Source of the DNA: Microbacterium oleivorans | Lineage (GTDB): Bacteria; Actinomycetota; Actinomycetes; Actinomycetales; Microbacteriaceae | DNA length: 64,000 nucleotides | Reading direction: 5' to 3' | NCBI RefSeq assembly: GCF_001691565.1 | Contig: NZ_MAYO01000002.1 | Span: 126,272-190,271 of the forward strand | Shown here: positions 1 to 64,000 of the stretch, piece by piece | Position numbering within the stretch: position 1 is the first letter of the stretch | Layout: every line of letters starts with the position of its first letter | The notes under the pieces: model-generated | Database searches by the model: none | What the model saw: only the letters and a program-made list of their open reading frames with translations | What the model was told of the DNA's origin: nothing | Made by a program: the position numbers and the translations under genes

Positions 1-907
1 CGAGCAGCGCGATCGCGCCGTTGGAGATCCCGGCAACGCCCTGCGCATCCAGCGCCTGCTGGAACTTCTCGGAGTGGACGTAGTCGTTGAGTTCGCCGAC
101 GTCGGCGACGAGCTTGTCGCCGTAGGTGGCGCGCTCGGCGGTCGTCGACGGCGCCCAGTCCTGCCACGCGGGCGTCTCGCCGTCGGCGTTCAGAGCGTCT
201 TTCCTCGGAACCCAGAGGTCCTTCTCGATGCGGTGGAAGCCCGTCCAGTCGAGGTCTTCCGCCACGGCATCCACCTCGCGGTAGTCGATGCGCGGGTCGA
301 GATCCCCGAGGGATTCGGCGACCGGCTCGATGCGCTCGTAGAACGCGCGGACCGTCGGGAACCGCGCGCGAGCGTCATCGTCCCTCCCCGACTCGTAGGC
401 CGTCGTGAACGCATCGACGGCGGGAACGAGCTGCTCGACCTGGTCTTTGACGAACGCGGCGTACAGGTCGACGGCCTTCTGCTTCTGCTCGGCGTCGTCG
501 CCGGTGGCGGTGACCGCGCCGCCCGTGACGCTGAAGTCGGCGCGCCCGACGCCCTCGCCGACCATGCCCGGCTTGCAGAGGGTCTTGTACCGGCCCGGCT
601 GCGCGACGACCGTGAGGGTGCGCTCGGCGCCGGGGGCGATGTTCTCGACCTCGCCGATGATGCGCAGTCCATCCTCGGCGAGCAGGTAGAACTCGCTTAC
701 CTGGGAGCTCTCGTTCGACACCGCGAAGGTCAGCGTTCCGCTCTTCGCCGTCGCCGTCGAGACGTCGCACGAGGTGTCGGTCGAGGTCACGGTGAGGGCG
801 TCCGCGCTCGTCACGTCGGATTTCGCGACGCATCCCGAGAGGGCGACGGCGCCGACGGCGGCGAGGGCGAGGGCGGCATGCGCCTTCGTGAGACGGGGGC
901 GGGTCAT
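1..907 (-). CDS. efeO: EfeO iron-uptake lipoprotein (3' end cut by window edge)
   Basis: Extracytoplasmic iron-binding component of the EfeUOB uptake system. Direct translation from the ATG at 905-907 gives a lipoprotein signal with lipobox LSGC (Cys26), a cupredoxin-like domain (about residues 35-130, with the segment GRYKTLCKPGM) and the start of an imelysin/M75 domain holding the family HxxE motif in HRIEKDLW (His225, Glu228). The start codon overlaps the stop of efeU as ATGA, so the two are translationally coupled. About 302 codons are visible and the C-terminus lies outside the window. EfeB, the haem peroxidase partner, would be expected just beyond the left edge, but this is inference. 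Confidence 0.9.
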   Translation of the reverse strand, partial: MTRPRLTKAHAALALAAVGAVALSGCVAKSDVTSADALTVTSTDTSCDVSTATAKSGTLTFAVSNESSQVSEFYLLAEDGLRIIGEVENIAPGAERTLTVVAQPGRYKTLCKPGMVGEGVGRADFSVTGGAVTATGDDAEQKQKAVDLYAAFVKDQVEQLVPAVDAFTTAYESGRDDDARARFPTVRAFYERIEPVAESLGDLDPRIDYREVDAVAEDLDWTGFHRIEKDLWVPRKDALNADGETPAWQDWAPSTTAERATYGDKLVADVGELNDYVHSEKFQQALDAQGVAGISNGAIALL

Positions 908-1854
908 GATGCTCCTAGGGATGCGTGACGGGATGCGGAGGTGTCGGTGGATGCCGCGGGCACACGGCGCCGGCGCGGGAACAGGCCGCGGACGAAGAAC
1001 GTGCCGACGACGGCGAGGTAGCAGGCCCAGGCGATCACCTGCAGCCAGGTCATCTCGGGCATGAAGCCGACGGTGGCTTGCAGGAGCGCAGCGAACGCGC
1101 TGCCGGGTGGGAGCTGCCCGCTGAGGTCGAAGGCCCACCCGAACGGGAACCCGGCGATGCCAACGCCGACGCCCCCTGTCGCGGGGTCGATCGTCGCGGC
1201 ATCCGAGAACGGCCCGGGGAGGACGCCCGCCTCCTGTAGATCGTGGAACGCGTAAGCGAGCACGCCCGCCGCGACGATGACGAGGAACCCGCCGGTACAG
1301 GCGAAGAACCGTCGGAGATCGAGACGCACGGCGCCGCGGGCGAGCAGCCAGCCGAGGAGGACGGCGACGGCGAGACCGAGCACGGCGCCGAGCCAGCCCG
1401 GGCCCTCCTGGCCTGCGGTCTGCACCATGGACCAGAGGAAGAGCGTCGTCTCGATGCCCTCGCGCGCCACCGAGACGAAGCCGATCAGGACGATCCCCCA
1501 GAAGCCGCCCATCGCGAGGGCGCGATCGATGCCGCCCTCGAGGTGCGAGCGCATGGTGCGGGCGGTCCGCTGCATCCAGAAGATCATCCAGGTCACCACG
1601 CCCACCGCCAGCAGGGAGAGGAGGCCCCCGAGCAGCTCTTGGGCCTGGAAGGTGAGCGCGTAGGCGCCGAAGGTGAGGACGGCGCCGATGACGAGGACGA
1701 GCACGGCCGCGAGTCCGACTCCGGCCCAGAGCTTCGGGAGCACGTCGCGGCGGCCGATCCGGACGAGGTAGGCGACCAGGATGCCGACGACGAGGGCGGC
1801 CTCCAGGCCTTCGCGGAGGCCGATGAGGAAGGGAGGGAGGAGCGAGGCGAGCAC
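904..1854 (-). CDS. efeU: EfeU/FTR1-family iron permease
   Basis: Membrane permease that moves iron across the cytoplasmic membrane. The 316-residue product has about seven hydrophobic segments and the two REGxE iron-binding motifs typical of the FTR1 family: REGLE at residues 14-18 in the first helix and REGIE near residue 130 in a later helix. The start is a GTG with only a weak purine stretch upstream. It is the first gene of an efeU-efeO operon and an IdeR/DtxR-like box lies about 100 bp upstream, consistent with repression by iron. Family assignment is secure; the oxidation state of the iron carried is not shown by sequence. Confidence 0.92.
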   Translation of the reverse strand: MLASLLPPFLIGLREGLEAALVVGILVAYLVRIGRRDVLPKLWAGVGLAAVLVLVIGAVLTFGAYALTFQAQELLGGLLSLLAVGVVTWMIFWMQRTARTMRSHLEGGIDRALAMGGFWGIVLIGFVSVAREGIETTLFLWSMVQTAGQEGPGWLGAVLGLAVAVLLGWLLARGAVRLDLRRFFACTGGFLVIVAAGVLAYAFHDLQEAGVLPGPFSDAATIDPATGGVGVGIAGFPFGWAFDLSGQLPPGSAFAALLQATVGFMPEMTWLQVIAWACYLAVVGTFFVRGLFPRRRRVPAASTDTSASRHASLGAS

Positions 1855-1950
1855 GGGGATCTCTTCGGGTGTTCGGGAGTGAGGCCGGTGCCTGCTGCCC
1901 CGTCGCAGCCCGTCCGCGGGACCCGCTGCGCGACGAGGAGACGCGGCAGC

Positions 1951-1969
1951 TTAGGTTAGGCGAACCTCA
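1951..1969 (-). promoter_or_regulatory. IdeR/DtxR-type iron box upstream of efeU
   Basis: TTAGGTTAGGCGAACCTCA matches most of the 19-bp DtxR/IdeR consensus (TTAGGTTAGSCTAACCTAA), including the intact left half. It sits about 97 bp upstream of the efeU start. Iron-dependent repression of efeUO is inferred from this match. Confidence 0.7.
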
Positions 1970-2014
1970 CTCGCGTGAGCGTACACCCGGGCCCGGCGGT
2001 GCTCAACACGACGG

Positions 2015-3448
2015 TCAGGCGTGTCGATCGAGGAACGCGTAGACCTCGCCGTCGTCGACGCCGGGGAACATCCCGCGCGGCAGCGGCGAGAACATCTGCA
2101 TGTGCACGCGGGCGCTCGGCCACGCCTTCCCCTGCCAGCGTTCGGTGAGATCGGCGTCGGGGCGGCGGCAGCAGGACTCGTCCGGGCAGGTGGAGGTCGC
2201 GCGCTTCTGCGTCTCGCGCCCGCGGAACCAGCGCGCATCGTCGAAGGGCACGCCCACCGTGATCGAGAACTCGCCGTCGGCGGTGGTGCCGGTCTGACTC
2301 GAGCACCAGAACGTCCCGCCGGGGGTATCCGTGTACTGGTAGTGCTCCGTCGTCCGGTTCTGCTCCGCGAAGGCGGACCGAGCGGCGAACTTCCGGCACA
2401 CGACCTGGCCTTCGACGGATCCCGTGACATCCATCGGCAGGGGGAGGCCGTCGTTCTCGTAGACGCGGTTGATCGCCCCCGCCCCGTCGACGCGCAGGAA
2501 GTGCAGCGGGATGTCGAGGTGCTGGGTGAGGAGGTTCGTCAGCCGCATCCCGGCAGCCTCGTGGGTGACGCCGAACGCGTCGCGGAAGTCCTCGACGGCC
2601 AGATTCCTGTCCTTCTTCGCCTGCGCGAGGAAGGCGACGGATGCCGTTTCGGGCATGAGGCAGCACGCCGCGTAGTAGTTGATCTCGAGCCGTTGCTGCA
2701 GGAAGTCCGCGTAGTCGGTGGGCGGAGTGTGGCCGAGGAGGCGGTGGGCCATCGCCTGCAGTGCCATCGAACGCAGGCCGTGGCCGCCGGGGATGGATGC
2801 TGGTGGCAAGTAGATCCGCCCGTTCTCGAGGTCGGTGACCGAGCGCGCGGAGTGCGGGAGGTCGCTCGCGTAGATGAGCTCGAATCCGAGTTGCTCCGCC
2901 ATGATGCTCACGGTGCGATGCGTCAGGGCGCCGATGGAGTGCCCCGCTGCTTTGAGCTTTTTCTCGGCGAGCTTCTCGATCTCGGGGAGGTAGTTGTTCT
3001 GCTCGCGCATGCGCAGGCGCAACTCGGTGTTGGCGCGGCGGGCCTCCTCGGGTGTCGCGATGGACTCCCGCTCGCGGCGCTCGAGCTCGCGGTGGAGGGC
3101 GAGGATGCCTTCGATCGTCTCGTCCGACATCGTCTTGGTCACCTTGACGGGGGCGACGCCGAGGCGCCGGAACACGGGGCTCCGCTGCGCGCGCTCCAGG
3201 TCGAGCTCGAGTGCGGCGCGCCGGTTCGGCGGTTCGTTGGAGAGCAGGTCGGTGACGTCGGTGCCCGTCGCGGATGCGATGGCCTGCAGCACGGAGAGCT
3301 TGGGCTCGCGCTTTCCGTTCTCGATGAGGCTGAGCTGGCTCCCCGCGATGCCCACGATCGCGCCCAGTTCATCGAGCGTGTACCCGTGGGCGACGCGCTG
3401 GTGTCTGATGCGGTGGCCGAGTGTCGAGAGCTGGAGGGGGGTCGCCAT
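2015..3448 (-). CDS. RamB-like XRE/ImmA-IrrE transcriptional regulator
   Basis: 477-residue DNA-binding regulator of the short-chain fatty-acid/acetate type (RamB, Rv0465c family). An N-terminal XRE helix-turn-helix (about residues 10-65, TLDELGAIVGIAGSQLSLIENG) is followed by an ImmA/IrrE-like middle domain in which the metallopeptidase HExxH is degenerate (AHRLLGH, near residue 235), and a C-terminal domain with a Cys cluster CPDESCC. It is transcribed divergently from pckG; in corynebacteria and mycobacteria such proteins control acetate and gluconeogenic genes, so pckG is a plausible target (inference). A TAACAT box 7 nt before the ATG suggests a leaderless mRNA. Confidence 0.8.
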   Translation of the reverse strand: MATPLQLSTLGHRIRHQRVAHGYTLDELGAIVGIAGSQLSLIENGKREPKLSVLQAIASATGTDVTDLLSNEPPNRRAALELDLERAQRSPVFRRLGVAPVKVTKTMSDETIEGILALHRELERRERESIATPEEARRANTELRLRMREQNNYLPEIEKLAEKKLKAAGHSIGALTHRTVSIMAEQLGFELIYASDLPHSARSVTDLENGRIYLPPASIPGGHGLRSMALQAMAHRLLGHTPPTDYADFLQQRLEINYYAACCLMPETASVAFLAQAKKDRNLAVEDFRDAFGVTHEAAGMRLTNLLTQHLDIPLHFLRVDGAGAINRVYENDGLPLPMDVTGSVEGQVVCRKFAARSAFAEQNRTTEHYQYTDTPGGTFWCSSQTGTTADGEFSITVGVPFDDARWFRGRETQKRATSTCPDESCCRRPDADLTERWQGKAWPSARVHMQMFSPLPRGMFPGVDDGEVYAFLDRHA

Positions 3449-3455
3449 GATCTTG

Positions 3456-3461
3456 ATGTTA
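3456..3461 (-). promoter_or_regulatory. -10 box of the ramB-like gene
   Basis: TAACAT (TANNNT form) on the reverse strand ends 7 nt before the ATG at 3448, which would place the transcription start at or next to the start codon. Confidence 0.5.
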
Positions 3462-3504
3462 CCGAAAGAATCAGGTTTCTTGACACGTAGCTCGGTGGAA
3501 AGAC

Positions 3505-3534
3505 TTGACGCTCCGAGGGCACAGTGGAGATACG
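3505..3534 (+). promoter_or_regulatory. Putative pckG promoter
   Basis: TTGACG (3505-3510) is followed after 17-18 bp by AGATAC/GATACG. The -35 match is good and the -10 match is weak. Its position argues that the longer in-frame TTG start at 3505 is not used. Confidence 0.4.
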
Positions 3535-3558
3535 CCCACCCCGACCGAGGAGCGCCGA

Positions 3559-5460
3559 ATGGCCATCGCAGACCTGTTCACCCGCCCCACCCGCACCGGT
3601 TCGACGCCGATCGTCGCCCACGCGACGCCGGCGCCCACCGGCATCCGTCCCGCTGTCACAGGCGAGGGCATGGCGGCCCTTCACGCCTGGATCGACGAGA
3701 TCGCGGAGCTCACGCAACCCGCCCGCATCCACTGGGTCGACGGCTCCGCGGCCGAGAACGACGCCCTGCTGCGCCAGCAGGTCGACGAAGGCAAGCTCAT
3801 CAAGCTGAACCCCGAGTGGCGTCCGGGGTCCTACCTCGCCCGCTCGCACCCGAGCGACGTCGCCCGCACCGAGGCGCGCACCTTCATCGCCTCGGAGCGG
3901 GAGGAGGATGCCGGGCCGACGAACAACTGGATCGCGCCCGACGAGATCCGCGCCACCATCACGCCGCTGTTCGAGGGCAGCATGCGCGGTCGCACGATGT
4001 ACGTCGTGCCGTTCTCGATGGGCGCCGTGGGCGGCCCTCTTTCGCACATCGGCGTCCAGGTCACCGACAGCGCCTACGCGGTCACCTCCATCGGCATCAT
4101 GACCCGTGTCGGTGCCGAGGTCCTGCAGCAGATCGCCGACGGCAAGCCCTGGGTGAAGACGGTCCATTCGGTGGGCGCGCCGCTGGATCCCGGGCAGCAG
4201 GACGAGGCGTGGCCCTGCAACGACGAGAAGTACATCGTCCACTTCCCCGAGACGCTGGAGGTGTGGTCCTTCGGGTCCGGCTACGGCGGCAACGCGATCC
4301 TCGCCAAGAAGTGCTTCGCGCTGCGCATCGCGTCGGTCATCGGCCGCGATGAGGGCTGGCTCGCCGAGCACATGCTGCTCATCCGCGTCATCGACCCTGC
4401 GGGCACGGCGTACCACGTCGCCGCGGCATTCCCCTCGGCGTGCGGCAAGACGAACCTCGCCATGCTCCGCCCGACGATCCCCGGCTGGCGCGTCGAGACC
4501 CTCGGTGACGACATCGCCTGGCTGCGCCCCGGCGAGGACGGTCGCCTGTGGGCCATCAACCCCGAAGCGGGCTTCTTCGGCGTCGCGCCCGGCACGGGCG
4601 AGTCGACGAACGTGACCGCGGTCGACACCCTGTGGGGCAACACGATCTTCACGAACGTGGCGCTCCGCCCCGACGGCGACGTCTGGTGGGAGGGTCTCAC
4701 CGACGAGGCACCCGCAGAGCTCACCGACTGGGAGGGGAAGCCCTGGACCCCGGCATCCGGTCGTCCCGCCGCCCACCCCAACTCGCGCTTCACCGTGAGC
4801 GCCGGACAGTGCCCGCAGATCGCCGACGACTGGGACGCACCTGAGGGCGTGCCGCTCGACGCGATCCTCTTCGGCGGTCGTCGCGCGACCAACGTGCCGC
4901 TCGTCGTCGAGGCCACCGACTGGACCCACGGCGTCTTCATGGGGTCGAACATCTCCTCGGAGCGCACCGCCGCCGCCGAGGGTCTCGTGGGTGAACTGCG
5001 GCGCGACCCGTTCGCGATGCTGCCGTTCTGCGGCTACAACATGGCCGACTACTTCGCCCACTGGCTGAAGGTCGGGCAGAGGCTCCGCTTCGACCGCGCT
5101 CCGCGCATCTTCCAGGTCAACTGGTTCCGCAAGGGGTCGGACGGCCGATTCCTGTGGCCCGGCTTCGGTGACAACGCCCGCGTCATCGATTGGATCATCC
5201 GCCGCATCGACGGGTCCGTCGGCGCCGTGGACAGCCCCGTCGGGCGTCTGCCGAAGACCGACGACCTCAACCTCGCGGGGATCGACGTGCCGCAGGCGGA
5301 TCTCGACGAGCTGTTCGCGGTGGACCCGGCATCCTGGCTTGCCGAGGCCGATCTCACCGAGGAGTTCTACCGGACGTTCGGTGGCAGGGTCCCGCCGGCC
5401 CTGTACGCCGAGCTCGCCGCCCTCCGCTACCGCCTGCAGCGCGCGCAGCAGGACGCCTGA
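3559..5460 (+). CDS. pckG: Phosphoenolpyruvate carboxykinase (GTP)
   Basis: Converts oxaloacetate and GTP to phosphoenolpyruvate, GDP and CO2, the entry step of gluconeogenesis. The 633-residue protein has the normal length of the GTP-dependent family and contains the nucleotide-binding loop with the hyper-reactive cysteine ([13 protein letters not shown], about residues 290-302), plus the conserved segments [14 protein letters not shown] and [12 protein letters not shown]. The ATG at 3559 was chosen because GAGGAG lies 8 nt upstream; the alternative TTG 18 codons earlier lies in the likely promoter. The gene faces a RamB-like regulator across a 110-bp intergenic region. Confidence 0.97.
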
Positions 5461-5476
5461 TCCCCGACCGCGCCGT

Positions 5477-5533
5477 CGACCCGACGCGAACTGCTGCCAC
5501 CGGATGCCGGGAGTCGCAGTTCGCGTCGGGTCG
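5477..5533. repeat. 57-bp palindromic element between convergent genes (element F)
   Basis: Perfect 18-bp inverted repeat (arms 5477-5494 and 5516-5533) with a 21-nt centre that itself holds CCGG-ATG-CCGG. It fills most of the 92-bp gap between the convergent stops of pckG and the ABC exporter, so it may act as a two-way terminator, but there is no T-tract. Its total length (57 bp) and the CGA...TCG ends equal those of the two palindromes around the nuclease gene at 41.3 kb. Confidence 0.85.
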
Positions 5534-5552
5534 CGGTGCTTTCGAGGTCGCG

Positions 5553-7427
5553 TCAGACGAGCAGCTGGCGGGCGGCGAGGTCGCGGTAGAGCGGAACCTC
5601 GCGGACGAGCTCCTCGTGCGTCCCCTGACCGACGACGCGGCCGTGGTCGAGGACGACGATGAGGTCGCTGTCGACGACGGTCGACAGGCGGTGCGCGATG
5701 ACGACGAGGGTGCGACCCGCGGCGACCGCGTCGATCGCCTCGCGCATGCGCTGCTCGTTGAGTCCGTCGAGCGACGACGTCGACTCGTCGAGCAGCAGGA
5801 TCGGGGGAGCGGCCAGCAGGGCGCGGGCGATCGCGAGGCGCTGACGCTCACCGCCCGACAGCATGACACCGGCTTCTCCGACGGGAGCCTGCAGACGCAG
5901 CGGCGACCGCTCGAGCACCTCGGTCAGATTGACGGCGTCGAGCACGCGCTCGCAGTCCGCGTCGGACGCGTCCGGGGAGGCGAGGCGCAGGTTATCGGCG
6001 ATGGTGCCGGCCAGGGTCGGGGCATCCTGCTCCACGTAACCCAGGCGGGCGCGGAGCGAGAGCCGGTCGAGGGCGCGCGCATCGACACCGTCGACGAGGA
6101 CGGCGCCCGAGGTCGGGTCGTAGAACCGCTCGATGAGCGCCAGGGTCGTGGACTTACCCGCCCCCGACGGGCCGACGAGCGCGACGCGCGAACCGCGCGG
6201 CACACGGAATGAGACGCCGCGCAGCACGGTCGCCTCGGGTTCCGGCTCCGCATCCTCGGGGAGCGGTGCCCGAGCGTCGGCGAGCGTCTTGAGCGCCTCG
6301 TCCTGCGCATTCCGGCGGGCGCGGACGACCGCGTCGGGGTACGAGAAGTGCACCTCGCGGAACTCGATCGCGGCCGGGGAGCCGGCCTCGGGCGCCGCCG
6401 CGGACGCGGCGATCGCGGCATCCTCGGCCGTCTCGTCGGGCAGGTCGAGGACTTCCTGGATGCGGCCCAGCGCGCCGAGTGCTTGGTTCACCGACGTGAT
6501 GGCGCCGAAGAACGATGCGAGCGGCTGGACGAGGAAGAACAGGAACATCACGAAGACCACGAGCTGCGCGATCTCGATCGCTCCCGACGCCACGCGGAAA
6601 CCGCCGACGCCCAGCACGACGAGGAGCGACACCTGGAGAGCGATGCCGGCCACGGGCACCACGATCGCCGAGGCCTTCGCCACCTTCACACCGGCGTCGT
6701 ACGCCTCGCTCGCCGTCGCCGAGATGGCGTCCTGCTCGCGGGCCCCCGCACCGGACGCGCGGATGGTGCGGATCGAGCCGATCGCCCGTTCGACGCCCGA
6801 GGCGAGTGCACCGACCTTCTCCTGCTGGACGGACGTGGCTGCGCGGATGCGACCGCTCAGCACGCCGACGACCGCCGCGGACGCCCCGATCACGATGACG
6901 ATCAGCAGGAGCAGGACCGGGTCGATCACGAGCATCGCGATGATCGCCCCGACGAAGATCAGGGCGTTGCCGATCGAATCGGCGAAGCCCTGGGTGAGGA
7001 CGGCGTAGAGGAGTGTCGTGTCGGTGCCGACGCGTGACACCAGGTCGCCGGTGCGGCGCGCGTCGTACTCCTGCACCGGCAGGCGCAGGAGCTTCGCGAT
7101 GAGACGGCGACGGCTCGAAAAGACGACTGCGGTGCCGGTGCGCTGCAGCAGATAGTGCTGGAACCCGCCGACCAGGGACGACACGACGACGAGCCCGACG
7201 AGGATCCAGACGAGGATGCCGAGGGCCTGGCCAGTCTGCACACGGCCGATGACGTCCCCGACCAGCAGTGGCTGCACGAGGGTGGCGGCGGCTTCGAGAA
7301 CGCTGAGGACACCGACCGCGACGAGAACGCGCTTGTGCTCGAGGAGGAAGGGCAGGAGCTGGCGGAGGCTGGCGCGGGGACCGTCGTCCTTCGAGGGGCG
7401 GCGCAGACCGCGGCGAGGCGTGGACAT
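5553..7427 (-). CDS. ABC exporter, fused permease and ATPase
   Basis: Half-size ABC exporter of 624 residues: a transmembrane domain of six predicted helices (about 30-320), then an ATPase domain with Walker A GPSGAGKST (about 415), signature LSGGERQR (about 520) and Walker B LLLDES (about 540). A charged insert of about 35 residues (RARRNAQDEALKTLADAR and following) interrupts the start of the ATPase domain between the first strand and Walker A. The ATG at 7427 has GGAGGAAG upstream; a longer reading to 7547 runs into the regulator gene. It lies 4 bp behind a small HTH gene and probably shares its transcript. Substrate unknown. Confidence 0.88.
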   Translation of the reverse strand: MSTPRRGLRRPSKDDGPRASLRQLLPFLLEHKRVLVAVGVLSVLEAAATLVQPLLVGDVIGRVQTGQALGILVWILVGLVVVSSLVGGFQHYLLQRTGTAVVFSSRRRLIAKLLRLPVQEYDARRTGDLVSRVGTDTTLLYAVLTQGFADSIGNALIFVGAIIAMLVIDPVLLLLIVIVIGASAAVVGVLSGRIRAATSVQQEKVGALASGVERAIGSIRTIRASGAGAREQDAISATASEAYDAGVKVAKASAIVVPVAGIALQVSLLVVLGVGGFRVASGAIEIAQLVVFVMFLFFLVQPLASFFGAITSVNQALGALGRIQEVLDLPDETAEDAAIAASAAAPEAGSPAAIEFREVHFSYPDAVVRARRNAQDEALKTLADARAPLPEDAEPEPEATVLRGVSFRVPRGSRVALVGPSGAGKSTTLALIERFYDPTSGAVLVDGVDARALDRLSLRARLGYVEQDAPTLAGTIADNLRLASPDASDADCERVLDAVNLTEVLERSPLRLQAPVGEAGVMLSGGERQRLAIARALLAAPPILLLDESTSSLDGLNEQRMREAIDAVAAGRTLVVIAHRLSTVVDSDLIVVLDHGRVVGQGTHEELVREVPLYRDLAARQLLV

Positions 7428-7431
7428 CCCT

Positions 7432-7644
7432 CTATCTTCCTCCGTACTTCTTATGAGCAGCTTGCTTGCTGACGCCCAGCGCGCTGGCGACCGCCTGCCA
7501 GGAGTAGCCCTGGACGCGTGCGCGTCGCACCTGCGCCTCCTCCGCACGCGCGAGTTCGCGCCTGATCTCGGCGAGACGATGCAGCTCGGCGATCGGTTCG
7601 CCGTCGGGCGACGAACCGATCAGGGTCCGGATGTCGGTGGTCAT
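7432..7644 (-). CDS. Small HTH regulator
   Basis: 70-residue protein whose C-terminal half is a helix-turn-helix (YSWQAVASALGVSKQAAHKKYG), preceded by an Arg/Glu/Ala-rich helix. It belongs to the small actinobacterial HTH proteins usually found beside the gene they control; no effector domain is present. The ATG at 7644 has GGAAGG upstream, better than the in-frame start at 7683, which would lie inside the palindromic operator. It is the first gene of a two-gene unit with the ABC exporter and is divergent from a second exporter operon. Confidence 0.75.
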   Translation of the reverse strand: MTTDIRTLIGSSPDGEPIAELHRLAEIRRELARAEEAQVRRARVQGYSWQAVASALGVSKQAAHKKYGGR

Positions 7645-7662
7645 GTCATCGCCTTCCTTTCG

Positions 7663-7708
7663 CGTCAACGTTAATTGACGCATGCGCGGGTGTCAATATC
7701 GGTTGACG
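7663..7708. promoter_or_regulatory. Two palindromic operators between divergent exporter operons
   Basis: Site 1 (7663-7680) reads CGTCAA-6nt-TTGACG and site 2 (7691-7708) reads TGTCAA-6nt-TTGACG; their centres are 28 bp apart. The repeated inverted half-sites suggest a dimeric repressor. The small HTH protein encoded at 7432-7644 is the obvious candidate, controlling both directions (inference). Confidence 0.65.
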
Positions 7709-7736
7709 GTCACCCTGTCGTGTCCCAGCCCGTCGA

Positions 7737-7742
7737 TAGTGT
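7737..7742 (+). promoter_or_regulatory. -10 box of the DrrA-type operon
   Basis: TAGTGT lies 6 nt before the GTG at 7749, giving a leaderless transcript. No ribosome-binding site precedes the GTG. Confidence 0.5.
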
Positions 7743-7748
7743 GGTCCG

Positions 7749-8690
7749 GTGCCAGAACCCGTGATCCGCGCCGAAAGCCTCGTCAAGGCCTACAAGAGCA
7801 AGGGCAAGCCCGACTTCGTCGCCGTCGACCGACTGTCGTTCGAGGTCGCCCCGGGGGAGTCCTTCGGCCTCCTCGGTCCCAACGGCGCCGGCAAATCGAC
7901 GACCATGAAGATGATCGGCGCCGTCTCGACGCGCACAAGCGGCGACCTCTCGATCCTGGGGCTCGACCCGGACCGGTACGGCCCGGAGATCCGTTCGCGC
8001 CTGGGCGTCGTCCCGCAACAGGACAACCTCGACGGTGAGCTCAACGCCCGCGAGAACCTGTACATCTACGGCCGGTACTTCGGCCTCCCGGGCAGGGTCT
8101 GCGCCGAGAAGGCCGACGAACTGCTGGCGTTCGCCCAGCTCGAGGATAAGGCGAAGAACAAGGTCGACCAGCTTTCCGGCGGCATGAAGCGCCGGCTCAC
8201 GATCGCGCGCGGGCTCATCAACGATCCGCGCATCCTGCTCCTCGACGAGCCCACGACGGGCCTCGACCCGCAGGCGCGTCACGTGCTGTGGGACCGGCTG
8301 TTCCGCCTGAAGGAGCGGGGCACGACGCTGGTCCTCACGACCCACTACATGGATGAGGCGGAGCAGCTCTGCGACCGGCTCATCGTCGTCGACAAGGGCC
8401 GCATCATGGCCGAGGGGAGCCCGTCGACCCTCATCCGCGCGCACTCCAGTCGCGAGGTGCTCGAGGTGCGCTTCGGCTCGGATCGCAACGAGCAGGTCGC
8501 CGCTCAGCTGCAAAGGATCGGCGACCGTGTCGAGGTGCTGCCCGACCGCATCCTCGTCTACGCGCACGACGGCGAGGCCGCTCTCGAACGGGTCACGGCG
8601 TCGGGACTGCAGCCGATGACGAGCCTCGTCCGGCGCTCGAGTCTCGAGGACGTCTTCCTCCGCCTCACCGGACGGTCGCTGATCGAATGA
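7749..8690 (+). CDS. DrrA-type ABC transporter ATPase
   Basis: 313-residue ATPase of a drug/antibiotic-type exporter. Walker A GPNGAGKSTT (about residues 43-52), signature LSGGMKRRL (about 140), Walker B LLLDEPTTGLD (about 160) and the H-loop TTHYMDEAEQL are intact, followed by the C-terminal domain usual in DrrA/NodI proteins. It begins with GTG directly behind a TANNNT box and overlaps the next gene by 4 bp (ATGA). Together with the two permeases it forms one three-gene exporter. Substrate unknown. Confidence 0.9.
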   Translation: MPEPVIRAESLVKAYKSKGKPDFVAVDRLSFEVAPGESFGLLGPNGAGKSTTMKMIGAVSTRTSGDLSILGLDPDRYGPEIRSRLGVVPQQDNLDGELNARENLYIYGRYFGLPGRVCAEKADELLAFAQLEDKAKNKVDQLSGGMKRRLTIARGLINDPRILLLDEPTTGLDPQARHVLWDRLFRLKERGTTLVLTTHYMDEAEQLCDRLIVVDKGRIMAEGSPSTLIRAHSSREVLEVRFGSDRNEQVAAQLQRIGDRVEVLPDRILVYAHDGEAALERVTASGLQPMTSLVRRSSLEDVFLRLTGRSLIE

Positions 8691-9568
8691 GCGACACGAC
8701 GCGCGTGGCGCAGCCGACTCTCGACGAGCTGCGCGCCGAGGCGATGCAGTGGGGTCGCAAGCCCCGGCGTCGCGGCAGCTGGTACGTCACCGAGCACATG
8801 GTCCGTGCGATGCGCGCGTACGGATGGACGATCGTGGTCGGCGCGCTGGGCCAGCCCGTGCTGTACCTGCTCGGTCTGGCGGCCGGCCTCGCCGCCCTCA
8901 TCCAGGCTCCGATCGACGACCGCGGCGTGCAGGTGGACTACCTCGTCTTCGTCGCGCCCGCCCTCCTCGTGACGGCGGCGATCTCGGTCGCCTCCGAGGA
9001 GATGACGTACCCCGTCATGGCCGGTTTCAAGTGGCGGCGCTACTTCTTCGGGTTCAACGCGTCCGCCCTGTCGAGTCCGCAGATCGCGAACGGTGTCATC
9101 ATCGGCGCGGCGGCGCGGATGGCGTTCGCGGTCGCGGCGTACTACCTGTTCATCTGGCTGCTCGGCGCCCTCGGCATCGGCTGGACCACCGTGCCGAACC
9201 CGGAGACCGGCTGGCTCGCGATCCCGGCGGGTCTGCTCGCGGGTCTCGCCTTCGGCATCCCGCTCATGGCATATGCCGGCTCGATCGAGGACGACAAGGG
9301 GCAGTTCGCCCTCGTCCAGCGCTTCATCTTCATGCCGATGTTCCTGTTCTCGGGCACCTTCTACCCGCTCGAGACCCTGCCCGTCTGGCTCCAGTGGATC
9401 GGGTGGGTCTCGCCCCTGTGGCACGGTGCCGAGTTGGGGCGCCTCGCCACCTACGGGGCCGCGGTGCCGCCGGTGATGGTCGTCGTCCATCTCTCCTACC
9501 TGCTCGTCCTGTCGGGGGTCGGCTACCTCTGGGCGCGGAAGGTCTTCATCGAGAGGCTCGCGAAGTGA
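8687..9568 (+). CDS. ABC-2 type permease 1 of DrrA-type exporter
   Basis: 293-residue membrane protein with a cytoplasmic N-terminus of about 45 residues and six predicted transmembrane segments of the ABC-2 fold; the late segment MFLFSGTFYPLETLP...PLWHGAEL is a family hallmark. It is coupled by 4-bp overlaps to the ATPase before it and the second permease after it, and is similar in plan to that permease, so the transporter is probably a heterodimer. Confidence 0.87.
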   Translation: MSDTTRVAQPTLDELRAEAMQWGRKPRRRGSWYVTEHMVRAMRAYGWTIVVGALGQPVLYLLGLAAGLAALIQAPIDDRGVQVDYLVFVAPALLVTAAISVASEEMTYPVMAGFKWRRYFFGFNASALSSPQIANGVIIGAAARMAFAVAAYYLFIWLLGALGIGWTTVPNPETGWLAIPAGLLAGLAFGIPLMAYAGSIEDDKGQFALVQRFIFMPMFLFSGTFYPLETLPVWLQWIGWVSPLWHGAELGRLATYGAAVPPVMVVVHLSYLLVLSGVGYLWARKVFIERLAK

Positions 9569-10386
9569 GTGCCGCAACAATCGACACCGTCACGCGTCGC
9601 GGCGGCGTGCGTGCGCTCTGGGCGGGCAACCCCGGCGCCGTCGTGCAGCGCGGATTCCTGGCCGCCCGCTCGTCGAGCTGGGCCGTCGTCCTGTCGGGCT
9701 TCTTCGAGCCGGTCTTCTACCTCGCCTCCATGGGGCTCGGACTCGGATCGCTCATCGGTGATGTCCAGACCTCGCAGGGAGTCGATGTCAGCTATGCCGC
9801 GTTCATCGCGCCGGCTCTCCTCGCCGTGTCGGCGATGAACGGAGCGATCTACGACTCCACCTGGAACGTCTTCTTCAAGCTGAACTACGGCAAGCTCTAC
9901 GAGGGGATGCTGGCGACGTCCCTCGGTCCGCTCGACGTGGCCCTCGGAGAGATCCTCTACGCGTTGCTGCGCGGTCTGCTGTACGCGACCGGCTTCATGA
10001 TCGTCATGCAGATCCTGGGGTTGAACCTCGCCTGGACGGCGATCCTCGCAATCCCCGCGGTTCTGCTGATCGCTTTCGGCTTCGCGAGCCTCGGCATGGC
10101 CATCACGAGTTACATGAAGACGTTCCAGCACATGGACTGGATCAACTTCGTCCTGCTTCCGATGTTCCTGTTCTCCGCCACGTTCTACCCGATCACCGTC
10201 TACCCGGAGTGGGTGCAGTCGATCGTCATGGCGCTCCCGCTCTGGCACGGCGTGGAGCTCATTCGCGGATTGACGACCGGCATCCTGTCGGTGGGGATGC
10301 TGTGGCACGTCCTGTACTACGTCGTGATGATCGCGATCGGTCTCGTCTTCACGACCAAGCGCCTGCGCGCCCTGTTCCTCGACTGA
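9565..10386 (+). CDS. ABC-2 type permease 2 of DrrA-type exporter
   Basis: 273-residue permease starting at a GTG that overlaps the previous stop (GTGA). It has six predicted transmembrane segments and the same terminal signature as its neighbour (MFLFSATFYPITVYPEW...LPLWHGVELIRG). The two permeases look like paralogues that pair under one ATPase. It ends 7 bp before the stop of the convergent oxidoreductase gene. Confidence 0.88.
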   Translation: MSAATIDTVTRRGGVRALWAGNPGAVVQRGFLAARSSSWAVVLSGFFEPVFYLASMGLGLGSLIGDVQTSQGVDVSYAAFIAPALLAVSAMNGAIYDSTWNVFFKLNYGKLYEGMLATSLGPLDVALGEILYALLRGLLYATGFMIVMQILGLNLAWTAILAIPAVLLIAFGFASLGMAITSYMKTFQHMDWINFVLLPMFLFSATFYPITVYPEWVQSIVMALPLWHGVELIRGLTTGILSVGMLWHVLYYVVMIAIGLVFTTKRLRALFLD

Positions 10387-10393
10387 GGGTGCC

Positions 10394-11386
10394 TCAGCGG
10401 CCGGACTCCATGACGTCGCGCGCCTTGCGGATGCGACGGGGATTCACGGGGTGGGTCGCGAGCACGACTTTGCCCCGGGAGTGCAGCTTCAGCAGGTCGT
10501 CGTACGCCTCGGCGACATCGGCGAGCGGGTAGAAGCCCGACACGAGGACGTTCACGGCTCGCTTCCCGGCGAGATCGACGATCTTGCGGAGCTGTTCGGT
10601 TCCGTGCGCGACGGCCTCGGGGTCGTCCGACAGCAGGGCGACCTCGCGATCGCGCCGGTCGACGCTCGAGCGGAACTTGCCCGCGGGCACGCCCAGCGCT
10701 TCGGCGATGTCCTGGCCGTCCTGCCCGAAGTTGTCGATGTACGCGCTCACACCGTCCGGCGCGAGCGCGCGGATGCGGTCCACGATGCCCTCGCCGTAGC
10801 GCACCGGCTTCACGCCGAGCTGGCGCAGGTAGTCGAAGTTGCGGTCGCCGCACGTCCCGATGAGCCGGGCGCCCCGGTGCATCGCGATCTGCGCCTCGAT
10901 GCTCCCGACTCCGCCGGCGGCGGCGGAGATGACGACGGTGTCGCCCGCGCCGACCTTGAGCTCGTCCAGGATGTCCAGGGCCGTGGTGCCGGCCAGGTAG
11001 AGGCCGCCCGCCGTCTCGAAGGTCAGGTTCCTGGGCTTGCGGACCAGGCGGTCGACCGACACGGTGAGGTGACTCGCCTGTGCGCCGGAGCGGACGTGGC
11101 CGACGACGTCACTGCCCACGGGGAAGCCGGACGTCTCGGGCCCGACCGCGATGACGGTGCCTGCGAAGCAGCTGCCCGAACGGCGCGGGAACTCGTCGTC
11201 CCATTCCTTCTCGGCACCCGAGCGGACGAAACCGTCGATGTGATTGAGGCCCATCGTCATGACCTCGACGGTCACCTCGCCCTGGCGGGGCTCGGCGAGG
11301 GGGCGGTCGACGAGATGCAGCACCTCCGGCCCGCCGGTCTGGTCGTACTCGACGACCGATGCCTGGGTGACCTTCTTGATCGCCAT
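10394..11386 (-). CDS. Zinc-less MDR oxidoreductase (quinone oxidoreductase-like)
   Basis: 330-residue NAD(P)H-dependent oxidoreductase of the medium-chain family. It has the GroES-like N-terminal domain (LNHIDGFVRSG) and a Rossmann domain with AAAGGVGS near residue 155, but lacks the catalytic and structural zinc cysteines, which places it with quinone oxidoreductase/enoyl reductase-like members. The ATG at 11386 is preceded by GGGAG. It lies behind a strong hairpin that separates it from the MFS gene, so it is probably its own unit. Substrate not predictable. Confidence 0.8.
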   Translation of the reverse strand: MAIKKVTQASVVEYDQTGGPEVLHLVDRPLAEPRQGEVTVEVMTMGLNHIDGFVRSGAEKEWDDEFPRRSGSCFAGTVIAVGPETSGFPVGSDVVGHVRSGAQASHLTVSVDRLVRKPRNLTFETAGGLYLAGTTALDILDELKVGAGDTVVISAAAGGVGSIEAQIAMHRGARLIGTCGDRNFDYLRQLGVKPVRYGEGIVDRIRALAPDGVSAYIDNFGQDGQDIAEALGVPAGKFRSSVDRRDREVALLSDDPEAVAHGTEQLRKIVDLAGKRAVNVLVSGFYPLADVAEAYDDLLKLHSRGKVVLATHPVNPRRIRKARDVMESGR

Positions 11387-11458
11387 CGTCCACTCCCTCG
11401 TGTGCCTGTGAGGCCGACGATAAACCCGTCGGGAGCGGCAGGGGAGCTCTTGACAGGA

Positions 11459-11500
11459 CGGATGCCGCGGCCCTCCCGATGGGGTGGGCCGCGGCATCCG
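11459..11500 (-). terminator. Hairpin terminator after MFS gene
   Basis: Perfect 15-bp inverted repeat CGGATGCCGCGGCCC (11459-11473) and its complement (11486-11500) with a 12-nt loop, 17 bp past the MFS stop. There is no T-tract. The arms contain the GGATGCC word that is common across the window. Confidence 0.6.
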
Positions 11501-11516
11501 TCGGTTCAGCGTGAGG

Positions 11517-12965
11517 TCAGCGGGTGACGGCCTCGACGTGGCCGATGTTGGTCTCGTACTCGACGTCCTTGGTCTCCTTCGACAGCCACAGGGCGATGAA
11601 GGTGAGGACCGCGGAGCCCGACAGGTAGATGCCGACGAGCCAGGGCGAACCGCCCGCGGCCGCCCAGAGCGCGGTGGCGACGATCGGCGCGAGCGCGGCG
11701 CCGAGGATCGACGACACGTTGTACGAGATCGCCGACCCCGTGTAGCGGACGTTCGTCGGGAAGAGCTCGGGCAGCAGAGCGCCCATCGGACCGAAGGTCG
11801 CGCCCATGAGCATGAACCCGAGGATGAGGAACGCCTGCACGAGTGCACCGCTGAACTTCGGGTCGAGCTGGGGCAGCAGGAACACGTTGAACAGCAGGCC
11901 GAACACGCCGATGAGTCCCGTGATCCACAGCAGCAGGCGACGACGTCCGATCGAGTCGGCGACGGGGCCGGACAGCAGCGTGAAGACGCCGAAGAAGATG
12001 ACGCCGACGATCTGCATGATGACGAAGTCCGTGTACCCGAACCCGAGGCCAGGCACATAGGTGGCCGCGTCGAAGGGCGTCCCGGCGGCCTGGGCGGCCG
12101 CGGCGGCACCGTCGGTGGTGGCCTTGGTGCCGTACGCCAGGGTGAAGCTCGTCATCAGGTAGAAGAGCACGTAGGTCGCCAGCATGATGAACGTGCCGAG
12201 GATGAGCTGCTTCCAGTGGCGTCGGACGACCTCACCCAGCGGGAACTTGCGGATCGCGCCGGTCTTCTCGGCCTTCGCGAAGGTCGACGACTCGACGAGT
12301 TTGAGGCGCACGTAGAGGCCGACGACGACCATGACCGCGGAGAACAGGAACGGCACGCGCCAGCCCCAGGCGAGGAACTCCTCGCTGCGCTGCGCGGGCC
12401 CGTCCGGATGGGGGAGGAGGAAGTAGATCACCAGGAAGACGGTGTTGGCGATGATGAAGCCGATCGGCGCACCGAGCTGCGGGAACGTGCCGTACCACGC
12501 GCGCTTGCCCTTCGGAGCGTTCTCCGTCGCGACCAGCGCTGCGCCCGACCATTCGCCGCCGAGGGCGAATCCCTGGGCGAGGCGGAGGATCAGGAGCAGG
12601 ATCGGGGCCATGACGCCGATCTGACCGTAGGTCGGCAGGAAGCCGATGAGGAACGTCGCGACCCCCATCGTCAGGAGCGACCCGACGAGGGTGGCCTTGC
12701 GGCCGAACTTGTCGCCGAAGTGGCCGAAGATCACCGCTCCGACGGGGCGCGCGACCATGGCCGCGCCGAAGATGCTGAACGACAGCAGCAGGTTCGTCGT
12801 GTCGTTGCCGGCGGGGAAGAAGAGGATGGGGAAGACGAGGACGGCGGCGGTCGCGTAGACGTAGAAGTCGTAGAACTCGATCGTGGTGCCGATGAGGCTC
12901 GCTGTGATGACGCGGGAGCGCGGATTGGCGGGTGCGGCGGATGCCGCGGGTGCTGCGGATGACAT
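11517..12965 (-). CDS. MFS transporter, metabolite:H+ symporter type
   Basis: 482-residue permease with 12 predicted transmembrane segments. TIEFYDFYVYATAAVLVFP in the first helix and GRKATLVGSL plus RLAQGFALGGEWSGA after helix 2-4 are typical of the MHS group (ProP, ShiA, KgtP relatives), which import carboxylates, betaines or shikimate with protons. The start at 12965 gives the family N-terminus and has GAAGG upstream; the further start at 13001 has none. Monocistronic, ended by the hairpin at 11459-11500. The substrate cannot be told from sequence. Confidence 0.87.
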   Translation of the reverse strand: MSSAAPAASAAPANPRSRVITASLIGTTIEFYDFYVYATAAVLVFPILFFPAGNDTTNLLLSFSIFGAAMVARPVGAVIFGHFGDKFGRKATLVGSLLTMGVATFLIGFLPTYGQIGVMAPILLLILRLAQGFALGGEWSGAALVATENAPKGKRAWYGTFPQLGAPIGFIIANTVFLVIYFLLPHPDGPAQRSEEFLAWGWRVPFLFSAVMVVVGLYVRLKLVESSTFAKAEKTGAIRKFPLGEVVRRHWKQLILGTFIMLATYVLFYLMTSFTLAYGTKATTDGAAAAAQAAGTPFDAATYVPGLGFGYTDFVIMQIVGVIFFGVFTLLSGPVADSIGRRRLLLWITGLIGVFGLLFNVFLLPQLDPKFSGALVQAFLILGFMLMGATFGPMGALLPELFPTNVRYTGSAISYNVSSILGAALAPIVATALWAAAGGSPWLVGIYLSGSAVLTFIALWLSKETKDVEYETNIGHVEAVTR

Positions 12966-13136
12966 GCGGGGGACCTTCGGAACGAAGCGGTGGGTCCTCA
13001 TGGGACGCGTCGGCGGCGGATGCGCTCGCAGGGGTGACGCGAGGGCATCACAGCACTGGGATCACCGAGGCGCCGACGGAGTGGTCGACGCGCAACAGTC
13101 CACCCTACTCCCGCGGGGAACCGCGGGAAGCCCCGG

Positions 13137-13487
13137 TCAGCGCCAGATGACGGCGAGGCCTGCGTTGAGGAGGGTCAGGATGCCGATCGGCCAGAAGATC
13201 CCCGCGGGGACCGAGCCCGACTTCCGAAGTCGCGCGGCGCCCGCGCCGAGGAGGCCGCCGATGAGGACGAGCACGACGAGCTTGATGCCGATCTTGGCGT
13301 AGTTGAGGTCGTGGTCCAGGCCCCACGGCGCCGACAGTGCGAGGCCGGCCACGAGGGCGATGCCGAGTCCCCAGTGCATGATGCGGGTCACGCGGCGCTG
13401 ACCGACGAGTTCGACCACCCACGCACCGAAGAGCGTCGCGAATCCGACGAGGTGGACGAGAACGACGATGCTGCGCAGGGTCTCCAT
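13137..13487 (-). CDS. Small four-helix membrane protein, function unknown
   Basis: 116-residue protein with four predicted transmembrane helices and conserved-looking polar residues within them (His12, His38 and Lys67). I do not recognise a characterised family; it recalls the small CopD/DUF-type membrane proteins of actinobacteria. A TAGCCT box 6 nt before the ATG indicates its own leaderless promoter. It sits between the MFS gene and the riboflavin operon, with no context that assigns a role. Confidence 0.7.
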   Translation of the reverse strand: METLRSIVVLVHLVGFATLFGAWVVELVGQRRVTRIMHWGLGIALVAGLALSAPWGLDHDLNYAKIGIKLVVLVLIGGLLGAGAARLRKSGSVPAGIFWPIGILTLLNAGLAVIWR

Positions 13488-13493
13488 TCCCTC

Positions 13494-13499
13494 AGGCTA
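13494..13499 (-). promoter_or_regulatory. -10 box of the small membrane protein gene
   Basis: TAGCCT on the reverse strand, 6 nt before the ATG at 13487; leaderless arrangement. Confidence 0.45.
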
Positions 13500-13538
13500 C
13501 CTGAAGGTGGAGATCCCGCGCAGCATCGGCTCGAGCTC

Positions 13539-14012
13539 TCAGACGCGGAGGTCGCGGAGGACGAGCGCGGTGCGGATCGCGGCATCCGCTGCTTCCGCAC
13601 CCTTGTCCTCCTTTGAGCCCTCCAGGCCCGCCCGGTCGAGTCCCTGCTGCTCGTCGTCCAGCGTCAGGACGCCGAAGCCGACGGGCTTGCCGGTGTCGAG
13701 CGCCACGCGGGTGAGGCCGTCGGTCGCGGCGGAGGACACGAAGTCGAAGTGGGGAGTGCCGCCCCGGATGATGACACCGAGGGCGACGGCCGCGTCGGCG
13801 CCCGCGTCGAGCGCCGCCTTGGCGGCGACCGGCAGCTCGAACGATCCCGGCACGCGGACGAGTCGCCACGAGGCCCCCGACGCGTCGAGGATGCGCTTCG
13901 CGCCCGCGATCAACCCGTCGGTGATCACGTCGTGCCACTGGCCGGCGACGACGACGACGGACAGGTCGCTCGCGTCGACGATCTCGGTCTGGGGTGCTCC
14001 GTGGCCGCTCAT
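13539..14012 (-). CDS. ribH: 6,7-dimethyl-8-ribityllumazine synthase
   Basis: Condenses 5-amino-6-ribitylaminouracil with 3,4-dihydroxy-2-butanone 4-phosphate, the penultimate riboflavin step. The 157-residue product shows the family motifs [29 protein letters not shown] (catalytic His in this loop) and [18 protein letters not shown]. It is the last gene of ribD-ribE-ribBA-ribH and overlaps the ribBA stop by 4 bp, so it depends on the FMN riboswitch far upstream at 17.1 kb. Confidence 0.96.
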
Positions 14013-15289
14013 GCGGTGTGCTCCTCACTGTGCGCGAGTGCTTCGCGCAGTTCGTCGGCGTCGATGATGTGACCCATGCGGTCGGCCTTCGTCGCCAGGT
14101 ACTGGTGATTGTTCGCGCCGACCCCGACGAGCAGGGGCACCTGATCGACGATCGTCAGGCCGAGTGCGCGCAGTTGCGCGACCTTGTCGGTGTTGTTGGT
14201 CAGCAGACGGATCTGCTTCACGCCGAGGTCGGTCAGGATGCCGGCAGCCGCCGCGTAGTCGCGGGCATCGGCCGGCAGGCCGAGTGCGAGGTTCGCGTCG
14301 ACCGTGTCAAGGCCGCGCTCCTGCAGGCTGTAGGCCCGCAGCTTGTTGATGAGTCCGATGCCGCGACCCTCGTGGCCGCGCATGTAGATGACGACGCCGC
14401 CGTCCTGCTCGATGGCGTCGAGTGCCGCCTCGAGCTGCGGGCCGCACTCGCACTTCAGCGACCCGAACGCCTCGCCCGTCAGGCACTCCGAGTGCACGCG
14501 CACGAGCGGTGCGTCTTCGGTGAGATCGCCCGAGACGACCGCGATGTGGTCGGTGCCGGTCACCCGGTCCTTGTACGCGAGGAAGCGGAACTCGCCGTGC
14601 GAGGTCGGCACCTTCGCCTCGGCGCGCAGGCTCACCCGGCGCTTGGCCGGGTGGTCCGTGTGGGCGGAGGTGCTGTCGCCGTCGGCCGCGTTGAGGTGCG
14701 CGATGAGCTGTTCGATCGTGATGACGGGGATGCCTTCGCGCTCGCCCATCTCCATGAGCCCCGGCATCCGCATCATGCTCCCGTCATCGGCGACGACCTC
14801 GCCGATGACGCCGACCGGCTGCAGGCCCGCGAGCTGCATGAGCTCGACCGCTGCCTCGGTGTGTCCGGCCCGCTCTCGGACGCCGCCGTCTACGGCGCGC
14901 AGCGGCAGCACGTGACCGGGGCGGATGAGGGAGGAGGGGACGGAACCCGGGTCGGCCAGGACGTTGACGGTCCGGGCACGGTCCGAGGCGCTGATGCCGG
15001 TCGTGACGCCCTCGGCGGCGTCGACGCTCACGGTGTACGCGGTGCTCCGCGCATCCTGATTCACCTCGACCATCGGCGGCAGGTCGAGGCGGTCGGCCCA
15101 GTCGGCGGGCATCGGGGCGCACAGGAAGCCGCTGGACCAGCGGATGGTCCAGGCGAGCCACTCCGGCGAGGCGAGCTCGGCGGACAGGATGATGTCGCCC
15201 TCGTTCTCGCGGCTCTCATCGTCGGCGACCAGGATCGGCCGACCTTCCTTGAGGGCTGCCAGGGCGTCGGGGATGGTGGAAAGGCTCAT
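14009..15289 (-). CDS. ribBA: Bifunctional DHBP synthase / GTP cyclohydrolase II
   Basis: Makes both riboflavin precursors. Residues 1 to about 205 are 3,4-dihydroxy-2-butanone 4-phosphate synthase ([37 protein letters not shown]); the rest is GTP cyclohydrolase II with the zinc site [15 protein letters not shown] (near residue 265) and [10 protein letters not shown]. The 426-residue reading starts at the ATG at 15289, which has AGGAGG upstream and overlaps the ribE stop (ATGA); a longer open frame upstream lies wholly inside ribE in another frame. Confidence 0.96.
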
Positions 15290-15933
15290 CGGGAGCCTCC
15301 TTCTTCTGCGGACGGGATGCCGTCGGGTGAGGCGAATCGGAGCAGACGCTGCACGTGCCGCGCCAGGATGTCGGTTTCGAGGTTGACGCGGTCTGCGGGC
15401 GTCAGTGCGCCGAGGGTGGTCACCTCGAGGGTCTCGGGGATGAGGGAGATCTCGAACCAGTGCGAGGGAGCCTCGGGCTCGGAGACGGCCGAGACGGTGA
15501 GGGAGACCCCCTGGACGGTGATCGATCCCTTGTCGACGACGAGAGGCGCGAGGTCCGCAGGAAGAGAGACGCGGAGCACGCGCCACTGCTCGCCGGGGCG
15601 CACCTCGAGAACCTCGCCGGTGCCGTCGACGTGCCCCTGCACGATGTGACCGCCCAGGCGGGTGTGCGCCGCGACGGCGCGCTCGACGTTGACGGGCGAG
15701 CCGACGGCGAGCGCGCCGAGCGTCGACATGTCGAGCGTCTGCTTCATGACGTCGGCGGTGAAGCCCTCCGGCGTCTGGTCGGTGACCGTGAGGCAGACGC
15801 CGCTGATGGAGATCGAGTCGCCGCGCTGCGCGTCCGAGACTGCGAGCGGTGCGCGGACCGCGAGGCGCACGCCGTCGCCGGACGGCTCGATGGCGGTGAT
15901 GACGCCCTGTTCTTCGATGATGCCCGTGAACAT
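15286..15933 (-). CDS. ribE: Riboflavin synthase alpha chain
   Basis: Dismutates two lumazine molecules into riboflavin and the diamino-uracil precursor. The 215-residue protein starts with the diagnostic MFTGIIEEQG and contains two lumazine-binding repeats (about 1-97 and 98-200), with GVCLTV and GHIVQGHVDGTG in the first and GSITVQGVSLTV in the second. Overlaps its neighbours on both sides in the rib operon. Confidence 0.96.
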   Translation of the reverse strand: MFTGIIEEQGVITAIEPSGDGVRLAVRAPLAVSDAQRGDSISISGVCLTVTDQTPEGFTADVMKQTLDMSTLGALAVGSPVNVERAVAAHTRLGGHIVQGHVDGTGEVLEVRPGEQWRVLRVSLPADLAPLVVDKGSITVQGVSLTVSAVSEPEAPSHWFEISLIPETLEVTTLGALTPADRVNLETDILARHVQRLLRFASPDGIPSAEEGGSR

Positions 15934-16952
15934 CAGCCCTCCTTGGGAATCACGGTGACGAGGATGTCGTCACCGAGTCTGTCGATGCCGGTGATGTCGA
16001 GTCGGCGCTGCTCCGCGATCGTCGTCACCCCGATGTTGCCGACCGCGACGCGGTCGCCGCCGATGAGGGTCGGCGCCACGTAGACGAGGAGCTCGTCGAC
16101 GAGTCCCTGGCGCAGGAACGACGCCGCAAGCGTCGGGCCGCCCTCGAGGAACACGCGGTGCGCGCCGAGTTCGCGGAGCCGGTCGAGCAGATCGCGGAGG
16201 TCCTCGCCCTCGTCCTGCATGAACGGGCGGGGGTGACGGCGGAGGGCCGCCTCCTGGGGCACCGCGCGGGTTCCGACGACGACCGGCCGCGGCTGGTCCT
16301 CGTAGAGCGACCCGTCGGCGGTGCGGGCCGTGAGTGCGGGATCGTCGGCGAGGACGGTGCCGGTGCCGACGACGATCGCGTCCGCCAGCGAGCGGCGGCG
16401 GTGCACGTCCGCGCGAGCGTCCGGTCCCGTGATCCACTGACTGGTTCCGTCGGATGCCGCGGCCCGCCCGTCGAGCGATTGGGCCCACTTGAGCGTCACG
16501 TGCGGGCGTCCGAGCCGCTGCACCGTCAGCCATGAGGAGATCAGTTCCCCGCCCTCCTCGAGGAGGACGCCGCCGTCGACGTCGACACCGGCGGCGCGGA
16601 GCCGTTCGGCGCCTCCCGACGAGACCGCGCCGGGGTCCTCGGCGGAGTAGACCACGCGGGCGATGCCGGCCTCGATGAGGGCGACGGCGCAGGGCCCCGT
16701 GCGGCCGGTGTGGTTGCACGGCTCGAGCGTCACGACGGCGGTCGCGCCGCGCGCGGCATCCGGCTGCAGCTTCGACAGCGCGTCGATCTCCGCATGGGGT
16801 GTGCCCGCACCGCGGTGCCAACCCTCGGCGAGCACGGTGCCGTCGGGCGAGAGGATGACAGCGCCGACCTGCGGGTTGAGTCCGCGCGGCCCGTTCGTCG
16901 CGAGCGCGAACGCGTGACGGAGCGCGCTGCACTCCGCGTCGGTGACACTCAT
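15933..16952 (-). CDS. ribD: Riboflavin deaminase/reductase
   Basis: Two-step enzyme: zinc deaminase (HAEIDAL and PCNHTGRTGPC as zinc ligands, about residues 45-85) followed by an NADPH-dependent reductase (LKWAQSLDGRAA, VFLEGGPTLAASFL). Length 339 residues, normal for bacterial RibD. The ATG at 16952 has GTGAGG six bases upstream, preferable to the in-frame GTG at 16964. First gene after the FMN riboswitch; its stop shares one base with the ribE start (TGATG). Confidence 0.95.
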   Translation of the reverse strand: MSVTDAECSALRHAFALATNGPRGLNPQVGAVILSPDGTVLAEGWHRGAGTPHAEIDALSKLQPDAARGATAVVTLEPCNHTGRTGPCAVALIEAGIARVVYSAEDPGAVSSGGAERLRAAGVDVDGGVLLEEGGELISSWLTVQRLGRPHVTLKWAQSLDGRAAASDGTSQWITGPDARADVHRRRSLADAIVVGTGTVLADDPALTARTADGSLYEDQPRPVVVGTRAVPQEAALRRHPRPFMQDEGEDLRDLLDRLRELGAHRVFLEGGPTLAASFLRQGLVDELLVYVAPTLIGGDRVAVGNIGVTTIAEQRRLDITGIDRLGDDILVTVIPKEG

Positions 16953-17020
16953 CCGGATCCTCACGATGGGGTTCTCCGGGGCGCGGGCGCGACAGGCGGA
17001 TACGGCGTCGCCGCATCCAC

Positions 17021-17155
17021 CGTGCTGCCTCCCATCCGGACTAGCGACTCTCGTCGCATCACCGTCGGTTCCGGATTTCCACCGGATCAGCAGGACCTGG
17101 GTCCCGCTCGCGGACTGTCACCGCCGGTTCGGATTCCCACCGACCCCGGAGCACG
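17021..17155 (-). promoter_or_regulatory. FMN riboswitch (RFN element)
   Basis: Reverse strand shows the conserved RFN blocks in order: GGGGTCGGTGGGAATCCGA, CCGGCGGTGACAGTCCGCGA, a variable stem, GGTGGAAATCCGGAACCGAC, GGTGATGCGACGAGAG and GTCCGGATGGGAGGCAGCAC. It lies about 70 bp upstream of ribD, so FMN binding is expected to shut down the operon. No clear U-tract terminator follows, so control could be at translation or by Rho. Confidence 0.96.
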
Positions 17156-17169
17156 TTTCTTGCTCTTGC

Positions 17170-17175
17170 AGTGTA
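17170..17175 (-). promoter_or_regulatory. Putative -10 box of the riboflavin operon
   Basis: TACACT on the reverse strand ends about 15 nt before the first conserved base of the FMN riboswitch; the -35 region is not clear. Confidence 0.4.
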
Positions 17176-17227
17176 ATCAACCGCTCTTCGCGCGATTCAT
17201 TCCCGTGTCATCTCTTGACTTCCGGGG

Positions 17228-18187
17228 TCATTCGGTCAGGGCGCGCGCGGTCGCCTCGTCGACGACCAGCTCGGTGACGAGGCGGGCTGCGAGAGCGCCG
17301 CGCAGGCTGTCACGCTTGTCGACACCCGAGACGACGCACACTCGGCTCGGCACGCGACGGAGCACGTCGAACCGGGGACCCGTCGCGCGATCGTTGAGCT
17401 CGATGCCGCGGGTGGACCCGTCGAGCCGGTAGAACACCGTCGCGACGTCGCCGACCACGCCTTCGCCGTCGAGGGCGGCGAGCTCATCGGGCTCGAGGTA
17501 GCCGCCGGAGTAGACGTGGCTGGGGACGCGCGAGTCGGCGGCGCCGACGCTGAAGACGACGAGGTCCATCGCCGCCTGGATGGCGAGGATGCGGGCGGTG
17601 CTCCGCTCGCGCCACATCGCGTGCTTCGTGCGCGGGTCGTCGAAGAACGCGGGCACGGGGAACTGCTGCGCGCTCCCGCCGTAGGCCTCGGCGAAGCGGC
17701 TGAGGATGTCGCTGGCGTACAGCAGGCCCGTCGTTCGCGTGTTCCCCGAGCCGTTCAGCTGCACGAACGTGGTGCCGTGCACGGATTTCGGGACGAGGCG
17801 GCGGCTGACCGCCGCCGTCGTCGACCCCCAGGCGATACCCACCGTGGTGTCCGCGACGATGAGGTCGCCGAGGAGGTGAGCGGCTGCCGTGGCGACGCGC
17901 TCGAGTCGCTCCACGTCGCTGGCGTCGTCGGGCACGGGCACCACGTGAGCCGTGATGCCGTATCTGTCCGCGAGGTTCTGCTCCAGCAGCTGCGGAGCGG
18001 CGAAGGGGGAGCGGATCCGGATGTCGACGATCCCGGTCGCGCGGGCACGCGACAGCAGGCGGGACACCGTCGAGCGGGACGTCCCGAGCTCGCGCGCGAT
18101 GGCTTCCATCGTGCGGTCCTGGACGTAGTACAGATGCGCGGCCGTGAGGGCGCGACGGATGTCGTCGGGATCGAGCGTCTCTTCCAC
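17228..18187 (-). CDS. SorC-family sugar-binding transcriptional regulator
   Basis: 319-residue repressor/activator with an N-terminal helix-turn-helix (TMEAIARELGTSRSTVSRLLSRA, about residues 22-45) and the sugar-phosphate-binding domain of the SorC/DeoR-effector family (GIAWGSTTAAVSRRL, VQLNGSGN, FSVGAAD). The open frame extends far upstream, so the start is uncertain; GTG at 18187 was chosen because it gives the family length. It is divergent from glpD-glpK, so glycerol 3-phosphate or a related phosphate is the likely effector (inference). Confidence 0.82.
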   Translation of the reverse strand: MEETLDPDDIRRALTAAHLYYVQDRTMEAIARELGTSRSTVSRLLSRARATGIVDIRIRSPFAAPQLLEQNLADRYGITAHVVPVPDDASDVERLERVATAAAHLLGDLIVADTTVGIAWGSTTAAVSRRLVPKSVHGTTFVQLNGSGNTRTTGLLYASDILSRFAEAYGGSAQQFPVPAFFDDPRTKHAMWRERSTARILAIQAAMDLVVFSVGAADSRVPSHVYSGGYLEPDELAALDGEGVVGDVATVFYRLDGSTRGIELNDRATGPRFDVLRRVPSRVCVVSGVDKRDSLRGALAARLVTELVVDEATARALTE

Positions 18188-18198
18188 GGAGGACAGTG

Positions 18199-18212
18199 TG
18201 CACGTATGTGCA
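18199..18212. promoter_or_regulatory. Palindromic operator candidate between sorC-type gene and glpD
   Basis: TGCACGTATGTGCA is a 5+5 bp inverted repeat (TGCAC/GTGCA) 12 bp before the regulator start and about 110 bp before glpD. Placement suits autoregulation and control of glpDK; the binding is inferred. Confidence 0.45.
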
Positions 18213-18319
18213 TGGCGACTGCAATCCCGTCCACGAATGTCATCATTGGTCCCATCGGCCACTGCGGTGGCGGTCTGAGGCGACCGGGTCGACACCCGGC
18301 AGAAGTGGGAGTGTGTGAC

Positions 18320-20017
18320 GTGGACACCGAGATCCGATCGACGACGGCGGCGCTGCGGGAGCGGCCCCAGGCGGACGTGCTCATCATCGGCGGCGGAATC
18401 AACGGCGTCGCGACCTTCCGCGACCTGGCCCTGCAGGGCGTCGACGTCGCCCTGGTCGAGAAGAGCGACTTCCTCTCCGGCGCCTCTGCTGCGTCGAGCC
18501 ACATGATCCACGGCGGCATCCGCTACCTCGAGAACGGCGAACTTCGGCTCGTCCACGAGGCCGTCACCGAGCGCAACGACCTGCTGACCACGGCGGCCCA
18601 CTACGTCCGCCCGCTCCGCACCACGGTGCCGATCTTCTCGACCTTCTCGGGCCTCCTCTCGGCGCCCCTGCGGATGGTCCTCCACCGCAAGACGGCCTCG
18701 ACCGAGCGCGGCGCCCTCCTCATCAAGGTCGGCCTCATCATCTACGACTCGTTCTCGCGCGGCGGCGGCAAGGTGCCCCGCCACACGTTCCACGGTCGCC
18801 GTCGGTCGCTCCGCGCCCTGCCCGATCTGAACCCCGACGTGAAGTACACCGCGACGTACTGGGACGCATCGCTCCGCGACCCCGAGCGCCTCGGTCTCGA
18901 CCTCGTCCGCGACGGCATAGCCGTGGGCGGGAGTCGTGCCCGCGCGGCGAACTACGTCTCGGCTGCCGGAGTCCAGGACGGCAAGGTCGTCCTTCGCGAC
19001 GAAGAGACCGGCGAGGAGTTCCCGTTCGCGGCATCCGTCGTCCTCAACGCGGCGGGGCCGTGGACCGACCTCGCCAACCGGGCGCTCGGCGACGCCACCC
19101 GCTACATGGGCGGCACGAAGGGCTCGCACATCGTCCTCGACCACCCCGAGCTCATGCAGGCCACCGGCGGCCGCGAGCTGTTCTTCGAGCACTCCGACGG
19201 ACGCATCGTCCTCATCTACCCGCTCAACGGTCGCGTCCTCGTCGGCACGAGCGACCTCGAGCACGACATGTCCGAGCCGGCCGTCTGCACCGAGGAGGAG
19301 GTCGACTACTTCCTCGACCTCATCGGTCACGTCTTCCCGACGATCCCGGTCGACCGGAGCCAGATCGTGCACCGCTACTCGGGCGTGCGTCCGCTGCCCG
19401 GACACGGCGACATGGCGGCGGGCTTCGTCTCGCGCGACTACCGCATCGAGGAGGCGATCCTCCCGGGATCGGACCGCGTGCCGGTGCTCAGCCTGGTGGG
19501 CGGAAAGTGGACGACGTTCCGCGCCGTCGCCGCACGCCTGACCGACGAGCTGATGAGCCGGATCGGCCGCGAGCGGGTCCGCTCCACCAAGGGGCTGCCG
19601 ATCGGCGGCGCCGTCGGATTCCCCCGCACCGGCGCGGACCGCGACGAGTGGGTGCACCAGCACCTCTCGGACTTCGGACTCGAGCGCGGCACCCGTCTGC
19701 TGCACCGCTACGGCACGCACGCGCTCGCCGTGGCCGCCTCCATCCGCCAGGACGATGAGGACGCCCCCCTCGCCTCGCTGCCGAGGTTCTCGTCGGGCGA
19801 GTTCCGCTACATCGCGCGCGCCGAGTCGATCGTCCACCTCGACGACATCCTGCTCCGCCGCACCAACATCGGATTCCGCGGCGAAGCGACGCACGAGGTC
19901 GTCGAAGAAGTGGCCGACGCGATCGCGGATGTGATGGGCTGGGATGCCGCAGCACGGCGCTCCGAGATCGACCGGGCGCTCGCCGCGGTGCACTCCGCCG
20001 ATCCCGTCGCTGCCTGA
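18320..20017 (+). CDS. glpD: Aerobic glycerol-3-phosphate dehydrogenase
   Basis: FAD enzyme that oxidises glycerol 3-phosphate to dihydroxyacetone phosphate and passes electrons to menaquinone at the membrane. The 565-residue protein has the N-terminal dinucleotide-binding fold IIGGGINGVATFRDLALQG, the family signature SSHMIHGGIRYLE, and the C-terminal domain typical of GlpD. The GTG at 18320 is preceded by GGGAG at 7 nt. It is followed after 51 bp by glpK, forming a glycerol catabolic unit without a glpF porin gene. Confidence 0.95.
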   Translation: MDTEIRSTTAALRERPQADVLIIGGGINGVATFRDLALQGVDVALVEKSDFLSGASAASSHMIHGGIRYLENGELRLVHEAVTERNDLLTTAAHYVRPLRTTVPIFSTFSGLLSAPLRMVLHRKTASTERGALLIKVGLIIYDSFSRGGGKVPRHTFHGRRRSLRALPDLNPDVKYTATYWDASLRDPERLGLDLVRDGIAVGGSRARAANYVSAAGVQDGKVVLRDEETGEEFPFAASVVLNAAGPWTDLANRALGDATRYMGGTKGSHIVLDHPELMQATGGRELFFEHSDGRIVLIYPLNGRVLVGTSDLEHDMSEPAVCTEEEVDYFLDLIGHVFPTIPVDRSQIVHRYSGVRPLPGHGDMAAGFVSRDYRIEEAILPGSDRVPVLSLVGGKWTTFRAVAARLTDELMSRIGRERVRSTKGLPIGGAVGFPRTGADRDEWVHQHLSDFGLERGTRLLHRYGTHALAVAASIRQDDEDAPLASLPRFSSGEFRYIARAESIVHLDDILLRRTNIGFRGEATHEVVEEVADAIADVMGWDAAARRSEIDRALAAVHSADPVAA

Positions 20018-20028
20018 CGCCCGGCATC

Positions 20029-20045
20029 CGTCACCATCGGTGACG
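20029..20045 (+). other. Short hairpin between glpD and glpK
   Basis: CGTCACC-ATC-GGTGACG, a 7-bp stem with a 3-nt loop in the 51-bp gap. It may tune the relative amount of the two messages; it is too short to call a terminator. Confidence 0.35.
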
Positions 20046-20068
20046 AGTACTCGAAGAGGAGACGAGAC

Positions 20069-21601
20069 GTGGCCGAACACGTGATCGCCATCGACCAGGG
20101 AACCACCTCGACACGAGCGATCGTGTTCGACGGCGAGGGGGCGCTCGTCGCCACCGCCCAGCGGGAGCACGAGCAGATCTTTCCGCGGGCCGGGCGGGTC
20201 GAGCACGACCCCGTGGAGATCTGGACGAACACCGAGTGGGTGCTCGCCCGTGTGCTCAACCAGGTCGGCCTGGCACCCTCCGACGTCGCAGCCATCGGGG
20301 TCACCAACCAGCGGGAGACCGCGATCGTCTGGGACCGCCGCACCGGCAGGCCCATCCACAACGCGCTCGTCTGGCAGGACACCCGTACGCAGCCGGCGAT
20401 CGACCGGCTGATCGACGCCCACGGTGTGGATGCCTTCGCCGACGTCACGGGCCTGCCGCTCGCGTCCTACTTCTCGGCCTCGAAGATCGCGTGGATCCTC
20501 GACCACGTCGACGGCGCCCGCGACGCGGCCCGGAACGGCGACCTCATGTTCGGCACCCCCGACACGTGGATTGTCTGGAACCTCACGGGCGGCAGCGACG
20601 GCGGCATCCACATCACGGACGTCACCAACGCGAGCCGCACGCTGCTGATGGATCTGAAGACCCTCGACTGGTCCGAGGAGATGCTGCAGGCCTGGGACAT
20701 CCCGCGCGAGATGCTGCCCGAGATCCGCTCCTCCTCCGAGGTGTACGGCGAGGTCGTGCAGCCGCGCGTCGCCCGCGGTATCCGGATCGCGGGCATCCTC
20801 GGCGATCAGCAGGCGGCGACCTTCGGGCAGGCCGCCTTCGATGCGGGTCAGTCCAAGAACACGTACGGCACGGGCAACTTCCTGCTCGTCGGCACCGGCA
20901 CCGATCTCGTCCGCTCCGACGCCGGGCTCATCACGACGGTCGCCTACCGTCTCGGCGACGAGCCGGCGCACTACGCACTCGAAGGGTCGATCGCGGTCAC
21001 CGGATCGCTCGTGCAGTGGCTGCGCGACAACCTCGGGATCATCTCCGATTCGGGAGAGGTCGAGCGGCTCGCCCGCAGCGTCGAGGACAACGGCGGCGCC
21101 TACTTCGTGCCCGCCTTCTCGGGGCTGTTCGCGCCCTACTGGCGCCCCGACGCGCGCGGCGCGCTCGTCGGTCTCACCCGCTACGTCACCAAGGCGCACA
21201 TCGCGCGCGCCGCCCTCGAGGCGACCGCGTTCCAGACGCGGGACGTCATCACCGCCGTCATCTCCGACACCGGGCGCGACCTCGAAGAGCTCCGCGTCGA
21301 CGGCGGCATGACCCGCAACGACACGCTCATGCAGTTCCAAGCCGACATCCTCGGCATTCCCGTGATCCGCCCGAAGGTCGTCGAGACGACGGCCCTGGGC
21401 GCGGCCTATGCGGCCGGTCTCGCCGTCGGTGTGTGGTCGGACAAGGACGCGCTCCGGGGGTACTGGCAGGAGGATCGCCGCTTCGAGCCGCAGATGGACC
21501 CCGAGGAGCGCGACCGCCGGTGCCGTCTGTGGGAGAAGGCCGTTTCGAAGTCGATGGACTGGGTCGACGACGACGCGCGCGTCCTCGCCGGAACCGTCTG
21601 A
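20069..21601 (+). CDS. glpK: Glycerol kinase
   Basis: Phosphorylates glycerol with ATP to glycerol 3-phosphate, the substrate of GlpD encoded just upstream. The 510-residue FGGY kinase carries [14 protein letters not shown] at residues 7-20, [14 protein letters not shown], the FGGY signature region ([12 protein letters not shown]) and a C-terminal ATPase segment [22 protein letters not shown] start with GAAGAGGAG upstream. It ends 1 bp before the stop of the convergent glycosylase gene. Confidence 0.97.
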
Positions 21602-21602
21602 C

Positions 21603-22466
21603 CTACTTCAAGAGCCTCGACAGGCGGCGGTCCGCGAGGATCTTGCCGCCCGTCTGACACGTCGGGCAGTACTCCAGGCTGTTGTCGGCGAAGAACACCG
21701 ATCGCACCTCGTCGCCGCACACCGGACACGTCTCGCCCCGTCTCCCGTGCACAGCCATCCCTCGGCGTTTGGCGTCCTTGAGGTCGGCGGGAGGTTTGCC
21801 GGATGCCGCGGCCACCGCTTCGGCGAGGGTCTGCCGCAACGCCGCGTAGAGCCGGTCGATCTCGGCATCCGTCAGCCCGGCCGCCAGCGCATAGGGCGAC
21901 ATCTTCGCGGCGTGGAGGATCTCGTCGGAGTACGCGTTGCCGATCCCCGCGACGATCGACTGGTCCCGGAGGACACCCTTGATCTGGGTGCGGCGCCCCT
22001 CGAGAAGACCCGCGAGCGTGTCCCGGGTGAAGGACTCGTCCAGCGGGTCCGGGCCGAGGCGTGCGATCCCGGGGACGTCGGCGGGAGAGCGGGCGGCGTA
22101 GTAGGCGAGGGACTTCTTCGTCCCGGCCTCCGTCAGGTCGAACCCGGAGCCGTCGTCGAAGCCGACTCGCAGGGCGATCGGGGTCTTCCCCGGCCGGATG
22201 ACCGTGGCGGGCAGCTGGTCGTACCAGCGCAGCCAGCCCGCCTTAGCGAGGTGGAAGATGAGGTGGGCACCGGCATCCGTCTGCAGGTCGACGAACTTGC
22301 CGTGCCGGTCCGCACCGATCACCGTCGCGCCGGTGATGGCGTCGATCGGGGGGTCGTACGTCTTCAGGGCGGCGATGTTCGCCACCGACACCTTCGTAAC
22401 GGTCAGTCCCGTCGCGCGCTCGCGGAGGAAGTCGACCAGTCCCTGCACCTCGGGCATCTCAGGCAT
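21603..22466 (-). CDS. Fpg/Nei-family DNA glycosylase
   Basis: Base-excision repair glycosylase/AP lyase. The 287-residue protein begins MPEMPEVQ, so Pro2 (catalytic amine after Met removal) and Glu3 are present, has the helix-two-turn-helix (DQSIVAGIGNAYSDEILHAA) and ends in a C4 zinc finger (CPVCGDEV...YCPTCQTGG). Which damaged base it prefers is not certain; the spacing and the Lys pattern fit an Fpg-like member more than Nei. The ATG at 22466 was required to place Pro at position 2. Confidence 0.9.
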   Translation of the reverse strand: MPEMPEVQGLVDFLRERATGLTVTKVSVANIAALKTYDPPIDAITGATVIGADRHGKFVDLQTDAGAHLIFHLAKAGWLRWYDQLPATVIRPGKTPIALRVGFDDGSGFDLTEAGTKKSLAYYAARSPADVPGIARLGPDPLDESFTRDTLAGLLEGRRTQIKGVLRDQSIVAGIGNAYSDEILHAAKMSPYALAAGLTDAEIDRLYAALRQTLAEAVAAASGKPPADLKDAKRRGMAVHGRRGETCPVCGDEVRSVFFADNSLEYCPTCQTGGKILADRRLSRLLK

Positions 22467-22509
22467 GGGGTCATCCTGCCATCCGCCGGGGACGGCGGTC
22501 AGGGGGTTG

Positions 22510-23082
22510 TCACGGCACCGGCTGCGGGAGCACCGGCCACGACTGCGGCGAGCGGTCGTCCGTGCGGAGGAGGGCCGCGATCCAGCCGTCGTGGCGACCG
22601 CGCGGATCGCTGAGGCCCTGACGGAGAAGCCCCTCGTACCGGAACCCGAGTTTCTGCGCGACCCGTGCCGACGCGTGATTCCCGACGACGGCGCGCCATT
22701 GGAGCCGGGCGAGCGAGAGGGGCTCCGCGAACCCGAACTCCACGACGGCGGTCGCCGCTTCGGTGAGGTAACCGTGGCCGCGGGCCGCGGCATCCATCCA
22801 GAACCCGATCTCGGCAGCGCTCTGCTTCTCGACGCGGTGCAGGCCGACCATGCCGATCCAGCGGCCGTCGAGACGGACGGCCCAGGTGAGCTCGCTCTCG
22901 TCGTCCCACCACCCGGTCGCCTTGGCGACGAACTCCTCCGCGTGCCGCCGCTCGTAGGGCGAGGGGAGCGTCGTCCACCGCGGCACCTCAGGATCCTGCG
23001 CCGCCGCCGTGATCGCATCGATGTCGTCCGCCGTCGGCACGGACAGTCCGAGCCGCTCGGTCCGCAGAGTCACCGGTTCCAT
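22510..23082 (-). CDS. GNAT acetyltransferase (RimJ/RimL type)
   Basis: 190-residue N-acetyltransferase with the RimL-like opening LRTERLGLSVPTADDIDAI and the acetyl-CoA loop in AEIGFWMDAAARGHGYLTEAA followed by ARVAQKLGFRYEGLLR. Relatives acetylate ribosomal protein N-termini or small amines; substrate unknown here. A TAGCGT box 6 nt before the ATG indicates a leaderless promoter that lies at the edge of the repeat-rich, gene-free stretch 23083-23413. Confidence 0.85.
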   Translation of the reverse strand: MEPVTLRTERLGLSVPTADDIDAITAAAQDPEVPRWTTLPSPYERRHAEEFVAKATGWWDDESELTWAVRLDGRWIGMVGLHRVEKQSAAEIGFWMDAAARGHGYLTEAATAVVEFGFAEPLSLARLQWRAVVGNHASARVAQKLGFRYEGLLRQGLSDPRGRHDGWIAALLRTDDRSPQSWPVLPQPVP

Positions 23083-23088
23083 GCCCTC

Positions 23089-23094
23089 ACGCTA
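23089..23094 (-). promoter_or_regulatory. -10 box of the GNAT gene
   Basis: TAGCGT on the reverse strand, 6 nt before the ATG at 23082. Confidence 0.45.
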
Positions 23095-23105
23095 CCGGCG
23101 GTCGT

Positions 23106-23180
23106 GTGCCGTTCTCCGGACATCCCGGGTGACGGAGCGTCAATGCCACCTCCGTGGCTCGGTCTTCCGGAGAACGGGAC
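23106..23180. repeat. 75-bp palindromic element A
   Basis: Left end GTGCCGTTCTCCGGA (23106-23120) and right end TCCGGAGAACGGGAC (23166-23180) are inverted repeats matching at 14 of 15 positions; the 45-bp centre is not shared with the other copies but contains GCCAC-4nt-GTGGC. One of three copies with identical ends and identical total length around the nuclease gene at 23414. No target-site duplication is visible. The gene-free stretch 23083-23413 (331 bp) holds this element, element B and a 65-bp GC-rich separator. Confidence 0.9.
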
Positions 23181-23245
23181 GCGGGTGGGCGACCTGCCCG
23201 CCCGGTGGCCCTCGGCGCAACACGCCAAGCCGGATGGTCCGGCAT

Positions 23246-23320
23246 GTGCCGTTCTCCGGAGGGAACGCACCTCGCAGCCGGAGGTGTCGCTTCCCGCAGC
23301 GCTGCTCCGGAGAACGGTCC
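23246..23320. repeat. 75-bp palindromic element B
   Basis: Ends GTGCCGTTCTCCGGA (23246-23260) and TCCGGAGAACGGTCC (23306-23320). The 45-bp centre forms a nested hairpin (GGGAA...CACCTC...GAGGTG...TTCCC), so the whole element can fold into one long stem. It lies 93 bp before the nuclease start. Confidence 0.9.
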
Positions 23321-23413
23321 GCGTTTTCTGCACCTCGCCGATTGCCACTTCGGGATTGGCGTCACCTGTGGAGAGGGCCTGAGGTCGATTGCGCACCGGC
23401 CAGGGTGGGCGGC

Positions 23414-24280
23414 ATGTGGGAGAGCGAACGTCGGGCGTTCCGGCAGCGGGCCGCGGATGTCCTTGCAACCCCGGTAGTGAGCACTGCGCAGCTCCGGGCA
23501 GAAGGGGTGAGCAAGCGCGCGATCGCTGCGGCGATCCGGGAGGGGCGGCTGATTCGTGCGCGCCGGGACAACTACCTTGCCGCCGGCACCGACCCGGCGC
23601 TGGTCGCCGCCGTCGAGGCAGGAGGAGTGCTGAGTTGCGTGAGCGCGTTGCGGCTCTTGGGAGTCTTCGTGCTCGACGGCGGGGGTCTCCACGTCCTCGT
23701 GCCGCCCCACTCGACTCGGCTGAAGCCCTCCGCCGACAAGCGGATCGTGCGTCACTGGCTCCCGTCGTCGGACGGCCCTTTCCCTCGCCGAGCGTGCGCT
23801 CACCCCATCGACACGCTCGCGCACGCGGTGCGCTGCCAGCCTCCGCGGGCCGCTGTGGCCTCGCTGGACAGTTCGCTGCACACAGGGCTGATCCGACCGA
23901 GCGACGTGACGGAGGTGTTCGCTCTCCTCCCGAAGCGGTTCGCGACGCTGGTGCCGCTACTTGATGGCCGGGCGGAGTCCGGGCCGGAAACGCTCGCTCG
24001 ACTTCTCATACGCGGCATCACCAGGGATGTCGACCTGCAGGTGCGCATCGATGGGGTGGGCAGGGTCGACCTCCTGGTGAACGGGTGGCTGGTGATCGAA
24101 TGCGACAGCGAGGCTCATCACCTCGGGTCGGAGGCATACCGTTTCGATCGCACCCGAGACCTCGCGTTGGCCGAGCGCGGATACACCGTCCTGCGGCTGA
24201 CAGCCGCCGACATCATGTGGCGACCCGAGCGGGTGGCCTCGGCGGTTCGCGGCCTGCTCCGCTCCCGGCGTCGGGTGTGA
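23414..24280 (+). CDS. DUF559/Vsr-like endonuclease with AbiEi-type N-terminus
   Basis: 288-residue protein. Residues about 1-60 resemble the AbiEi antitoxin-type winged HTH (VVSTAQLRAEGVSKRAIAAAIREGRLIRARRDNYLA); the C-terminal 90 residues form a Vsr-like PD-(D/E)xK nuclease fold with Asp219, then Glu229-x-Asp231 (VIECDSEAHH) and FDRTRDLALAERGYTVLRLT. Such genes are numerous in Microbacteriaceae and usually annotated as type IV TA or endonuclease-domain proteins; no toxin partner is adjacent. A -10-like CAGGGT lies 7 nt before the ATG. It is flanked by elements A and B upstream and C 10 bp after the stop. Substrate and role unknown. Confidence 0.82.
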   Translation: MWESERRAFRQRAADVLATPVVSTAQLRAEGVSKRAIAAAIREGRLIRARRDNYLAAGTDPALVAAVEAGGVLSCVSALRLLGVFVLDGGGLHVLVPPHSTRLKPSADKRIVRHWLPSSDGPFPRRACAHPIDTLAHAVRCQPPRAAVASLDSSLHTGLIRPSDVTEVFALLPKRFATLVPLLDGRAESGPETLARLLIRGITRDVDLQVRIDGVGRVDLLVNGWLVIECDSEAHHLGSEAYRFDRTRDLALAERGYTVLRLTAADIMWRPERVASAVRGLLRSRRRV

Positions 24281-24290
24281 GTCCGTCAGC

Positions 24291-24365
24291 GTGCCGTTCT
24301 CCGGATGGATCCCACCACCCCGGCACCTCGGCTCTGTCACCGACCGTTCATCCGGAGAACGGCAC
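24291..24365. repeat. 75-bp palindromic element C
   Basis: Perfect 16-bp terminal inverted repeats GTGCCGTTCTCCGGAT (24291-24306) and its complement (24350-24365), with a centre unlike A or B. It starts 10 bp after the nuclease stop and lies between convergent genes, so it could also terminate transcription. Confidence 0.92.
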
Positions 24366-24381
24366 GCAACCGGCCCCGTCG

Positions 24382-24419
24382 CCCCGAACGCTCAGCCCTC
24401 GGGGCTGAACCCCGAACGC

Positions 24420-24432
<13 letters not shown>
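24382..24432. repeat. Direct repeat duplicating the 3' end of the SseB-like gene
   Basis: A 23-bp sequence (CCCCGAACGCTCAGCCCTCG plus GGG) occurs at 24382-24404 and again at 24410-24432. The second copy contains the last codons and stop of the gene at 24420; the first lies past the stop. Each copy has inverted ends CCCCGA/TCGGGG and can fold into a small hairpin. Confidence 0.85.
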
Positions 24433-25878
<1,446 letters not shown>

Positions 25879-25913
25879 GGCGCGAACGGATGCCGCGCCC
25901 CCGCGCCCCTGCG

Positions 25914-26783
25914 TCAGCTGCCGAGCGTGTAGTCGGCGACGACGGGCGCGTGGTCGCTCCACCGCGTGTCCCACGAGGGCGCCCGGACGACCCGGTAATC
26001 GGTCGCGCGCGTCGCGAGTTCGGGCGTCGCGAGGTGATAATCGATCCGCCAGCCGGTGTCGTTGTCGAACGCCTTGCCGCGGTTCGACCACCACGTGTAC
26101 GGCCCGTCGACCTCGCCGGCGAAGCTGCGACCGACGTCGACCCAGCCGAGGCCGGTGCCGCTCTCCCCGTCGACCGTCGCGACGGTCTCGCCCGCGGCGC
26201 CGGTGAAGCGGTCGAAGTAGGCGCGCTCGCGCGGCAGGAAGCCCGCCTTCTTGACGTTGCCCTTCCAGTTGCGGATGTCGAACTCGCGGTGCCCGACGTT
26301 CAGGTCGCCGGTGATGAGGGCGAGGTCACCGAGGTGCGGCATCCGCTCTTCCATCGCGTCGAGGAACGCGTACTTCGCGACCTGCTTCTCGGTGCCCGCC
26401 TCGCCGGTGAAGACGTAGGCGCTGACCACGGTGAGCAGCTCGCCGTCGACCTCGATGTCGGCTTCGACCCATCGGCCCTTCGAGTCGAGCGTGTCGTCGC
26501 CGAGGTCGACGCGCCAGACGTCGAACGGTGCGCGCGCGGCGATCGCGACGCCGGCGCGGCCCTTCGCGAGTGCTTCGTCGTTGACGAGGTGCCAGCCGGG
26601 CAGGGCAGCGGCGAGATCGGACGCCTCGGCCCGCACCTCCTGCAGGGTCAGGACGTCGACACCCGCGGTCTCGAGCCAGTCGTGCATCCCTTTCCGGGCG
26701 GCGGCGCGGATGCCGTTGACGTTGACGGAGGCGATGCGGAGTGTTCGTGGCACGCCTTCCAGCGTATCCAGGGCCGCGGACAC
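25914..26783 (-). CDS. xthA: Exodeoxyribonuclease III / AP endonuclease
   Basis: Mg-dependent exonuclease/AP endonuclease of the EEP fold, about 289 residues. Motifs IASVNVNGIRAAARKG, LTLQEVRA (metal-binding Glu), LITGDLNVGHREFD and the terminal SDHAPVVADY are all present. The GTG at 26783 has GTGAGG upstream; a second GTG at 26750 would give a product starting PRTLRIASVNVNG, closer to the usual family N-terminus but with its GGAAGG only 1-2 nt away. It lies 4 bp behind the YihY gene. Confidence 0.93.
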   Translation of the reverse strand: MSAALDTLEGVPRTLRIASVNVNGIRAAARKGMHDWLETAGVDVLTLQEVRAEASDLAAALPGWHLVNDEALAKGRAGVAIAARAPFDVWRVDLGDDTLDSKGRWVEADIEVDGELLTVVSAYVFTGEAGTEKQVAKYAFLDAMEERMPHLGDLALITGDLNVGHREFDIRNWKGNVKKAGFLPRERAYFDRFTGAAGETVATVDGESGTGLGWVDVGRSFAGEVDGPYTWWSNRGKAFDNDTGWRIDYHLATPELATRATDYRVVRAPSWDTRWSDHAPVVADYTLGS

Positions 26784-26787
26784 CGCC

Positions 26788-27924
26788 TCACCGCTGGGTG
26801 CGATCCCGGAGTTCCTCAGCCCGCCGCAGGTCGCGCCGGGCGCCCGGCTTCTGCCACCATGACGCGTTCACAACCGCCTGCCGCGCCTCGCGGACGCCGG
26901 CCTCCGCCACGACCTGGAGCGCACGTCGTTCCTGCTCGCGACGCTCCTGCGCCGTCACCTCGACCAGCGGGATGTCCGCGTCGTCCGCGGCGACGGCGAT
27001 CCACGACGCGGCGACGAGGATCACGATCCCCGCCAGACGCAGCCAGAGCAGGAGTCCCACGACGGTGAAGGTCGCGAGCAGCGGGTTGGTGGGGGAGTAG
27101 ACCGCGAGGAATCCGGCGCCGAGCTGCAGGAGCGCGAGGGCGCTCCCGCCGGCGGCCGCTCCCGGGATGATCGACCTCACCGGCAGCGAGGTACCCGTGA
27201 GGAACCGGATGAGTCCGGTGAGCGCGGTGGTGTTCAGAAGGATGCTGACGGCGACCGACGCGATGCGGCTCGACACGTCCACGGCGGTGGATTCGTACGG
27301 CACCTGAGCCCAGTCGAGGACGATCGCGACGACACCGCCGGCGACGAGTCCGAACACCGCACCGAGGACGAGGGCGAGTCCGAAGAGCAGCGCGGCGAGG
27401 AGGTCGCCGAGCTTCAGGAGCACGAAGCTGCGAGTGTCGAACGGCAGGCCGAAGATGTCGCGGACGGCGCGCCGGGTGAACGTGACGAACCCGATCGCCG
27501 TCCAGATCGCGACGGCGACGGCGATCGCACCCGTGACCGCGAGGAGGCTGCCGCTGTCACGCGCGATACCCGCCACGTCGGCGGGGTCGAGCGTTCCCCC
27601 GACCGCGATGAACCCGGGCAGGTAGGAGTTCACGACGGCGATGAGCCCGTCGATGGCGGCCTGCGAACCGCCGAGCCAGAGGCCGACGCCGGCGAACGCG
27701 GTGTAGAGCGTTGCGAAGATGGCGAAGAGGGACTGGTAGCTGATGGATGCCGCGAGCAGGAACCCGTTCCGGCGCAGGAAACGGCGCCACACCCGGACCG
27801 GGAACGCGCCGATCGTCCGCTGCGTCAGCTCGGTGGCCCGCTCGATCGGCTGATCGAGTCGTTCACGCAGACGAGACGCCTCCCACCGCTCGCGCAGGGG
27901 AGGCGTCGTGTCGTCCGAGGTCAC
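26788..27924 (-). CDS. YihY/BrkB-family membrane protein
   Basis: 378-residue inner-membrane protein with six predicted transmembrane helices and the family pattern FLLAASISYQSLFAIFATLY near the first helix. Function of the family is not established; the old label ribonuclease BN is incorrect. The C-terminal 60 residues are charged and probably cytoplasmic (AQERREQERRALQVV). GTG start 6 nt behind a TAGCCT box. It probably forms an operon with xthA, which begins 4 bp after its stop. Confidence 0.87.
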   Translation of the reverse strand: MTSDDTTPPLRERWEASRLRERLDQPIERATELTQRTIGAFPVRVWRRFLRRNGFLLAASISYQSLFAIFATLYTAFAGVGLWLGGSQAAIDGLIAVVNSYLPGFIAVGGTLDPADVAGIARDSGSLLAVTGAIAVAVAIWTAIGFVTFTRRAVRDIFGLPFDTRSFVLLKLGDLLAALLFGLALVLGAVFGLVAGGVVAIVLDWAQVPYESTAVDVSSRIASVAVSILLNTTALTGLIRFLTGTSLPVRSIIPGAAAGGSALALLQLGAGFLAVYSPTNPLLATFTVVGLLLWLRLAGIVILVAASWIAVAADDADIPLVEVTAQERREQERRALQVVAEAGVREARQAVVNASWWQKPGARRDLRRAEELRDRTQR

Positions 27925-27930
27925 GCCTCG

Positions 27931-27936
27931 AGGCTA
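27931..27936 (-). promoter_or_regulatory. -10 box of the YihY-family gene
   Basis: TAGCCT on the reverse strand, 6 nt before the GTG at 27924. Confidence 0.45.
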
Positions 27937-27946
27937 TCCGGATGGG

Positions 27947-28714
27947 TCAGCCGCGGAGAACCGCCTGCTTGACCTCGGCGATCGCCTTCGTGATCTCGAT
28001 GCCGCGGGGGCACGCCTCGGTGCAGTTGAAGGTCGTGCGGCAGCGCCACACGCCCTCCTTGTCGTTGAGGATGTCGAGGCGCACGTCGCCCGCGTCGTCG
28101 CGCGAGTCGAAGATGAAGCGGTGCGCGTTGACGATCGCGGCGGGGCCGAAGTACTGTCCGTCGGTCCAGAACACCGGGCAGGACGAGGTGCACGCAGCGC
28201 AGAGGATGCACTTGGTGGTGTCGTCGTAGACGGCGCGGTCCTTGATGGACTGAATGCGCTCCTTGCCGGGCTCCGGTGCGGTGTTCGCCTGGAGGAAGGG
28301 CTGCACGTCGCGGAAGGACTCGAAGAACGGGTCCATGTCGACGATGAGGTCCTTCTCCAGCGGCAGACCCTTGATCGCCTCGACGTAGATCGGCTTCGAG
28401 ATGTCGAGGTCCTTGATCAGCGTCTTGCAGGCGAGGCGGTTGCGGCCGTTGATGCGCATGGCGTCGGAGCCGCAGATGCCGTGGGCGCACGAGCGACGGA
28501 AGCTCAGCGTGCCGTCGACGTCCCACTTGATGCGGTGGAGCGCGTCCAGCACGCGGTCCGTCGGGTACATCTCCACGTCGTAGTCGACCCAGCGCGGCTC
28601 CGCGTCCACCTCGGGGTCGAAGCGCCGGATGATGAAGGTGACCAGATACGACTGGATGCCGGAGTCGGTGGACTCCTGCGTGCCGGCCGGAGCGTCGGAA
28701 TCGACGATGGTCAT
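27947..28714 (-). CDS. sdhB: Succinate dehydrogenase iron-sulfur subunit
   Basis: Electron-transfer subunit of complex II, 255 residues. The 2Fe-2S ligands are in CAHGICGSDAMRINGRNRLAC; the 4Fe-4S and 3Fe-4S ligands are in CILCAACTSSCPVF and CRTTFNCTEACPRGI. The ATG at 28714 shares a base with the sdhA stop (TGATG). An upstream in-frame start (28786) lies inside sdhA and is rejected. Last gene of sdhC-D-A-B. Confidence 0.96.
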   Translation of the reverse strand: MTIVDSDAPAGTQESTDSGIQSYLVTFIIRRFDPEVDAEPRWVDYDVEMYPTDRVLDALHRIKWDVDGTLSFRRSCAHGICGSDAMRINGRNRLACKTLIKDLDISKPIYVEAIKGLPLEKDLIVDMDPFFESFRDVQPFLQANTAPEPGKERIQSIKDRAVYDDTTKCILCAACTSSCPVFWTDGQYFGPAAIVNAHRFIFDSRDDAGDVRLDILNDKEGVWRCRTTFNCTEACPRGIEITKAIAEVKQAVLRG

Positions 28715-30540
28715 CAGTACTTCCTCTCCATCGGCGGGTAGTTGTACTCGCCCTGCTCGTTCTTGGTGAACACGACCGGCTTCCAATCCAGGCGGATGTG
28801 GTCCTCGGGGTTCGCGGAGTGCGGGTCGCCCGTGAGGTAGGCCATCGTGTGCTGCATGTACTTGTCGTCGTTGCGGTCGGGGTAGTCCTCGCGCATGTGG
28901 CCGCCGCGGCTCTCCTTACGGTTGCGCGCGGCGTAGGCGACGATCTCGGCGATGTCGAGCAGGAAGCCCAGCTCGACGGCCTCGAGGAGATCCGTGTTGT
29001 AGCGCTTGCCCTTGTCGTCGACGTGGACGTTCTTGTAGCGCTCGCGCAGGTCGTTGATCGTGCCCATGACGTTCGTGAGCGTCTCTTCGGTGCGGAAGAC
29101 CTGGGCGTTCGCGTCCATCTCCTCCTGCAGCTTCTTACGAAGAGTGGAGATGCGCTCGGTGCCCGTGTTGCTGCGCAGGCCCTCGATCATCTCGCGAACC
29201 TCCTTGGCGGGGTCCTCGGGGAGCGGCATGAACTCGGCCGTCTGCACGTACTCGACGGCGTTCTGGCCCGACCGCTTGCCGAACACGTTGATGTCGAGCA
29301 GCGAGTTCGTTCCCAGACGGTTGGCGCCGTGCACCGAGACGCACGCGCATTCGCCGGCGGCGTAGAGGCCGGGGACGATGGTGTCGTTGTCGGCGAGCAC
29401 CTCACCCTTGACGTTGGTCGGGATGCCGCCCATCGCGTAGTGGGCGGTCGGCATGACCGGCACCGGCTCGACGACGGGGTCGACGCCCAGGTAGGTGCGA
29501 GCGAACTCGGTGATGTCCGGGAGTTTGGTCTCGAGGACCTCGGCGCCCAGGTGCGTGCAGTCGAGGTAGACGTAGTCCTTATTGGGACCGGCGCCGCGAC
29601 CTTCGAGGACCTCCTTGACCATGCATCGCGCGACGATGTCGCGGGGCGCGAGGTCCTTGATGGTGGGGGCGTAGCGCTCCATGAATCGCTCACCCGAGGC
29701 GTTGCGGAGGATCGCGCCCTCACCGCGCGCACCTTCGGTGAGGAGGATGCCGAGGCCCGCCAGGCCTGTCGGGTGGAACTGGAAGAACTCGATGTCCTCC
29801 AGCGGGAGGCCCTTGCGCCACACGATCCCGACGCCGTCACCGGTGAGGGTGTGCGCGTTCGAGGTCGTCTTGAAGATCTTGCCGAAGCCGCCGGTCGCGA
29901 AGATGACGGCCTTGGCGTGGAAGACGTGGAGGTCGCCGGTGGCGAGCTCGTAGGCGACCACACCGGCGATGCCGGTGCGACCCAGGGCATCCTTCACCGT
30001 GATGAGGTCGAGCGCGTAGAACTCGTTGAAGAAGTTGATGCCGAGCTTGACGCAGTTCTGGAACAGCGTCTGGAGGATCATGTGACCCGTCCGGTCGGCG
30101 GCGTAGCAGGCCCGGCGGACGGGGTTCTTGCCGTGCTCGGCCGTGTGCCCGCCGAAGCGGCGCTGGTCGATCTTGCCGTCGGGCGTGCGGTTGAAGGGCA
30201 GGCCCATGTTCTCGAGGTCGATGACCGCGTCGATGGCTTCCTTCGCGAGGATCTCGGCCGCGTCCTGGTCGACGAGGTAGTCGCCGCCCTTCACGGTGTC
30301 GAAGGTGTGCCACTCCCAGGAGTCCTCTTCGACGTTCGCGAGCGCTGCCGCCATGCCGCCCTGCGCGGCACCGGTGTGGCTGCGGGTCGGGTAGAGCTTG
30401 GTGATGACGGCGGTCTTCGCGCCGGGGCCGGCCTCGATCGCCGCGCGCATCCCGGCGCCGCCGGCGCCCACGATGACGACATCGAACTGGTGGTAGTGGA
30501 CGCCGTCCTTGACGACGGAGTCCGCGGTCTGAGTGCTCAC
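28714..30540 (-). CDS. sdhA: Succinate dehydrogenase flavoprotein subunit
   Basis: Catalytic subunit of complex II, 608 residues. FAD-binding fold [17 protein letters not shown], covalent-FAD His in [12 protein letters not shown], and the active-site segments [10 protein letters not shown] and [18 protein letters not shown] are intact, with [18 protein letters not shown] near residue 400. Oxidises succinate to fumarate in the TCA cycle. GTG start; 46 bp after sdhD. Confidence 0.97.
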
Positions 30541-30586
30541 GTGACGATTGCCTCTGTTCTCTGCTTTGCGTGCCGGCGCGGCCGGC

Positions 30587-31048
30587 TCAGCCCTGTGCCT
30601 TGCAGACCTCGGCGAGAACGCTGCCGTCGAGGTTGGGGATGCAGGGATCGAAGGTGAAGACGACGAGGGTGCCGAGGAGGATCATGAAGCCGGCCACCAC
30701 CCAGAGGCTGGTGACGAGGACCCGGCGGACCTTCGCGTTGGTGACGTAGTCGTTGACGATCGTGCGCATGCCGTTCGTGCCGTGGATGAACGCCAGCCAC
30801 AGCATGAGGACGTCCCACCACTGCCAGAACGGGTTCGCGAACTTGCCGGCGACGAACCCGAAGTCGAGGGCGGAGATGCCCTTGCCGACCATGAGGTTGA
30901 CGAAGAGGTGCCCGAAGATGAGGACGAGCAGGAGCACGCCGGAGACGCGCATGAAGACCCAGCCCCACTTCTCGAGGTTGGGACCCTTCTTGCGGACGGC
31001 GGCCTTGCCCTGCGGGGTGCGGGGTGCGGCGAGGGTGTCGGCGGTCAT
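30587..31048 (-). CDS. sdhD: Succinate dehydrogenase membrane anchor (SdhD)
   Basis: 153-residue membrane anchor with three predicted helices; His residues in [10 protein letters not shown] and [17 protein letters not shown] are the likely haem/quinone-site ligands. The ATG at 31048 overlaps the sdhC stop by one base (TGATG), which fixes the start although the frame remains open upstream. Anchors SdhAB at the membrane with SdhC. Confidence 0.92.
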
Positions 31049-31482
31049 CAGTGCTCGCCTCCCATGTGCGAGAAGACGTTCGGCAGGTGGCGCGCGGCGA
31101 AGCCGACGAGGGTGACGGCCCAGACGGCCAGCACGCCCCACCACAGCTGCCGCTGGTGACGCGTGGCCCACGGCCACAGGTCCACCGCGATGATGCGGAG
31201 GCCGTTGAAGGCGTGGTAGACGATCGCGCCGACCAGGGCGACTTCGCCGAGGCCCATGATCGGGTTCTTGTACGTGCCGATGACCGCGTTGTACGCATCG
31301 GGGGAGACCCGGATGAGTGCGGTGTCGAGGACGTGCACGAGCAGGAAGAAGAAGATGGCGATGCCGGTGATGCGGTGAAGGACCCACGACCACATGCCCT
31401 CGTTACCGCGGTACAGCGTGCCGCGCGGGGTCTTGGACGTGGTCTCAGCGATCGACGGCGTGACGCGTGCTGGTGCAGACAC
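31048..31482 (-). CDS. sdhC: Succinate dehydrogenase cytochrome b556 subunit (SdhC)
   Basis: 144-residue anchor with three predicted helices; GNEGMWSWVLHRITGIAIFFFLLVH carries the conserved Ser/Arg and the first helix, and YHAFNGLRIIAVDLWPWA holds the family His-x-x-x-Gly-x-Arg pattern. The GTG at 31482 has GGGAGG upstream, better than the ATG at 31563. First gene of the sdh operon, divergent from manC. Confidence 0.93.
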   Translation of the reverse strand: MSAPARVTPSIAETTSKTPRGTLYRGNEGMWSWVLHRITGIAIFFFLLVHVLDTALIRVSPDAYNAVIGTYKNPIMGLGEVALVGAIVYHAFNGLRIIAVDLWPWATRHQRQLWWGVLAVWAVTLVGFAARHLPNVFSHMGGEH

Positions 31483-31578
31483 GGTCGTCCTCCCTTGAGT
31501 GAGATGGATCGCGCCCATGCGGCGAGATCGCGGCATCCCGGGGAATGTCGCCCATCGTCGCAAGCGGGCGCACGGACC

Positions 31579-31584
31579 ATCCTA
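31579..31584 (-). promoter_or_regulatory. Putative -10 box of the sdh operon
   Basis: TAGGAT on the reverse strand about 97 nt before the sdhC GTG, giving a leader of roughly 90 nt. No clear -35. Confidence 0.35.
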
Positions 31585-31632
31585 AGCGGCCTCGAGAGGG
31601 GCGGGCGAGGAAGGCGAGCCTTAATCGGCCGG

Positions 31633-31638
31633 TAGGGT
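31633..31638 (+). promoter_or_regulatory. -10 box of manC
   Basis: TAGGGT, 7 nt before the ATG at 31646; leaderless arrangement. Confidence 0.5.
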
Positions 31639-31645
31639 TCGGGGC

Positions 31646-32758
31646 ATGGTCGAACACATCGAGGATTTCTATGCGGTCATCCCCGCCGGTGGCGTCGGAT
31701 CGCGCCTCTGGCCGCTGTCCCGCGCCGATGCGCCGAAGTTCCTCCACGATCTGACGGGGTCCGGGCATTCGCTGCTGCGCGACACCTGGAACAGGCTCGA
31801 GCCGCTGACGGGTCCGGATCGGATCGCCGTCGTCACGGGCCGCGCGCACCGCGCCGCCGTCGAAGGCCAGCTCCCCGGCATCCCCGACAAGAACGTCATC
31901 CTCGAATCCGAGCCGCGGGATTCGGCCGCCGCGATCGGTCTCGCTGCGGCGATCCTGCACCGACGGCATCCCGATGTCGTCATCGGTTCCTTCGCTGCGG
32001 ACCATGTGATCCGCGGCTCGCGTGTGTTCGAATTCGCCGTGCGCGACGCGGTCGCGGTGGCCCGCGAGGGGTACATCTGCACGATCGGCATCGCGCCGTC
32101 GGAGCCCGCGATCGGCTTCGGCTACATCAAGCGGGGCGGTGAGCTGATCGTCGAGGGCGCACGGGATGCCTCCCTGGTGGAGCGTTTCGTCGAGAAGCCC
32201 GACCTCGAGACCGCCAAGTCCTATGTCGCGGACCGCTCCTACCTCTGGAACGCGGGCATGTTCATCTCGCGGGCGGACGTCCTGCTCGCCGAGATAGAGG
32301 CCAACAATCCGACCCTGCACGCGGGTCTCATGGAGCTCGCCGAAGCGTGGGACGACCGCGATCGCCGAGGTCCGGCCGTCGACCGCATCTGGCCGACCCT
32401 CGAGAAGATCGCCATCGACTACGTCGTCGCCGAGCCCGCGGCGGAGAAGGGCAGGCTCGCCGTCGTGCCCGGGCACTTCGACTGGGACGACGTGGGGGAC
32501 TTCGCGAGCCTCGCGAAGCTCAACTCGGCGGGTCGCAGCGACCTCGCGATCCTCGGTCAGAACGCCCGCGTGCTCTCGGACGCGGCGAGCGGCATCGTGG
32601 TCTCGCAGACCAGCCGGGTCATCAGCATCATCGGCGTGAAGGACATCGTCGTCGTCGACACCGACGACGCGCTGCTGGTCACCACCGCCGAGCACGCGCA
32701 GCGGGTGAAGCGGGTCGTCGACGCGCTGAAGGTGACGGGGCGCGGCGACGTCCTCTGA
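31646..32758 (+). CDS. manC: Mannose-1-phosphate guanylyltransferase
   Basis: Makes GDP-mannose from GTP and mannose 1-phosphate. The 370-residue nucleotidyltransferase shows the pyrophosphorylase signature PAGGVGSRLWPLSRADAPKFL (residues 13-34), FAADHVI and FVEKP, and lacks the extra cupin-like isomerase domain of the bifunctional ManC/AlgA proteins. Monocistronic with a leaderless promoter, divergent from sdhC. Product feeds mannosylated lipids and glycans of the envelope. Confidence 0.92.
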   Translation: MVEHIEDFYAVIPAGGVGSRLWPLSRADAPKFLHDLTGSGHSLLRDTWNRLEPLTGPDRIAVVTGRAHRAAVEGQLPGIPDKNVILESEPRDSAAAIGLAAAILHRRHPDVVIGSFAADHVIRGSRVFEFAVRDAVAVAREGYICTIGIAPSEPAIGFGYIKRGGELIVEGARDASLVERFVEKPDLETAKSYVADRSYLWNAGMFISRADVLLAEIEANNPTLHAGLMELAEAWDDRDRRGPAVDRIWPTLEKIAIDYVVAEPAAEKGRLAVVPGHFDWDDVGDFASLAKLNSAGRSDLAILGQNARVLSDAASGIVVSQTSRVISIIGVKDIVVVDTDDALLVTTAEHAQRVKRVVDALKVTGRGDVL

Positions 32759-32921
32759 GCCGCCGTCCATTGGGCAGGATGCCGCTCCTGTGACGGGTTC
32801 ATTGCGGCTTTGTAACCATTCGGAGGAACGGGCTCATCAGGGTGCCCGGTCGTCGTCACAGTAGGTAACTTCGGTTGCGCACACCCGCGAAGTCCGCGGG
32901 TTCTCTTCCGTGGAGGCACTC

Positions 32922-34046
32922 TTGACCATCTCGAACCCGAAGAAGCTCGCCGGCATCGCCGGCGCCGCGCTTCTCATCGCCGCCCTGGCCGGCTGCGGTA
33001 CCGCCCCCGAGGCCAACCCGTCCTCGTCCGCCGGCGCTGGTGCCGGCGACGTCGTCGACGGCTTCAAGCCCTGCCTCATCTCCGACGCCGGTGGCTGGAA
33101 CGACAAGTCGTTCAACGAATCGGCCAAGAACGGCATGGACAAGGCCGCCGCTGAGCTCAATGTGAAGCCCATCGAGTTCGAGTCGACCAACGACAACGAC
33201 TACGAGCCCAACATGACGACGGCGATCTCCGAGGGCTGCACGCTCATCGTCTCCGTCGGCTTCAAGCTCGCCGCGGCGACCGTCGAGGCGGCCAAGGCCA
33301 ACCCGAACCTGCAGTTCGCGATCATCGACGACTACGCGGACACCGACGGCGACCAGAAGACCGACGCTCCGAACATCAAGCCCCTCGTCTTCAACACGGC
33401 AGAGGCCGCCTACCTCGGTGGCTACGCCGCCGCGGCATGGTCGGCTGAGGCCGGCGTGAACAAGGTCGGCACCTTCGGCGGCATGCAGATCCCGTCCGTC
33501 GCGGTCTTCATGGACGGATACGCGCTCGGCGTCGAGAAGTACAACGAGGACAAGGGCGCCGACGTCAAGCTCTTCGGCTGGGATGTCGCGGGCCAGAAGG
33601 GCGCCTTCACGGGCGGCTTCGACGCCAATGACACCGCCAAGCAGACGGCGCAGTCGGTCCTCGACCAGGGCGTCGACGTGATCCTCCCCGTCGGTGGCCC
33701 CATCTACAAGAGCGCCGCAGCCGCCATCAAGGACAGCGGCGACGACACCCTCATGCTCGGCGTCGACAGCGACCTCGCCGTCGCCGACACGAGCGTGACC
33801 GACGTCACGCTGGTCTCGATCATGAAGGCCATCGACGTGGCCGTCTACGACACCACGGTCGCCGCCTCCACCGGCGAGTTCGACGCCGCGCCGTACGTCG
33901 GCACGCTGGAGAACGAGGGCGTCAAGCTCTCGAGCTTCCACGACTTCGAGTCGAAGCTGCCCGCAGGCCTTCCCGACGAGCTCACTGCACTGCAGAAGGC
34001 CATCGTCTCGGGCGACATCACGGTGGAGTCGAAGAACTCGCCGTGA
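32922..34046 (+). CDS. BMP/PnrA-type nucleoside-binding lipoprotein
   Basis: Extracytoplasmic nucleoside receptor of the BMP family, 374 residues. The lipobox LAGC places the lipid at Cys25; the mature part has ISDAGGWNDKSFNESAKNGM, GFKLAAATVEAAKANPNLQFAIID and GVDSDLAV typical of PnrA/Med proteins. The TTG at 32922 was chosen because GGAGG sits 5 nt upstream; the GTG at 32910 has no site. Heads the nucleoside uptake and salvage genes. Strong hairpins follow it, which would let it be made in excess over the permeases. Confidence 0.92.
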   Translation: MTISNPKKLAGIAGAALLIAALAGCGTAPEANPSSSAGAGAGDVVDGFKPCLISDAGGWNDKSFNESAKNGMDKAAAELNVKPIEFESTNDNDYEPNMTTAISEGCTLIVSVGFKLAAATVEAAKANPNLQFAIIDDYADTDGDQKTDAPNIKPLVFNTAEAAYLGGYAAAAWSAEAGVNKVGTFGGMQIPSVAVFMDGYALGVEKYNEDKGADVKLFGWDVAGQKGAFTGGFDANDTAKQTAQSVLDQGVDVILPVGGPIYKSAAAAIKDSGDDTLMLGVDSDLAVADTSVTDVTLVSIMKAIDVAVYDTTVAASTGEFDAAPYVGTLENEGVKLSSFHDFESKLPAGLPDELTALQKAIVSGDITVESKNSP

Positions 34047-34059
34047 TCTGAACGACACC

Positions 34060-34098
34060 CACTCGGGGCGGGCAGCGCAACGCTGCCCGCCCCGAGTG
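34060..34098 (+). terminator. Strong hairpin after the BMP lipoprotein gene
   Basis: Perfect 18-bp stem CACTCGGGGCGGGCAGCG with a 3-nt loop, 14 bp past the stop, no T-tract. A second hairpin (GGCGGGTG-8nt-CACCCGCC, 34119-34142) follows before the next promoter. Probably a terminator or an mRNA stabiliser. Confidence 0.7.
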
Positions 34099-34145
34099 CC
34101 GTTCGCTCCACATTCGTTGGCGGGTGCTTCCAGACACCCGCCGGA

Positions 34146-34151
34146 TAGGGT
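34146..34151 (+). promoter_or_regulatory. -10 box of the nucleoside ABC operon
   Basis: TAGGGT, 6 nt before the ATG at 34158; leaderless start for the ATPase gene, independent of the BMP transcript. Confidence 0.5.
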
Positions 34152-34157
34152 TCTCGT

Positions 34158-35672
34158 ATGAAGCTCGAGCTCCGCGGAATCACCAAGAGATTCGGCAGCC
34201 TCGTCGCCAACGATCACATCGACCTCGTGGTCGAGCCGGGGGAGATCCACGCTCTCCTCGGTGAGAACGGCGCCGGCAAATCCACACTCATGAACGTCCT
34301 GTACGGCCTGTACCGCGCCGATGAAGGTCAGATCCTCCTGGACGACGCCGTCCAGAATTTCCGGGGTCCCGGCGACGCGATGACGGCCGGCATCGGCATG
34401 GTGCATCAGCACTTCATGCTCATCCCCGTCTTCACCGTCGCCGAGAACGTGATGCTCGGTCACGAGAAGACGAAGGGGCTCGGACGCCTCGATCTGGCTC
34501 AGGCCCGCGATCACGTCCGCGCCGTCGCGGACCGGTTCGGATTCCAGATCGACCCGGACGCGCTCGTCGGCGACCTTCCCGTCGGCGTCCAGCAGCGGGT
34601 CGAGATCATCAAGGCGCTCTCGCGCGACGCGAAGGTCCTCGTCTTCGACGAGCCGACCGCGGTGCTCACTCCGCAGGAGACCGATGAGCTCATGGGGATC
34701 ATGCGCCAGCTGCGCGACGAGGGGACGTCCATCGTCTTCATCACCCACAAGCTCCGCGAGGTCCGCGAAGTGGCGGACCGGATCACGGTCGTCCGGCTCG
34801 GCAAGATCGTCGGCACAGCCTCGCCCACGGCGACGAACGCCGAGCTGGCGTCGTTGATGGTGGGTCGCGCCGTCGAGCTCACGGTGCAGAAGGAGCCGGC
34901 CACCGTACGAGAGGGCGGGCTCGAAGTCCGCGATCTCCGCGTGCTCACTCCGAGCGGAGCGATCGTCGTCGACGATGTGTCGTTCGATGTCCGGCCGGGG
35001 GAGATCCTCGCCGTCGCAGGCGTGCAAGGGAACGGCCAGACCGAGTTGGTCGAGGCGATCGTCGGCCTCGCCGCCCGCACCGAGGGGTCGATCCGCCTCG
35101 ACGGTACCGAGCTGGTGGGAAAGACCGTCCGCAGCATCCTCGACGCCGGCGTCGGCTTCGTTCCCGAAGACCGGAAGGAAGACGGGCTGGTGGGCGGCTT
35201 CTCCGTCGCGGAGAACCTCATCCTCGACCGGTCGACCGACCCGGCATTCTCTCGCGCAGGCACCATCCGGCGCGCTGAGCTCGATGCGTTCGCTCGCGCC
35301 CGCATCGAGGAGTACGACATCCGCACGCGCGGCCCGGAGACTCCCGCAGGCACGCTGTCGGGCGGAAACCAGCAGAAGGTCGTCATCGCTCGCGAGATGA
35401 GCCGCGACCTCAAGCTCTTCGTCGCCGCGCAGCCCACGCGCGGCGTGGACGTCGGCTCCATCGAGTTCATCCACAAGCGCATCGTGGAGACCCGGGATGC
35501 CGGCATCCCGGTGATCGTCGTCTCGACCGAACTCGACGAGGTCACGGCCCTCGCAGACCGCATCGCTGTCATGTACCGAGGCCGCGTCGTCGGCATCGTT
35601 CCCGGTGACACCCCCCGCGACACCCTCGGCCTCATGATGGCCGGCGCAACCGACCCGGAGGTGGCTGCATGA
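34158..35672 (+). CDS. Nucleoside ABC importer ATPase (tandem domains)
   Basis: 504-residue protein with two ABC ATPase domains, as in sugar (RbsA-like) and nucleoside importers of the NupA/YufO type. Domain 1 has Walker A GENGAGKST (about residues 35-43) and a signature-poor helix (LPVGVQQRVEI); domain 2 has AVAGVQGNGQTE in place of a full Walker A and LSGGNQQKVVIAREM. This asymmetry is normal for the family. Coupled by ATGA overlap to permease 1. Confidence 0.92.
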   Translation: MKLELRGITKRFGSLVANDHIDLVVEPGEIHALLGENGAGKSTLMNVLYGLYRADEGQILLDDAVQNFRGPGDAMTAGIGMVHQHFMLIPVFTVAENVMLGHEKTKGLGRLDLAQARDHVRAVADRFGFQIDPDALVGDLPVGVQQRVEIIKALSRDAKVLVFDEPTAVLTPQETDELMGIMRQLRDEGTSIVFITHKLREVREVADRITVVRLGKIVGTASPTATNAELASLMVGRAVELTVQKEPATVREGGLEVRDLRVLTPSGAIVVDDVSFDVRPGEILAVAGVQGNGQTELVEAIVGLAARTEGSIRLDGTELVGKTVRSILDAGVGFVPEDRKEDGLVGGFSVAENLILDRSTDPAFSRAGTIRRAELDAFARARIEEYDIRTRGPETPAGTLSGGNQQKVVIAREMSRDLKLFVAAQPTRGVDVGSIEFIHKRIVETRDAGIPVIVVSTELDEVTALADRIAVMYRGRVVGIVPGDTPRDTLGLMMAGATDPEVAA

Positions 35673-36979
35673 GCGGCACCACGCCCGGCGCCGCCGACGC
35701 GGCGCACCCCGCCGAACAACTCCCGACGGCGAGCGGACCGCTGACAGGGGAGAAGGAGCCGAAGGAGCCCTCGCGGACCGACGTCTTCTTCCGTGAACTC
35801 ATGCGCGGCAGCGCCGTGACCACGCTCCTCGCCGTCGTCCTCGCGCTGATCGTCGGCGGCATCCTCATCGCCGTGACCAACGAAGACGTCGAGCGGACCA
35901 GTGGATACTTCTTCGCGCGCCCCACGGACACGCTCGTCGCCGCGTGGAACGCGGTCTACAACGGGTACGAAGCGCTGTTCCGCGGCGCGATCTTCAACCC
36001 TCGCGTGACGGACTTCGCCGCGCAGATCCGGCCGCTGACGAACTCGCTCGGATTCGCCGCTCCTCTCATCGCCGCGGGCCTCGGTGTCGCGCTCGCGTTC
36101 CGCGTGGGCCTGTTCAACATCGGTGCGCGCGGTCAGATGCTCGTCGGCGCCCTCTTCGCCGGGTTCTTCGCCTTCAACCTCGATCTGCCGCTGCTGATCC
36201 ATCTGCCGATCACGCTGCTCGCAGGCATCCTCGGCGGAGCGATCTGGGGCGGTCTCGTCGGCCTTCTGAAGGCACGCACCGGCGCGCACGAGGTGATCCT
36301 CACGATCATGCTCAACTACGTCGCCTACTACCTGCTCCTGTGGATGCTGCGCACCCCCGGACTCCTGCAGGCCGAGGGGACCAATCAGCCGCAGTCGCAG
36401 CCGACGCCCGCGACCGCGCAGTTCCCGGATCTGCTCGGTCCGATGTTCCCGCAGCTCGACTGGGGCTTCGTCATCGTCGTCATCGCGACGGTGTTCGTCT
36501 GGTGGCTCATCGAGCGCTCCAGCCTGGGCCTGCGCATGCGCGCGGTGGGTGAGAACCCCCATGCCGCACGCGCGGGCGGCATCAACGTCGAGCGCATCTA
36601 CGTCTACGCCATGGTCTTCGCCGGCGGCCTCGCCGGTCTCGCGGCCATGAACCAGATCCAGGGCAACGTCACGACCGGCTTCGCCGCGACCATCGACGCC
36701 GGCATCGGCTTCGACGCGATCACCGTGGCCCTGCTCGGACGCAGCCGCGCGTGGGGGACCTTCGCCGCCGGCATCCTGTTCGGCGCACTCAAGGCGGGGT
36801 CGTTCTCGATGCAGGCGCAGGGCATCCCGGTCGACATCGTGCTCGTCGTCCAGTCGCTCGTCGTGCTCTTCATCGCCGCGCCGCCCCTGCTGCGCGCCGT
36901 GTTCTTCCTGCCCAAGACCGAGATCGAGAAGGCGGACAAGGCGCGAGCCAAGGCCGCGAAGAAGGCGGTGTCGGCATGA
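35669..36979 (+). CDS. Nucleoside ABC importer permease 1
   Basis: 436-residue permease of the branched-chain/sugar BPD_transp_2 family (NupB/YufP type), with an acidic 45-residue N-terminal extension and about nine predicted helices; FRVGLFNIGARGQMLVGAL and MRAVGENPHAARAGGINVERIYVYAM are family motifs. Overlaps both neighbours by 4 bp. Confidence 0.9.
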   Translation: MSGTTPGAADAAHPAEQLPTASGPLTGEKEPKEPSRTDVFFRELMRGSAVTTLLAVVLALIVGGILIAVTNEDVERTSGYFFARPTDTLVAAWNAVYNGYEALFRGAIFNPRVTDFAAQIRPLTNSLGFAAPLIAAGLGVALAFRVGLFNIGARGQMLVGALFAGFFAFNLDLPLLIHLPITLLAGILGGAIWGGLVGLLKARTGAHEVILTIMLNYVAYYLLLWMLRTPGLLQAEGTNQPQSQPTPATAQFPDLLGPMFPQLDWGFVIVVIATVFVWWLIERSSLGLRMRAVGENPHAARAGGINVERIYVYAMVFAGGLAGLAAMNQIQGNVTTGFAATIDAGIGFDAITVALLGRSRAWGTFAAGILFGALKAGSFSMQAQGIPVDIVLVVQSLVVLFIAAPPLLRAVFFLPKTEIEKADKARAKAAKKAVSA

Positions 36980-38262
36980 GCGCTCCTGCTCCCGCACTCG
37001 AGTCCGACGGCACCATCCAGCTGGCCGTCGTCAAGGAACGGCACATCAAGGTGCCCCTCGTGTTCGGCGTCGTCGTCGTCCTCATGGCGCTGCTGTTCCT
37101 GCTGGTGCCTCGCGGCGTCACCACGACGTTCCGACTCGGTGACGCGACGTCGTCCATCGCCGTGCCCGACCTCGCCGTCCCCACGGGGGCGACGAGTTGG
37201 GTGATGGTCGTCCTCCTGGTGGTGCTCGCGGCCCTCGCCGGCTGGAACGCGTGGAACTACCGCCGGACGCCGCTCTGGCTGACCACCGCCTTCTCGGTGA
37301 TCGCCGTCGTGGCGTTCATCGTGTGGGCCGCGGCCGGCGGGATCTTCCCCGTCACGAGCCTCCTGTTCGGTGCCGTCTCGCTGTCGGTCCCGCTCGTGTT
37401 CGGCGCCCTGGGCGGCGTCATCGGCGAACGCGTCGGTGTCGTCAACGTCGCCATCGAGGGGCAGCTGCTCCTCGGCGCCTTCTCGGCGGCCCTCCTGTCG
37501 AGCATCACCGGCAACCCCTTCGTCGGTCTGTTCGGGGCGATGATCGGTGGCGTCCTGGTGTCGTTCGTCCTCGCGGCGTTCGCCATCAAGTACCTCGTCG
37601 ATCAGGTGATCGTCGGCGTCGTCCTCAATGTCCTCGTCACCGGACTCACCGGATTCCTGTACGGGGCGCTGCTCGTTCCCAACGAGGACACCCTGAACCA
37701 GCCCGAGCGGTTCGGCCGCATCGAGATCCCGCTCCTGAGCGAGATCCCGATCATCGGCCCGGTCCTGTTCAACCAGACCTTCATCGTGTACCTCATGTAC
37801 ATCACGGTCGCCGTGGTCTCGTGGGGCCTGTACCGCACGCGCTGGGGCCTCCGCCTCCGCGCCGTGGGGGAGCACCCGCAGGCGGCCGACACGGTGGGCA
37901 TCAAGGTCAACATGACGCGGTTCTGGAACGTCTCGCTCGCGGGCGCGATCGCCGGAATCGGCGGTGCGTACTTCACGCTCGTCTCCGTGCCCCAGTTCGG
38001 CAAGGAGATGACCGCCGGCCTCGGCTTCATCGCCCTCGCCGCCGTCATCTTCGGGCGGTGGGATCCGATCCGCGCGACGCTCGCCGCGCTCTTGTTCGGG
38101 TTCGCGACGAACCTGCAGAATCAGCTCACCGTGCTGGACACCCCCATCCCCAGCGAATTCATGCTGATGCTGCCGTACGTCGTGACGATCCTCGCGGTCG
38201 CCGGGTTCGCCGGCCAGATCCGCGGACCCGCGGCAGCGGGCAAGCCCTACATCAAGGGCTGA
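36976..38262 (+). CDS. Nucleoside ABC importer permease 2
   Basis: 428-residue permease (NupC/YufQ type) with about ten predicted helices; GERVGVVNVAIEGQLLLGAF and LRAVGEHPQAADTVGIKVNMTRFW are the family motifs and mirror those of permease 1. The ATG at 36976 overlaps the previous stop (ATGA); the frame is open further upstream but only within the preceding gene. Confidence 0.9.
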   Translation: MSAPAPALESDGTIQLAVVKERHIKVPLVFGVVVVLMALLFLLVPRGVTTTFRLGDATSSIAVPDLAVPTGATSWVMVVLLVVLAALAGWNAWNYRRTPLWLTTAFSVIAVVAFIVWAAAGGIFPVTSLLFGAVSLSVPLVFGALGGVIGERVGVVNVAIEGQLLLGAFSAALLSSITGNPFVGLFGAMIGGVLVSFVLAAFAIKYLVDQVIVGVVLNVLVTGLTGFLYGALLVPNEDTLNQPERFGRIEIPLLSEIPIIGPVLFNQTFIVYLMYITVAVVSWGLYRTRWGLRLRAVGEHPQAADTVGIKVNMTRFWNVSLAGAIAGIGGAYFTLVSVPQFGKEMTAGLGFIALAAVIFGRWDPIRATLAALLFGFATNLQNQLTVLDTPIPSEFMLMLPYVVTILAVAGFAGQIRGPAAAGKPYIKG

Positions 38263-38266
38263 CACG

Positions 38267-38289
38267 GGATGCCGCGACCCGCGGCATCC
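38267..38289 (+). terminator. Hairpin between permease 2 and cdd
   Basis: Perfect 10-bp stem GGATGCCGCG-ACC-CGCGGCATCC, 4 bp past the permease stop and 23 bp before cdd. Without a T-tract it may attenuate rather than stop transcription into the salvage genes. Confidence 0.5.
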
Positions 38290-38312
38290 GCTCATCTACA
38301 GAGGAAGAAGTC

Positions 38313-38711
38313 GTGACCGACATCGATTGGGACGAGCTGCGTTCGGCAGCCGTCGAGGCCATGGAGAAGGCGTACGCGCCGTACTCCCGTTACCGAGTGG
38401 GCGCCGCGGCGCTCGTGAGCGACGGGCGGATCGTGACCGGCTGCAACGTCGAGAACGCGTCCTACGGCGTCGGCCTGTGCGCCGAGTGCGGCCTGGTCGG
38501 GAACCTCCACATGACCGGCGGCGGCGAGCTCGTCGCGTTCGTGTGCGTCAACAACGACGGCGAGACGATCATGCCGTGCGGGCGCTGCCGGCAGCTGCTC
38601 AACGAGTTCGCGATCCCCGGGATGCTGCTCGAGACGGTCTCGGGTATCCGCACGATCGACGAGGTCCTGCCCGACGCCTTCGGTCCCCGCGACCTGGAGG
38701 CCGCCCGATGA
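38313..38711 (+). CDS. cdd: Cytidine deaminase
   Basis: Zinc enzyme that deaminates cytidine and deoxycytidine. The 132-residue protein has the zinc/catalytic motifs CAECG (Glu as proton shuttle) and PCGRCRQ plus the substrate motif CNVENASYG. GTG start with GAGGAAG upstream. Overlaps the phosphorylase gene (ATGA), joining nucleoside uptake to catabolism. Confidence 0.95.
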   Translation: MTDIDWDELRSAAVEAMEKAYAPYSRYRVGAAALVSDGRIVTGCNVENASYGVGLCAECGLVGNLHMTGGGELVAFVCVNNDGETIMPCGRCRQLLNEFAIPGMLLETVSGIRTIDEVLPDAFGPRDLEAAR

Positions 38712-40000
38712 GCGCGGTCGAGGCGTTCGACGCCGTCGACGTCATCCGCACCAAGCGCGACGGCGGAGCGGTCCCCGAGGAGGCCTTGCGCTGGATGATC
38801 GACGCGTACACGCGGGAGTACGTCGCCGACTCGCAGATGGCCGCGTTCGCGATGGCGGTCCTGCTCAACGGCATGAGCCGCGACGAGATCCGCGTCATGA
38901 CCGACGCGATGATCGCGTCGGGGGAGCGGATGAGCTTCGCAGGCCTCGGCAAGCCGACCGTCGACAAGCACTCCACCGGCGGTGTGGGCGACAAGATCAC
39001 CCTCCCGCTCGCCCCGCTCGTCGCGGCGTTCGGCGTCGCCGTGCCCCAGCTGTCGGGCCGCGGCCTCGGCCACACCGGCGGGACGCTCGACAAGCTCGAG
39101 GCCATCCCCGGCTGGCGCGCAGCCCTCAGCAACGACGAGATGATCGCGCAGATGCGCGACGTCGGCGCCGTCATCTGCGCGGCCGGCTCGGGTCTCGCGC
39201 CGGCGGACAAGCGCCTCTACGCGCTCCGCGACGTCACCGGCACGGTCGAGGCGATCCCGCTCATCGCCTCGAGCATCATGTCGAAGAAGATCGCCGAGGG
39301 CACCGACTCGCTCGTCCTCGACGTGAAGTTCGGCTCCGGCGCGTTCATGCAGGACGTCGACAAGGCACGCGAGCTCGCGCGCACGATGGTCGCGCTCGGC
39401 ACCGACTCGGGCGTCGCCACGACCGCACTGCTCACCGACATGAACACGCCCCTCGGCCTCGCCATCGGCAACGCCAACGAGGTCCGCGAGTCCGTCGAGG
39501 TGCTCGCCGGCGGCGGCCCCGCCGACGTCGTCGAGCTGACGGTCGCGCTCGCGCGCGAGATGCTCGCCCTCGCAGGTCAGCCCGACGCCGACGTGGAGGC
39601 CGCGCTGAAGGACGGCCGCGCCATGGACTCGTGGCGACGGATGATCCGGGCGCAGGACGGCGATCCGGATGCCGCACTCCCGACCGCCCGTGAGACTCAC
39701 ACCGTCACCGCGACCGAGTCCGGCGTGGTCACGCGGCTCGAAGCCCTCCCGTTCGGGATCGCCGCCTGGCGTCTCGGCGCCGGACGCGCCCGCGCACAGG
39801 ACCCCGTCATCCACGCCGCCGGCATCGACCTGCACGTGAAGCCGGGCGACACCGTGACCGCCGGACAACCGCTGTTCACCCTCCTCGCCGAGGATGACAA
39901 GAGGTTCGCGCGTGCCGCCGAGGCGCTCGACGGTGCCTGGGAGATCGGTGCGGAAGCCCCGGCATCCACCCCGCTCGTCCTCGAGCGCATCACCGCCTGA
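38708..40000 (+). CDS. deoA: Thymidine/pyrimidine-nucleoside phosphorylase
   Basis: Cleaves thymidine or uridine with phosphate to the base and (deoxy)ribose 1-phosphate. The 430-residue protein carries the signature SGRGLGHTGGTLDKLEAIPG (about residues 113-132) and KHSTGGVGDKITLPLAP. The name deoA is used for the family; sequence alone does not separate thymidine from broad pyrimidine phosphorylases. Followed after 23 bp by add. Confidence 0.93.
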   Translation: MSAVEAFDAVDVIRTKRDGGAVPEEALRWMIDAYTREYVADSQMAAFAMAVLLNGMSRDEIRVMTDAMIASGERMSFAGLGKPTVDKHSTGGVGDKITLPLAPLVAAFGVAVPQLSGRGLGHTGGTLDKLEAIPGWRAALSNDEMIAQMRDVGAVICAAGSGLAPADKRLYALRDVTGTVEAIPLIASSIMSKKIAEGTDSLVLDVKFGSGAFMQDVDKARELARTMVALGTDSGVATTALLTDMNTPLGLAIGNANEVRESVEVLAGGGPADVVELTVALAREMLALAGQPDADVEAALKDGRAMDSWRRMIRAQDGDPDAALPTARETHTVTATESGVVTRLEALPFGIAAWRLGAGRARAQDPVIHAAGIDLHVKPGDTVTAGQPLFTLLAEDDKRFARAAEALDGAWEIGAEAPASTPLVLERITA

Positions 40001-40023
40001 ACCCCTCACGACAGGACTGCACA

Positions 40024-41139
40024 ATGGCCATCGATCAGCACGGTGACGCGAAGCTCGAGGGCGTCTCTATCCGCTCGCTCCCCAAGGTGTCGCTGCACGA
40101 CCACCTCGATGGTGCGCTGCGCCCGCAGACGATCATCGAGCTCGCCGAGGAGGCGGGCGTCGAGGTCCCCGAGGCTGCGGCCGACGACCTCGCCGACTGG
40201 TTCGAGGACCAGTCGGACTCCGGCTCGCTCGTCGAATACCTGAAGACGTTCGACCTGACCGTCGCGGTCATGCAGACCCGGGACGGACTGCGTCGGGTCG
40301 CGAAGGAGTTCGTCGAGGATCTCGCCGCCGACGGCGTGATCTACGGCGAGGTGCGGTGGGCCCCCGAGCAGCACCTGCAGGGCGGCCTGAGCCTCGATGA
40401 GGTCGTGGAAGCCGTGCAGGAGGGCATCGAGGAGGGCGAGGACTCGATCGAGGGATCGGGCCGCGACATCCGCGTCGGTCAGCTCATCACTGCGATGCGA
40501 CACACCGACCGGTCTCTCGAGATCGCCGAGCTCGCCGTCCGCCACCGCGGACGGGGGGCTGTCGGGTTCGACATCGCCGGCCCCGAGGCGGGGTTCCCGC
40601 CGTCGAACCTGCGCCCCGCGTTCGACTACCTGGCATCCGTCTTCTTCCCCGCCACGGTCCACGCCGGTGAGGCGGCCGGTCTCGATTCCATCCGCTCCGC
40701 GCTGATCGATGGGCGCGCGCTGCGCCTCGGGCACGGTGTCCGCATCGCCGAGGACCTCGACGTCGTCGAGCAGAAGGGCGAGGAGGTGCAGGTCCGCTTC
40801 GGCGACCTGGCCCGCTGGGTGCGCGACCGGGAGATCCCGCTGGAGCTCTCGCCGTCGTCGAACCTGCAGACCGGCGCGATCGCCGCGTGGGGCACGCAGC
40901 TCGAGGACCACCCCTTCGACCTGCTGTACCAGCTCGGCTTCGCCGTCACCGTGAACGTCGACAACCGCACCATGAGCCGCACCTCGCTGACCCGCGAGCT
41001 GAAGCTCCTCGCCGACGCATTCGAGTACACGCTCGACGACCTCGAGGCGTTCCAGCTGAACGCTGCGGCGGCCGCCTTCCTGACGATCGAGGAGCGCGAG
41101 GAGCTCATCGAGCTGATCGGCGAGGGCTTCTCGGCCTGA
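40024..41139 (+). CDS. add: Adenosine deaminase
   Basis: Zinc hydrolase converting adenosine to inosine. The 371-residue protein has the metal motif LHDHLDG near residue 23, the HAGEAAG motif near residue 218, LGHGVRI and the SPSSNLQTG segment. Last gene of the nucleoside operon; inosine would go on to the purine nucleoside phosphorylase encoded at 53.2-54.0 kb. Its stop is 10 bp before palindromic element D. Confidence 0.95.
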   Translation: MAIDQHGDAKLEGVSIRSLPKVSLHDHLDGALRPQTIIELAEEAGVEVPEAAADDLADWFEDQSDSGSLVEYLKTFDLTVAVMQTRDGLRRVAKEFVEDLAADGVIYGEVRWAPEQHLQGGLSLDEVVEAVQEGIEEGEDSIEGSGRDIRVGQLITAMRHTDRSLEIAELAVRHRGRGAVGFDIAGPEAGFPPSNLRPAFDYLASVFFPATVHAGEAAGLDSIRSALIDGRALRLGHGVRIAEDLDVVEQKGEEVQVRFGDLARWVRDREIPLELSPSSNLQTGAIAAWGTQLEDHPFDLLYQLGFAVTVNVDNRTMSRTSLTRELKLLADAFEYTLDDLEAFQLNAAAAAFLTIEEREELIELIGEGFSA

Positions 41140-41148
41140 CGGGGGTTT

Positions 41149-41205
41149 CGAGGTCCCGATCGGGCCGGGTATGGCGCTCTCATACCCAGCCCGATCGGGA
41201 CCTCG
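41149..41205. repeat. 57-bp palindromic element D
   Basis: Perfect 17-bp arms CGAGGTCCCGATCGGGC (41149-41165) and complement (41189-41205), extended inward past one mismatch by GGGTATG/CATACCC, leaving a 7-nt loop: 25 positions of stem in all. It aligns base for base, without gaps, with element E, which lies at the other side of the nuclease gene. Confidence 0.93.
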
Positions 41206-41296
41206 CCCTTTCTCCCCAGCCCCAGCGTCGCGAGGGCTGTCCCCGAGGGGTGGGGAGGCGTGACTCCGAGCGGATGCCGTCGGTCACGCTTCCCGG

Positions 41297-42013
41297 ATGC
41301 GGCCGTGGCAGTTCTTCAGCCACAGCACGGCCCTCGCCCTCTACGGGGTCCCCATGCCATCCGATCGCCGGTCGCGTCTGCTCCACGTCGCCGCGCGTCG
41401 GCCTGATCGTGAGCCGCGCGTCGCGGGCGTCGTCGGTCATCGCCTCGGTCAGCGCACACCGGACATCCGCGTCGTCGACGGGCTGCGCGTCGAGCATTCG
41501 GTGAAGGCGTGGCGTCATGTCGCATCGTGGTGGGGTCGTACCGAGCTCGTCGTCGCCGGGGACTTCCTCGTCGGACGACAGGGGGTGGTCACCCTCGACG
41601 AGCTGACACGCGAGGTGGTGACGGGATCAGGGCGCGGACAAGCAGCGCTCGAGTCGGCGTTGGCTGATGTCCGTGTCGGAGCCGAGTCACCGACCGAGAC
41701 CCGGCTGCGGCTCGTCCTGTGTGCCGCAGGGCTGCCTGAGCCGCTCCTGAACCCCGTCATCACGGCGCCGGACGGGCGGTTCGTCGCCCGCCTCGACCTC
41801 GCCTACGCACCCTGGCGGGTCGCAGTGGAGTACGACGGGCGGCAGCATGCGGAGGATCGTGCGCAGTTCGAGCGCGATGCCGACCGGTGGGACGACATCC
41901 GCCAACAGGGGTGGGTGCTCGTTCGCATCCTGCGCCACCATCTGCACGGCGACGGGCGGATCGCGGTGCGCATGGTCGCGGGAGCGCTCCGGGCGGCGGG
42001 ATGGACGCCGTAA
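41297..42013 (+). CDS. DUF559/Vsr-like endonuclease, short N-terminus
   Basis: 238-residue member of the same broad family as the product of 23414-24280. It starts within the FFSHSTALALYGVPMP segment, so the HTH-like N-terminal part is missing; an in-frame TGA at 41261-41263, 12 codons upstream, blocks extension although the intervening codons look protein-like. The nuclease domain is complete: Asp167, Glu178-x-Asp180-Gly-x-x-His183 (VEYDGRQH), then RDADRWDDIRQQGWVLVRIL. No ribosome-binding site; CACGCT lies 6 nt before the ATG as a weak -10. Flanked by palindromes D and E. Confidence 0.8.
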   Translation: MRPWQFFSHSTALALYGVPMPSDRRSRLLHVAARRPDREPRVAGVVGHRLGQRTPDIRVVDGLRVEHSVKAWRHVASWWGRTELVVAGDFLVGRQGVVTLDELTREVVTGSGRGQAALESALADVRVGAESPTETRLRLVLCAAGLPEPLLNPVITAPDGRFVARLDLAYAPWRVAVEYDGRQHAEDRAQFERDADRWDDIRQQGWVLVRILRHHLHGDGRIAVRMVAGALRAAGWTP

Positions 42014-42018
42014 CCCGC

Positions 42019-42075
42019 CGAGGTCCCACTCTGGCCGGATAACGCGGGTGCGTACCCGGCCGGAGTGGGACTTCG
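42019..42075. repeat. 57-bp palindromic element E
   Basis: Arms at 42019-42038 and 42056-42075 pair over 20 positions with two G-T pairs. It starts 5 bp after the nuclease stop and 9 bp before the convergent hydrolase stop. Same length and same ends (CGAGGTCCC...GGGACxTCG) as element D, with different but still complementary bases inside the stem. Confidence 0.92.
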
Positions 42076-42083
42076 ACCGCGAG

Positions 42084-42842
42084 TCAGAGACGGGCGAGCA
42101 ATTCCGCGACGGATGCCGTGATCTCCGCCGTCATGGCGGGGTCGTCGATCGTGGGGGTGCCGTCGCCGGCCTGCGGGCCGTAGTCGCCGAAGGAGGCGTG
42201 CGAAGCGCCGGGGATCTCGACGAATTCCGCGTCGGCGGGCAGCATGCCGCGGGCATCCTGGATCTTCTCCGGCGTTGAGAGGCCGTCCTCGGAGCCCGAG
42301 ATACTGAGCGTCGGCAGGCCGGAATCCGACAGATCGTTCGCGCAGTACGAGGCGAACAGCACCAGGCCGTCGGCATCCGGTGCGAGCTGGCACGCGCGCA
42401 CCCCGCCGAGGGAGTGTCCGCCGACGAGCCAGGTGTCGACGCGGGGCGCGGCATCGGTGAACGTCGACAACGGCCGGGGGTCGAAGAAGGCGAGGTTCAG
42501 CCAGGGGCGGGTGATGACGACCGTCATCCCGTCCTCGGCGACGAGTCCCGACAGCTTCGCCTCGTACGCCTCGGCGTCGACCTTTGCGCCGGGGATGAAG
42601 ACCAGCCCGACGGTGCTCTCCCCGGAGGCCGGCGACATCACCACGTTGCCGCCGGTGTCGGACACGGCGACCCGGTCGTCCTCGCGCACCGAGGCGAGCG
42701 GTCCGGCCTCGGCGCCCATGACGCCGACCTGGCTCCAGATCACGATGCCGAGGACGCCGGCGACGAGCAGCCCCGCTACGGACAGCAGCACGATCGAGAC
42801 GATGCGCCGTGCCCGCGAGCGGGGCCGCTTCGAGGCGCTCAC
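42084..42842 (-). CDS. Membrane-anchored alpha/beta hydrolase
   Basis: 252-residue hydrolase: a basic N-terminus, one transmembrane helix (about 15-38), then an alpha/beta-hydrolase domain with nucleophile elbow GGHSLGG near residue 143, an acid in SGSEDGLSTPE and the late His in GASHASFGDYG. The GTG start overlaps the mtlD stop (GTGA), making it the last gene of the mannitol operon. Why an extracytoplasmic hydrolase should be coupled to mannitol use is unclear. Substrate unknown. Confidence 0.8.
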   Translation of the reverse strand: MSASKRPRSRARRIVSIVLLSVAGLLVAGVLGIVIWSQVGVMGAEAGPLASVREDDRVAVSDTGGNVVMSPASGESTVGLVFIPGAKVDAEAYEAKLSGLVAEDGMTVVITRPWLNLAFFDPRPLSTFTDAAPRVDTWLVGGHSLGGVRACQLAPDADGLVLFASYCANDLSDSGLPTLSISGSEDGLSTPEKIQDARGMLPADAEFVEIPGASHASFGDYGPQAGDGTPTIDDPAMTAEITASVAELLARL

Positions 42843-44002
42843 GCGCTGTAGACGCCGAGTTCGGTCTGCCGCTGGGCGACTTCCTCCTGTACGCGAGCGA
42901 ACAGGGGGTGGCTCGGCTCGAGACCGGTGACGGATGCCGTGAAGGCCGCGGCATCCTCGGTCCGGATGCGCTCCTGCAACTCGACGGCCTGCGGGTCGGC
43001 GGCGTCCTCGAAGCGCAGTGCGGCCGCGATCGCGGCGATGAGTCCGTCGACGCCGAGACCGCGCTCGGCGGCAGCAGAGGCGGGGCCGACGAAGCGCTCG
43101 TGGCGCGACAGCTTGCGCAGCGGCTGGCGGCCGACGCGCTGCACGGTGTCGGGCAGGGCTTCGTTCGAGAACCGCTCGAGGATCGTCGCTCGGTACTCGG
43201 CGAGCTCGGCCGGGTCGAGCCCGTGCGCGGCCGCGAGGAAGGCGGAGGTCTCCTCCAGCGCCTGCTCGACCTTGCTCCGGATGCCGGGGTCCGTCAGAGC
43301 ATCGGAGATCCGAGTGATCCCCGCGGCAGCGCCGAAGTAGGCGGTGGCGGCGTGGCCGGTGTTGACCGTGAAGAGCTTCCGCTCGATGTAGGGAGCGAGG
43401 TCGTCGACGAAGTGAGCGCCGGGGATGTTCGGCAGGTCGTCGCCGAACGGTCCGCGCTCGATGGCCCACTCGAAGAACGGCTCGACCGTCACGTCGACGC
43501 CGGCGCCCTCGGGCTGGCCGGGGACGATGCGGTCGACGGCGGTGTTGGCGAACACGGCGCGCGTGGAGAGGTCGCCCCAGGCATCACCGGCGAGCTTCTC
43601 GATCTCGCCGCGCAGGGTGTCGGTGGCGCCGATCGCGTTCTCGCACGCCATGACCTGCAGCGGCTTCGCGTCGGCGGCGCGCCGGGCGAGGCCCTCGAGG
43701 ATGTGCGGTGCGACGAACGGCAGGATGTTGGGCCCGACGGCGGTCGTCACGACGTCGGCCGAAGCGACCTCGTCGGCGACCGCATCCGGATCGGCCTGGC
43801 TGTTCAGCGCGCGGAAACCGGTGACGGTCTTGTCTCCTCCGCCCGGTCCGACCTCGTGGACGGTGTATTCGGATGCCGCGTTGATGGTCTCGACGAGGGT
43901 CGGGGCGACGTCGGAGAAGACGAGGTCGTACCCGCCTTCGTGCAGGAGCAGGCCGACGAAGCCGCGCCCGATGTTGCCGGCGCCGAAGTGGACGGCTTTC
44001 AT
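42839..44002 (-). CDS. mtlD: Mannitol-1-phosphate 5-dehydrogenase
   Basis: NAD-dependent oxidation of mannitol 1-phosphate to fructose 6-phosphate. The 387-residue polyol-type long-chain dehydrogenase begins MKAVHFGAGNIGRGFVGLLL and has the catalytic-domain segment KLFTVNTGHAATAYFG. Overlaps mtlF upstream by 4 bp and the hydrolase gene downstream, all in the PTS operon. Confidence 0.95.
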   Translation of the reverse strand: MKAVHFGAGNIGRGFVGLLLHEGGYDLVFSDVAPTLVETINAASEYTVHEVGPGGGDKTVTGFRALNSQADPDAVADEVASADVVTTAVGPNILPFVAPHILEGLARRAADAKPLQVMACENAIGATDTLRGEIEKLAGDAWGDLSTRAVFANTAVDRIVPGQPEGAGVDVTVEPFFEWAIERGPFGDDLPNIPGAHFVDDLAPYIERKLFTVNTGHAATAYFGAAAGITRISDALTDPGIRSKVEQALEETSAFLAAAHGLDPAELAEYRATILERFSNEALPDTVQRVGRQPLRKLSRHERFVGPASAAAERGLGVDGLIAAIAAALRFEDAADPQAVELQERIRTEDAAAFTASVTGLEPSHPLFARVQEEVAQRQTELGVYSA

Positions 44003-44439
44003 GCGTTGTTCACCGTCGCGAGCAGCTCGTAGAGCTCCTCGGGCGTCTGCGCGGCCTTGAGCTTCGCGACCTCGTCGTCCTCGGAGAACAGGAGCGCGAT
44101 CTGCGAGAGGATCTCGAGGTGCTCGTCGCCCTTGCCGGCGATGCCGACGACGAACGAGACGTGCTCGCCGCCCCAGTCCACTCCGCCGTCGTAGCGGACG
44201 AAGGAGAGTGCGGAGTCGAGGATGGCCTCTTTCGTCTCGTTGGTTCCGTGGGGGATCGCGAGCTCGTTGCCCATATAGGTCGAGACGGCGACCTCGCGCT
44301 GCTGCATCGCATCGAAGTAGGCGCTCGTCACGGCGCCGGCGGCCTCGAGGATGTCGGCGGCCTCCTTCATGGCCTGTTCCTGGCTGACGGAGCCGGAGTG
44401 GATGCGGATCTGGCCGAGGGTGAGGACTTCGCGAGCCAT
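43999..44439 (-). CDS. mtlF: Mannitol PTS enzyme IIA
   Basis: 146-residue phosphocarrier that takes phosphate from HPr and passes it to the IIB domain of MtlA. The phosphorylated residue is His64 in AIPHGTNETK. Has GGAG upstream. Lies 79 bp after mtlA, beyond a canonical terminator hairpin, so its level may differ from that of mtlA. Confidence 0.93.
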   Translation of the reverse strand: MAREVLTLGQIRIHSGSVSQEQAMKEAADILEAAGAVTSAYFDAMQQREVAVSTYMGNELAIPHGTNETKEAILDSALSFVRYDGGVDWGGEHVSFVVGIAGKGDEHLEILSQIALLFSEDDEVAKLKAAQTPEELYELLATVNNA

Positions 44440-44463
44440 GACGTTCTCCTTCTGAGGGGGTGG

Positions 44464-44510
44464 AAAAAAGGATGCTGCGGGGTCGGGACCATTGTTCCCG
44501 ACCCCGCAGC
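44464..44510 (-). terminator. Rho-independent terminator between mtlA and mtlF
   Basis: Perfect 15-bp stem (arms GCTGCGGGGTCGGGA at 44474-44488 and complement at 44496-44510), 7-nt loop, followed on the reverse strand by TTTTTT (44464-44469). It is the only textbook terminator with a U-tract seen in the window and it lies inside an operon. Confidence 0.88.
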
Positions 44511-44518
44511 GGTGTGCA

Positions 44519-46144
44519 TCAGGCGTCGCCGCGCTGGCGACGCACCATCTCGACGACCTCGTCGTACTTCGGCGAGTTCATGAAGTTGTCGACCGAGACG
44601 TGCAGGGAGTCGGGGGTGACCCCGCGCGCACGGTCGGTCAGCTGCTGCTGCGTGATGACCAGGTCGGCCGACGGGTCGAGGTTCGCGATCGCCTTGTTGG
44701 TGACCGTGACGCCCTCGACGCCCGCCTTCTTGAACTTGTTGCGGAGCACGCTCGCGCCCATCGCGGACGATCCCATGCCGGCGTCGCACGCGAACACGAC
44801 GTTCGTGATCTCGCGCTCGGCGACGGCGGTGCCGGCAGGGGCGGATGCGGCGGCTGTCGCCGTACCCGAGCCGCGGAGGGCGTCCATCGCGGACGAGGAC
44901 TTGCCCTTGTTGGCCTCGGTCTGAGCGATCGCGGCGTCGAAGGTGTCACCCTCGGCGGCGAGGTCGCGCTTGCGGGACGCCCGCAGGATGACAGCGGTGA
45001 TGAGGAACGTGACGACAGCTGCGACGACGACGGATGCGTAGACGACGAGCAGGTTCGGCACGCCGGCGCCGATCGCCGCCGCCGTGACCGCGATGATGCT
45101 GCCGGGAGCGGCGGGGAACTGGAGTCCGCCGTTGAACAGCATGTTGACGGTCACACCGCTTGCGCCACCGGCGATCAGCGCGAGGATCGTGGCGGGCTTG
45201 CTCAGTGCGTACGGGAAGTAGATCTCGTGGATGCCGCCGACGAACTGGATGATGGCGGCGCCCGGTGCGGATGCCTTCGCCTGTCCGACGCCGAAGAACG
45301 TGAACGCGAGCAGCAGGCCGAGGCCCGGGCCGGGGTTCGCCTCGATGAGGAACAGGATCGACTTGCCGGCATCCTCGACCTGCTGGAGGGCCAGCGGCGT
45401 GAACACACCGTGGTTGATGGCGTTGTTGAGGAAGAGCACCTTCGCCGGCTCGACGAAGATCGACAGCAGCGGCAGCAGGCTGAGCGACACGAGCCAGTCG
45501 ACGATCCCGCCGAGCAGTCGGCCGATTCCGAGCATGAGCGGACCGAATGCGAAGAAGCCGAAGATCGCGAGGAGCATGCCGAGGATGCCCGCGGAGAAGT
45601 TGTTGACGAGCATCTCGAAGCCGGGCTTGATCTTGCCGTCCCACAGCTTGTCCATCTGCTTGGTGACCCACGCGGCGAGCGGGCCCATGATCATCGCGCC
45701 GAGGAACATCGGCTGGTCGGTGCCGACGATGACACCCATGACGGCGATCGTCGCCACGACACCACCGCGGGCGTCGTAGACCATCCGGCCGGCGGTGTTC
45801 GCGATCAGAAGGGGCAGAAGGTAGGTCACCATCGCCCCGACGATGCCGACGTAGCCCGTATAGGTGCCGTTGTCGCCTTCCGTCAGGGTGGTGCGTGCAC
45901 CCTCCCAACCGATGGCGGCGACGTCGCCACCGCCGCCGAGGATCTCCGCGACCGGGAACCAGTGCCAGCCGAAGGGACTGTTGGCACCGAAGAACCCATC
46001 GGGGATGAAGAGCATGGTGATGAAGCCCCATGCGATGAACGCCGCGATGTTGGGCATGATCATGCCCGACAGGAAGGTTCCGAATCGCTGCACGCCGACG
46101 CGTGCGCGGCTCGGACCGCGTGTGGCTGTAGTCGCCGTTGACAT
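44519..46144 (-). CDS. mtlA: Mannitol PTS enzyme IICB
   Basis: Mannitol permease and kinase, 541 residues. The IIC domain (about 15-350) starts VQRFGTFLSGMIMPNIAAFIAWG and has GGIHEIYFPY at the substrate site; a linker of about 90 residues leads to a IIB domain with the phosphorylated Cys453 (FACDAGMGSSAMGAS). The IIA part is separate (mtlF). The ATG at 46144 has AGGAGA upstream; the start at 46177 lies in the ptsI end. Confidence 0.95.
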   Translation of the reverse strand: MSTATTATRGPSRARVGVQRFGTFLSGMIMPNIAAFIAWGFITMLFIPDGFFGANSPFGWHWFPVAEILGGGGDVAAIGWEGARTTLTEGDNGTYTGYVGIVGAMVTYLLPLLIANTAGRMVYDARGGVVATIAVMGVIVGTDQPMFLGAMIMGPLAAWVTKQMDKLWDGKIKPGFEMLVNNFSAGILGMLLAIFGFFAFGPLMLGIGRLLGGIVDWLVSLSLLPLLSIFVEPAKVLFLNNAINHGVFTPLALQQVEDAGKSILFLIEANPGPGLGLLLAFTFFGVGQAKASAPGAAIIQFVGGIHEIYFPYALSKPATILALIAGGASGVTVNMLFNGGLQFPAAPGSIIAVTAAAIGAGVPNLLVVYASVVVAAVVTFLITAVILRASRKRDLAAEGDTFDAAIAQTEANKGKSSSAMDALRGSGTATAAASAPAGTAVAEREITNVVFACDAGMGSSAMGASVLRNKFKKAGVEGVTVTNKAIANLDPSADLVITQQQLTDRARGVTPDSLHVSVDNFMNSPKYDEVVEMVRRQRGDA

Positions 46145-46173
46145 GTGCTGTGTCTCCTTTGGTGTGCCGCGGT

Positions 46174-47841
46174 TCATGCGGCGGTGTGCTGTGCTGCGGC
46201 GTCCTGGGCCGCGGCTCGGGCGGATGCCGCATCGGATGCGGCGAGGGCTGCTTCGGCGATGCGCTCGGCGTCGTCGAGGCTGTGGTGCAAGAGGGTGGCG
46301 CGTACGTCTGCGAGCGCCGTCGGTGCCATAGAGAGCGTCGTCGCGCCGAGGCCGACGAGGACGACGGCGAGCAGCGGGTCGGCCGCGGCCTCACCGCAGA
46401 TGCCGATCGGCTTGCCGGTGGCGCGTCCGCCGTCGCCCGTCGCCTTGACGAGGTGCAGGACGGCGGGATGCCACGGGTCCTGGAACGAGGAGACCGAACC
46501 CAGCAGGCGGTCGGCCGCCAGCGTGTACTGGGTCAGGTCGTTCGTCCCGATCGAGGCGAAGTCGGCGTGGGCGAGGACCTTGTCGGCGAGCAGCGCGGAC
46601 GAGGGGACCTCGACCATGACGCCTGCCGTCTTGATGCCGTACTCCTTCGCGAGGGTGACGAAGTACTCGGTCTCCTCGACGGTCGACACCATCGGAGCCA
46701 TGACCCAGAGGTCGGCCTCGGTGGCGGCATCCGCGTTCGCGAGGGCGGTGAGCTGCTCGCGCAGGATGTCCTCGCTGGCGCGCAGTGCGCGGAGACCGCG
46801 GAGGCCGAGCGCCGGGTTCTCCTCGTGCGCGTCGTTGAGGAAGGCGAGCGGCTTGTCGGCACCGGCATCCAGTGCGCGGACGACGACCTTCTTGCCGGGG
46901 AACGCCTGCAGCAGCTCGGTGTACGCCTTCGTCTGCTCCTCGACGGTCGGCGCCTGTGACGAGCTCAGGAAGAGGAACTCGGTGCGGAACAGGCCCACGC
47001 CCTCGGCGCCGAGCTCGACGGCCTTCGCGGCGTCCTGCGGCTTGCCGAGGTTCGCGAGCAGCGGCACGGCGGTCCCGTCCGCGAGCGCACCCGGCGTGAT
47101 GGGCGCGTCCGCCGCGGCGGCGCGGTCCGCCTCACGACGTTCGGCCTGGGCGATGTCGTCATCGGTCGGCTGGGTGGTGACGACGCCGGCTGCGGCGTCG
47201 ACGACGACCGTCTCGCCTTCGGCGAGGTCAGCCGCACCGCGGACGCCGACGACCGCGACGATGGACTTCTCACGGGCGAGGATCGCGGTGTGCGAGGTCG
47301 GCCCGCCCTCGGTCGTCACGAGCGCGAGGACCTTGTCGAGGTCGAGGAGCGCGGTGTCGGCGGGAGCGAGGTCCTTGGCCACCAGGACGAACGGATGCCC
47401 CGGGTCGGGGACTCCGGGAGCGGCGACGCCCCGGAGGTGCGCGATGACGCGCTGGGCGACGTCGTCGAGGTCGGCGGCGCGCTCGCCGAGGTAGCCGCCC
47501 ATCGCGGAGAGCGTGTCGCGGAACGACGCGAAGGCGTCGAAGACGGCGAACTCGGCGGTCTTGCCGGCGCCGATGCGGTTCGTGACCTCTTCTTCGAGCG
47601 CCGGGTCCTCGGCCATCATGGCCTGCGCCTCGAGCACCTCCTGCGCTGCGCCGCCTGCGGTCTCGCCGCGCTGCTCCAGTTCGCGGGCGACCGCCTCGAT
47701 CGCGGCGCGGACGCGCGCGGTCTCCTCGTCGGCGCTCCGTGCGCTCTTCTCGTCCTTCGGCGCCGGCAGCGGCTCCGCCATCCGTGCGATGGGGCCGTGG
47801 CTCACGCCCAGGCCGATTCCTACTCCTCGAAGCTCAGTCAT
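46174..47841 (-). CDS. ptsI: PTS enzyme I
   Basis: Phosphoenolpyruvate-protein phosphotransferase, the first step of all PTS uptake. The 555-residue protein has the active His in GGPTSHTAILARE (about residue 184), the PEP-barrel motifs GLFRTEFLF and GIMVEVPS-like GVMVEVPSSALL, and the Cys in GICGEAAADP. Lies between ptsH and mtlA in the mannitol operon rather than in a separate pts locus. Confidence 0.95.
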   Translation of the reverse strand: MTELRGVGIGLGVSHGPIARMAEPLPAPKDEKSARSADEETARVRAAIEAVARELEQRGETAGGAAQEVLEAQAMMAEDPALEEEVTNRIGAGKTAEFAVFDAFASFRDTLSAMGGYLGERAADLDDVAQRVIAHLRGVAAPGVPDPGHPFVLVAKDLAPADTALLDLDKVLALVTTEGGPTSHTAILAREKSIVAVVGVRGAADLAEGETVVVDAAAGVVTTQPTDDDIAQAERREADRAAAADAPITPGALADGTAVPLLANLGKPQDAAKAVELGAEGVGLFRTEFLFLSSSQAPTVEEQTKAYTELLQAFPGKKVVVRALDAGADKPLAFLNDAHEENPALGLRGLRALRASEDILREQLTALANADAATEADLWVMAPMVSTVEETEYFVTLAKEYGIKTAGVMVEVPSSALLADKVLAHADFASIGTNDLTQYTLAADRLLGSVSSFQDPWHPAVLHLVKATGDGGRATGKPIGICGEAAADPLLAVVLVGLGATTLSMAPTALADVRATLLHHSLDDAERIAEAALAASDAASARAAAQDAAAQHTAA

Positions 47842-47848
47842 GTGTCCC

Positions 47849-48124
47849 TCAGGCGTCGTGGTCGGTGGTCAGAAGTTCGGTGAGGGCGTCGAGTACCTCT
47901 TCGGCGTTCGTGCCGTCTGCGGTGAGCGTCACGTAGTCGCCGTTCTCGGCGCCGAGCGAGATCACGCTGAGGATGCTGGCCGCGTTGACCGCTCCGCCGG
48001 ATCCTTTCGAGATCGTGACGGGGATGCCGGCATCCTTCGCGGCCTGCGCGAACATCTTCGCGGGGCGGGCGTGCAGACCGTTGGAGGAGCCGATCCTCAC
48101 GGTCCGGCTGGCCGGTGCGCTCAT
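47849..48124 (-). CDS. ptsH: PTS phosphocarrier HPr
   Basis: 91-residue phosphocarrier; the active His18 lies in NGLHARPAKMF and the second conserved region in NAASILSVISLGAENG. It passes phosphate from EI to IIA domains. Overlaps the IIB gene upstream by 4 bp; EI follows after 7 bp. Confidence 0.95.
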   Translation of the reverse strand: MSAPASRTVRIGSSNGLHARPAKMFAQAAKDAGIPVTISKGSGGAVNAASILSVISLGAENGDYVTLTADGTNAEEVLDALTELLTTDHDA

Positions 48125-48450
48125 CGCGGGGTCCTTTCACTGCGGTCGGCGTCCATCGCCGCCGTCACGAGGGCGAGCGTGCGGGTTCCGTCACGATCGC
48201 CGAAGACGTCCTCCGGCAGCAGAACAGCACGCGCCTGTCGGGTGGCGGCATCCCGTTCGATGTCGGAGAGGGCGGAGGCGAGGTGCGGACCCACGAGCAC
48301 CACGTCGCCGGCGTCGGCCTCCGTGGCGACCATGCCGGGCACTCCCGCGCGGACGAACAGGTCCCTGCCTTCGCGCTGTGCGGCGTGCCGCAGACGCTGG
48401 GCGACGAACGTGCTCGACGCACCGGCGCCGCAGACGACGAGGATCTTCAT
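48121..48450 (-). CDS. Orphan PTS IIB protein (lactose/cellobiose-type fold)
   Basis: 109-residue small IIB-like protein with the P-loop MKILVVCGAGASSTF carrying Cys7 as the likely phosphorylation site. No IIC or IIA of the same type is nearby and MtlA already has a IIB domain, so it may be regulatory or serve a permease elsewhere. The ATG at 48450 has AGGAGG upstream. First gene of the mannitol/general PTS operon, divergent from the MtlR-like regulator. Confidence 0.8.
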   Translation of the reverse strand: MKILVVCGAGASSTFVAQRLRHAAQREGRDLFVRAGVPGMVATEADAGDVVLVGPHLASALSDIERDAATRQARAVLLPEDVFGDRDGTRTLALVTAAMDADRSERTPR

Positions 48451-48563
48451 CGATCCGCCTCCTTGTCTCCTTGTCATTCTCATCCGACTCCCAGGAAGGG
48501 ACAACCAGCCGTTCTTCCGCGGGGGAGGAAACCCCCTGGTCGCGCAGATGGTTGACTGGACGG

Positions 48564-50483
48564 GTGAGCCGGGCGAGACAGGACCAGGTCATGGCGCTCC
48601 TGATCCGGGATGCCGCGTGGCGAACGGCCGGCGAGCTCGCCGACGTCGTGGGAGTCACGCCCCGCAGCATCCGCTCCTACGTCGCCGCTCTCAACGCCCG
48701 CGTGCCGGGTGGGGATGCGGTCGAGTCCGGAGCCTCCGGCTATCGCGCCGGCGCAGGCGCTGCGGGCGCACTGCGGAAGGTCACCGAGGAGACGCCGCGC
48801 GACCGACTGCACCGCCTCGTGCGAGACCTGCTCGACGCCCCCGCCGGGGTCGACGTGTACGCCGCGGCGCAGCACTTCCATGTCAGCGAAGCGACGCTCG
48901 AGTCCGACCTCGGGCGGGTGCGCGCCCTGCTGAGCGGCACGCAGCTCACCCTGGAACGCTCCGCGGAACGGGTGCGACTCTCGGGCACCGAGATGGCCCA
49001 ACGCCGTCTGCTCAGCCGTCTCGTCCACGACGAGATGGAGCAGGGCGCCTTCGACCTCCGGGCGCTCCGACGTGCACTGGGGGAGAACACCGCCGAGACC
49101 TCGGCCCTGGGCGCATTCAAATCCGAGCTGGTCGAGGGCCTCGGGGAGCTCGGCTACCTCGTCAACGAATTCGGGATCGGCGACGTCATGATGCACATCG
49201 CGATCGCCGCCGACCGGGTCGGACGGGGCCGCGGACTCGACGGTGCACCGGTCGGCGACTCCGCCGCCCGCAGCCGGATCGCCGACCTGCTCGACCGCCT
49301 CGCCGTGACGCACTTGGGCGTCCACCTCGGCGACGGTGACCGGGACCACCTGGCCGCGCTCGTCCAGACGCGCGTCGTCGCACCGGGCGCCGCGGAGCCC
49401 GACGCCGTCATCCGCGATCGACTGGATGCCGACGTCGAAGCGGCCGTGCGCGCGGTCGTCGCGCGTGCGGCATCCGAGTTCCTCGTCGACATCGACCACG
49501 ACGACTTCATCCTGCGGCTGTCCCTGCACGTCCAGAACCTGCGCCAGCGCGCCCAGGACCGAGCGTGGTCGCGGAACGCGCTCACCCGGTCGCTGAAGTC
49601 GAGCTACCCGATGATCTTCGACGTCGCCGTCTTCATCGCCGAGCAGCTCCGCGTCGTCGTCGGTGCGCCGCTCCACGAGGACGAGATCGCTTACATCGCG
49701 ATGCACGTCGGCGGCCGTCTGGAGCGCTCGCGCCAGTCGGCGCGTCTGCTGACGGCGACGCTCGTCTGCCCCGGCTACTACGAGATGCACGAGCTGCTGC
49801 GCGCGAGCATCGATCGTGCCCTCGGCCGCGAGATCGAGGTCGTCGCGGTCGAGACGCGCGTCGACCCCGATTGGGCAGGGGTCGACACCGACCTCGTGCT
49901 CACGACGATCGATCCTCCCGAGCCCTCCGAGCGGGTCGTGCGGATCCAGCCCTTCCTCACCGAGCCCGACGTGGAACGCGTGCAGGTGGCCGCCGCTCGC
50001 GCGCGCCGAGCGCGGCGCCTCGCGGGGCTGCGCGCAGAGCTCGAGCGCTACTTCTCGCCCGATGCGTTCGTGTCGCGGCTGCCCGCCGACGCCGACGAGG
50101 AGACCGTCATCCGCGGTCTCGGCGGGCTGCTGGCCGCGCAGGGCGTCATCACCGAGGACTACGTGGACCGCACGCTGGAGCGGGAGCGGATCTCGTCGAC
50201 GGCGTTCACCGACGCGCTCGCCGTCCCGCACGCCATCGGCATGACCGCCACGCGCACGGCGATCGCGGTCGGTCTCGCGGACCCGTCGATCCGATGGGGC
50301 GACGGGCGCGTGCAGGTCGTTGCGATGGTGGCGTTCTCCGAGTCGGATCGCGAGGCGTTCCAGACCGTCTTCGAGCAGTTCGTCGAGGTGTTCAGCGAGC
50401 GCGACAGCGTGCAGCGGATCCTCCGCCGCGGCACGAGCTTCGCCGGCTTCCTCGACGAGCTCGTCGCGGTTATCGACGGCTGA
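48564..50483 (+). CDS. MtlR-like PRD-containing PTS regulator
   Basis: 639-residue transcriptional regulator of the BglG/MtlR group. Order of parts: N-terminal HTHs (VMALLIRDAAWRTAGELADVV and a second HTH near residue 90), two PRD domains (about 170-400, ending in DEIAYIAMHVGGRLERS), a IIB-gat-like domain with Cys in LVCPGYYEMHE (about 395) and a IIA-mtl-like domain with His in ALAVPHAIGM (about 555). Phosphorylation of these His/Cys by HPr and permease would control the divergent mannitol operon. Start at GTG 48564 is uncertain; ATG 48591 is possible. Confidence 0.87.
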   Translation: MSRARQDQVMALLIRDAAWRTAGELADVVGVTPRSIRSYVAALNARVPGGDAVESGASGYRAGAGAAGALRKVTEETPRDRLHRLVRDLLDAPAGVDVYAAAQHFHVSEATLESDLGRVRALLSGTQLTLERSAERVRLSGTEMAQRRLLSRLVHDEMEQGAFDLRALRRALGENTAETSALGAFKSELVEGLGELGYLVNEFGIGDVMMHIAIAADRVGRGRGLDGAPVGDSAARSRIADLLDRLAVTHLGVHLGDGDRDHLAALVQTRVVAPGAAEPDAVIRDRLDADVEAAVRAVVARAASEFLVDIDHDDFILRLSLHVQNLRQRAQDRAWSRNALTRSLKSSYPMIFDVAVFIAEQLRVVVGAPLHEDEIAYIAMHVGGRLERSRQSARLLTATLVCPGYYEMHELLRASIDRALGREIEVVAVETRVDPDWAGVDTDLVLTTIDPPEPSERVVRIQPFLTEPDVERVQVAAARARRARRLAGLRAELERYFSPDAFVSRLPADADEETVIRGLGGLLAAQGVITEDYVDRTLERERISSTAFTDALAVPHAIGMTATRTAIAVGLADPSIRWGDGRVQVVAMVAFSESDREAFQTVFEQFVEVFSERDSVQRILRRGTSFAGFLDELVAVIDG

Positions 50484-50949
50484 TCAGTCCGCGAGGCGCG
50501 CGTCGAGCCCCACGCGGCTTAGCGCCGGACCTTGACGGTTTTGTAGCAGTACGAGTACCAGGCAAGAAGGCCCCCCGTGAGGTTGCCTGCCGGCTTTGCG
50601 CAGAAGCCAGACGTTCTGCGGTAGGTCGTTTCTGTGTAGCAGTCAGACCATCCGCTGACGGTGTAACAGTAAGACCTTGAGCTTTCCTTAACCCAGGTCT
50701 GCCCGGTCGGGTTGTACGGCACGGCTTGCGCGGGAGCTGCGCCGGTTATCCCGGCGAGGAGTAGACCGATTGTCACCATCGCAGTTGTCACAGTCCGAGG
50801 AAGACCTCGCCGCGACGCGCTTGACTGATTTGCACTATCCATCGGTGTTCCCCCTTGGGCATGATGAACCTTCATCCCGAAGCTAGCGTGAGCCAGGAGA
50901 TGCAACAAGAGACCGGCTGATCAGCCCGCGAGGCGCGCGTCGAGTCCCA
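50477..50949. repeat. 36-bp direct repeats bounding a low-GC insert
   Basis: Copies at 50477-50512 and 50914-50949 (starting CGGCTGATCAG) match at 34 of 36 positions. The right copy contains the stop and last codons of the acetyltransferase gene; the left copy contains the regulator stop and a non-coding duplicate of that acetyltransferase end. In either copy the two convergent stops form TGATCA, suggesting that the genes once abutted and about 437 bp was inserted. The enclosed DNA is about 50-60 percent GC in the lines I counted, against about 70 outside. Confidence 0.88.
50519..50842 (-). CDS. Small secreted Cys/Tyr-rich protein
   Basis: 107-residue product with a Sec signal peptide (basic RRGLPR, hydrophobic core, cleavage after AQA at residue 40). 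The predicted mature part is 67 residues, basic, with four Cys (mature positions 19, 28, 41, 59) and eight Tyr, including YCYTVSGWSDCY and YSYCYKTVKVRR. I do not recognise a family. The ATG at 50842 has AGGGGGAA upstream; longer starts exist at 50875 and 50908. Codon use and GC are unlike the neighbours and the gene is the only content of an insert between direct repeats, so it was probably acquired. Confidence 0.7.
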   Translation of the reverse strand: MDSANQSSASRRGLPRTVTTAMVTIGLLLAGITGAAPAQAVPYNPTGQTWVKESSRSYCYTVSGWSDCYTETTYRRTSGFCAKPAGNLTGGLLAWYSYCYKTVKVRR

Positions 50950-51496
50950 TCCGGACGCCCGGCCACTCGTGCGGGAGGATCGAGAACACGACGGTGTCGC
51001 GGATCGTCCCGCCCGGTCCGATCCGGTGGTTGCGCAGCACGCCGTCCTGACGGGCGCCGAGCCGTTCGATCGCAGCGCGGGACTGCCGGTTGTGCCACGA
51101 GGTCCGGAACTCGACCGCGATCGCCTCGCACGCCTCGAACGCGTGCGCGAGCAGCAGGCGTTTGGCCGTCGTGTTCACCTCGGTGCGCTGCACCTCACGC
51201 GCAAGCCACGTGTACCCGATCTCGACGCGGCGGTTGGTTGCGTCGATGTCGCAGAACGTGGTCATGCCCTGCGGGCGACCGTCGACGACGACCGTGAACG
51301 GATTCATCCGGCCCGCGTCCCGCTCCGCGAGGCGCCGCGTGATCTCGTCGGGGACGGATGCCGGGATCGACGTGTACCAGGCGTACTCGAGTCCCTCGCG
51401 GGCCGATGCCAGCGCGTCCGCATGCGACGGATCGAGCGGCACGAGCTCGACCCGGCCGTGTCGGAGGGTGACCGGTTCGGTCAGCGCGGTCGTCAT
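50921..51496 (-). CDS. GNAT acetyltransferase
   Basis: 191-residue acetyltransferase of the RimL-like group (LRHGRVELVPLDPSHADAL at the start; RRVEIGYTWLAREVQRTEVNTTAKRLLLAHAFE around the acetyl-CoA region; NRQSRAAIERLGARQDGVLR). Substrate unknown. The ATG overlaps the mutase stop (ATGA), so it belongs to the pnp-pgm unit. Its last codons and stop lie in the right copy of a 36-bp direct repeat. Confidence 0.85.
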   Translation of the reverse strand: MTTALTEPVTLRHGRVELVPLDPSHADALASAREGLEYAWYTSIPASVPDEITRRLAERDAGRMNPFTVVVDGRPQGMTTFCDIDATNRRVEIGYTWLAREVQRTEVNTTAKRLLLAHAFEACEAIAVEFRTSWHNRQSRAAIERLGARQDGVLRNHRIGPGGTIRDTVVFSILPHEWPGVRMGLDARLAG

Positions 51497-53157
51497 GCCT
51501 GCGCCGCGTCGAGCAGGGAGCGGACGCCGGCATCGACGGCCGCGAGCCGGGCTGCGGCGTCGTCCGCGGACTCGCCGCGCACGTCGAGGTAGGCCTTCAG
51601 CTTCGGCTCCGTGCCGCTCGGCCGGACGATGACGCGCGAGCCGTCCGCGAGCCACAGGCGCAGGACGTCGCCGCGGGGCGAACCCTCCGGCGCCGCCAGC
51701 AGGTCCTCCGTGCGGTCGACGGAAACCGAGCCGACGGATGCCGGGGGCGCCGCCCGCAGCGCCGTCATGATGCGGCCGATGACCGAGACGTCGTCGACAC
51801 GGATCGAGACCTGGCCGCTCGCGAAGTGCCCGAAGGTCGCCGCGGACTCGTCGAGCAGGTCGCCGAGCGTCCTGCCCTCCTCGCGCGCCTCGGCGACGAG
51901 GCCGAGGATCGCGACCGCTGCCGAGATACCGTCCTTGTCGCGCACGGTGCCCGGGTTGACGAGGTAGCCGAGTGCTTCCTCGAAGCCGTAGACGAGCCCC
52001 GGTGCGCGGGAGATCCACTTGAATCCCGTGAGGGTCGCCGTGAAGTCGAGGCCGTAGTGCTCGGCGATCGTCTGCAGACCGGGCGAGGAGACGAGCGAGC
52101 AGGCGAGGGTCCCCGACGTTGCGGTGCGAGCGGCGCGCCAGCCGAGCAGCAGTCCGACCTCGTTGCCGGTCAACCGGCGCCAGCCGCCCGGGGCCGCCGC
52201 ATCCGGGATCGCGACGGCGAGCCGATCGGCGTCGGGATCGTTCGCAACGATGAGCTCGGCGCCTGCCTCGCGGGCGGTCTCGACGGCGAGGTCCATCGCG
52301 CCCGGCTCTTCCGGGTTCGGGAAGGCGACGGTGGGGAAGCGTCCGTCGGGCTCGATCTGCGCCGTGACGACGGTCGGTGCGGGGTACCCCGCCGTCTCGA
52401 GCACGCGAGCGAAGGTCTCGTGTCCCACGCCGTGCATCGCGGTGTAGACCCAGTTCAGGCCGGCGGCACCCGCGGGTGCGGGGGCGACCAGGGCCGTGGC
52501 GTTCACGTACGCCTCGACGACGGACTCGTCGGAGGTCTCGTAGTCGTCCGAGCGGGCGATCGCACCGAGGTCTGCGCGCGCGGCGACCTCGTCGATGTGC
52601 GCCGCGATCTCGGCATCCGCCGGCGAGACGATCTGGGCGCCGTCGTCGTCGCCGCCGAGGTAGACCTTGTAGCCGTTGTCGTCGGGCGGGTTGTGGGACG
52701 CCGTCACCATGACGCCGGCCGACACGCCGAGGTGACGCACCGCGAAAGCGAGGACGGGCGTCGGCAGCAGGCGGGGGAGGAGGACGGCGCGGAGCCCCGC
52801 GCCGGCGAAGATCTCGGCGCTGTCGCGGGCGAAGACGTCCGAGTTTCGGCGTCCGTCGTAGCCGATGACGACCGAGGGGGTCTCGCCGCCGGCGCGCTCG
52901 CGCAGGTACGCGGCGAAGCCGGCGGCCGCCTGGCTCACGAGCACGCGGTTCATGCGGTTGGAGCCCGCCCCGAGCGCACCGCGCAGGCCCGCTGTGCCGA
53001 AGGCGAGGCGGGTGTCGAAGCGGTCGTGGAGGTCGGCGGTCGCCGCGTCGTCGCCGGATTCGGCGCGCGCGATCAGATCCGCGAGCTCTGCGCGGGTCGC
53101 CTCATCCGGGTCCTGCGCGAGCCACTGCCGCGCGGTCTCGAGTACGCCCCCGCTCAC
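51493..53157 (-). CDS. Phosphohexomutase (phosphoglucomutase/phosphomannomutase type)
   Basis: 554-residue alpha-D-phosphohexomutase with four domains: GTAGLRGALGAGSNRMN, the phosphoserine loop VMVTASHNPPDDNG, metal loop NDPDADRLA, and phosphate-binding RPSGTEPK near the C-terminus. GTG start overlaps the pnp stop (GTGA). The coupling to purine nucleoside phosphorylase suggests that it may also handle ribose 1-phosphate, like PgcA/PMM-type mutases acting as phosphopentomutase; this is inference. Confidence 0.9.
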   Translation of the reverse strand: MSGGVLETARQWLAQDPDEATRAELADLIARAESGDDAATADLHDRFDTRLAFGTAGLRGALGAGSNRMNRVLVSQAAAGFAAYLRERAGGETPSVVIGYDGRRNSDVFARDSAEIFAGAGLRAVLLPRLLPTPVLAFAVRHLGVSAGVMVTASHNPPDDNGYKVYLGGDDDGAQIVSPADAEIAAHIDEVAARADLGAIARSDDYETSDESVVEAYVNATALVAPAPAGAAGLNWVYTAMHGVGHETFARVLETAGYPAPTVVTAQIEPDGRFPTVAFPNPEEPGAMDLAVETAREAGAELIVANDPDADRLAVAIPDAAAPGGWRRLTGNEVGLLLGWRAARTATSGTLACSLVSSPGLQTIAEHYGLDFTATLTGFKWISRAPGLVYGFEEALGYLVNPGTVRDKDGISAAVAILGLVAEAREEGRTLGDLLDESAATFGHFASGQVSIRVDDVSVIGRIMTALRAAPPASVGSVSVDRTEDLLAAPEGSPRGDVLRLWLADGSRVIVRPSGTEPKLKAYLDVRGESADDAAARLAAVDAGVRSLLDAAQA

Positions 53158-53984
53158 AGGACGCCGATCACGCGGGCGAGCAGGTCCGAGATGACGGGCT
53201 CGGCGTCGCGACCGGCTTCGAGGACCTCCTGGTGGCTGAGCGGGGTCGACTGGATGCCGGCGGCGAGATTCGTGATGAGCGAGAAGCCGAGGATCTCCAT
53301 GCCCGCCTGACGCGCGGCGATAGCCTCGAGGGCCGTCGACATCCCGACGATGTGTCCGCCGATGGCCTTCGCCATCTGGACCTCCGCCGGGGTCTCGTAG
53401 TGGGGTCCGCGGAACTGGCAGTAGACACCCTCGTCGAGGCTCGGGTCGATCGTGCGCGCGAGGTCGCGCAGCCGCGACGAGTAGAGATCGGTGAGGTCGA
53501 TGAAGGTCGCCCCCTCGAGAGGGGAGTCGGCGGTGAGGTTGATGTGGTCGCTGATGAGGACGGGCTGTCCGGGCGACCACGATTGCTTGATACCGCCGGC
53601 GCCGTTGGTCAGGACCATGATCTTCGCCCCGGTTGCAGCGGCGGTGCGCACGCTGTGCACGACCCGGCGGACGCCGTGGTTCTCGTAGTAGTGGGTGCGC
53701 GCGCCGATGACGAGAACGCGCTTGCCGTCGGGGGCGAGGATGCTGCGTATCGACCCCACGTGCCCCGCGAGCGCCGGCTTGCTGAAGCCGGTGACCTCTG
53801 TTGCGTCGAGCGTCGCGGTGGTCTCGCCGATGAGTTCGGCGGCCTTGCCCCATCCGCTTCCCAGGGTCAGGGCGATGTCGTGGCGTGCCACGCCGGTGAG
53901 GCGGGCGATGTCTGCTGCGGCGGTGTCAGCGACCTCGAACGGGTCGATGGCGGGGTCGTCGAGCGGGTGGGTCTCCTCGTGCAT
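53154..53984 (-). CDS. punA: Purine-nucleoside phosphorylase
   Basis: Trimeric-type phosphorylase of 276 residues that splits (deoxy)inosine and guanosine. Motifs LTLGSGWGKAAELI, ARTHYYENHG, VLTNGAGGI, GPHYETPAEV and the base-site segment SLITNLAAG are present. Leaderless: TAGAGT lies 6 nt before the ATG. Links with add and deoA at 38-41 kb in nucleoside salvage. Confidence 0.94.
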   Translation of the reverse strand: MHEETHPLDDPAIDPFEVADTAAADIARLTGVARHDIALTLGSGWGKAAELIGETTATLDATEVTGFSKPALAGHVGSIRSILAPDGKRVLVIGARTHYYENHGVRRVVHSVRTAAATGAKIMVLTNGAGGIKQSWSPGQPVLISDHINLTADSPLEGATFIDLTDLYSSRLRDLARTIDPSLDEGVYCQFRGPHYETPAEVQMAKAIGGHIVGMSTALEAIAARQAGMEILGFSLITNLAAGIQSTPLSHQEVLEAGRDAEPVISDLLARVIGVL

Positions 53985-53990
53985 GCTCCC

Positions 53991-53996
53991 ACTCTA
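53991..53996 (-). promoter_or_regulatory. -10 box of the purine-nucleoside phosphorylase gene
   Basis: TAGAGT on the reverse strand, 6 nt before the ATG at 53984. Confidence 0.5.
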
Positions 53997-54076
53997 GGAA
54001 CCGCCGGAGCCCCTGGCCACACGGCGGTGGCGCGGCGCGGCGCGCGGACCCCCTGCAGCCTGAAAGAATGATCCAC

Positions 54077-55528
54077 ATGTCTGTGAGCTTCGAGACCACC
54101 CAGAGTGTCGCCATCATCGGCGGCGGCCCCGGCGGATACGAGGCGGCTCTCGCAGCAGCCCAGCTGGGAGCCGAGGTGACTCTCGTCGAGCGCGCAGGAA
54201 TCGGCGGGTCCGCTGTCATCACCGACGTCGTGCCGTCGAAGACGCTGATCGCCACGGCCGACGCCGCCGTCGCGATCCGCGGTGCCTCCGATCTCGGCGT
54301 GCACCTGTTCGCGCGCGGCGACAGCGGCAAGCCGCTCAAGCCCGAGATCGCCATCAACCTGGGCGCGGTCAACAAGCGACTCCTCTCCCTCGCCCGTCAG
54401 CAGTCCGACGACCAGCGCGCGCAGCTCGTGGACGCCGGCGTCCGCATCATCTCCGGTCACGGGCGTCTCGACGGCACGCACGCCGTCGTCGTCTCGACCG
54501 GCCCGGGCGGGACCGACTTCGACCGCGTCGAGGCCGACACCCTCGTCGTGTCGGTCGGCGCATCGCCGCGCGAACTGGACAGCGCCAAGCCCGACGGGGA
54601 GCGCATCCTGACGTGGACGCAGCTCTACAACATGACGAGCCTCCCCGAGCACCTCATCGTGGTGGGGTCGGGTGTCACCGGCGCCGAGTTCGCGGGCGCG
54701 TACATGAACCTCGGCTCGAAGGTCACACTGATCTCCAGCCGCGACCAGGTTCTCCCCGGCGAGGACTCCGACGCAGCAGCGGTGATCGAGAAGGTCTTCA
54801 CCCGCGGCGGCATGGAGGTGCTGTCGAAGTCCCGCGCCGAGAAGGTCGAGCGCACGAAGGACGGCGTCGTCGCGACGCTGTCCGACGGCCGCACCGTGGA
54901 GGGCAGTCACTGCCTCATGGCCGTCGGATCGATCCCGAACACCGCCGGCATCGGACTGGAGGATGCCGGGGTGCAGCTCACCGGCTCCGGTCACATCCAG
55001 GTCAACCGCGTCGCGCGGACCTCGGTCCCCAACATCTACGCCGCCGGCGACTGCACCACGTTCCTCCCGCTCGCCTCGGTCGCCGCGATGCAGGGACGGA
55101 TGGCGGTCTTCCACGCGCTCGGCGACACCGTCATCCCGCTCGAGAAGCACCGCGTGACGGCTAACATCTTCACCGCTCCCGAGATCGCGACGGTGGGTCG
55201 TCAGGAGCGCGACATCGAGTCGGGCGCCGTCAACGGCACCGTCCACAAACTTCCTCTGGCCGCCAACGCGCGCGCCAAGATGATGGGGGTCAAGGACGGG
55301 TTCGTGAAGATCATCGCGCGCGAGGGATCGGGCACCGTCATCGGTGGTGTCATCGTCGCGCCGCGCGCGTCCGAACTGATCTACCCGATCGCGATCGCGG
55401 TGGAGCGGCGACTCACCGTCGACCAGCTCTCTCGCGTGTTCGCGGTGTTCCCCTCGCTCGCGGGCAGCATCACCGACGCGACGCGCGCGATGCACCAGGT
55501 CGCCCGCGACGAGGACACGTACAGCTGA
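54077..55528 (+). CDS. lpdA: NAD(P)H-quinone dehydrogenase, LpdA type without redox cysteines
   Basis: 483-residue flavoprotein of the disulfide-reductase fold. FAD motif IIGGGPGGYEAAL, NAD(P) motif VVGSGVTGAEFAGAY and the late FAD motif IYAAGDCT are present, but the active-site segment reads GIGGSAVITDVVPSKT, with no Cys pair, and the usual C-terminal catalytic His-Glu pair is absent. This matches Rv3303c (LpdA), a quinone reductase and not a dihydrolipoamide dehydrogenase. The ATG at 54077 is preferred (AAGAAT 7 nt upstream); an ATG 3 codons earlier is possible. Confidence 0.88.
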   Translation: MSVSFETTQSVAIIGGGPGGYEAALAAAQLGAEVTLVERAGIGGSAVITDVVPSKTLIATADAAVAIRGASDLGVHLFARGDSGKPLKPEIAINLGAVNKRLLSLARQQSDDQRAQLVDAGVRIISGHGRLDGTHAVVVSTGPGGTDFDRVEADTLVVSVGASPRELDSAKPDGERILTWTQLYNMTSLPEHLIVVGSGVTGAEFAGAYMNLGSKVTLISSRDQVLPGEDSDAAAVIEKVFTRGGMEVLSKSRAEKVERTKDGVVATLSDGRTVEGSHCLMAVGSIPNTAGIGLEDAGVQLTGSGHIQVNRVARTSVPNIYAAGDCTTFLPLASVAAMQGRMAVFHALGDTVIPLEKHRVTANIFTAPEIATVGRQERDIESGAVNGTVHKLPLAANARAKMMGVKDGFVKIIAREGSGTVIGGVIVAPRASELIYPIAIAVERRLTVDQLSRVFAVFPSLAGSITDATRAMHQVARDEDTYS

Positions 55529-55552
55529 ACTCGGCTATCGGTGCCGCCGCGC

Positions 55553-55585
55553 CGGCGTCAAGCCCCCCGACGGGGGACGACGCCG
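55553..55585 (+). terminator. Hairpin after lpdA
   Basis: Nested inverted repeats CGGCGTC/GACGCCG enclosing CCCCC/GGGGG, 24 bp past the stop; no T-tract. Confidence 0.5.
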
Positions 55586-55644
55586 ACGTAGAGTGAGAGC
55601 GTCCTGGGGAGGACGAGCTGATCTGGGGAGACCCGGAGACACCT

Positions 55645-57825
55645 ATGCGCGCACCAGCCAGAACCATCCTGAGCATCGCCGTCGCAGGAGCGGCCGTGTT
55701 GGCCTCCCTGCCGTTGTCGGCGGGCACGCTGCCGGAGCCGTCGCCGACCTCGTCGCCATCCGGCGCATCGGGTGCCGACGGGACCCCGACGCCCACGCCG
55801 GACGCGTCACCGACGCCGACACCCGAGCCGCCCGCCGATCCCACGCCGGCCCCCAGCCCGTCGGCGGGCCCGGAATCGACCCCCGAGATCTCGCCCTCAC
55901 CGTCACCGTCATCCGAGGTGGTTCCGGAGGACGACCACGAGCACGACGGCCCTACTCTGCCGCTCACCCGGGAGCTGCCACCGGACTCGTCGGTGCCGGT
56001 CGCGCCTCTCCGTCTCACCGTCCCGCAGTACGGACCGCAGCCGGTGTTCCGCCTGCCCTTCGCCCCCGGGATCCGGTGGGGCGCCAGCGGGTCCCACTCC
56101 GACAGCGACGGCATCAATCGGGGCGCGATCGACTTCTCGCCGCTGTCCTCCAAGGACCGTGCTGTGCGCACCGTCGCGGCCGGAACGGTCTACCGGGTCC
56201 GGTGCAGCACCGGGTGGTTCCTGGGGGTCGACCACGGCGGCGGGTGGATGTCGGAGTACTACCACCTCACCAATGCCAAATCCGCGCTCGTCGGCCAGTG
56301 GGTGGAGGCCGGGACGACCATCGGCACCGCCGGTCAGACGCTGCCGTGCGGCGGCACACCGGGCGACAGTGCGCACGTGCACCTGTCCATCCTCAATGCC
56401 GCGCTGGACGTGCCGAGCGGCAAGCGCAAGTACGTCTCGGTCAGCGGCATCCAATTCGACAACTACACGCTGCGTGACTCGAGCGGTGCCTACAACGGCG
56501 TCTGGCGGAACCTCCAGGGTGACGTCGTGCTGACGGCGCGCCGGGTGACCTGCTGCTTGACGGCGTCCAGCCGGGTCGGCCCGACCGGCGGGTCGACCCT
56601 GCCCGACACCGACGGCAACGGGATCGACGACTACTCCGACGCGACCGCCTGGGACACCGATCTCAACAGCAACGGCCTGCCCGACCTCGTCGCCTTCGGC
56701 GGTTCGGGGGCCTACACCGCATTCGGCAACGGACGAGGCTTCACCTCGCGGCAGCTCGGCCTGAACAACTTCGGGACGTCGAAGGGCTGGCAGCGCTCGA
56801 CGCATCCGCGCATGGTCCTCGATGTGACCGGCGACGGCAGACCCGACATCGTCGGCTTCGGCGCGGCGGGCGTCTCGGTCGCGACGGGGACCGGCGGGAG
56901 CACTTTCAACGCCGCCCGGAGCTGGGTGAAGGAGTTCGGTACCGACCAGGGTTGGCGCGTCGGGGTGCATCAGCGCATCGTCGTCGACGTCACGGGCGAC
57001 GGCAGACCCGACATCGTCGGTTTCGGGGGCGCCGGCGTCTGGGTCGCCCGCAACACCGGCTCCTCGTTCGCGAAGCCGGCCCTCTGGTCGCGCGAGATGG
57101 GCTCGAGCGATGCGGCCGGCGGGTGGGTCGCGTCGCGGCATCCGCGGTACGTCGTCGACGTGACGGGCGACGGGCGTCCCGACCTGGTCGGCTTCGGCGC
57201 GAAAGGCGTGTACGTGGCCCGCAACACCGGCTCGGGATTCGCGCCCATGACCCTCGCTGTGGCTGAGTTCGGCACGGGCCAGGGGTGGGGTGTCGTGAAC
57301 CATCCGCGTCGCGTGATGGACATCGACGGCGACGGCAAGCCGGACATCGTCGCCTTCAGCGCGCGCGGCGTCCTGGTGGCGCGCGGCACGGGGTCCGGAT
57401 TCGCTCAGCCCGTCCGATGGACGTCGGCCTTCGGGACGGACGCCGCCTCGGGCTCCTGGCGGGGCAACGTGCACTCACGGACGTTCGCCGACGTGAATGG
57501 TGACGGACGGCTCGACATCGTCGGCTTCGGCTCGACGCGCACCTACGTCGCCCTGAACCGGGGGAGCTCGTTCGGTCCGTCGACGGTGTGGACGACCAAC
57601 TTCGGCTCTCGCGAATGGACGCCGGGGTGGATGCCGCGGAGCGTCGTCGACGTCAATCGCGATGGGCGTGCCGACATCGTCGGGTTCGGGCGCGACGGAG
57701 TGCAGGTCGCCCTGAGTACGGGATCACGGTTCGGGGCGGCGACGCACTGGTCGGACGGTTTCGGCTGGGACAGCTCGGCCGGGGGATGGCGCGTGTGGGG
57801 AAACCCCCGGGCGGTCGCGTTCTGA
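55645..57825 (+). CDS. Secreted M23-type metallopeptidase with FG-GAP/VCBS repeats
   Basis: 726-residue exported protein. Signal peptide (1-27), a Pro/Thr/Ser linker (about 30-105), an M23 domain of LasA/beta-lytic type with zinc ligands His151, Asp163 (HSDSDGINRGAIDF) and HVH (244-246), then about seven repeats of roughly 50-55 residues centred on DVTGDGRPDIVGFG (about 325-720), which resemble Ca-binding FG-GAP/VCBS repeats. Likely a cell-wall hydrolase or elastase-like enzyme with a binding propeller. The stop is 9 bp before the convergent lipoprotein stop. Substrate unknown. Confidence 0.87.
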   Translation: MRAPARTILSIAVAGAAVLASLPLSAGTLPEPSPTSSPSGASGADGTPTPTPDASPTPTPEPPADPTPAPSPSAGPESTPEISPSPSPSSEVVPEDDHEHDGPTLPLTRELPPDSSVPVAPLRLTVPQYGPQPVFRLPFAPGIRWGASGSHSDSDGINRGAIDFSPLSSKDRAVRTVAAGTVYRVRCSTGWFLGVDHGGGWMSEYYHLTNAKSALVGQWVEAGTTIGTAGQTLPCGGTPGDSAHVHLSILNAALDVPSGKRKYVSVSGIQFDNYTLRDSSGAYNGVWRNLQGDVVLTARRVTCCLTASSRVGPTGGSTLPDTDGNGIDDYSDATAWDTDLNSNGLPDLVAFGGSGAYTAFGNGRGFTSRQLGLNNFGTSKGWQRSTHPRMVLDVTGDGRPDIVGFGAAGVSVATGTGGSTFNAARSWVKEFGTDQGWRVGVHQRIVVDVTGDGRPDIVGFGGAGVWVARNTGSSFAKPALWSREMGSSDAAGGWVASRHPRYVVDVTGDGRPDLVGFGAKGVYVARNTGSGFAPMTLAVAEFGTGQGWGVVNHPRRVMDIDGDGKPDIVAFSARGVLVARGTGSGFAQPVRWTSAFGTDAASGSWRGNVHSRTFADVNGDGRLDIVGFGSTRTYVALNRGSSFGPSTVWTTNFGSREWTPGWMPRSVVDVNRDGRADIVGFGRDGVQVALSTGSRFGAATHWSDGFGWDSSAGGWRVWGNPRAVAF

Positions 57826-57834
57826 CGCCCGCGG

Positions 57835-58281
57835 TCACCGTTCGATCGTGAGCTCCTGCAGCGCCGTCGCGTGCAGGTACGTACGCGCGGGCGCGGTCGC
57901 GGAGACGGTGACGGCATTTACGGCGGGCGCGCCGAGCGTGATGCTGTGCGGTTCCTCGTCGCAGACGATCTCCTGCTCGGTCCTCGCGCCCCCGGCGAGG
58001 GTGACGTGGACGGACGCGGTCACTCCGCCGAAGCAGCGGACATCCACCCGCGACACCTCCGTCGGCTGGGCGAAGTCCATCCTGACGTCACCGGCATCCG
58101 ATCCTCCCGGGCCGATCTGCATGCCCACGACGCCGATGGATCCGGGGCCGTCGGACTCCGCCGCGACGACGGCGTCGTACCACTCCTGTGCGGCGTCGAG
58201 ATCCACGCTCGGCGCACTCGCGCATCCCGTGAGCAGGAGCCCCACGGCAGCGAGCGCGAGTGGGATTCGCGGATTCGTCAT
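57835..58281 (-). CDS. Small lipoprotein, function unknown
   Basis: 148-residue protein with signal and lipobox LLTGC (Cys20), followed by a soluble domain with one likely disulfide pair (RCFGG and IVCDEE). No family recognised. The ATG at 58281 lies 6 nt behind TATCGT on the reverse strand, a leaderless arrangement that favours it over the longer frame to 58395. Confidence 0.75.
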   Translation of the reverse strand: MTNPRIPLALAAVGLLLTGCASAPSVDLDAAQEWYDAVVAAESDGPGSIGVVGMQIGPGGSDAGDVRMDFAQPTEVSRVDVRCFGGVTASVHVTLAGGARTEQEIVCDEEPHSITLGAPAVNAVTVSATAPARTYLHATALQELTIER

Positions 58282-58287
58282 CCCCAC

Positions 58288-58293
58288 ACGATA
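58288..58293 (-). promoter_or_regulatory. -10 box of the lipoprotein gene
   Basis: TATCGT on the reverse strand, 6 nt before the ATG at 58281. Confidence 0.5.
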
Positions 58294-58321
58294 GGCGCGC
58301 CGAGCGTGTCGCGGTCGGTCG

Positions 58322-60103
<1,782 letters not shown>

Positions 60104-60110
60104 GGCTTCG

Positions 60111-60116
60111 AGCCTA
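60111..60116 (-). promoter_or_regulatory. -10 box of the acyl-CoA carboxylase gene
   Basis: TAGGCT on the reverse strand, 7 nt before the ATG at 60103. Confidence 0.45.
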
Positions 60117-60180
60117 CCCAGGTGGATGCCGGGTTCTTTGGATCCCTCGCACAAAGTCATGCGGGATTCGTGTCGCAGAG

Positions 60181-60305
60181 TCCACTACGCCGGGGTTGTC
60201 CCTGCCGTGTTCCACTACGCCGGGGTTGTCCCTGCCGTGTTCCACTACGCCGGGGTCGTCCCCGCCGTGTTCCACTACGCCGGGGTCGTCCCCGCCGTGT
60301 TCCAC
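60181..60305. repeat. Four 30-bp tandem repeats at the maf 3' end
   Basis: Units start at 60181, 60211, 60241 and 60271, followed by a partial TCCAC. Units 1 and 2 are identical, units 3 and 4 are identical, and the two pairs differ at two bases. Unit 4 contains the last codons and TAG of maf; units 1-3 lie past the stop. Units 3 and 4 contain the hairpin CGGGG-TCGT-CCCCG. Confidence 0.95.
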
Positions 60306-60931
60306 AGCGACGTCCACTCCACGCCGAGCTCGCGAACCAGACGGCGCAGGGTCGACAGTGACATCCCGACGACGGTGGACGGGTCTCCCTCGACGCGTTC
60401 GATGAAGGCACCGCCGAGGCTGTCGACCGTGAAGGCGCCGGCGACCAGCAGGGGTTCTTCCGTCGCCACGTAGGCGTCGATCTCGGCATCCGTCACATCG
60501 GCCGCGAAGGAGACGGATGCCGCGGCCACCGCATGGGCCTCGGTGAGGGTTCCGCCGGGGCCGACGCGGAACACGCTGTGGCCGGAGTGCAGGACGCCGG
60601 TGCGCCCGCGCATGGACTGCCACCGTGCCCGAGCCGCCTCCGGTGTGTAGGGCTTGCCCAGGACCTCGCCGTCGAGCTCGAACATCGAGTCCCCGCCGAC
60701 GACGAGGCCCTCGAACCCCTCGTCGGCGAGCATCCCGGCGACGTCGGCGGCCTTTCGTCGCGCGAGGAGGAGGACGTGCTCCGCGGGCGGGAGAGTGCGG
60801 CCCTCAGCCGCCTCCGTCGCGGCGATCACCGCCTCCTCGTCGACCCGGGGGGACCGCGTCGCGGGTTCGATGCCGACCTGGCGCAGGAGCATGAGGCGGG
60901 CGGGGGAGGTGGAGGCGAGGCACACGCGCAT
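60275..60931 (-). CDS. maf: Maf-family nucleotide pyrophosphatase
   Basis: 218-residue house-cleaning NTP pyrophosphatase (acting on dTTP/UTP or modified nucleotides). Has the Maf opening LASTSPARLMLLRQVG, the catalytic segment VVGGDSMFELDGEVLGKP and GAFTVDSLGGAFIERVEGDPSTVVGMSL. ATG at 60931 is 7 nt behind TACCGT. Its C-terminal residues WNTAGTTPA are encoded in the last of four tandem repeats. Often linked to accA-type genes in actinobacteria, as here. Confidence 0.92.
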   Translation of the reverse strand: MRVCLASTSPARLMLLRQVGIEPATRSPRVDEEAVIAATEAAEGRTLPPAEHVLLLARRKAADVAGMLADEGFEGLVVGGDSMFELDGEVLGKPYTPEAARARWQSMRGRTGVLHSGHSVFRVGPGGTLTEAHAVAAASVSFAADVTDAEIDAYVATEEPLLVAGAFTVDSLGGAFIERVEGDPSTVVGMSLSTLRRLVRELGVEWTSLWNTAGTTPA

Positions 60932-60938
60932 GCACACC

Positions 60939-60944
60939 ACGGTA
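60939..60944 (-). promoter_or_regulatory. -10 box of maf
   Basis: TACCGT on the reverse strand, 7 nt before the ATG at 60931. Confidence 0.5.
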
Positions 60945-60972
60945 GCCGCGGGCGGTGTGACAGCATCGGAGG

Positions 60973-62253
60973 ATGCAACCCGGAGACCTCCTCGACCTCG
61001 ACATCACGGCTGTCGCCCACGGCGGCGTCTTCGTCGCCCGTCACGAGAACCGGGTCGTCTTCGTCTCGGACGCGGTCCCCGGCGAGCGCGTCCGCGTCGC
61101 CCTCACCGACACGAAGAAGTCGTCGTTCTGGCGCGGTGACACGGTGGAGGTCCTGGATGCCTCCCCACACCGCCGTCCCCACGTGTGGTCGCCCGCCGAT
61201 GTCGGGACGCCTCCCATGGATCGCCCCGGCGGGGCTGACTTCGGCCACATCGCCCTCGATCACCAGCGCGAGCTCAAAGCAGAGGTGCTCCGCGACGCCC
61301 TCGCCCGCTTCGCCGGGTCCACGGCGCCGGTGACGATCGAGCCGCCGATCGCGCAGACCAAGGGCGACCGGCTCGTCGAAGAATCCCCCGATGGCACCGG
61401 ATGGCGCACGCGGGTGAGCCTGCACGTCGACGAGGACGGCCGCATCGGACCCTACGCCGCCCGCAGCCACCGCGTCATCCCCGTCGGCGAGCTCCCGCTC
61501 GCCACCCCCGGCATCACTCGAGCGATGGCGCGGCGGCAGGGCGGGTCGCCGGGCAGGCTCGACCTCGTCCAGCCCGCGGACGGCCGGGTCCGCGTCATCT
61601 CCAGCCCCGAGCCCACCCGTTCCCGCCGGCCCGGTCCCATCGACCCCGCGGCGCGGGAGGTCGTCGTCGAGACGGTCGGCGACCGGGAGTTCCAGGTGGA
61701 TGCCGGTGGTTTCTGGCAGGTCCACCGTCTCGCGGCCGGGACGCTCCACGACGCGGTCGCCTCGGCCGTGACCGGATCCGTGGACCCCGATGGCTGGCAC
61801 CTCGATCTGTACGGCGGGGTAGGCCTCCTGGCGGCATCCGTCGCGGGCGTCGGCGGCCCCGGGACCCGGATCACCTCCGTCGAATCCGATCCGCGGGCAA
61901 CCGAGCACGCCGGTGAGAACCTCGCCGCGTGGATCGGTGCCCGTGCGGAGACCGCTCGCGTGGATCGCTGGCTCGGCCATCTCGTGGAGACCGCGACACC
62001 TGCTCAGCGTGCGCGGCTCGGGCGGGGCACCGTCGTCCTCGACCCGCCGCGGGCGGGTGCGGGCAAGGACGTCGTCGAGCGGCTCGTGGCTCTCTCCCCG
62101 GATCGCATCGTCTACGTCGCGTGCGATCCCGTCGCCCTCGCCCGGGACCTCGGCACCTTCGCCGCACACGGCTACACGGCGCCGTCGATCCGTGCGTTCG
62201 ACCTCTTCCCGCATTCGCATCACGTCGAAGCGATCGCCGTCCTGACGCGGTGA
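60973..62253 (+). CDS. TrmA/RlmD-type RNA m5U methyltransferase lacking the Fe-S site
   Basis: 426-residue SAM-dependent RNA uridine methyltransferase. An N-terminal TRAM domain (about 1-60) precedes a Rossmann methyltransferase domain (LDLYGGVGLLAASV, VESDPRATEHAGENL) with the catalytic Cys384 in YVACDPVALARDL. The position of the 4Fe-4S cluster motif CGGCxxQH of RlmD reads PGGADFGH, so no cluster can form there. Target uridine unknown. GGAGG directly abuts the ATG at 60973, so the exact start is uncertain. Confidence 0.88.
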   Translation: MQPGDLLDLDITAVAHGGVFVARHENRVVFVSDAVPGERVRVALTDTKKSSFWRGDTVEVLDASPHRRPHVWSPADVGTPPMDRPGGADFGHIALDHQRELKAEVLRDALARFAGSTAPVTIEPPIAQTKGDRLVEESPDGTGWRTRVSLHVDEDGRIGPYAARSHRVIPVGELPLATPGITRAMARRQGGSPGRLDLVQPADGRVRVISSPEPTRSRRPGPIDPAAREVVVETVGDREFQVDAGGFWQVHRLAAGTLHDAVASAVTGSVDPDGWHLDLYGGVGLLAASVAGVGGPGTRITSVESDPRATEHAGENLAAWIGARAETARVDRWLGHLVETATPAQRARLGRGTVVLDPPRAGAGKDVVERLVALSPDRIVYVACDPVALARDLGTFAAHGYTAPSIRAFDLFPHSHHVEAIAVLTR

Positions 62254-62257
62254 CGGA

Positions 62258-62263
62258 TAAGGT
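62258..62263 (+). promoter_or_regulatory. -10 box of the response regulator gene
   Basis: TAAGGT, 6 nt before the ATG at 62270; leaderless. It overlaps the end of the upstream gene region by only a few bases. Confidence 0.5.
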
Positions 62264-62269
62264 GAGCGC

Positions 62270-62926
62270 ATGATCCGCGTCGCCCTGATCGACGACCACG
62301 AATCCGTGCGACTCGGCCTCGAGGCCGCCTGCAGCCGCACGGGTCAGATGCGCGTCGTCTTCTCGGGCGAGAGCGTCTCGGCATACCTCGATTGGCGCAC
62401 TCTCACACTCGAGCAGCCCGCCGACGTCGTCGTGCTGGATCTGACGTTGGGTGATGGTGCGACGGTCACCGAGAACGTCACGCGCGTCGTTCACGACGGC
62501 TCGCCCGTCATCATCCACAGCGTCGCGGATCGTCCCGCGGCCGTCCGTGAGGCACTCGTCGCGGGCGCTGCCGGTGTCGTGAGCAAGGCCTCGCGGATCG
62601 ACGAGGTGATCTCCGCCGTCGACACGGTCGCGCGCGGCGAATCGCTCGACAACGTCGAATGGGCGTCGGCGATCGACGGTGATCGCGCGTTCGCCGATGC
62701 GCAGCTCTCGTCGCGCGAGCGCGATGTGCTTCGTCTGTACGCCGCGGGGCTTCCCCTCAAGACCGTCGCCGAACGGCTCGGGGTGGCCTACTCCACGGCT
62801 AAGGAGAACATCACCCGGGTCCGGGTCAAGTACGTCGAGGTCGGACGTCCCGCACCCACCAAGGTGGATCTCCTCCGACGCGCGATGGAGGACGGTCTCG
62901 TCGCAGAGGACTCCGGTGGCGCCTGA
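62270..62926 (+). CDS. NarL/FixJ-family response regulator
   Basis: 218-residue two-component regulator. Receiver domain with acidic pair Asp8-Asp9, phosphoacceptor Asp57 (VVVLDLTLG) and Lys in GVVSKAS; LuxR-type HTH at the C-terminus (LSSRERDVLRLYAAGLPLKTVAERLGVAYSTAKENITRVRVKY). The stop overlaps the histidine kinase start by 11 bp, so the pair is co-translated. The signal is unknown. Confidence 0.92.
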   Translation: MIRVALIDDHESVRLGLEAACSRTGQMRVVFSGESVSAYLDWRTLTLEQPADVVVLDLTLGDGATVTENVTRVVHDGSPVIIHSVADRPAAVREALVAGAAGVVSKASRIDEVISAVDTVARGESLDNVEWASAIDGDRAFADAQLSSRERDVLRLYAAGLPLKTVAERLGVAYSTAKENITRVRVKYVEVGRPAPTKVDLLRRAMEDGLVAEDSGGA

Positions 62927-64000
62927 GGTCGCGACGACCGGGATGCTGACGATCCCGCCGGATTCGACCTTCTTCTCCCGCGAACGCGTCGAGCGCATCC
63001 TCGCGTTCGTCGTGGCCGTCGGATCCACCGTGCTGGGCGTTCAAGCCCTGTTCCACGCGATCGGCTCGGCACAGGAGGATCCCACCTGGAACGTCGTGTT
63101 CACCGCTGCGACCTTCGGACCCCTTGTCCTGATGGTCGCGGCCGGGGTCGCCGGGCGGTTCTACCGCATCCTCGCAGCCATCTTCGCCATCGTATTCCCT
63201 CTCGTGCTGCTGGCCTGGCCGGTCGCGACGGCCGGGCGCGCGGCATCCGCTGAGGGTGAACCGTGGGTCTGGTACCTGCTGAACGTCGCCACCGTCGCGA
63301 CGGTGCTCGTCTTCCCGCTCGTACTCCAGTACGTCTGGTGCGCCATGATCCCGATCCTGTACGGCGTCGCCCGGCTCATCCAGATCGGGACGGGCGTGGA
63401 GAACGTCATCCAGGTGTCGCGCCAGGTCGTGTACGCCATCATCCTCGCCGTCGTCATGACGATGATCGGGTGGATGCTTCGCCTCCTCGCCGAGCGATTG
63501 GATCGCACCCGCGAAGAGGCGGTGCGCTCCTACGCGGCGGCGGCCGCCGCGGACGCCGTCGAGCAGGAGCGCATCTCGGTGGCGGCCCTCATGCACGACA
63601 GCGTCCTGGCGGCGCTGATCGCAGCGGAGCGCGCCGCGACCCCGCGCGAGCGCGACCTCGCGGTTGGCATGGCGCGCGACGCCCTCACGCGACTCGCCAA
63701 CGCCGATCGTGATGCGGAGGAAGGGCCGGACGAGCCGGTCGAGCCGATGTTCCTGGCCGACGGCATCCGCGAGGCGGCCCTGGAGCACGACGTCGAGATC
63801 GATCTGCGGCTCGCGATCGATCCCCGGGCTCAGGCGCTGCCGGGCCGCGTCGCGCGCGCGCTCGTGCTCGCGGCGGCACAGGCGGTCGTCAACGCGATCG
63901 AGCACGCCGACGGCGCGGGGCTGCACGCAGAGTTGACGGCGGACGATCGCCGCGTCGTGGTCCGGGTCATCGACACCGGGGAGGGGTTCGACGTCCACGC
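62916..64000 (+). CDS. Sensor histidine kinase (cut by window edge)
   Basis: 361 codons visible, C-terminus outside the window. GTG start inside the end of the response regulator gene. Four to five predicted transmembrane helices (about 25-185), a short coiled linker, a HisKA_3-like dimerisation region with the likely phospho-acceptor His227 (ALMHDSVLAALIAAE), and the beginning of the ATPase domain with N-box VVNAIEHADG and the G1 region VIDTGEGFD at the very end. Phosphorylates the NarL-type regulator encoded just upstream. Confidence 0.87.
   Translation, partial: MAPEVATTGMLTIPPDSTFFSRERVERILAFVVAVGSTVLGVQALFHAIGSAQEDPTWNVVFTAATFGPLVLMVAAGVAGRFYRILAAIFAIVFPLVLLAWPVATAGRAASAEGEPWVWYLLNVATVATVLVFPLVLQYVWCAMIPILYGVARLIQIGTGVENVIQVSRQVVYAIILAVVMTMIGWMLRLLAERLDRTREEAVRSYAAAAAADAVEQERISVAALMHDSVLAALIAAERAATPRERDLAVGMARDALTRLANADRDAEEGPDEPVEPMFLADGIREAALEHDVEIDLRLAIDPRAQALPGRVARALVLAAAQAVVNAIEHADGAGLHAELTADDRRVVVRVIDTGEGFDVH

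Follow-up and report, generated by a model that had tools for sequence, protein, structure and literature searches.

Vsr-like nucleases with an AbiEi-like part and matched flanking palindromes in Microbacterium: a candidate enzyme-plus-DNA-repeat system

REPINs, as presented in the parts of PMC3116915 and PMC8266576 that bear on them, are inverted REP doublets linked to an HUH transposase in the same genome (REPIN/RAYT systems, or REPtrons). Inverted repeats are also bound by the antitoxin AbiEi, which takes two 23-bp repeats 3 bp apart, and by Rv2827c, which takes pairs 13 bp apart with a cooperativity that differs from that of AbiEi (relevant part of PMC7319586). The domain MTES_1575, which underlies the Pfam family, takes its name from the HEPN superfamily paper (PMC3710099); the section on it presents a Vsr REase fold domain of a large multidomain protein and leaves palindromic elements unmentioned. 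The protein studied here, unlike that one, is a stand-alone protein of 288 aa with an AbiEi-like part. Within the parts covered of the open-access PMC literature (subscription papers and preprints lie outside it), we found no paper that connects DUF559, MTES_1575 or AbiEi-Vsr proteins with palindromic elements, and that literature yielded no described role for stand-alone DUF559/AbiEi-type nucleases. The nuclease with matched palindromes that we report here looks like a previously undescribed enzyme-plus-DNA-repeat system of Microbacterium and related actinobacteria.

We analysed a stretch of 64,000 nucleotides (the window) from the genome designated G000, in which the following features were placed:

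23069..24690, no strand: imported block; left limit 23069-23100, right limit about 24570-24690
23106..23180, no strand: palindromic element 1, 75 bp, with 12-bp ends CCGTTCTCCGGA/TCCGGAGAACGG and a 45-bp centre
23246..23320, no strand: palindromic element 2, 75 bp, offset from element 1 by 140 bp (start to start)
23414..24280, + strand: nuclease gene (288 aa) between elements 2 and 3, with an AbiEi-like N-terminal part and a Vsr/DUF559-like nuclease domain
24291..24365, no strand: palindromic element 3, 75 bp, 10 bp past the nuclease stop codon

The earlier note had described three elements of exactly 75 bp, with constant inverted ends, that box in a DUF559 nuclease, and this description held, coordinates included. 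All three elements start with GTGCCGTTCTCCGGA and close with its inverted copy, with 1, 2 and 0 mismatches in elements 1, 2 and 3, respectively, and the perfect arms of element 3 extend over 19 bp (24289-24307 and 24349-24367). The 15-bp length of the ends was chosen in the earlier note: an alignment of 21 elements of the window's type confines the invariant part to about 12 bp, and these inner 12 bp (CCGTTCTCCGGA / TCCGGAGAACGG) are free of mismatches in each of the three window elements. Throughout the 2.92-Mb genome CCGTTCTCCGGA occurs nine times, eight of them as the ends of four elements; a pattern search of the whole genome for CCGTTCTCCGGA N{40-60} TCCGGAGAACGG returned four places, all of them with centres of 45 bp, and gave no match when the pattern was reversed as a control. 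The fourth element is solitary and lies between amylase-like and Fpg/Nei-like genes (names read from the translations, with no family scan); 1.5 kb of sequence to either side of it showed no nuclease of the family. When the 15-mer end was searched with three mismatches in the window only, its count did not exceed that of shuffles (8 vs a mean of 5.15); the signal lies in exact pairing and spacing.

We then examined the protein. Pfam matched it to DUF559 above the cut-off and to MTES_1575, AbiEi_4 and AbiEi_3_N each below the cut-off, AbiEi_4 being above it in the three paralogues scanned; the PADLOC match to AbiEi was weak. The structure model (mean pLDDT 92) is divided into an AbiEi-like part at about residues 21-183 and a Vsr/DUF559-like part at about 184-288. 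The former matched the AbiEi antitoxin 6y8q (Foldseek E 1.5e-4; rmsd 4.4 over 156 residues) with a Z of 7.2, which is within the range of a chance arrangement and with which Pfam and PADLOC agree weakly. The C-terminal domain matched 3hrl (Z 13.3, 1.7 Å, 90 residues), the homing endonuclease I-Bth0305I (3r3p; Z 12.5, 2.9 Å, 97 residues) and Vsr (1cw0; Z 10.8, 3.1 Å, 102 residues). Vsr and I-Bth0305I act on double-stranded DNA, and the homing endonucleases of the I-Bth0305I type belong to the EDxHD type. Furthermore, E192, Q209, D219, D231 and D245 are conserved in 120 of 121 family proteins, D249 in 119, R261 in 116 and H236 in 113, as expected for active enzymes. Such a fold together with conserved acidic and histidine residues is that of the Vsr/EDxHD nuclease superfamily, and we model the window protein as an AbiEi-like part joined to a Vsr-like nuclease. 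A PDB sequence search and an NCBIfam scan with the window protein gave no match; its VIA-align list contained no HUH fold, the list being uninformative either way.

The family is present in 57 of 59 genomes of the genus, and G000 itself encodes five further paralogues. Four of them are boxed by gene-specific palindromes, namely GCTTCGCGAGGAGATG (L017), ATGCAATAG (L018), CGGATTCGGA (L019) and ATGCACG (L015), and the fifth, L016, carries a degenerate pair around AGCGGAGAT with 72 bp on both sides. An exact k-mer test, applied to 94 of 95 loci (L071 was left out for its short flank), found a palindromic end of at least seven bases common to the upstream and downstream flanks in 48 loci, compared with 117 of 2000 mismatched pairs of an upstream and a downstream flank and 4 of 90 flanks that were shifted. 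With a mismatch-tolerant score (pass mark 60; 120 of 122 loci scored, L071 and L172 left out), 81 of the 120 genus loci had upstream and downstream palindromes with common gene-specific ends, whereas 57/1500 (3.8%) and 135/4000 mismatched pairs and 5/675 sliding control windows passed, two of these five being the same place. The 39 loci below the mark include L016, with a score of 57, and the window locus L014, which was mis-scored as a miss in both flank tests because the frame had been extended upstream and its domain start placed at 1089; L050, the nearly identical locus of M. oleivorans, reached 72/72. The palindromes are strongly supported, by this comparison of flanks, as cognate to their nucleases.

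Element length was equal upstream and downstream within 1 bp in 71 of the 81 passing loci (exactly so in 62), L195 being too short to score; the difference was 17-20 in seven of the others, among which L067 and L091 have nested pairs 18-19 bp apart, and 11-21 in three. Between loci the lengths ranged from 52 to 100, in a scan limited to 50-100. Agreement in length carries less weight than agreement in ends, since 64 of the 135 passing mismatched pairs also agree in length within 1 bp, although many of these pairs may be related loci. Other families of the order, where the nuclease occurs in 57 of 119 sampled genomes and 25 of 56 genera, gave a similar comparison: 10 of 22 loci passed vs 2 of 462 mismatched pairs, some of the 22 coming from one genus and L276-L280 (genus or family) being kept out. 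A large proportion of these nucleases were shown in this way to be flanked by elements with their own end sequence, at equal length on both sides.

Some flanks carry additional motifs. Each arm at L019 contains the CGGATTCGGA motif twice, 19 bp apart and with one mismatch in one copy (1393-1468, 2410-2485), so that a 57-bp palindrome is nested in one of 76 bp both upstream and downstream of the gene. At L173, L183 and L018, one flank of the nuclease gene has additional cognate palindromes in tandem; downstream of L173, for example, two GCACAACGTCGC elements are 209 bp apart.

The type of element follows the nuclease. The pattern GTTCTCCGGA N{35-60} TCCGGAGAAC was found in 6 of 366 genus genomes (G000 4, G056 10, G337 13, G278 8, G161 2, G012 1), with no match for its reversed control in the same genomes. 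Its copies measure 65 or 66 bp among those listed for the first four genomes (75/76 bp for the whole element) and 56-57 bp in G161 and G012. Among the matches listed, the window nuclease is closest to those of G056 (M. oleivorans NBRC 103075; 99%), G337 (92%) and G278 (68%), followed by matches of at most 58%, and the four genomes with the window type at 75/76 bp, out of 366, are exactly those whose nuclease, among these matches, is at least 68% identical. Across 74 confident loci, the ends are about as alike as background where the proteins are less than 60% identical and become more alike beyond 65%; an exception is the pair L095/L088, with 85% protein identity and ends alike at 7/12. The genome G174, whose nuclease is 54% identical, has 75/76-bp elements with CCGTTCTCAGGA, a one-base variant, or near forms in those read, and elements of this type also surround its nuclease. 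A strict pattern for a further type (A) hit 3 of 366 genomes (G015 3, G105 2, G066 1), its reversed control matching once, in G238; such strictness makes it a poor second test of covariation, since there are mismatches in A-type ends and the copy of G000 at the site S1 escaped it. The earlier note had asked for ends at a fixed spacing beside nuclease genes and for their covariation with the nuclease clade; indeed, the spacing is fixed, flanking is far above chance, and covariation was found.

Elements of other lengths whose ends are of a TTCTCCGGAGA type, near those of the window in sequence, were seen at L053 (G012:C2) and at L112/L113/L119 (G161, G012). Their length is 56-57 bp in the strict pattern and 72 bp at L053, where the elements flank a different nuclease.

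Further copies of the window's element are dispersed in the chromosome, from 4 to about 19 per genome. Above 45 bits, a covariance model built from 21 elements found 4 in G000, 11 in G056 and 15 in G337, with weaker ones besides, and most copies in G056 and G337 are located away from the nuclease. Of 11 solo elements in G056, three weaker ones included, orthologues in G337 exist for 10, two of them supported by a single flank; the G337 site S2 rests on its right flank, and L115 was not placeable there. The ends of nine orthologous elements (S7, S8 and S11 left out) differ at 2/216 positions and the flanks at 645/8462, a count biased towards conserved ends since the elements were found by them. 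The centres behave differently, being only 36-43% identical between ends of 92-100% identity in three of the six orthologous elements compared, one of the three being S2 with its one-flank placement. Among 55 elements of five genomes, sharing of the centre above 0.7 was limited to orthologues and tandem neighbours and included no dispersed pairs; recent copy-and-paste is therefore not seen.

Copy number and occupancy vary between genomes as well. S7 has three tandem copies in G337 and one in G056 (orthology by one flank), and S10 has two in G337 and one in G056. The S8 element, of the window-like T type, is present in G000, G056 and G278 and absent in G015; S11 and S9, like S8, hold an element in one genome but lack it in others, the element-free sites not being clean at the base level, and no clean target duplication was seen by eye at S9, S11 or S8. 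At S5 the element lies inside a 616-codon frame of G056 whose translation reads as an ABC-type ATPase. This element and the palindromes of a third type are placed as follows:

L240:1501-1576 (G056 C1:314552): S5 element, with orthologues in L249 and L268
L265:4531-4620, L273:18864-18953 and L262:11019-11110: GTATTCAGTCTC-type palindromes of 90-92 bp, at or near T-type positions of relatives

Different types can occupy one site. S1 holds a T-type element in G056, G337 and G278 and an A-type element, with ends GTGCCGAGTGCAGG, in G000 and G015, so that the end types differ between lineages (CCGTTCTCCGGA vs CCGAGTGCAGG); the two types take up identical base positions with an identical length of 75 bp, the A-type ends of G000 showing mismatches. 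The nuclease at trpS in G015 is likewise flanked by A-type elements, matching the type at S1. An unrooted tree of 2954 S1 flanking columns grouped G000 with G015 (96) and these two with G278 (100), so that one type change suffices at S1, and the T type would be ancestral there unless the root falls on the G000/G015 branch. It is unusual for end sequences to change while positions are conserved, and such a change can be tested. Furthermore, S5 is occupied by the T type in G056 and G337 and by the A type in G015. S2 carries the T type in G056 and the 90-92 bp GTATTCAGTCTC type in G015; S3 carries the T type in G056 and G337 and the GTATTCAGTCTC type in G000; at S7, a GTATTCAGTCTC-type element of G000 stands about 30 bp from the T position. 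For the GTATTCAGTCTC type no nuclease was identified, which makes these orphan elements. A further orphan is the complete A-type element beside S4 in the T-type genome G337, of which only one end is recognisable in G056. The mixture of types at these sites indicates that several types coexist and that replacement is incomplete.

We propose that the window locus represents a large family of two-part chromosomal systems made up of a nuclease and paired palindromes, and we regard this proposal, its mechanism included, as reasonably probable. It is favoured by the common ends and lengths of the flanking elements, the covariation of type with nuclease, the conserved ends around swapped centres, the different types at S1, the tandem copies, the conserved active-site residues and the folds. 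Against it count the unlike centres of dispersed elements, the 39 loci below the mark of the flank test, the length agreement among mismatched pairs, close proteins with unlike ends, the low copy number (4 in G000), the orphan elements and the weak AbiEi match. The AbiEi-like part would read the ~12-bp ends as two inverted half-sites, their distance being set by the geometry of the protein, and two Vsr-like domains would thereby be brought onto one element; by analogy with the known antitoxins, this step is quite probably right. The nuclease would then nick or cut at the elements, and repair between element ends would follow, by which ends would be kept uniform, centres swapped or lost, and tandem copies made; for this second step, with these outcomes, we see about an even chance. 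A new nuclease allele would re-type existing sites through the same repair. It is also conceivable, though we put it forward tentatively, that this is a self-typing nuclease system independent of REPtrons, which stamps its own ends at fixed spacing and in which a new allele re-types the sites while their positions are inherited, so that the specificity of enzyme and sites would change together. The system is most likely a long-lived, semi-selfish resident.

The main rival is autoregulation alone. If the AbiEi-like part represses its own gene through the inverted repeats, with the nuclease acting elsewhere, the dispersed elements would be a small regulon; AbiEi and Rv2827c do autoregulate through paired inverted repeats (part of PMC7319586 on binding), elements lie upstream of the nuclease gene, and ends are conserved at dispersed sites. 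However, neither an element 10 bp past a stop codon, nor palindromes on both sides in 81 of 120 loci, nor the S5 element inside the ATPase-like frame takes an operator position, and almost all of the 121 proteins retain the catalytic residues, which makes this explanation unlikely. The elements might instead be miniature copy-and-paste transposable elements mobilised by the nuclease, in a strict REPIN/RAYT or MITE model. The flanked gene, the inverted pairs, the dispersed copies, the partial occupancy of S11, S9 and S8 and the transfer of a cassette (see below) would fit such a model, which nevertheless appears distinctly improbable in view of the unrelated centres of dispersed elements and the polymorphic sites without clean target duplication by eye. 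The earlier note had assigned the palindromes to the nuclease and compared the pair with REP/RAYT; the assignment was borne out by spacing, flanking and clade covariation, but not the movement, since the dispersed centres are unlike, the stem shows no compensatory excess, and the catalytic domain is like Vsr and I-Bth0305I and unlike a single-strand HUH nuclease. Nuclease-driven mobilisation would have to be supposed, the centres of the dispersed copies bearing no trace of a recent copying event.

Transcription terminators or mRNA-stabilising hairpins, unlinked to the nuclease, would account for the strong RNA folding of all three window elements (z about -5 to -6, + strand) and for the position of some elements just after stop codons. 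Against this, a simple consensus scan of the region found no terminator-like site and Rfam gave no match there, on which grounds both readings were rejected, and the ends are specific to the neighbouring nuclease. Across the 21 elements, compensatory changes in the stem outside the invariant ends did not exceed those of shuffles; the hairpin was for this reason rejected as a selected feature, and the ends look conserved as sequence. This explanation is very improbable and is contradicted by the nuclease-specific ends. Hardly any weight can be given to chance or to hairpins being plentiful anyway in a GC-rich genus: GC-rich hairpins are common and five of the 675 control windows pass, but 81 of 120 loci stand against 3.8% of mismatched pairs, eight of nine ends are at the exact 45-bp pairing genome-wide, and the reversed pattern control gave none, so that the controls contradict this reading.

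Compared with the described systems, the proposed two-part system is an analogue of REPIN/RAYT (REPtron) in anatomy, which it resembles most, but it is built on an unrelated enzyme and is not a member. Like REPIN/RAYT, as portrayed in the relevant parts of PMC3116915 and PMC8266576, it has cognate palindromes beside the nuclease gene (81/120 vs 57/1500; 10/22 vs 2/462), inverted doublets with a variable spacer, dispersed copies, tandem clusters, enzyme-repeat co-evolution and a resident chromosomal gene. The doublet with a spacer was found here as well, whereas the enzyme is Vsr-like with an AbiEi-like part instead of an HUH Y1 tyrosine transposase, Pfam matching only DUF559, MTES_1575 and AbiEi models; the spacing here is tied to the enzyme, the dispersed centres are unrelated, and copies number 4, 11 and 15 in G000, G056 and G337 above 45 bits, not hundreds. 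A GTAG (or related) tetranucleotide at the ends is absent from the 21-element alignment of the window's type. It is the enzyme, the tag and the copy number that set the system apart from REPtrons. As for single-copy vertical inheritance, the nuclease stands beside trpS in many genomes, yet the cassette was imported in G000.

The N-terminal part resembles the AbiEi antitoxin by weak Pfam, PADLOC and fold matches, and the inverted repeat pairs at set spacing recall the recognition known for AbiEi (binding section of PMC7319586); unlike AbiEi of the type IV AbiE toxin-antitoxin system, it is fused to a nuclease, with palindromes on both sides and dispersed. No AbiEii nucleotidyltransferase toxin was found next to the window nuclease among the Pfam-scanned neighbours, and the locus is therefore not an AbiE system. 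The catalytic domain is like Vsr and I-Bth0305I in its fold (Z 10.8, 12.5) and its conserved acidic/His residues. Unlike a homing endonuclease, the gene was seen with no intron or intein and with its own sites elsewhere in the same genome; intact elements lie on both sides, and since the target is not split, this is not a homing gene. The likely substrates can be read from the DNA flanking each gene, which provides a large natural set of enzyme/site pairs. If the proposal is true, systems of an enzyme plus dispersed palindromes would have two unrelated origins, and there would be an independent case for asking what maintains REPIN/RAYT-type residents.

Finally, we compared the GNAT/trpS site between genomes. 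Pfam identified the neighbours of the window nuclease as a GNAT protein, a 149-aa protein with no family and a class-I W/Y tRNA synthetase (tRNA-synt_1b). Between 23100 and 24599, identity to M. oleivorans NBRC 103075 is 97-100% in all 100-bp bins, vs 0.71-0.99, mostly 0.8 to 0.93, in the bins flanking the block; against G015, the block shows 0.40-0.71 up to 24399, with flanks of about 0.90. By this identity profile, the window cassette was imported from a donor similar to M. oleivorans. The presence or absence of the whole block, which the earlier note had proposed to compare here, came out as an import in G000, but the near relative G015 is not empty: a nuclease of 56% identity, flanked by palindromes of its own, occupies the same place there, and we infer that the cassette with its three elements probably replaced a resident allele like that of G015. 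One import event is insufficient to attribute the transfer to the nuclease. Plasmid or phage carriage was rejected, only 7 of 72,556 plasmid and 1 of 50,697 phage records matching, all below 60% identity. Directly after element 3, inside the imported block, the 23-bp sequence CCCCGAACGCTCAGCCCTCGGGG occurs in two exact copies at 24382-24432, with starts 28 bp apart; G337 and G015 lack this tandem pair. Nucleases of the family lie directly beside trpS in many genomes of the genus, as if long resident there with alleles that change fast; among others, they are found at the following positions:

G034:C1:2207608, nuclease adjacent to trpS
G017:C14:231258, nuclease adjacent to trpS
G037:C2:573811, nuclease adjacent to trpS
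G048:C7:42017, nuclease adjacent to trpS
G050:C1:81634, nuclease adjacent to trpS
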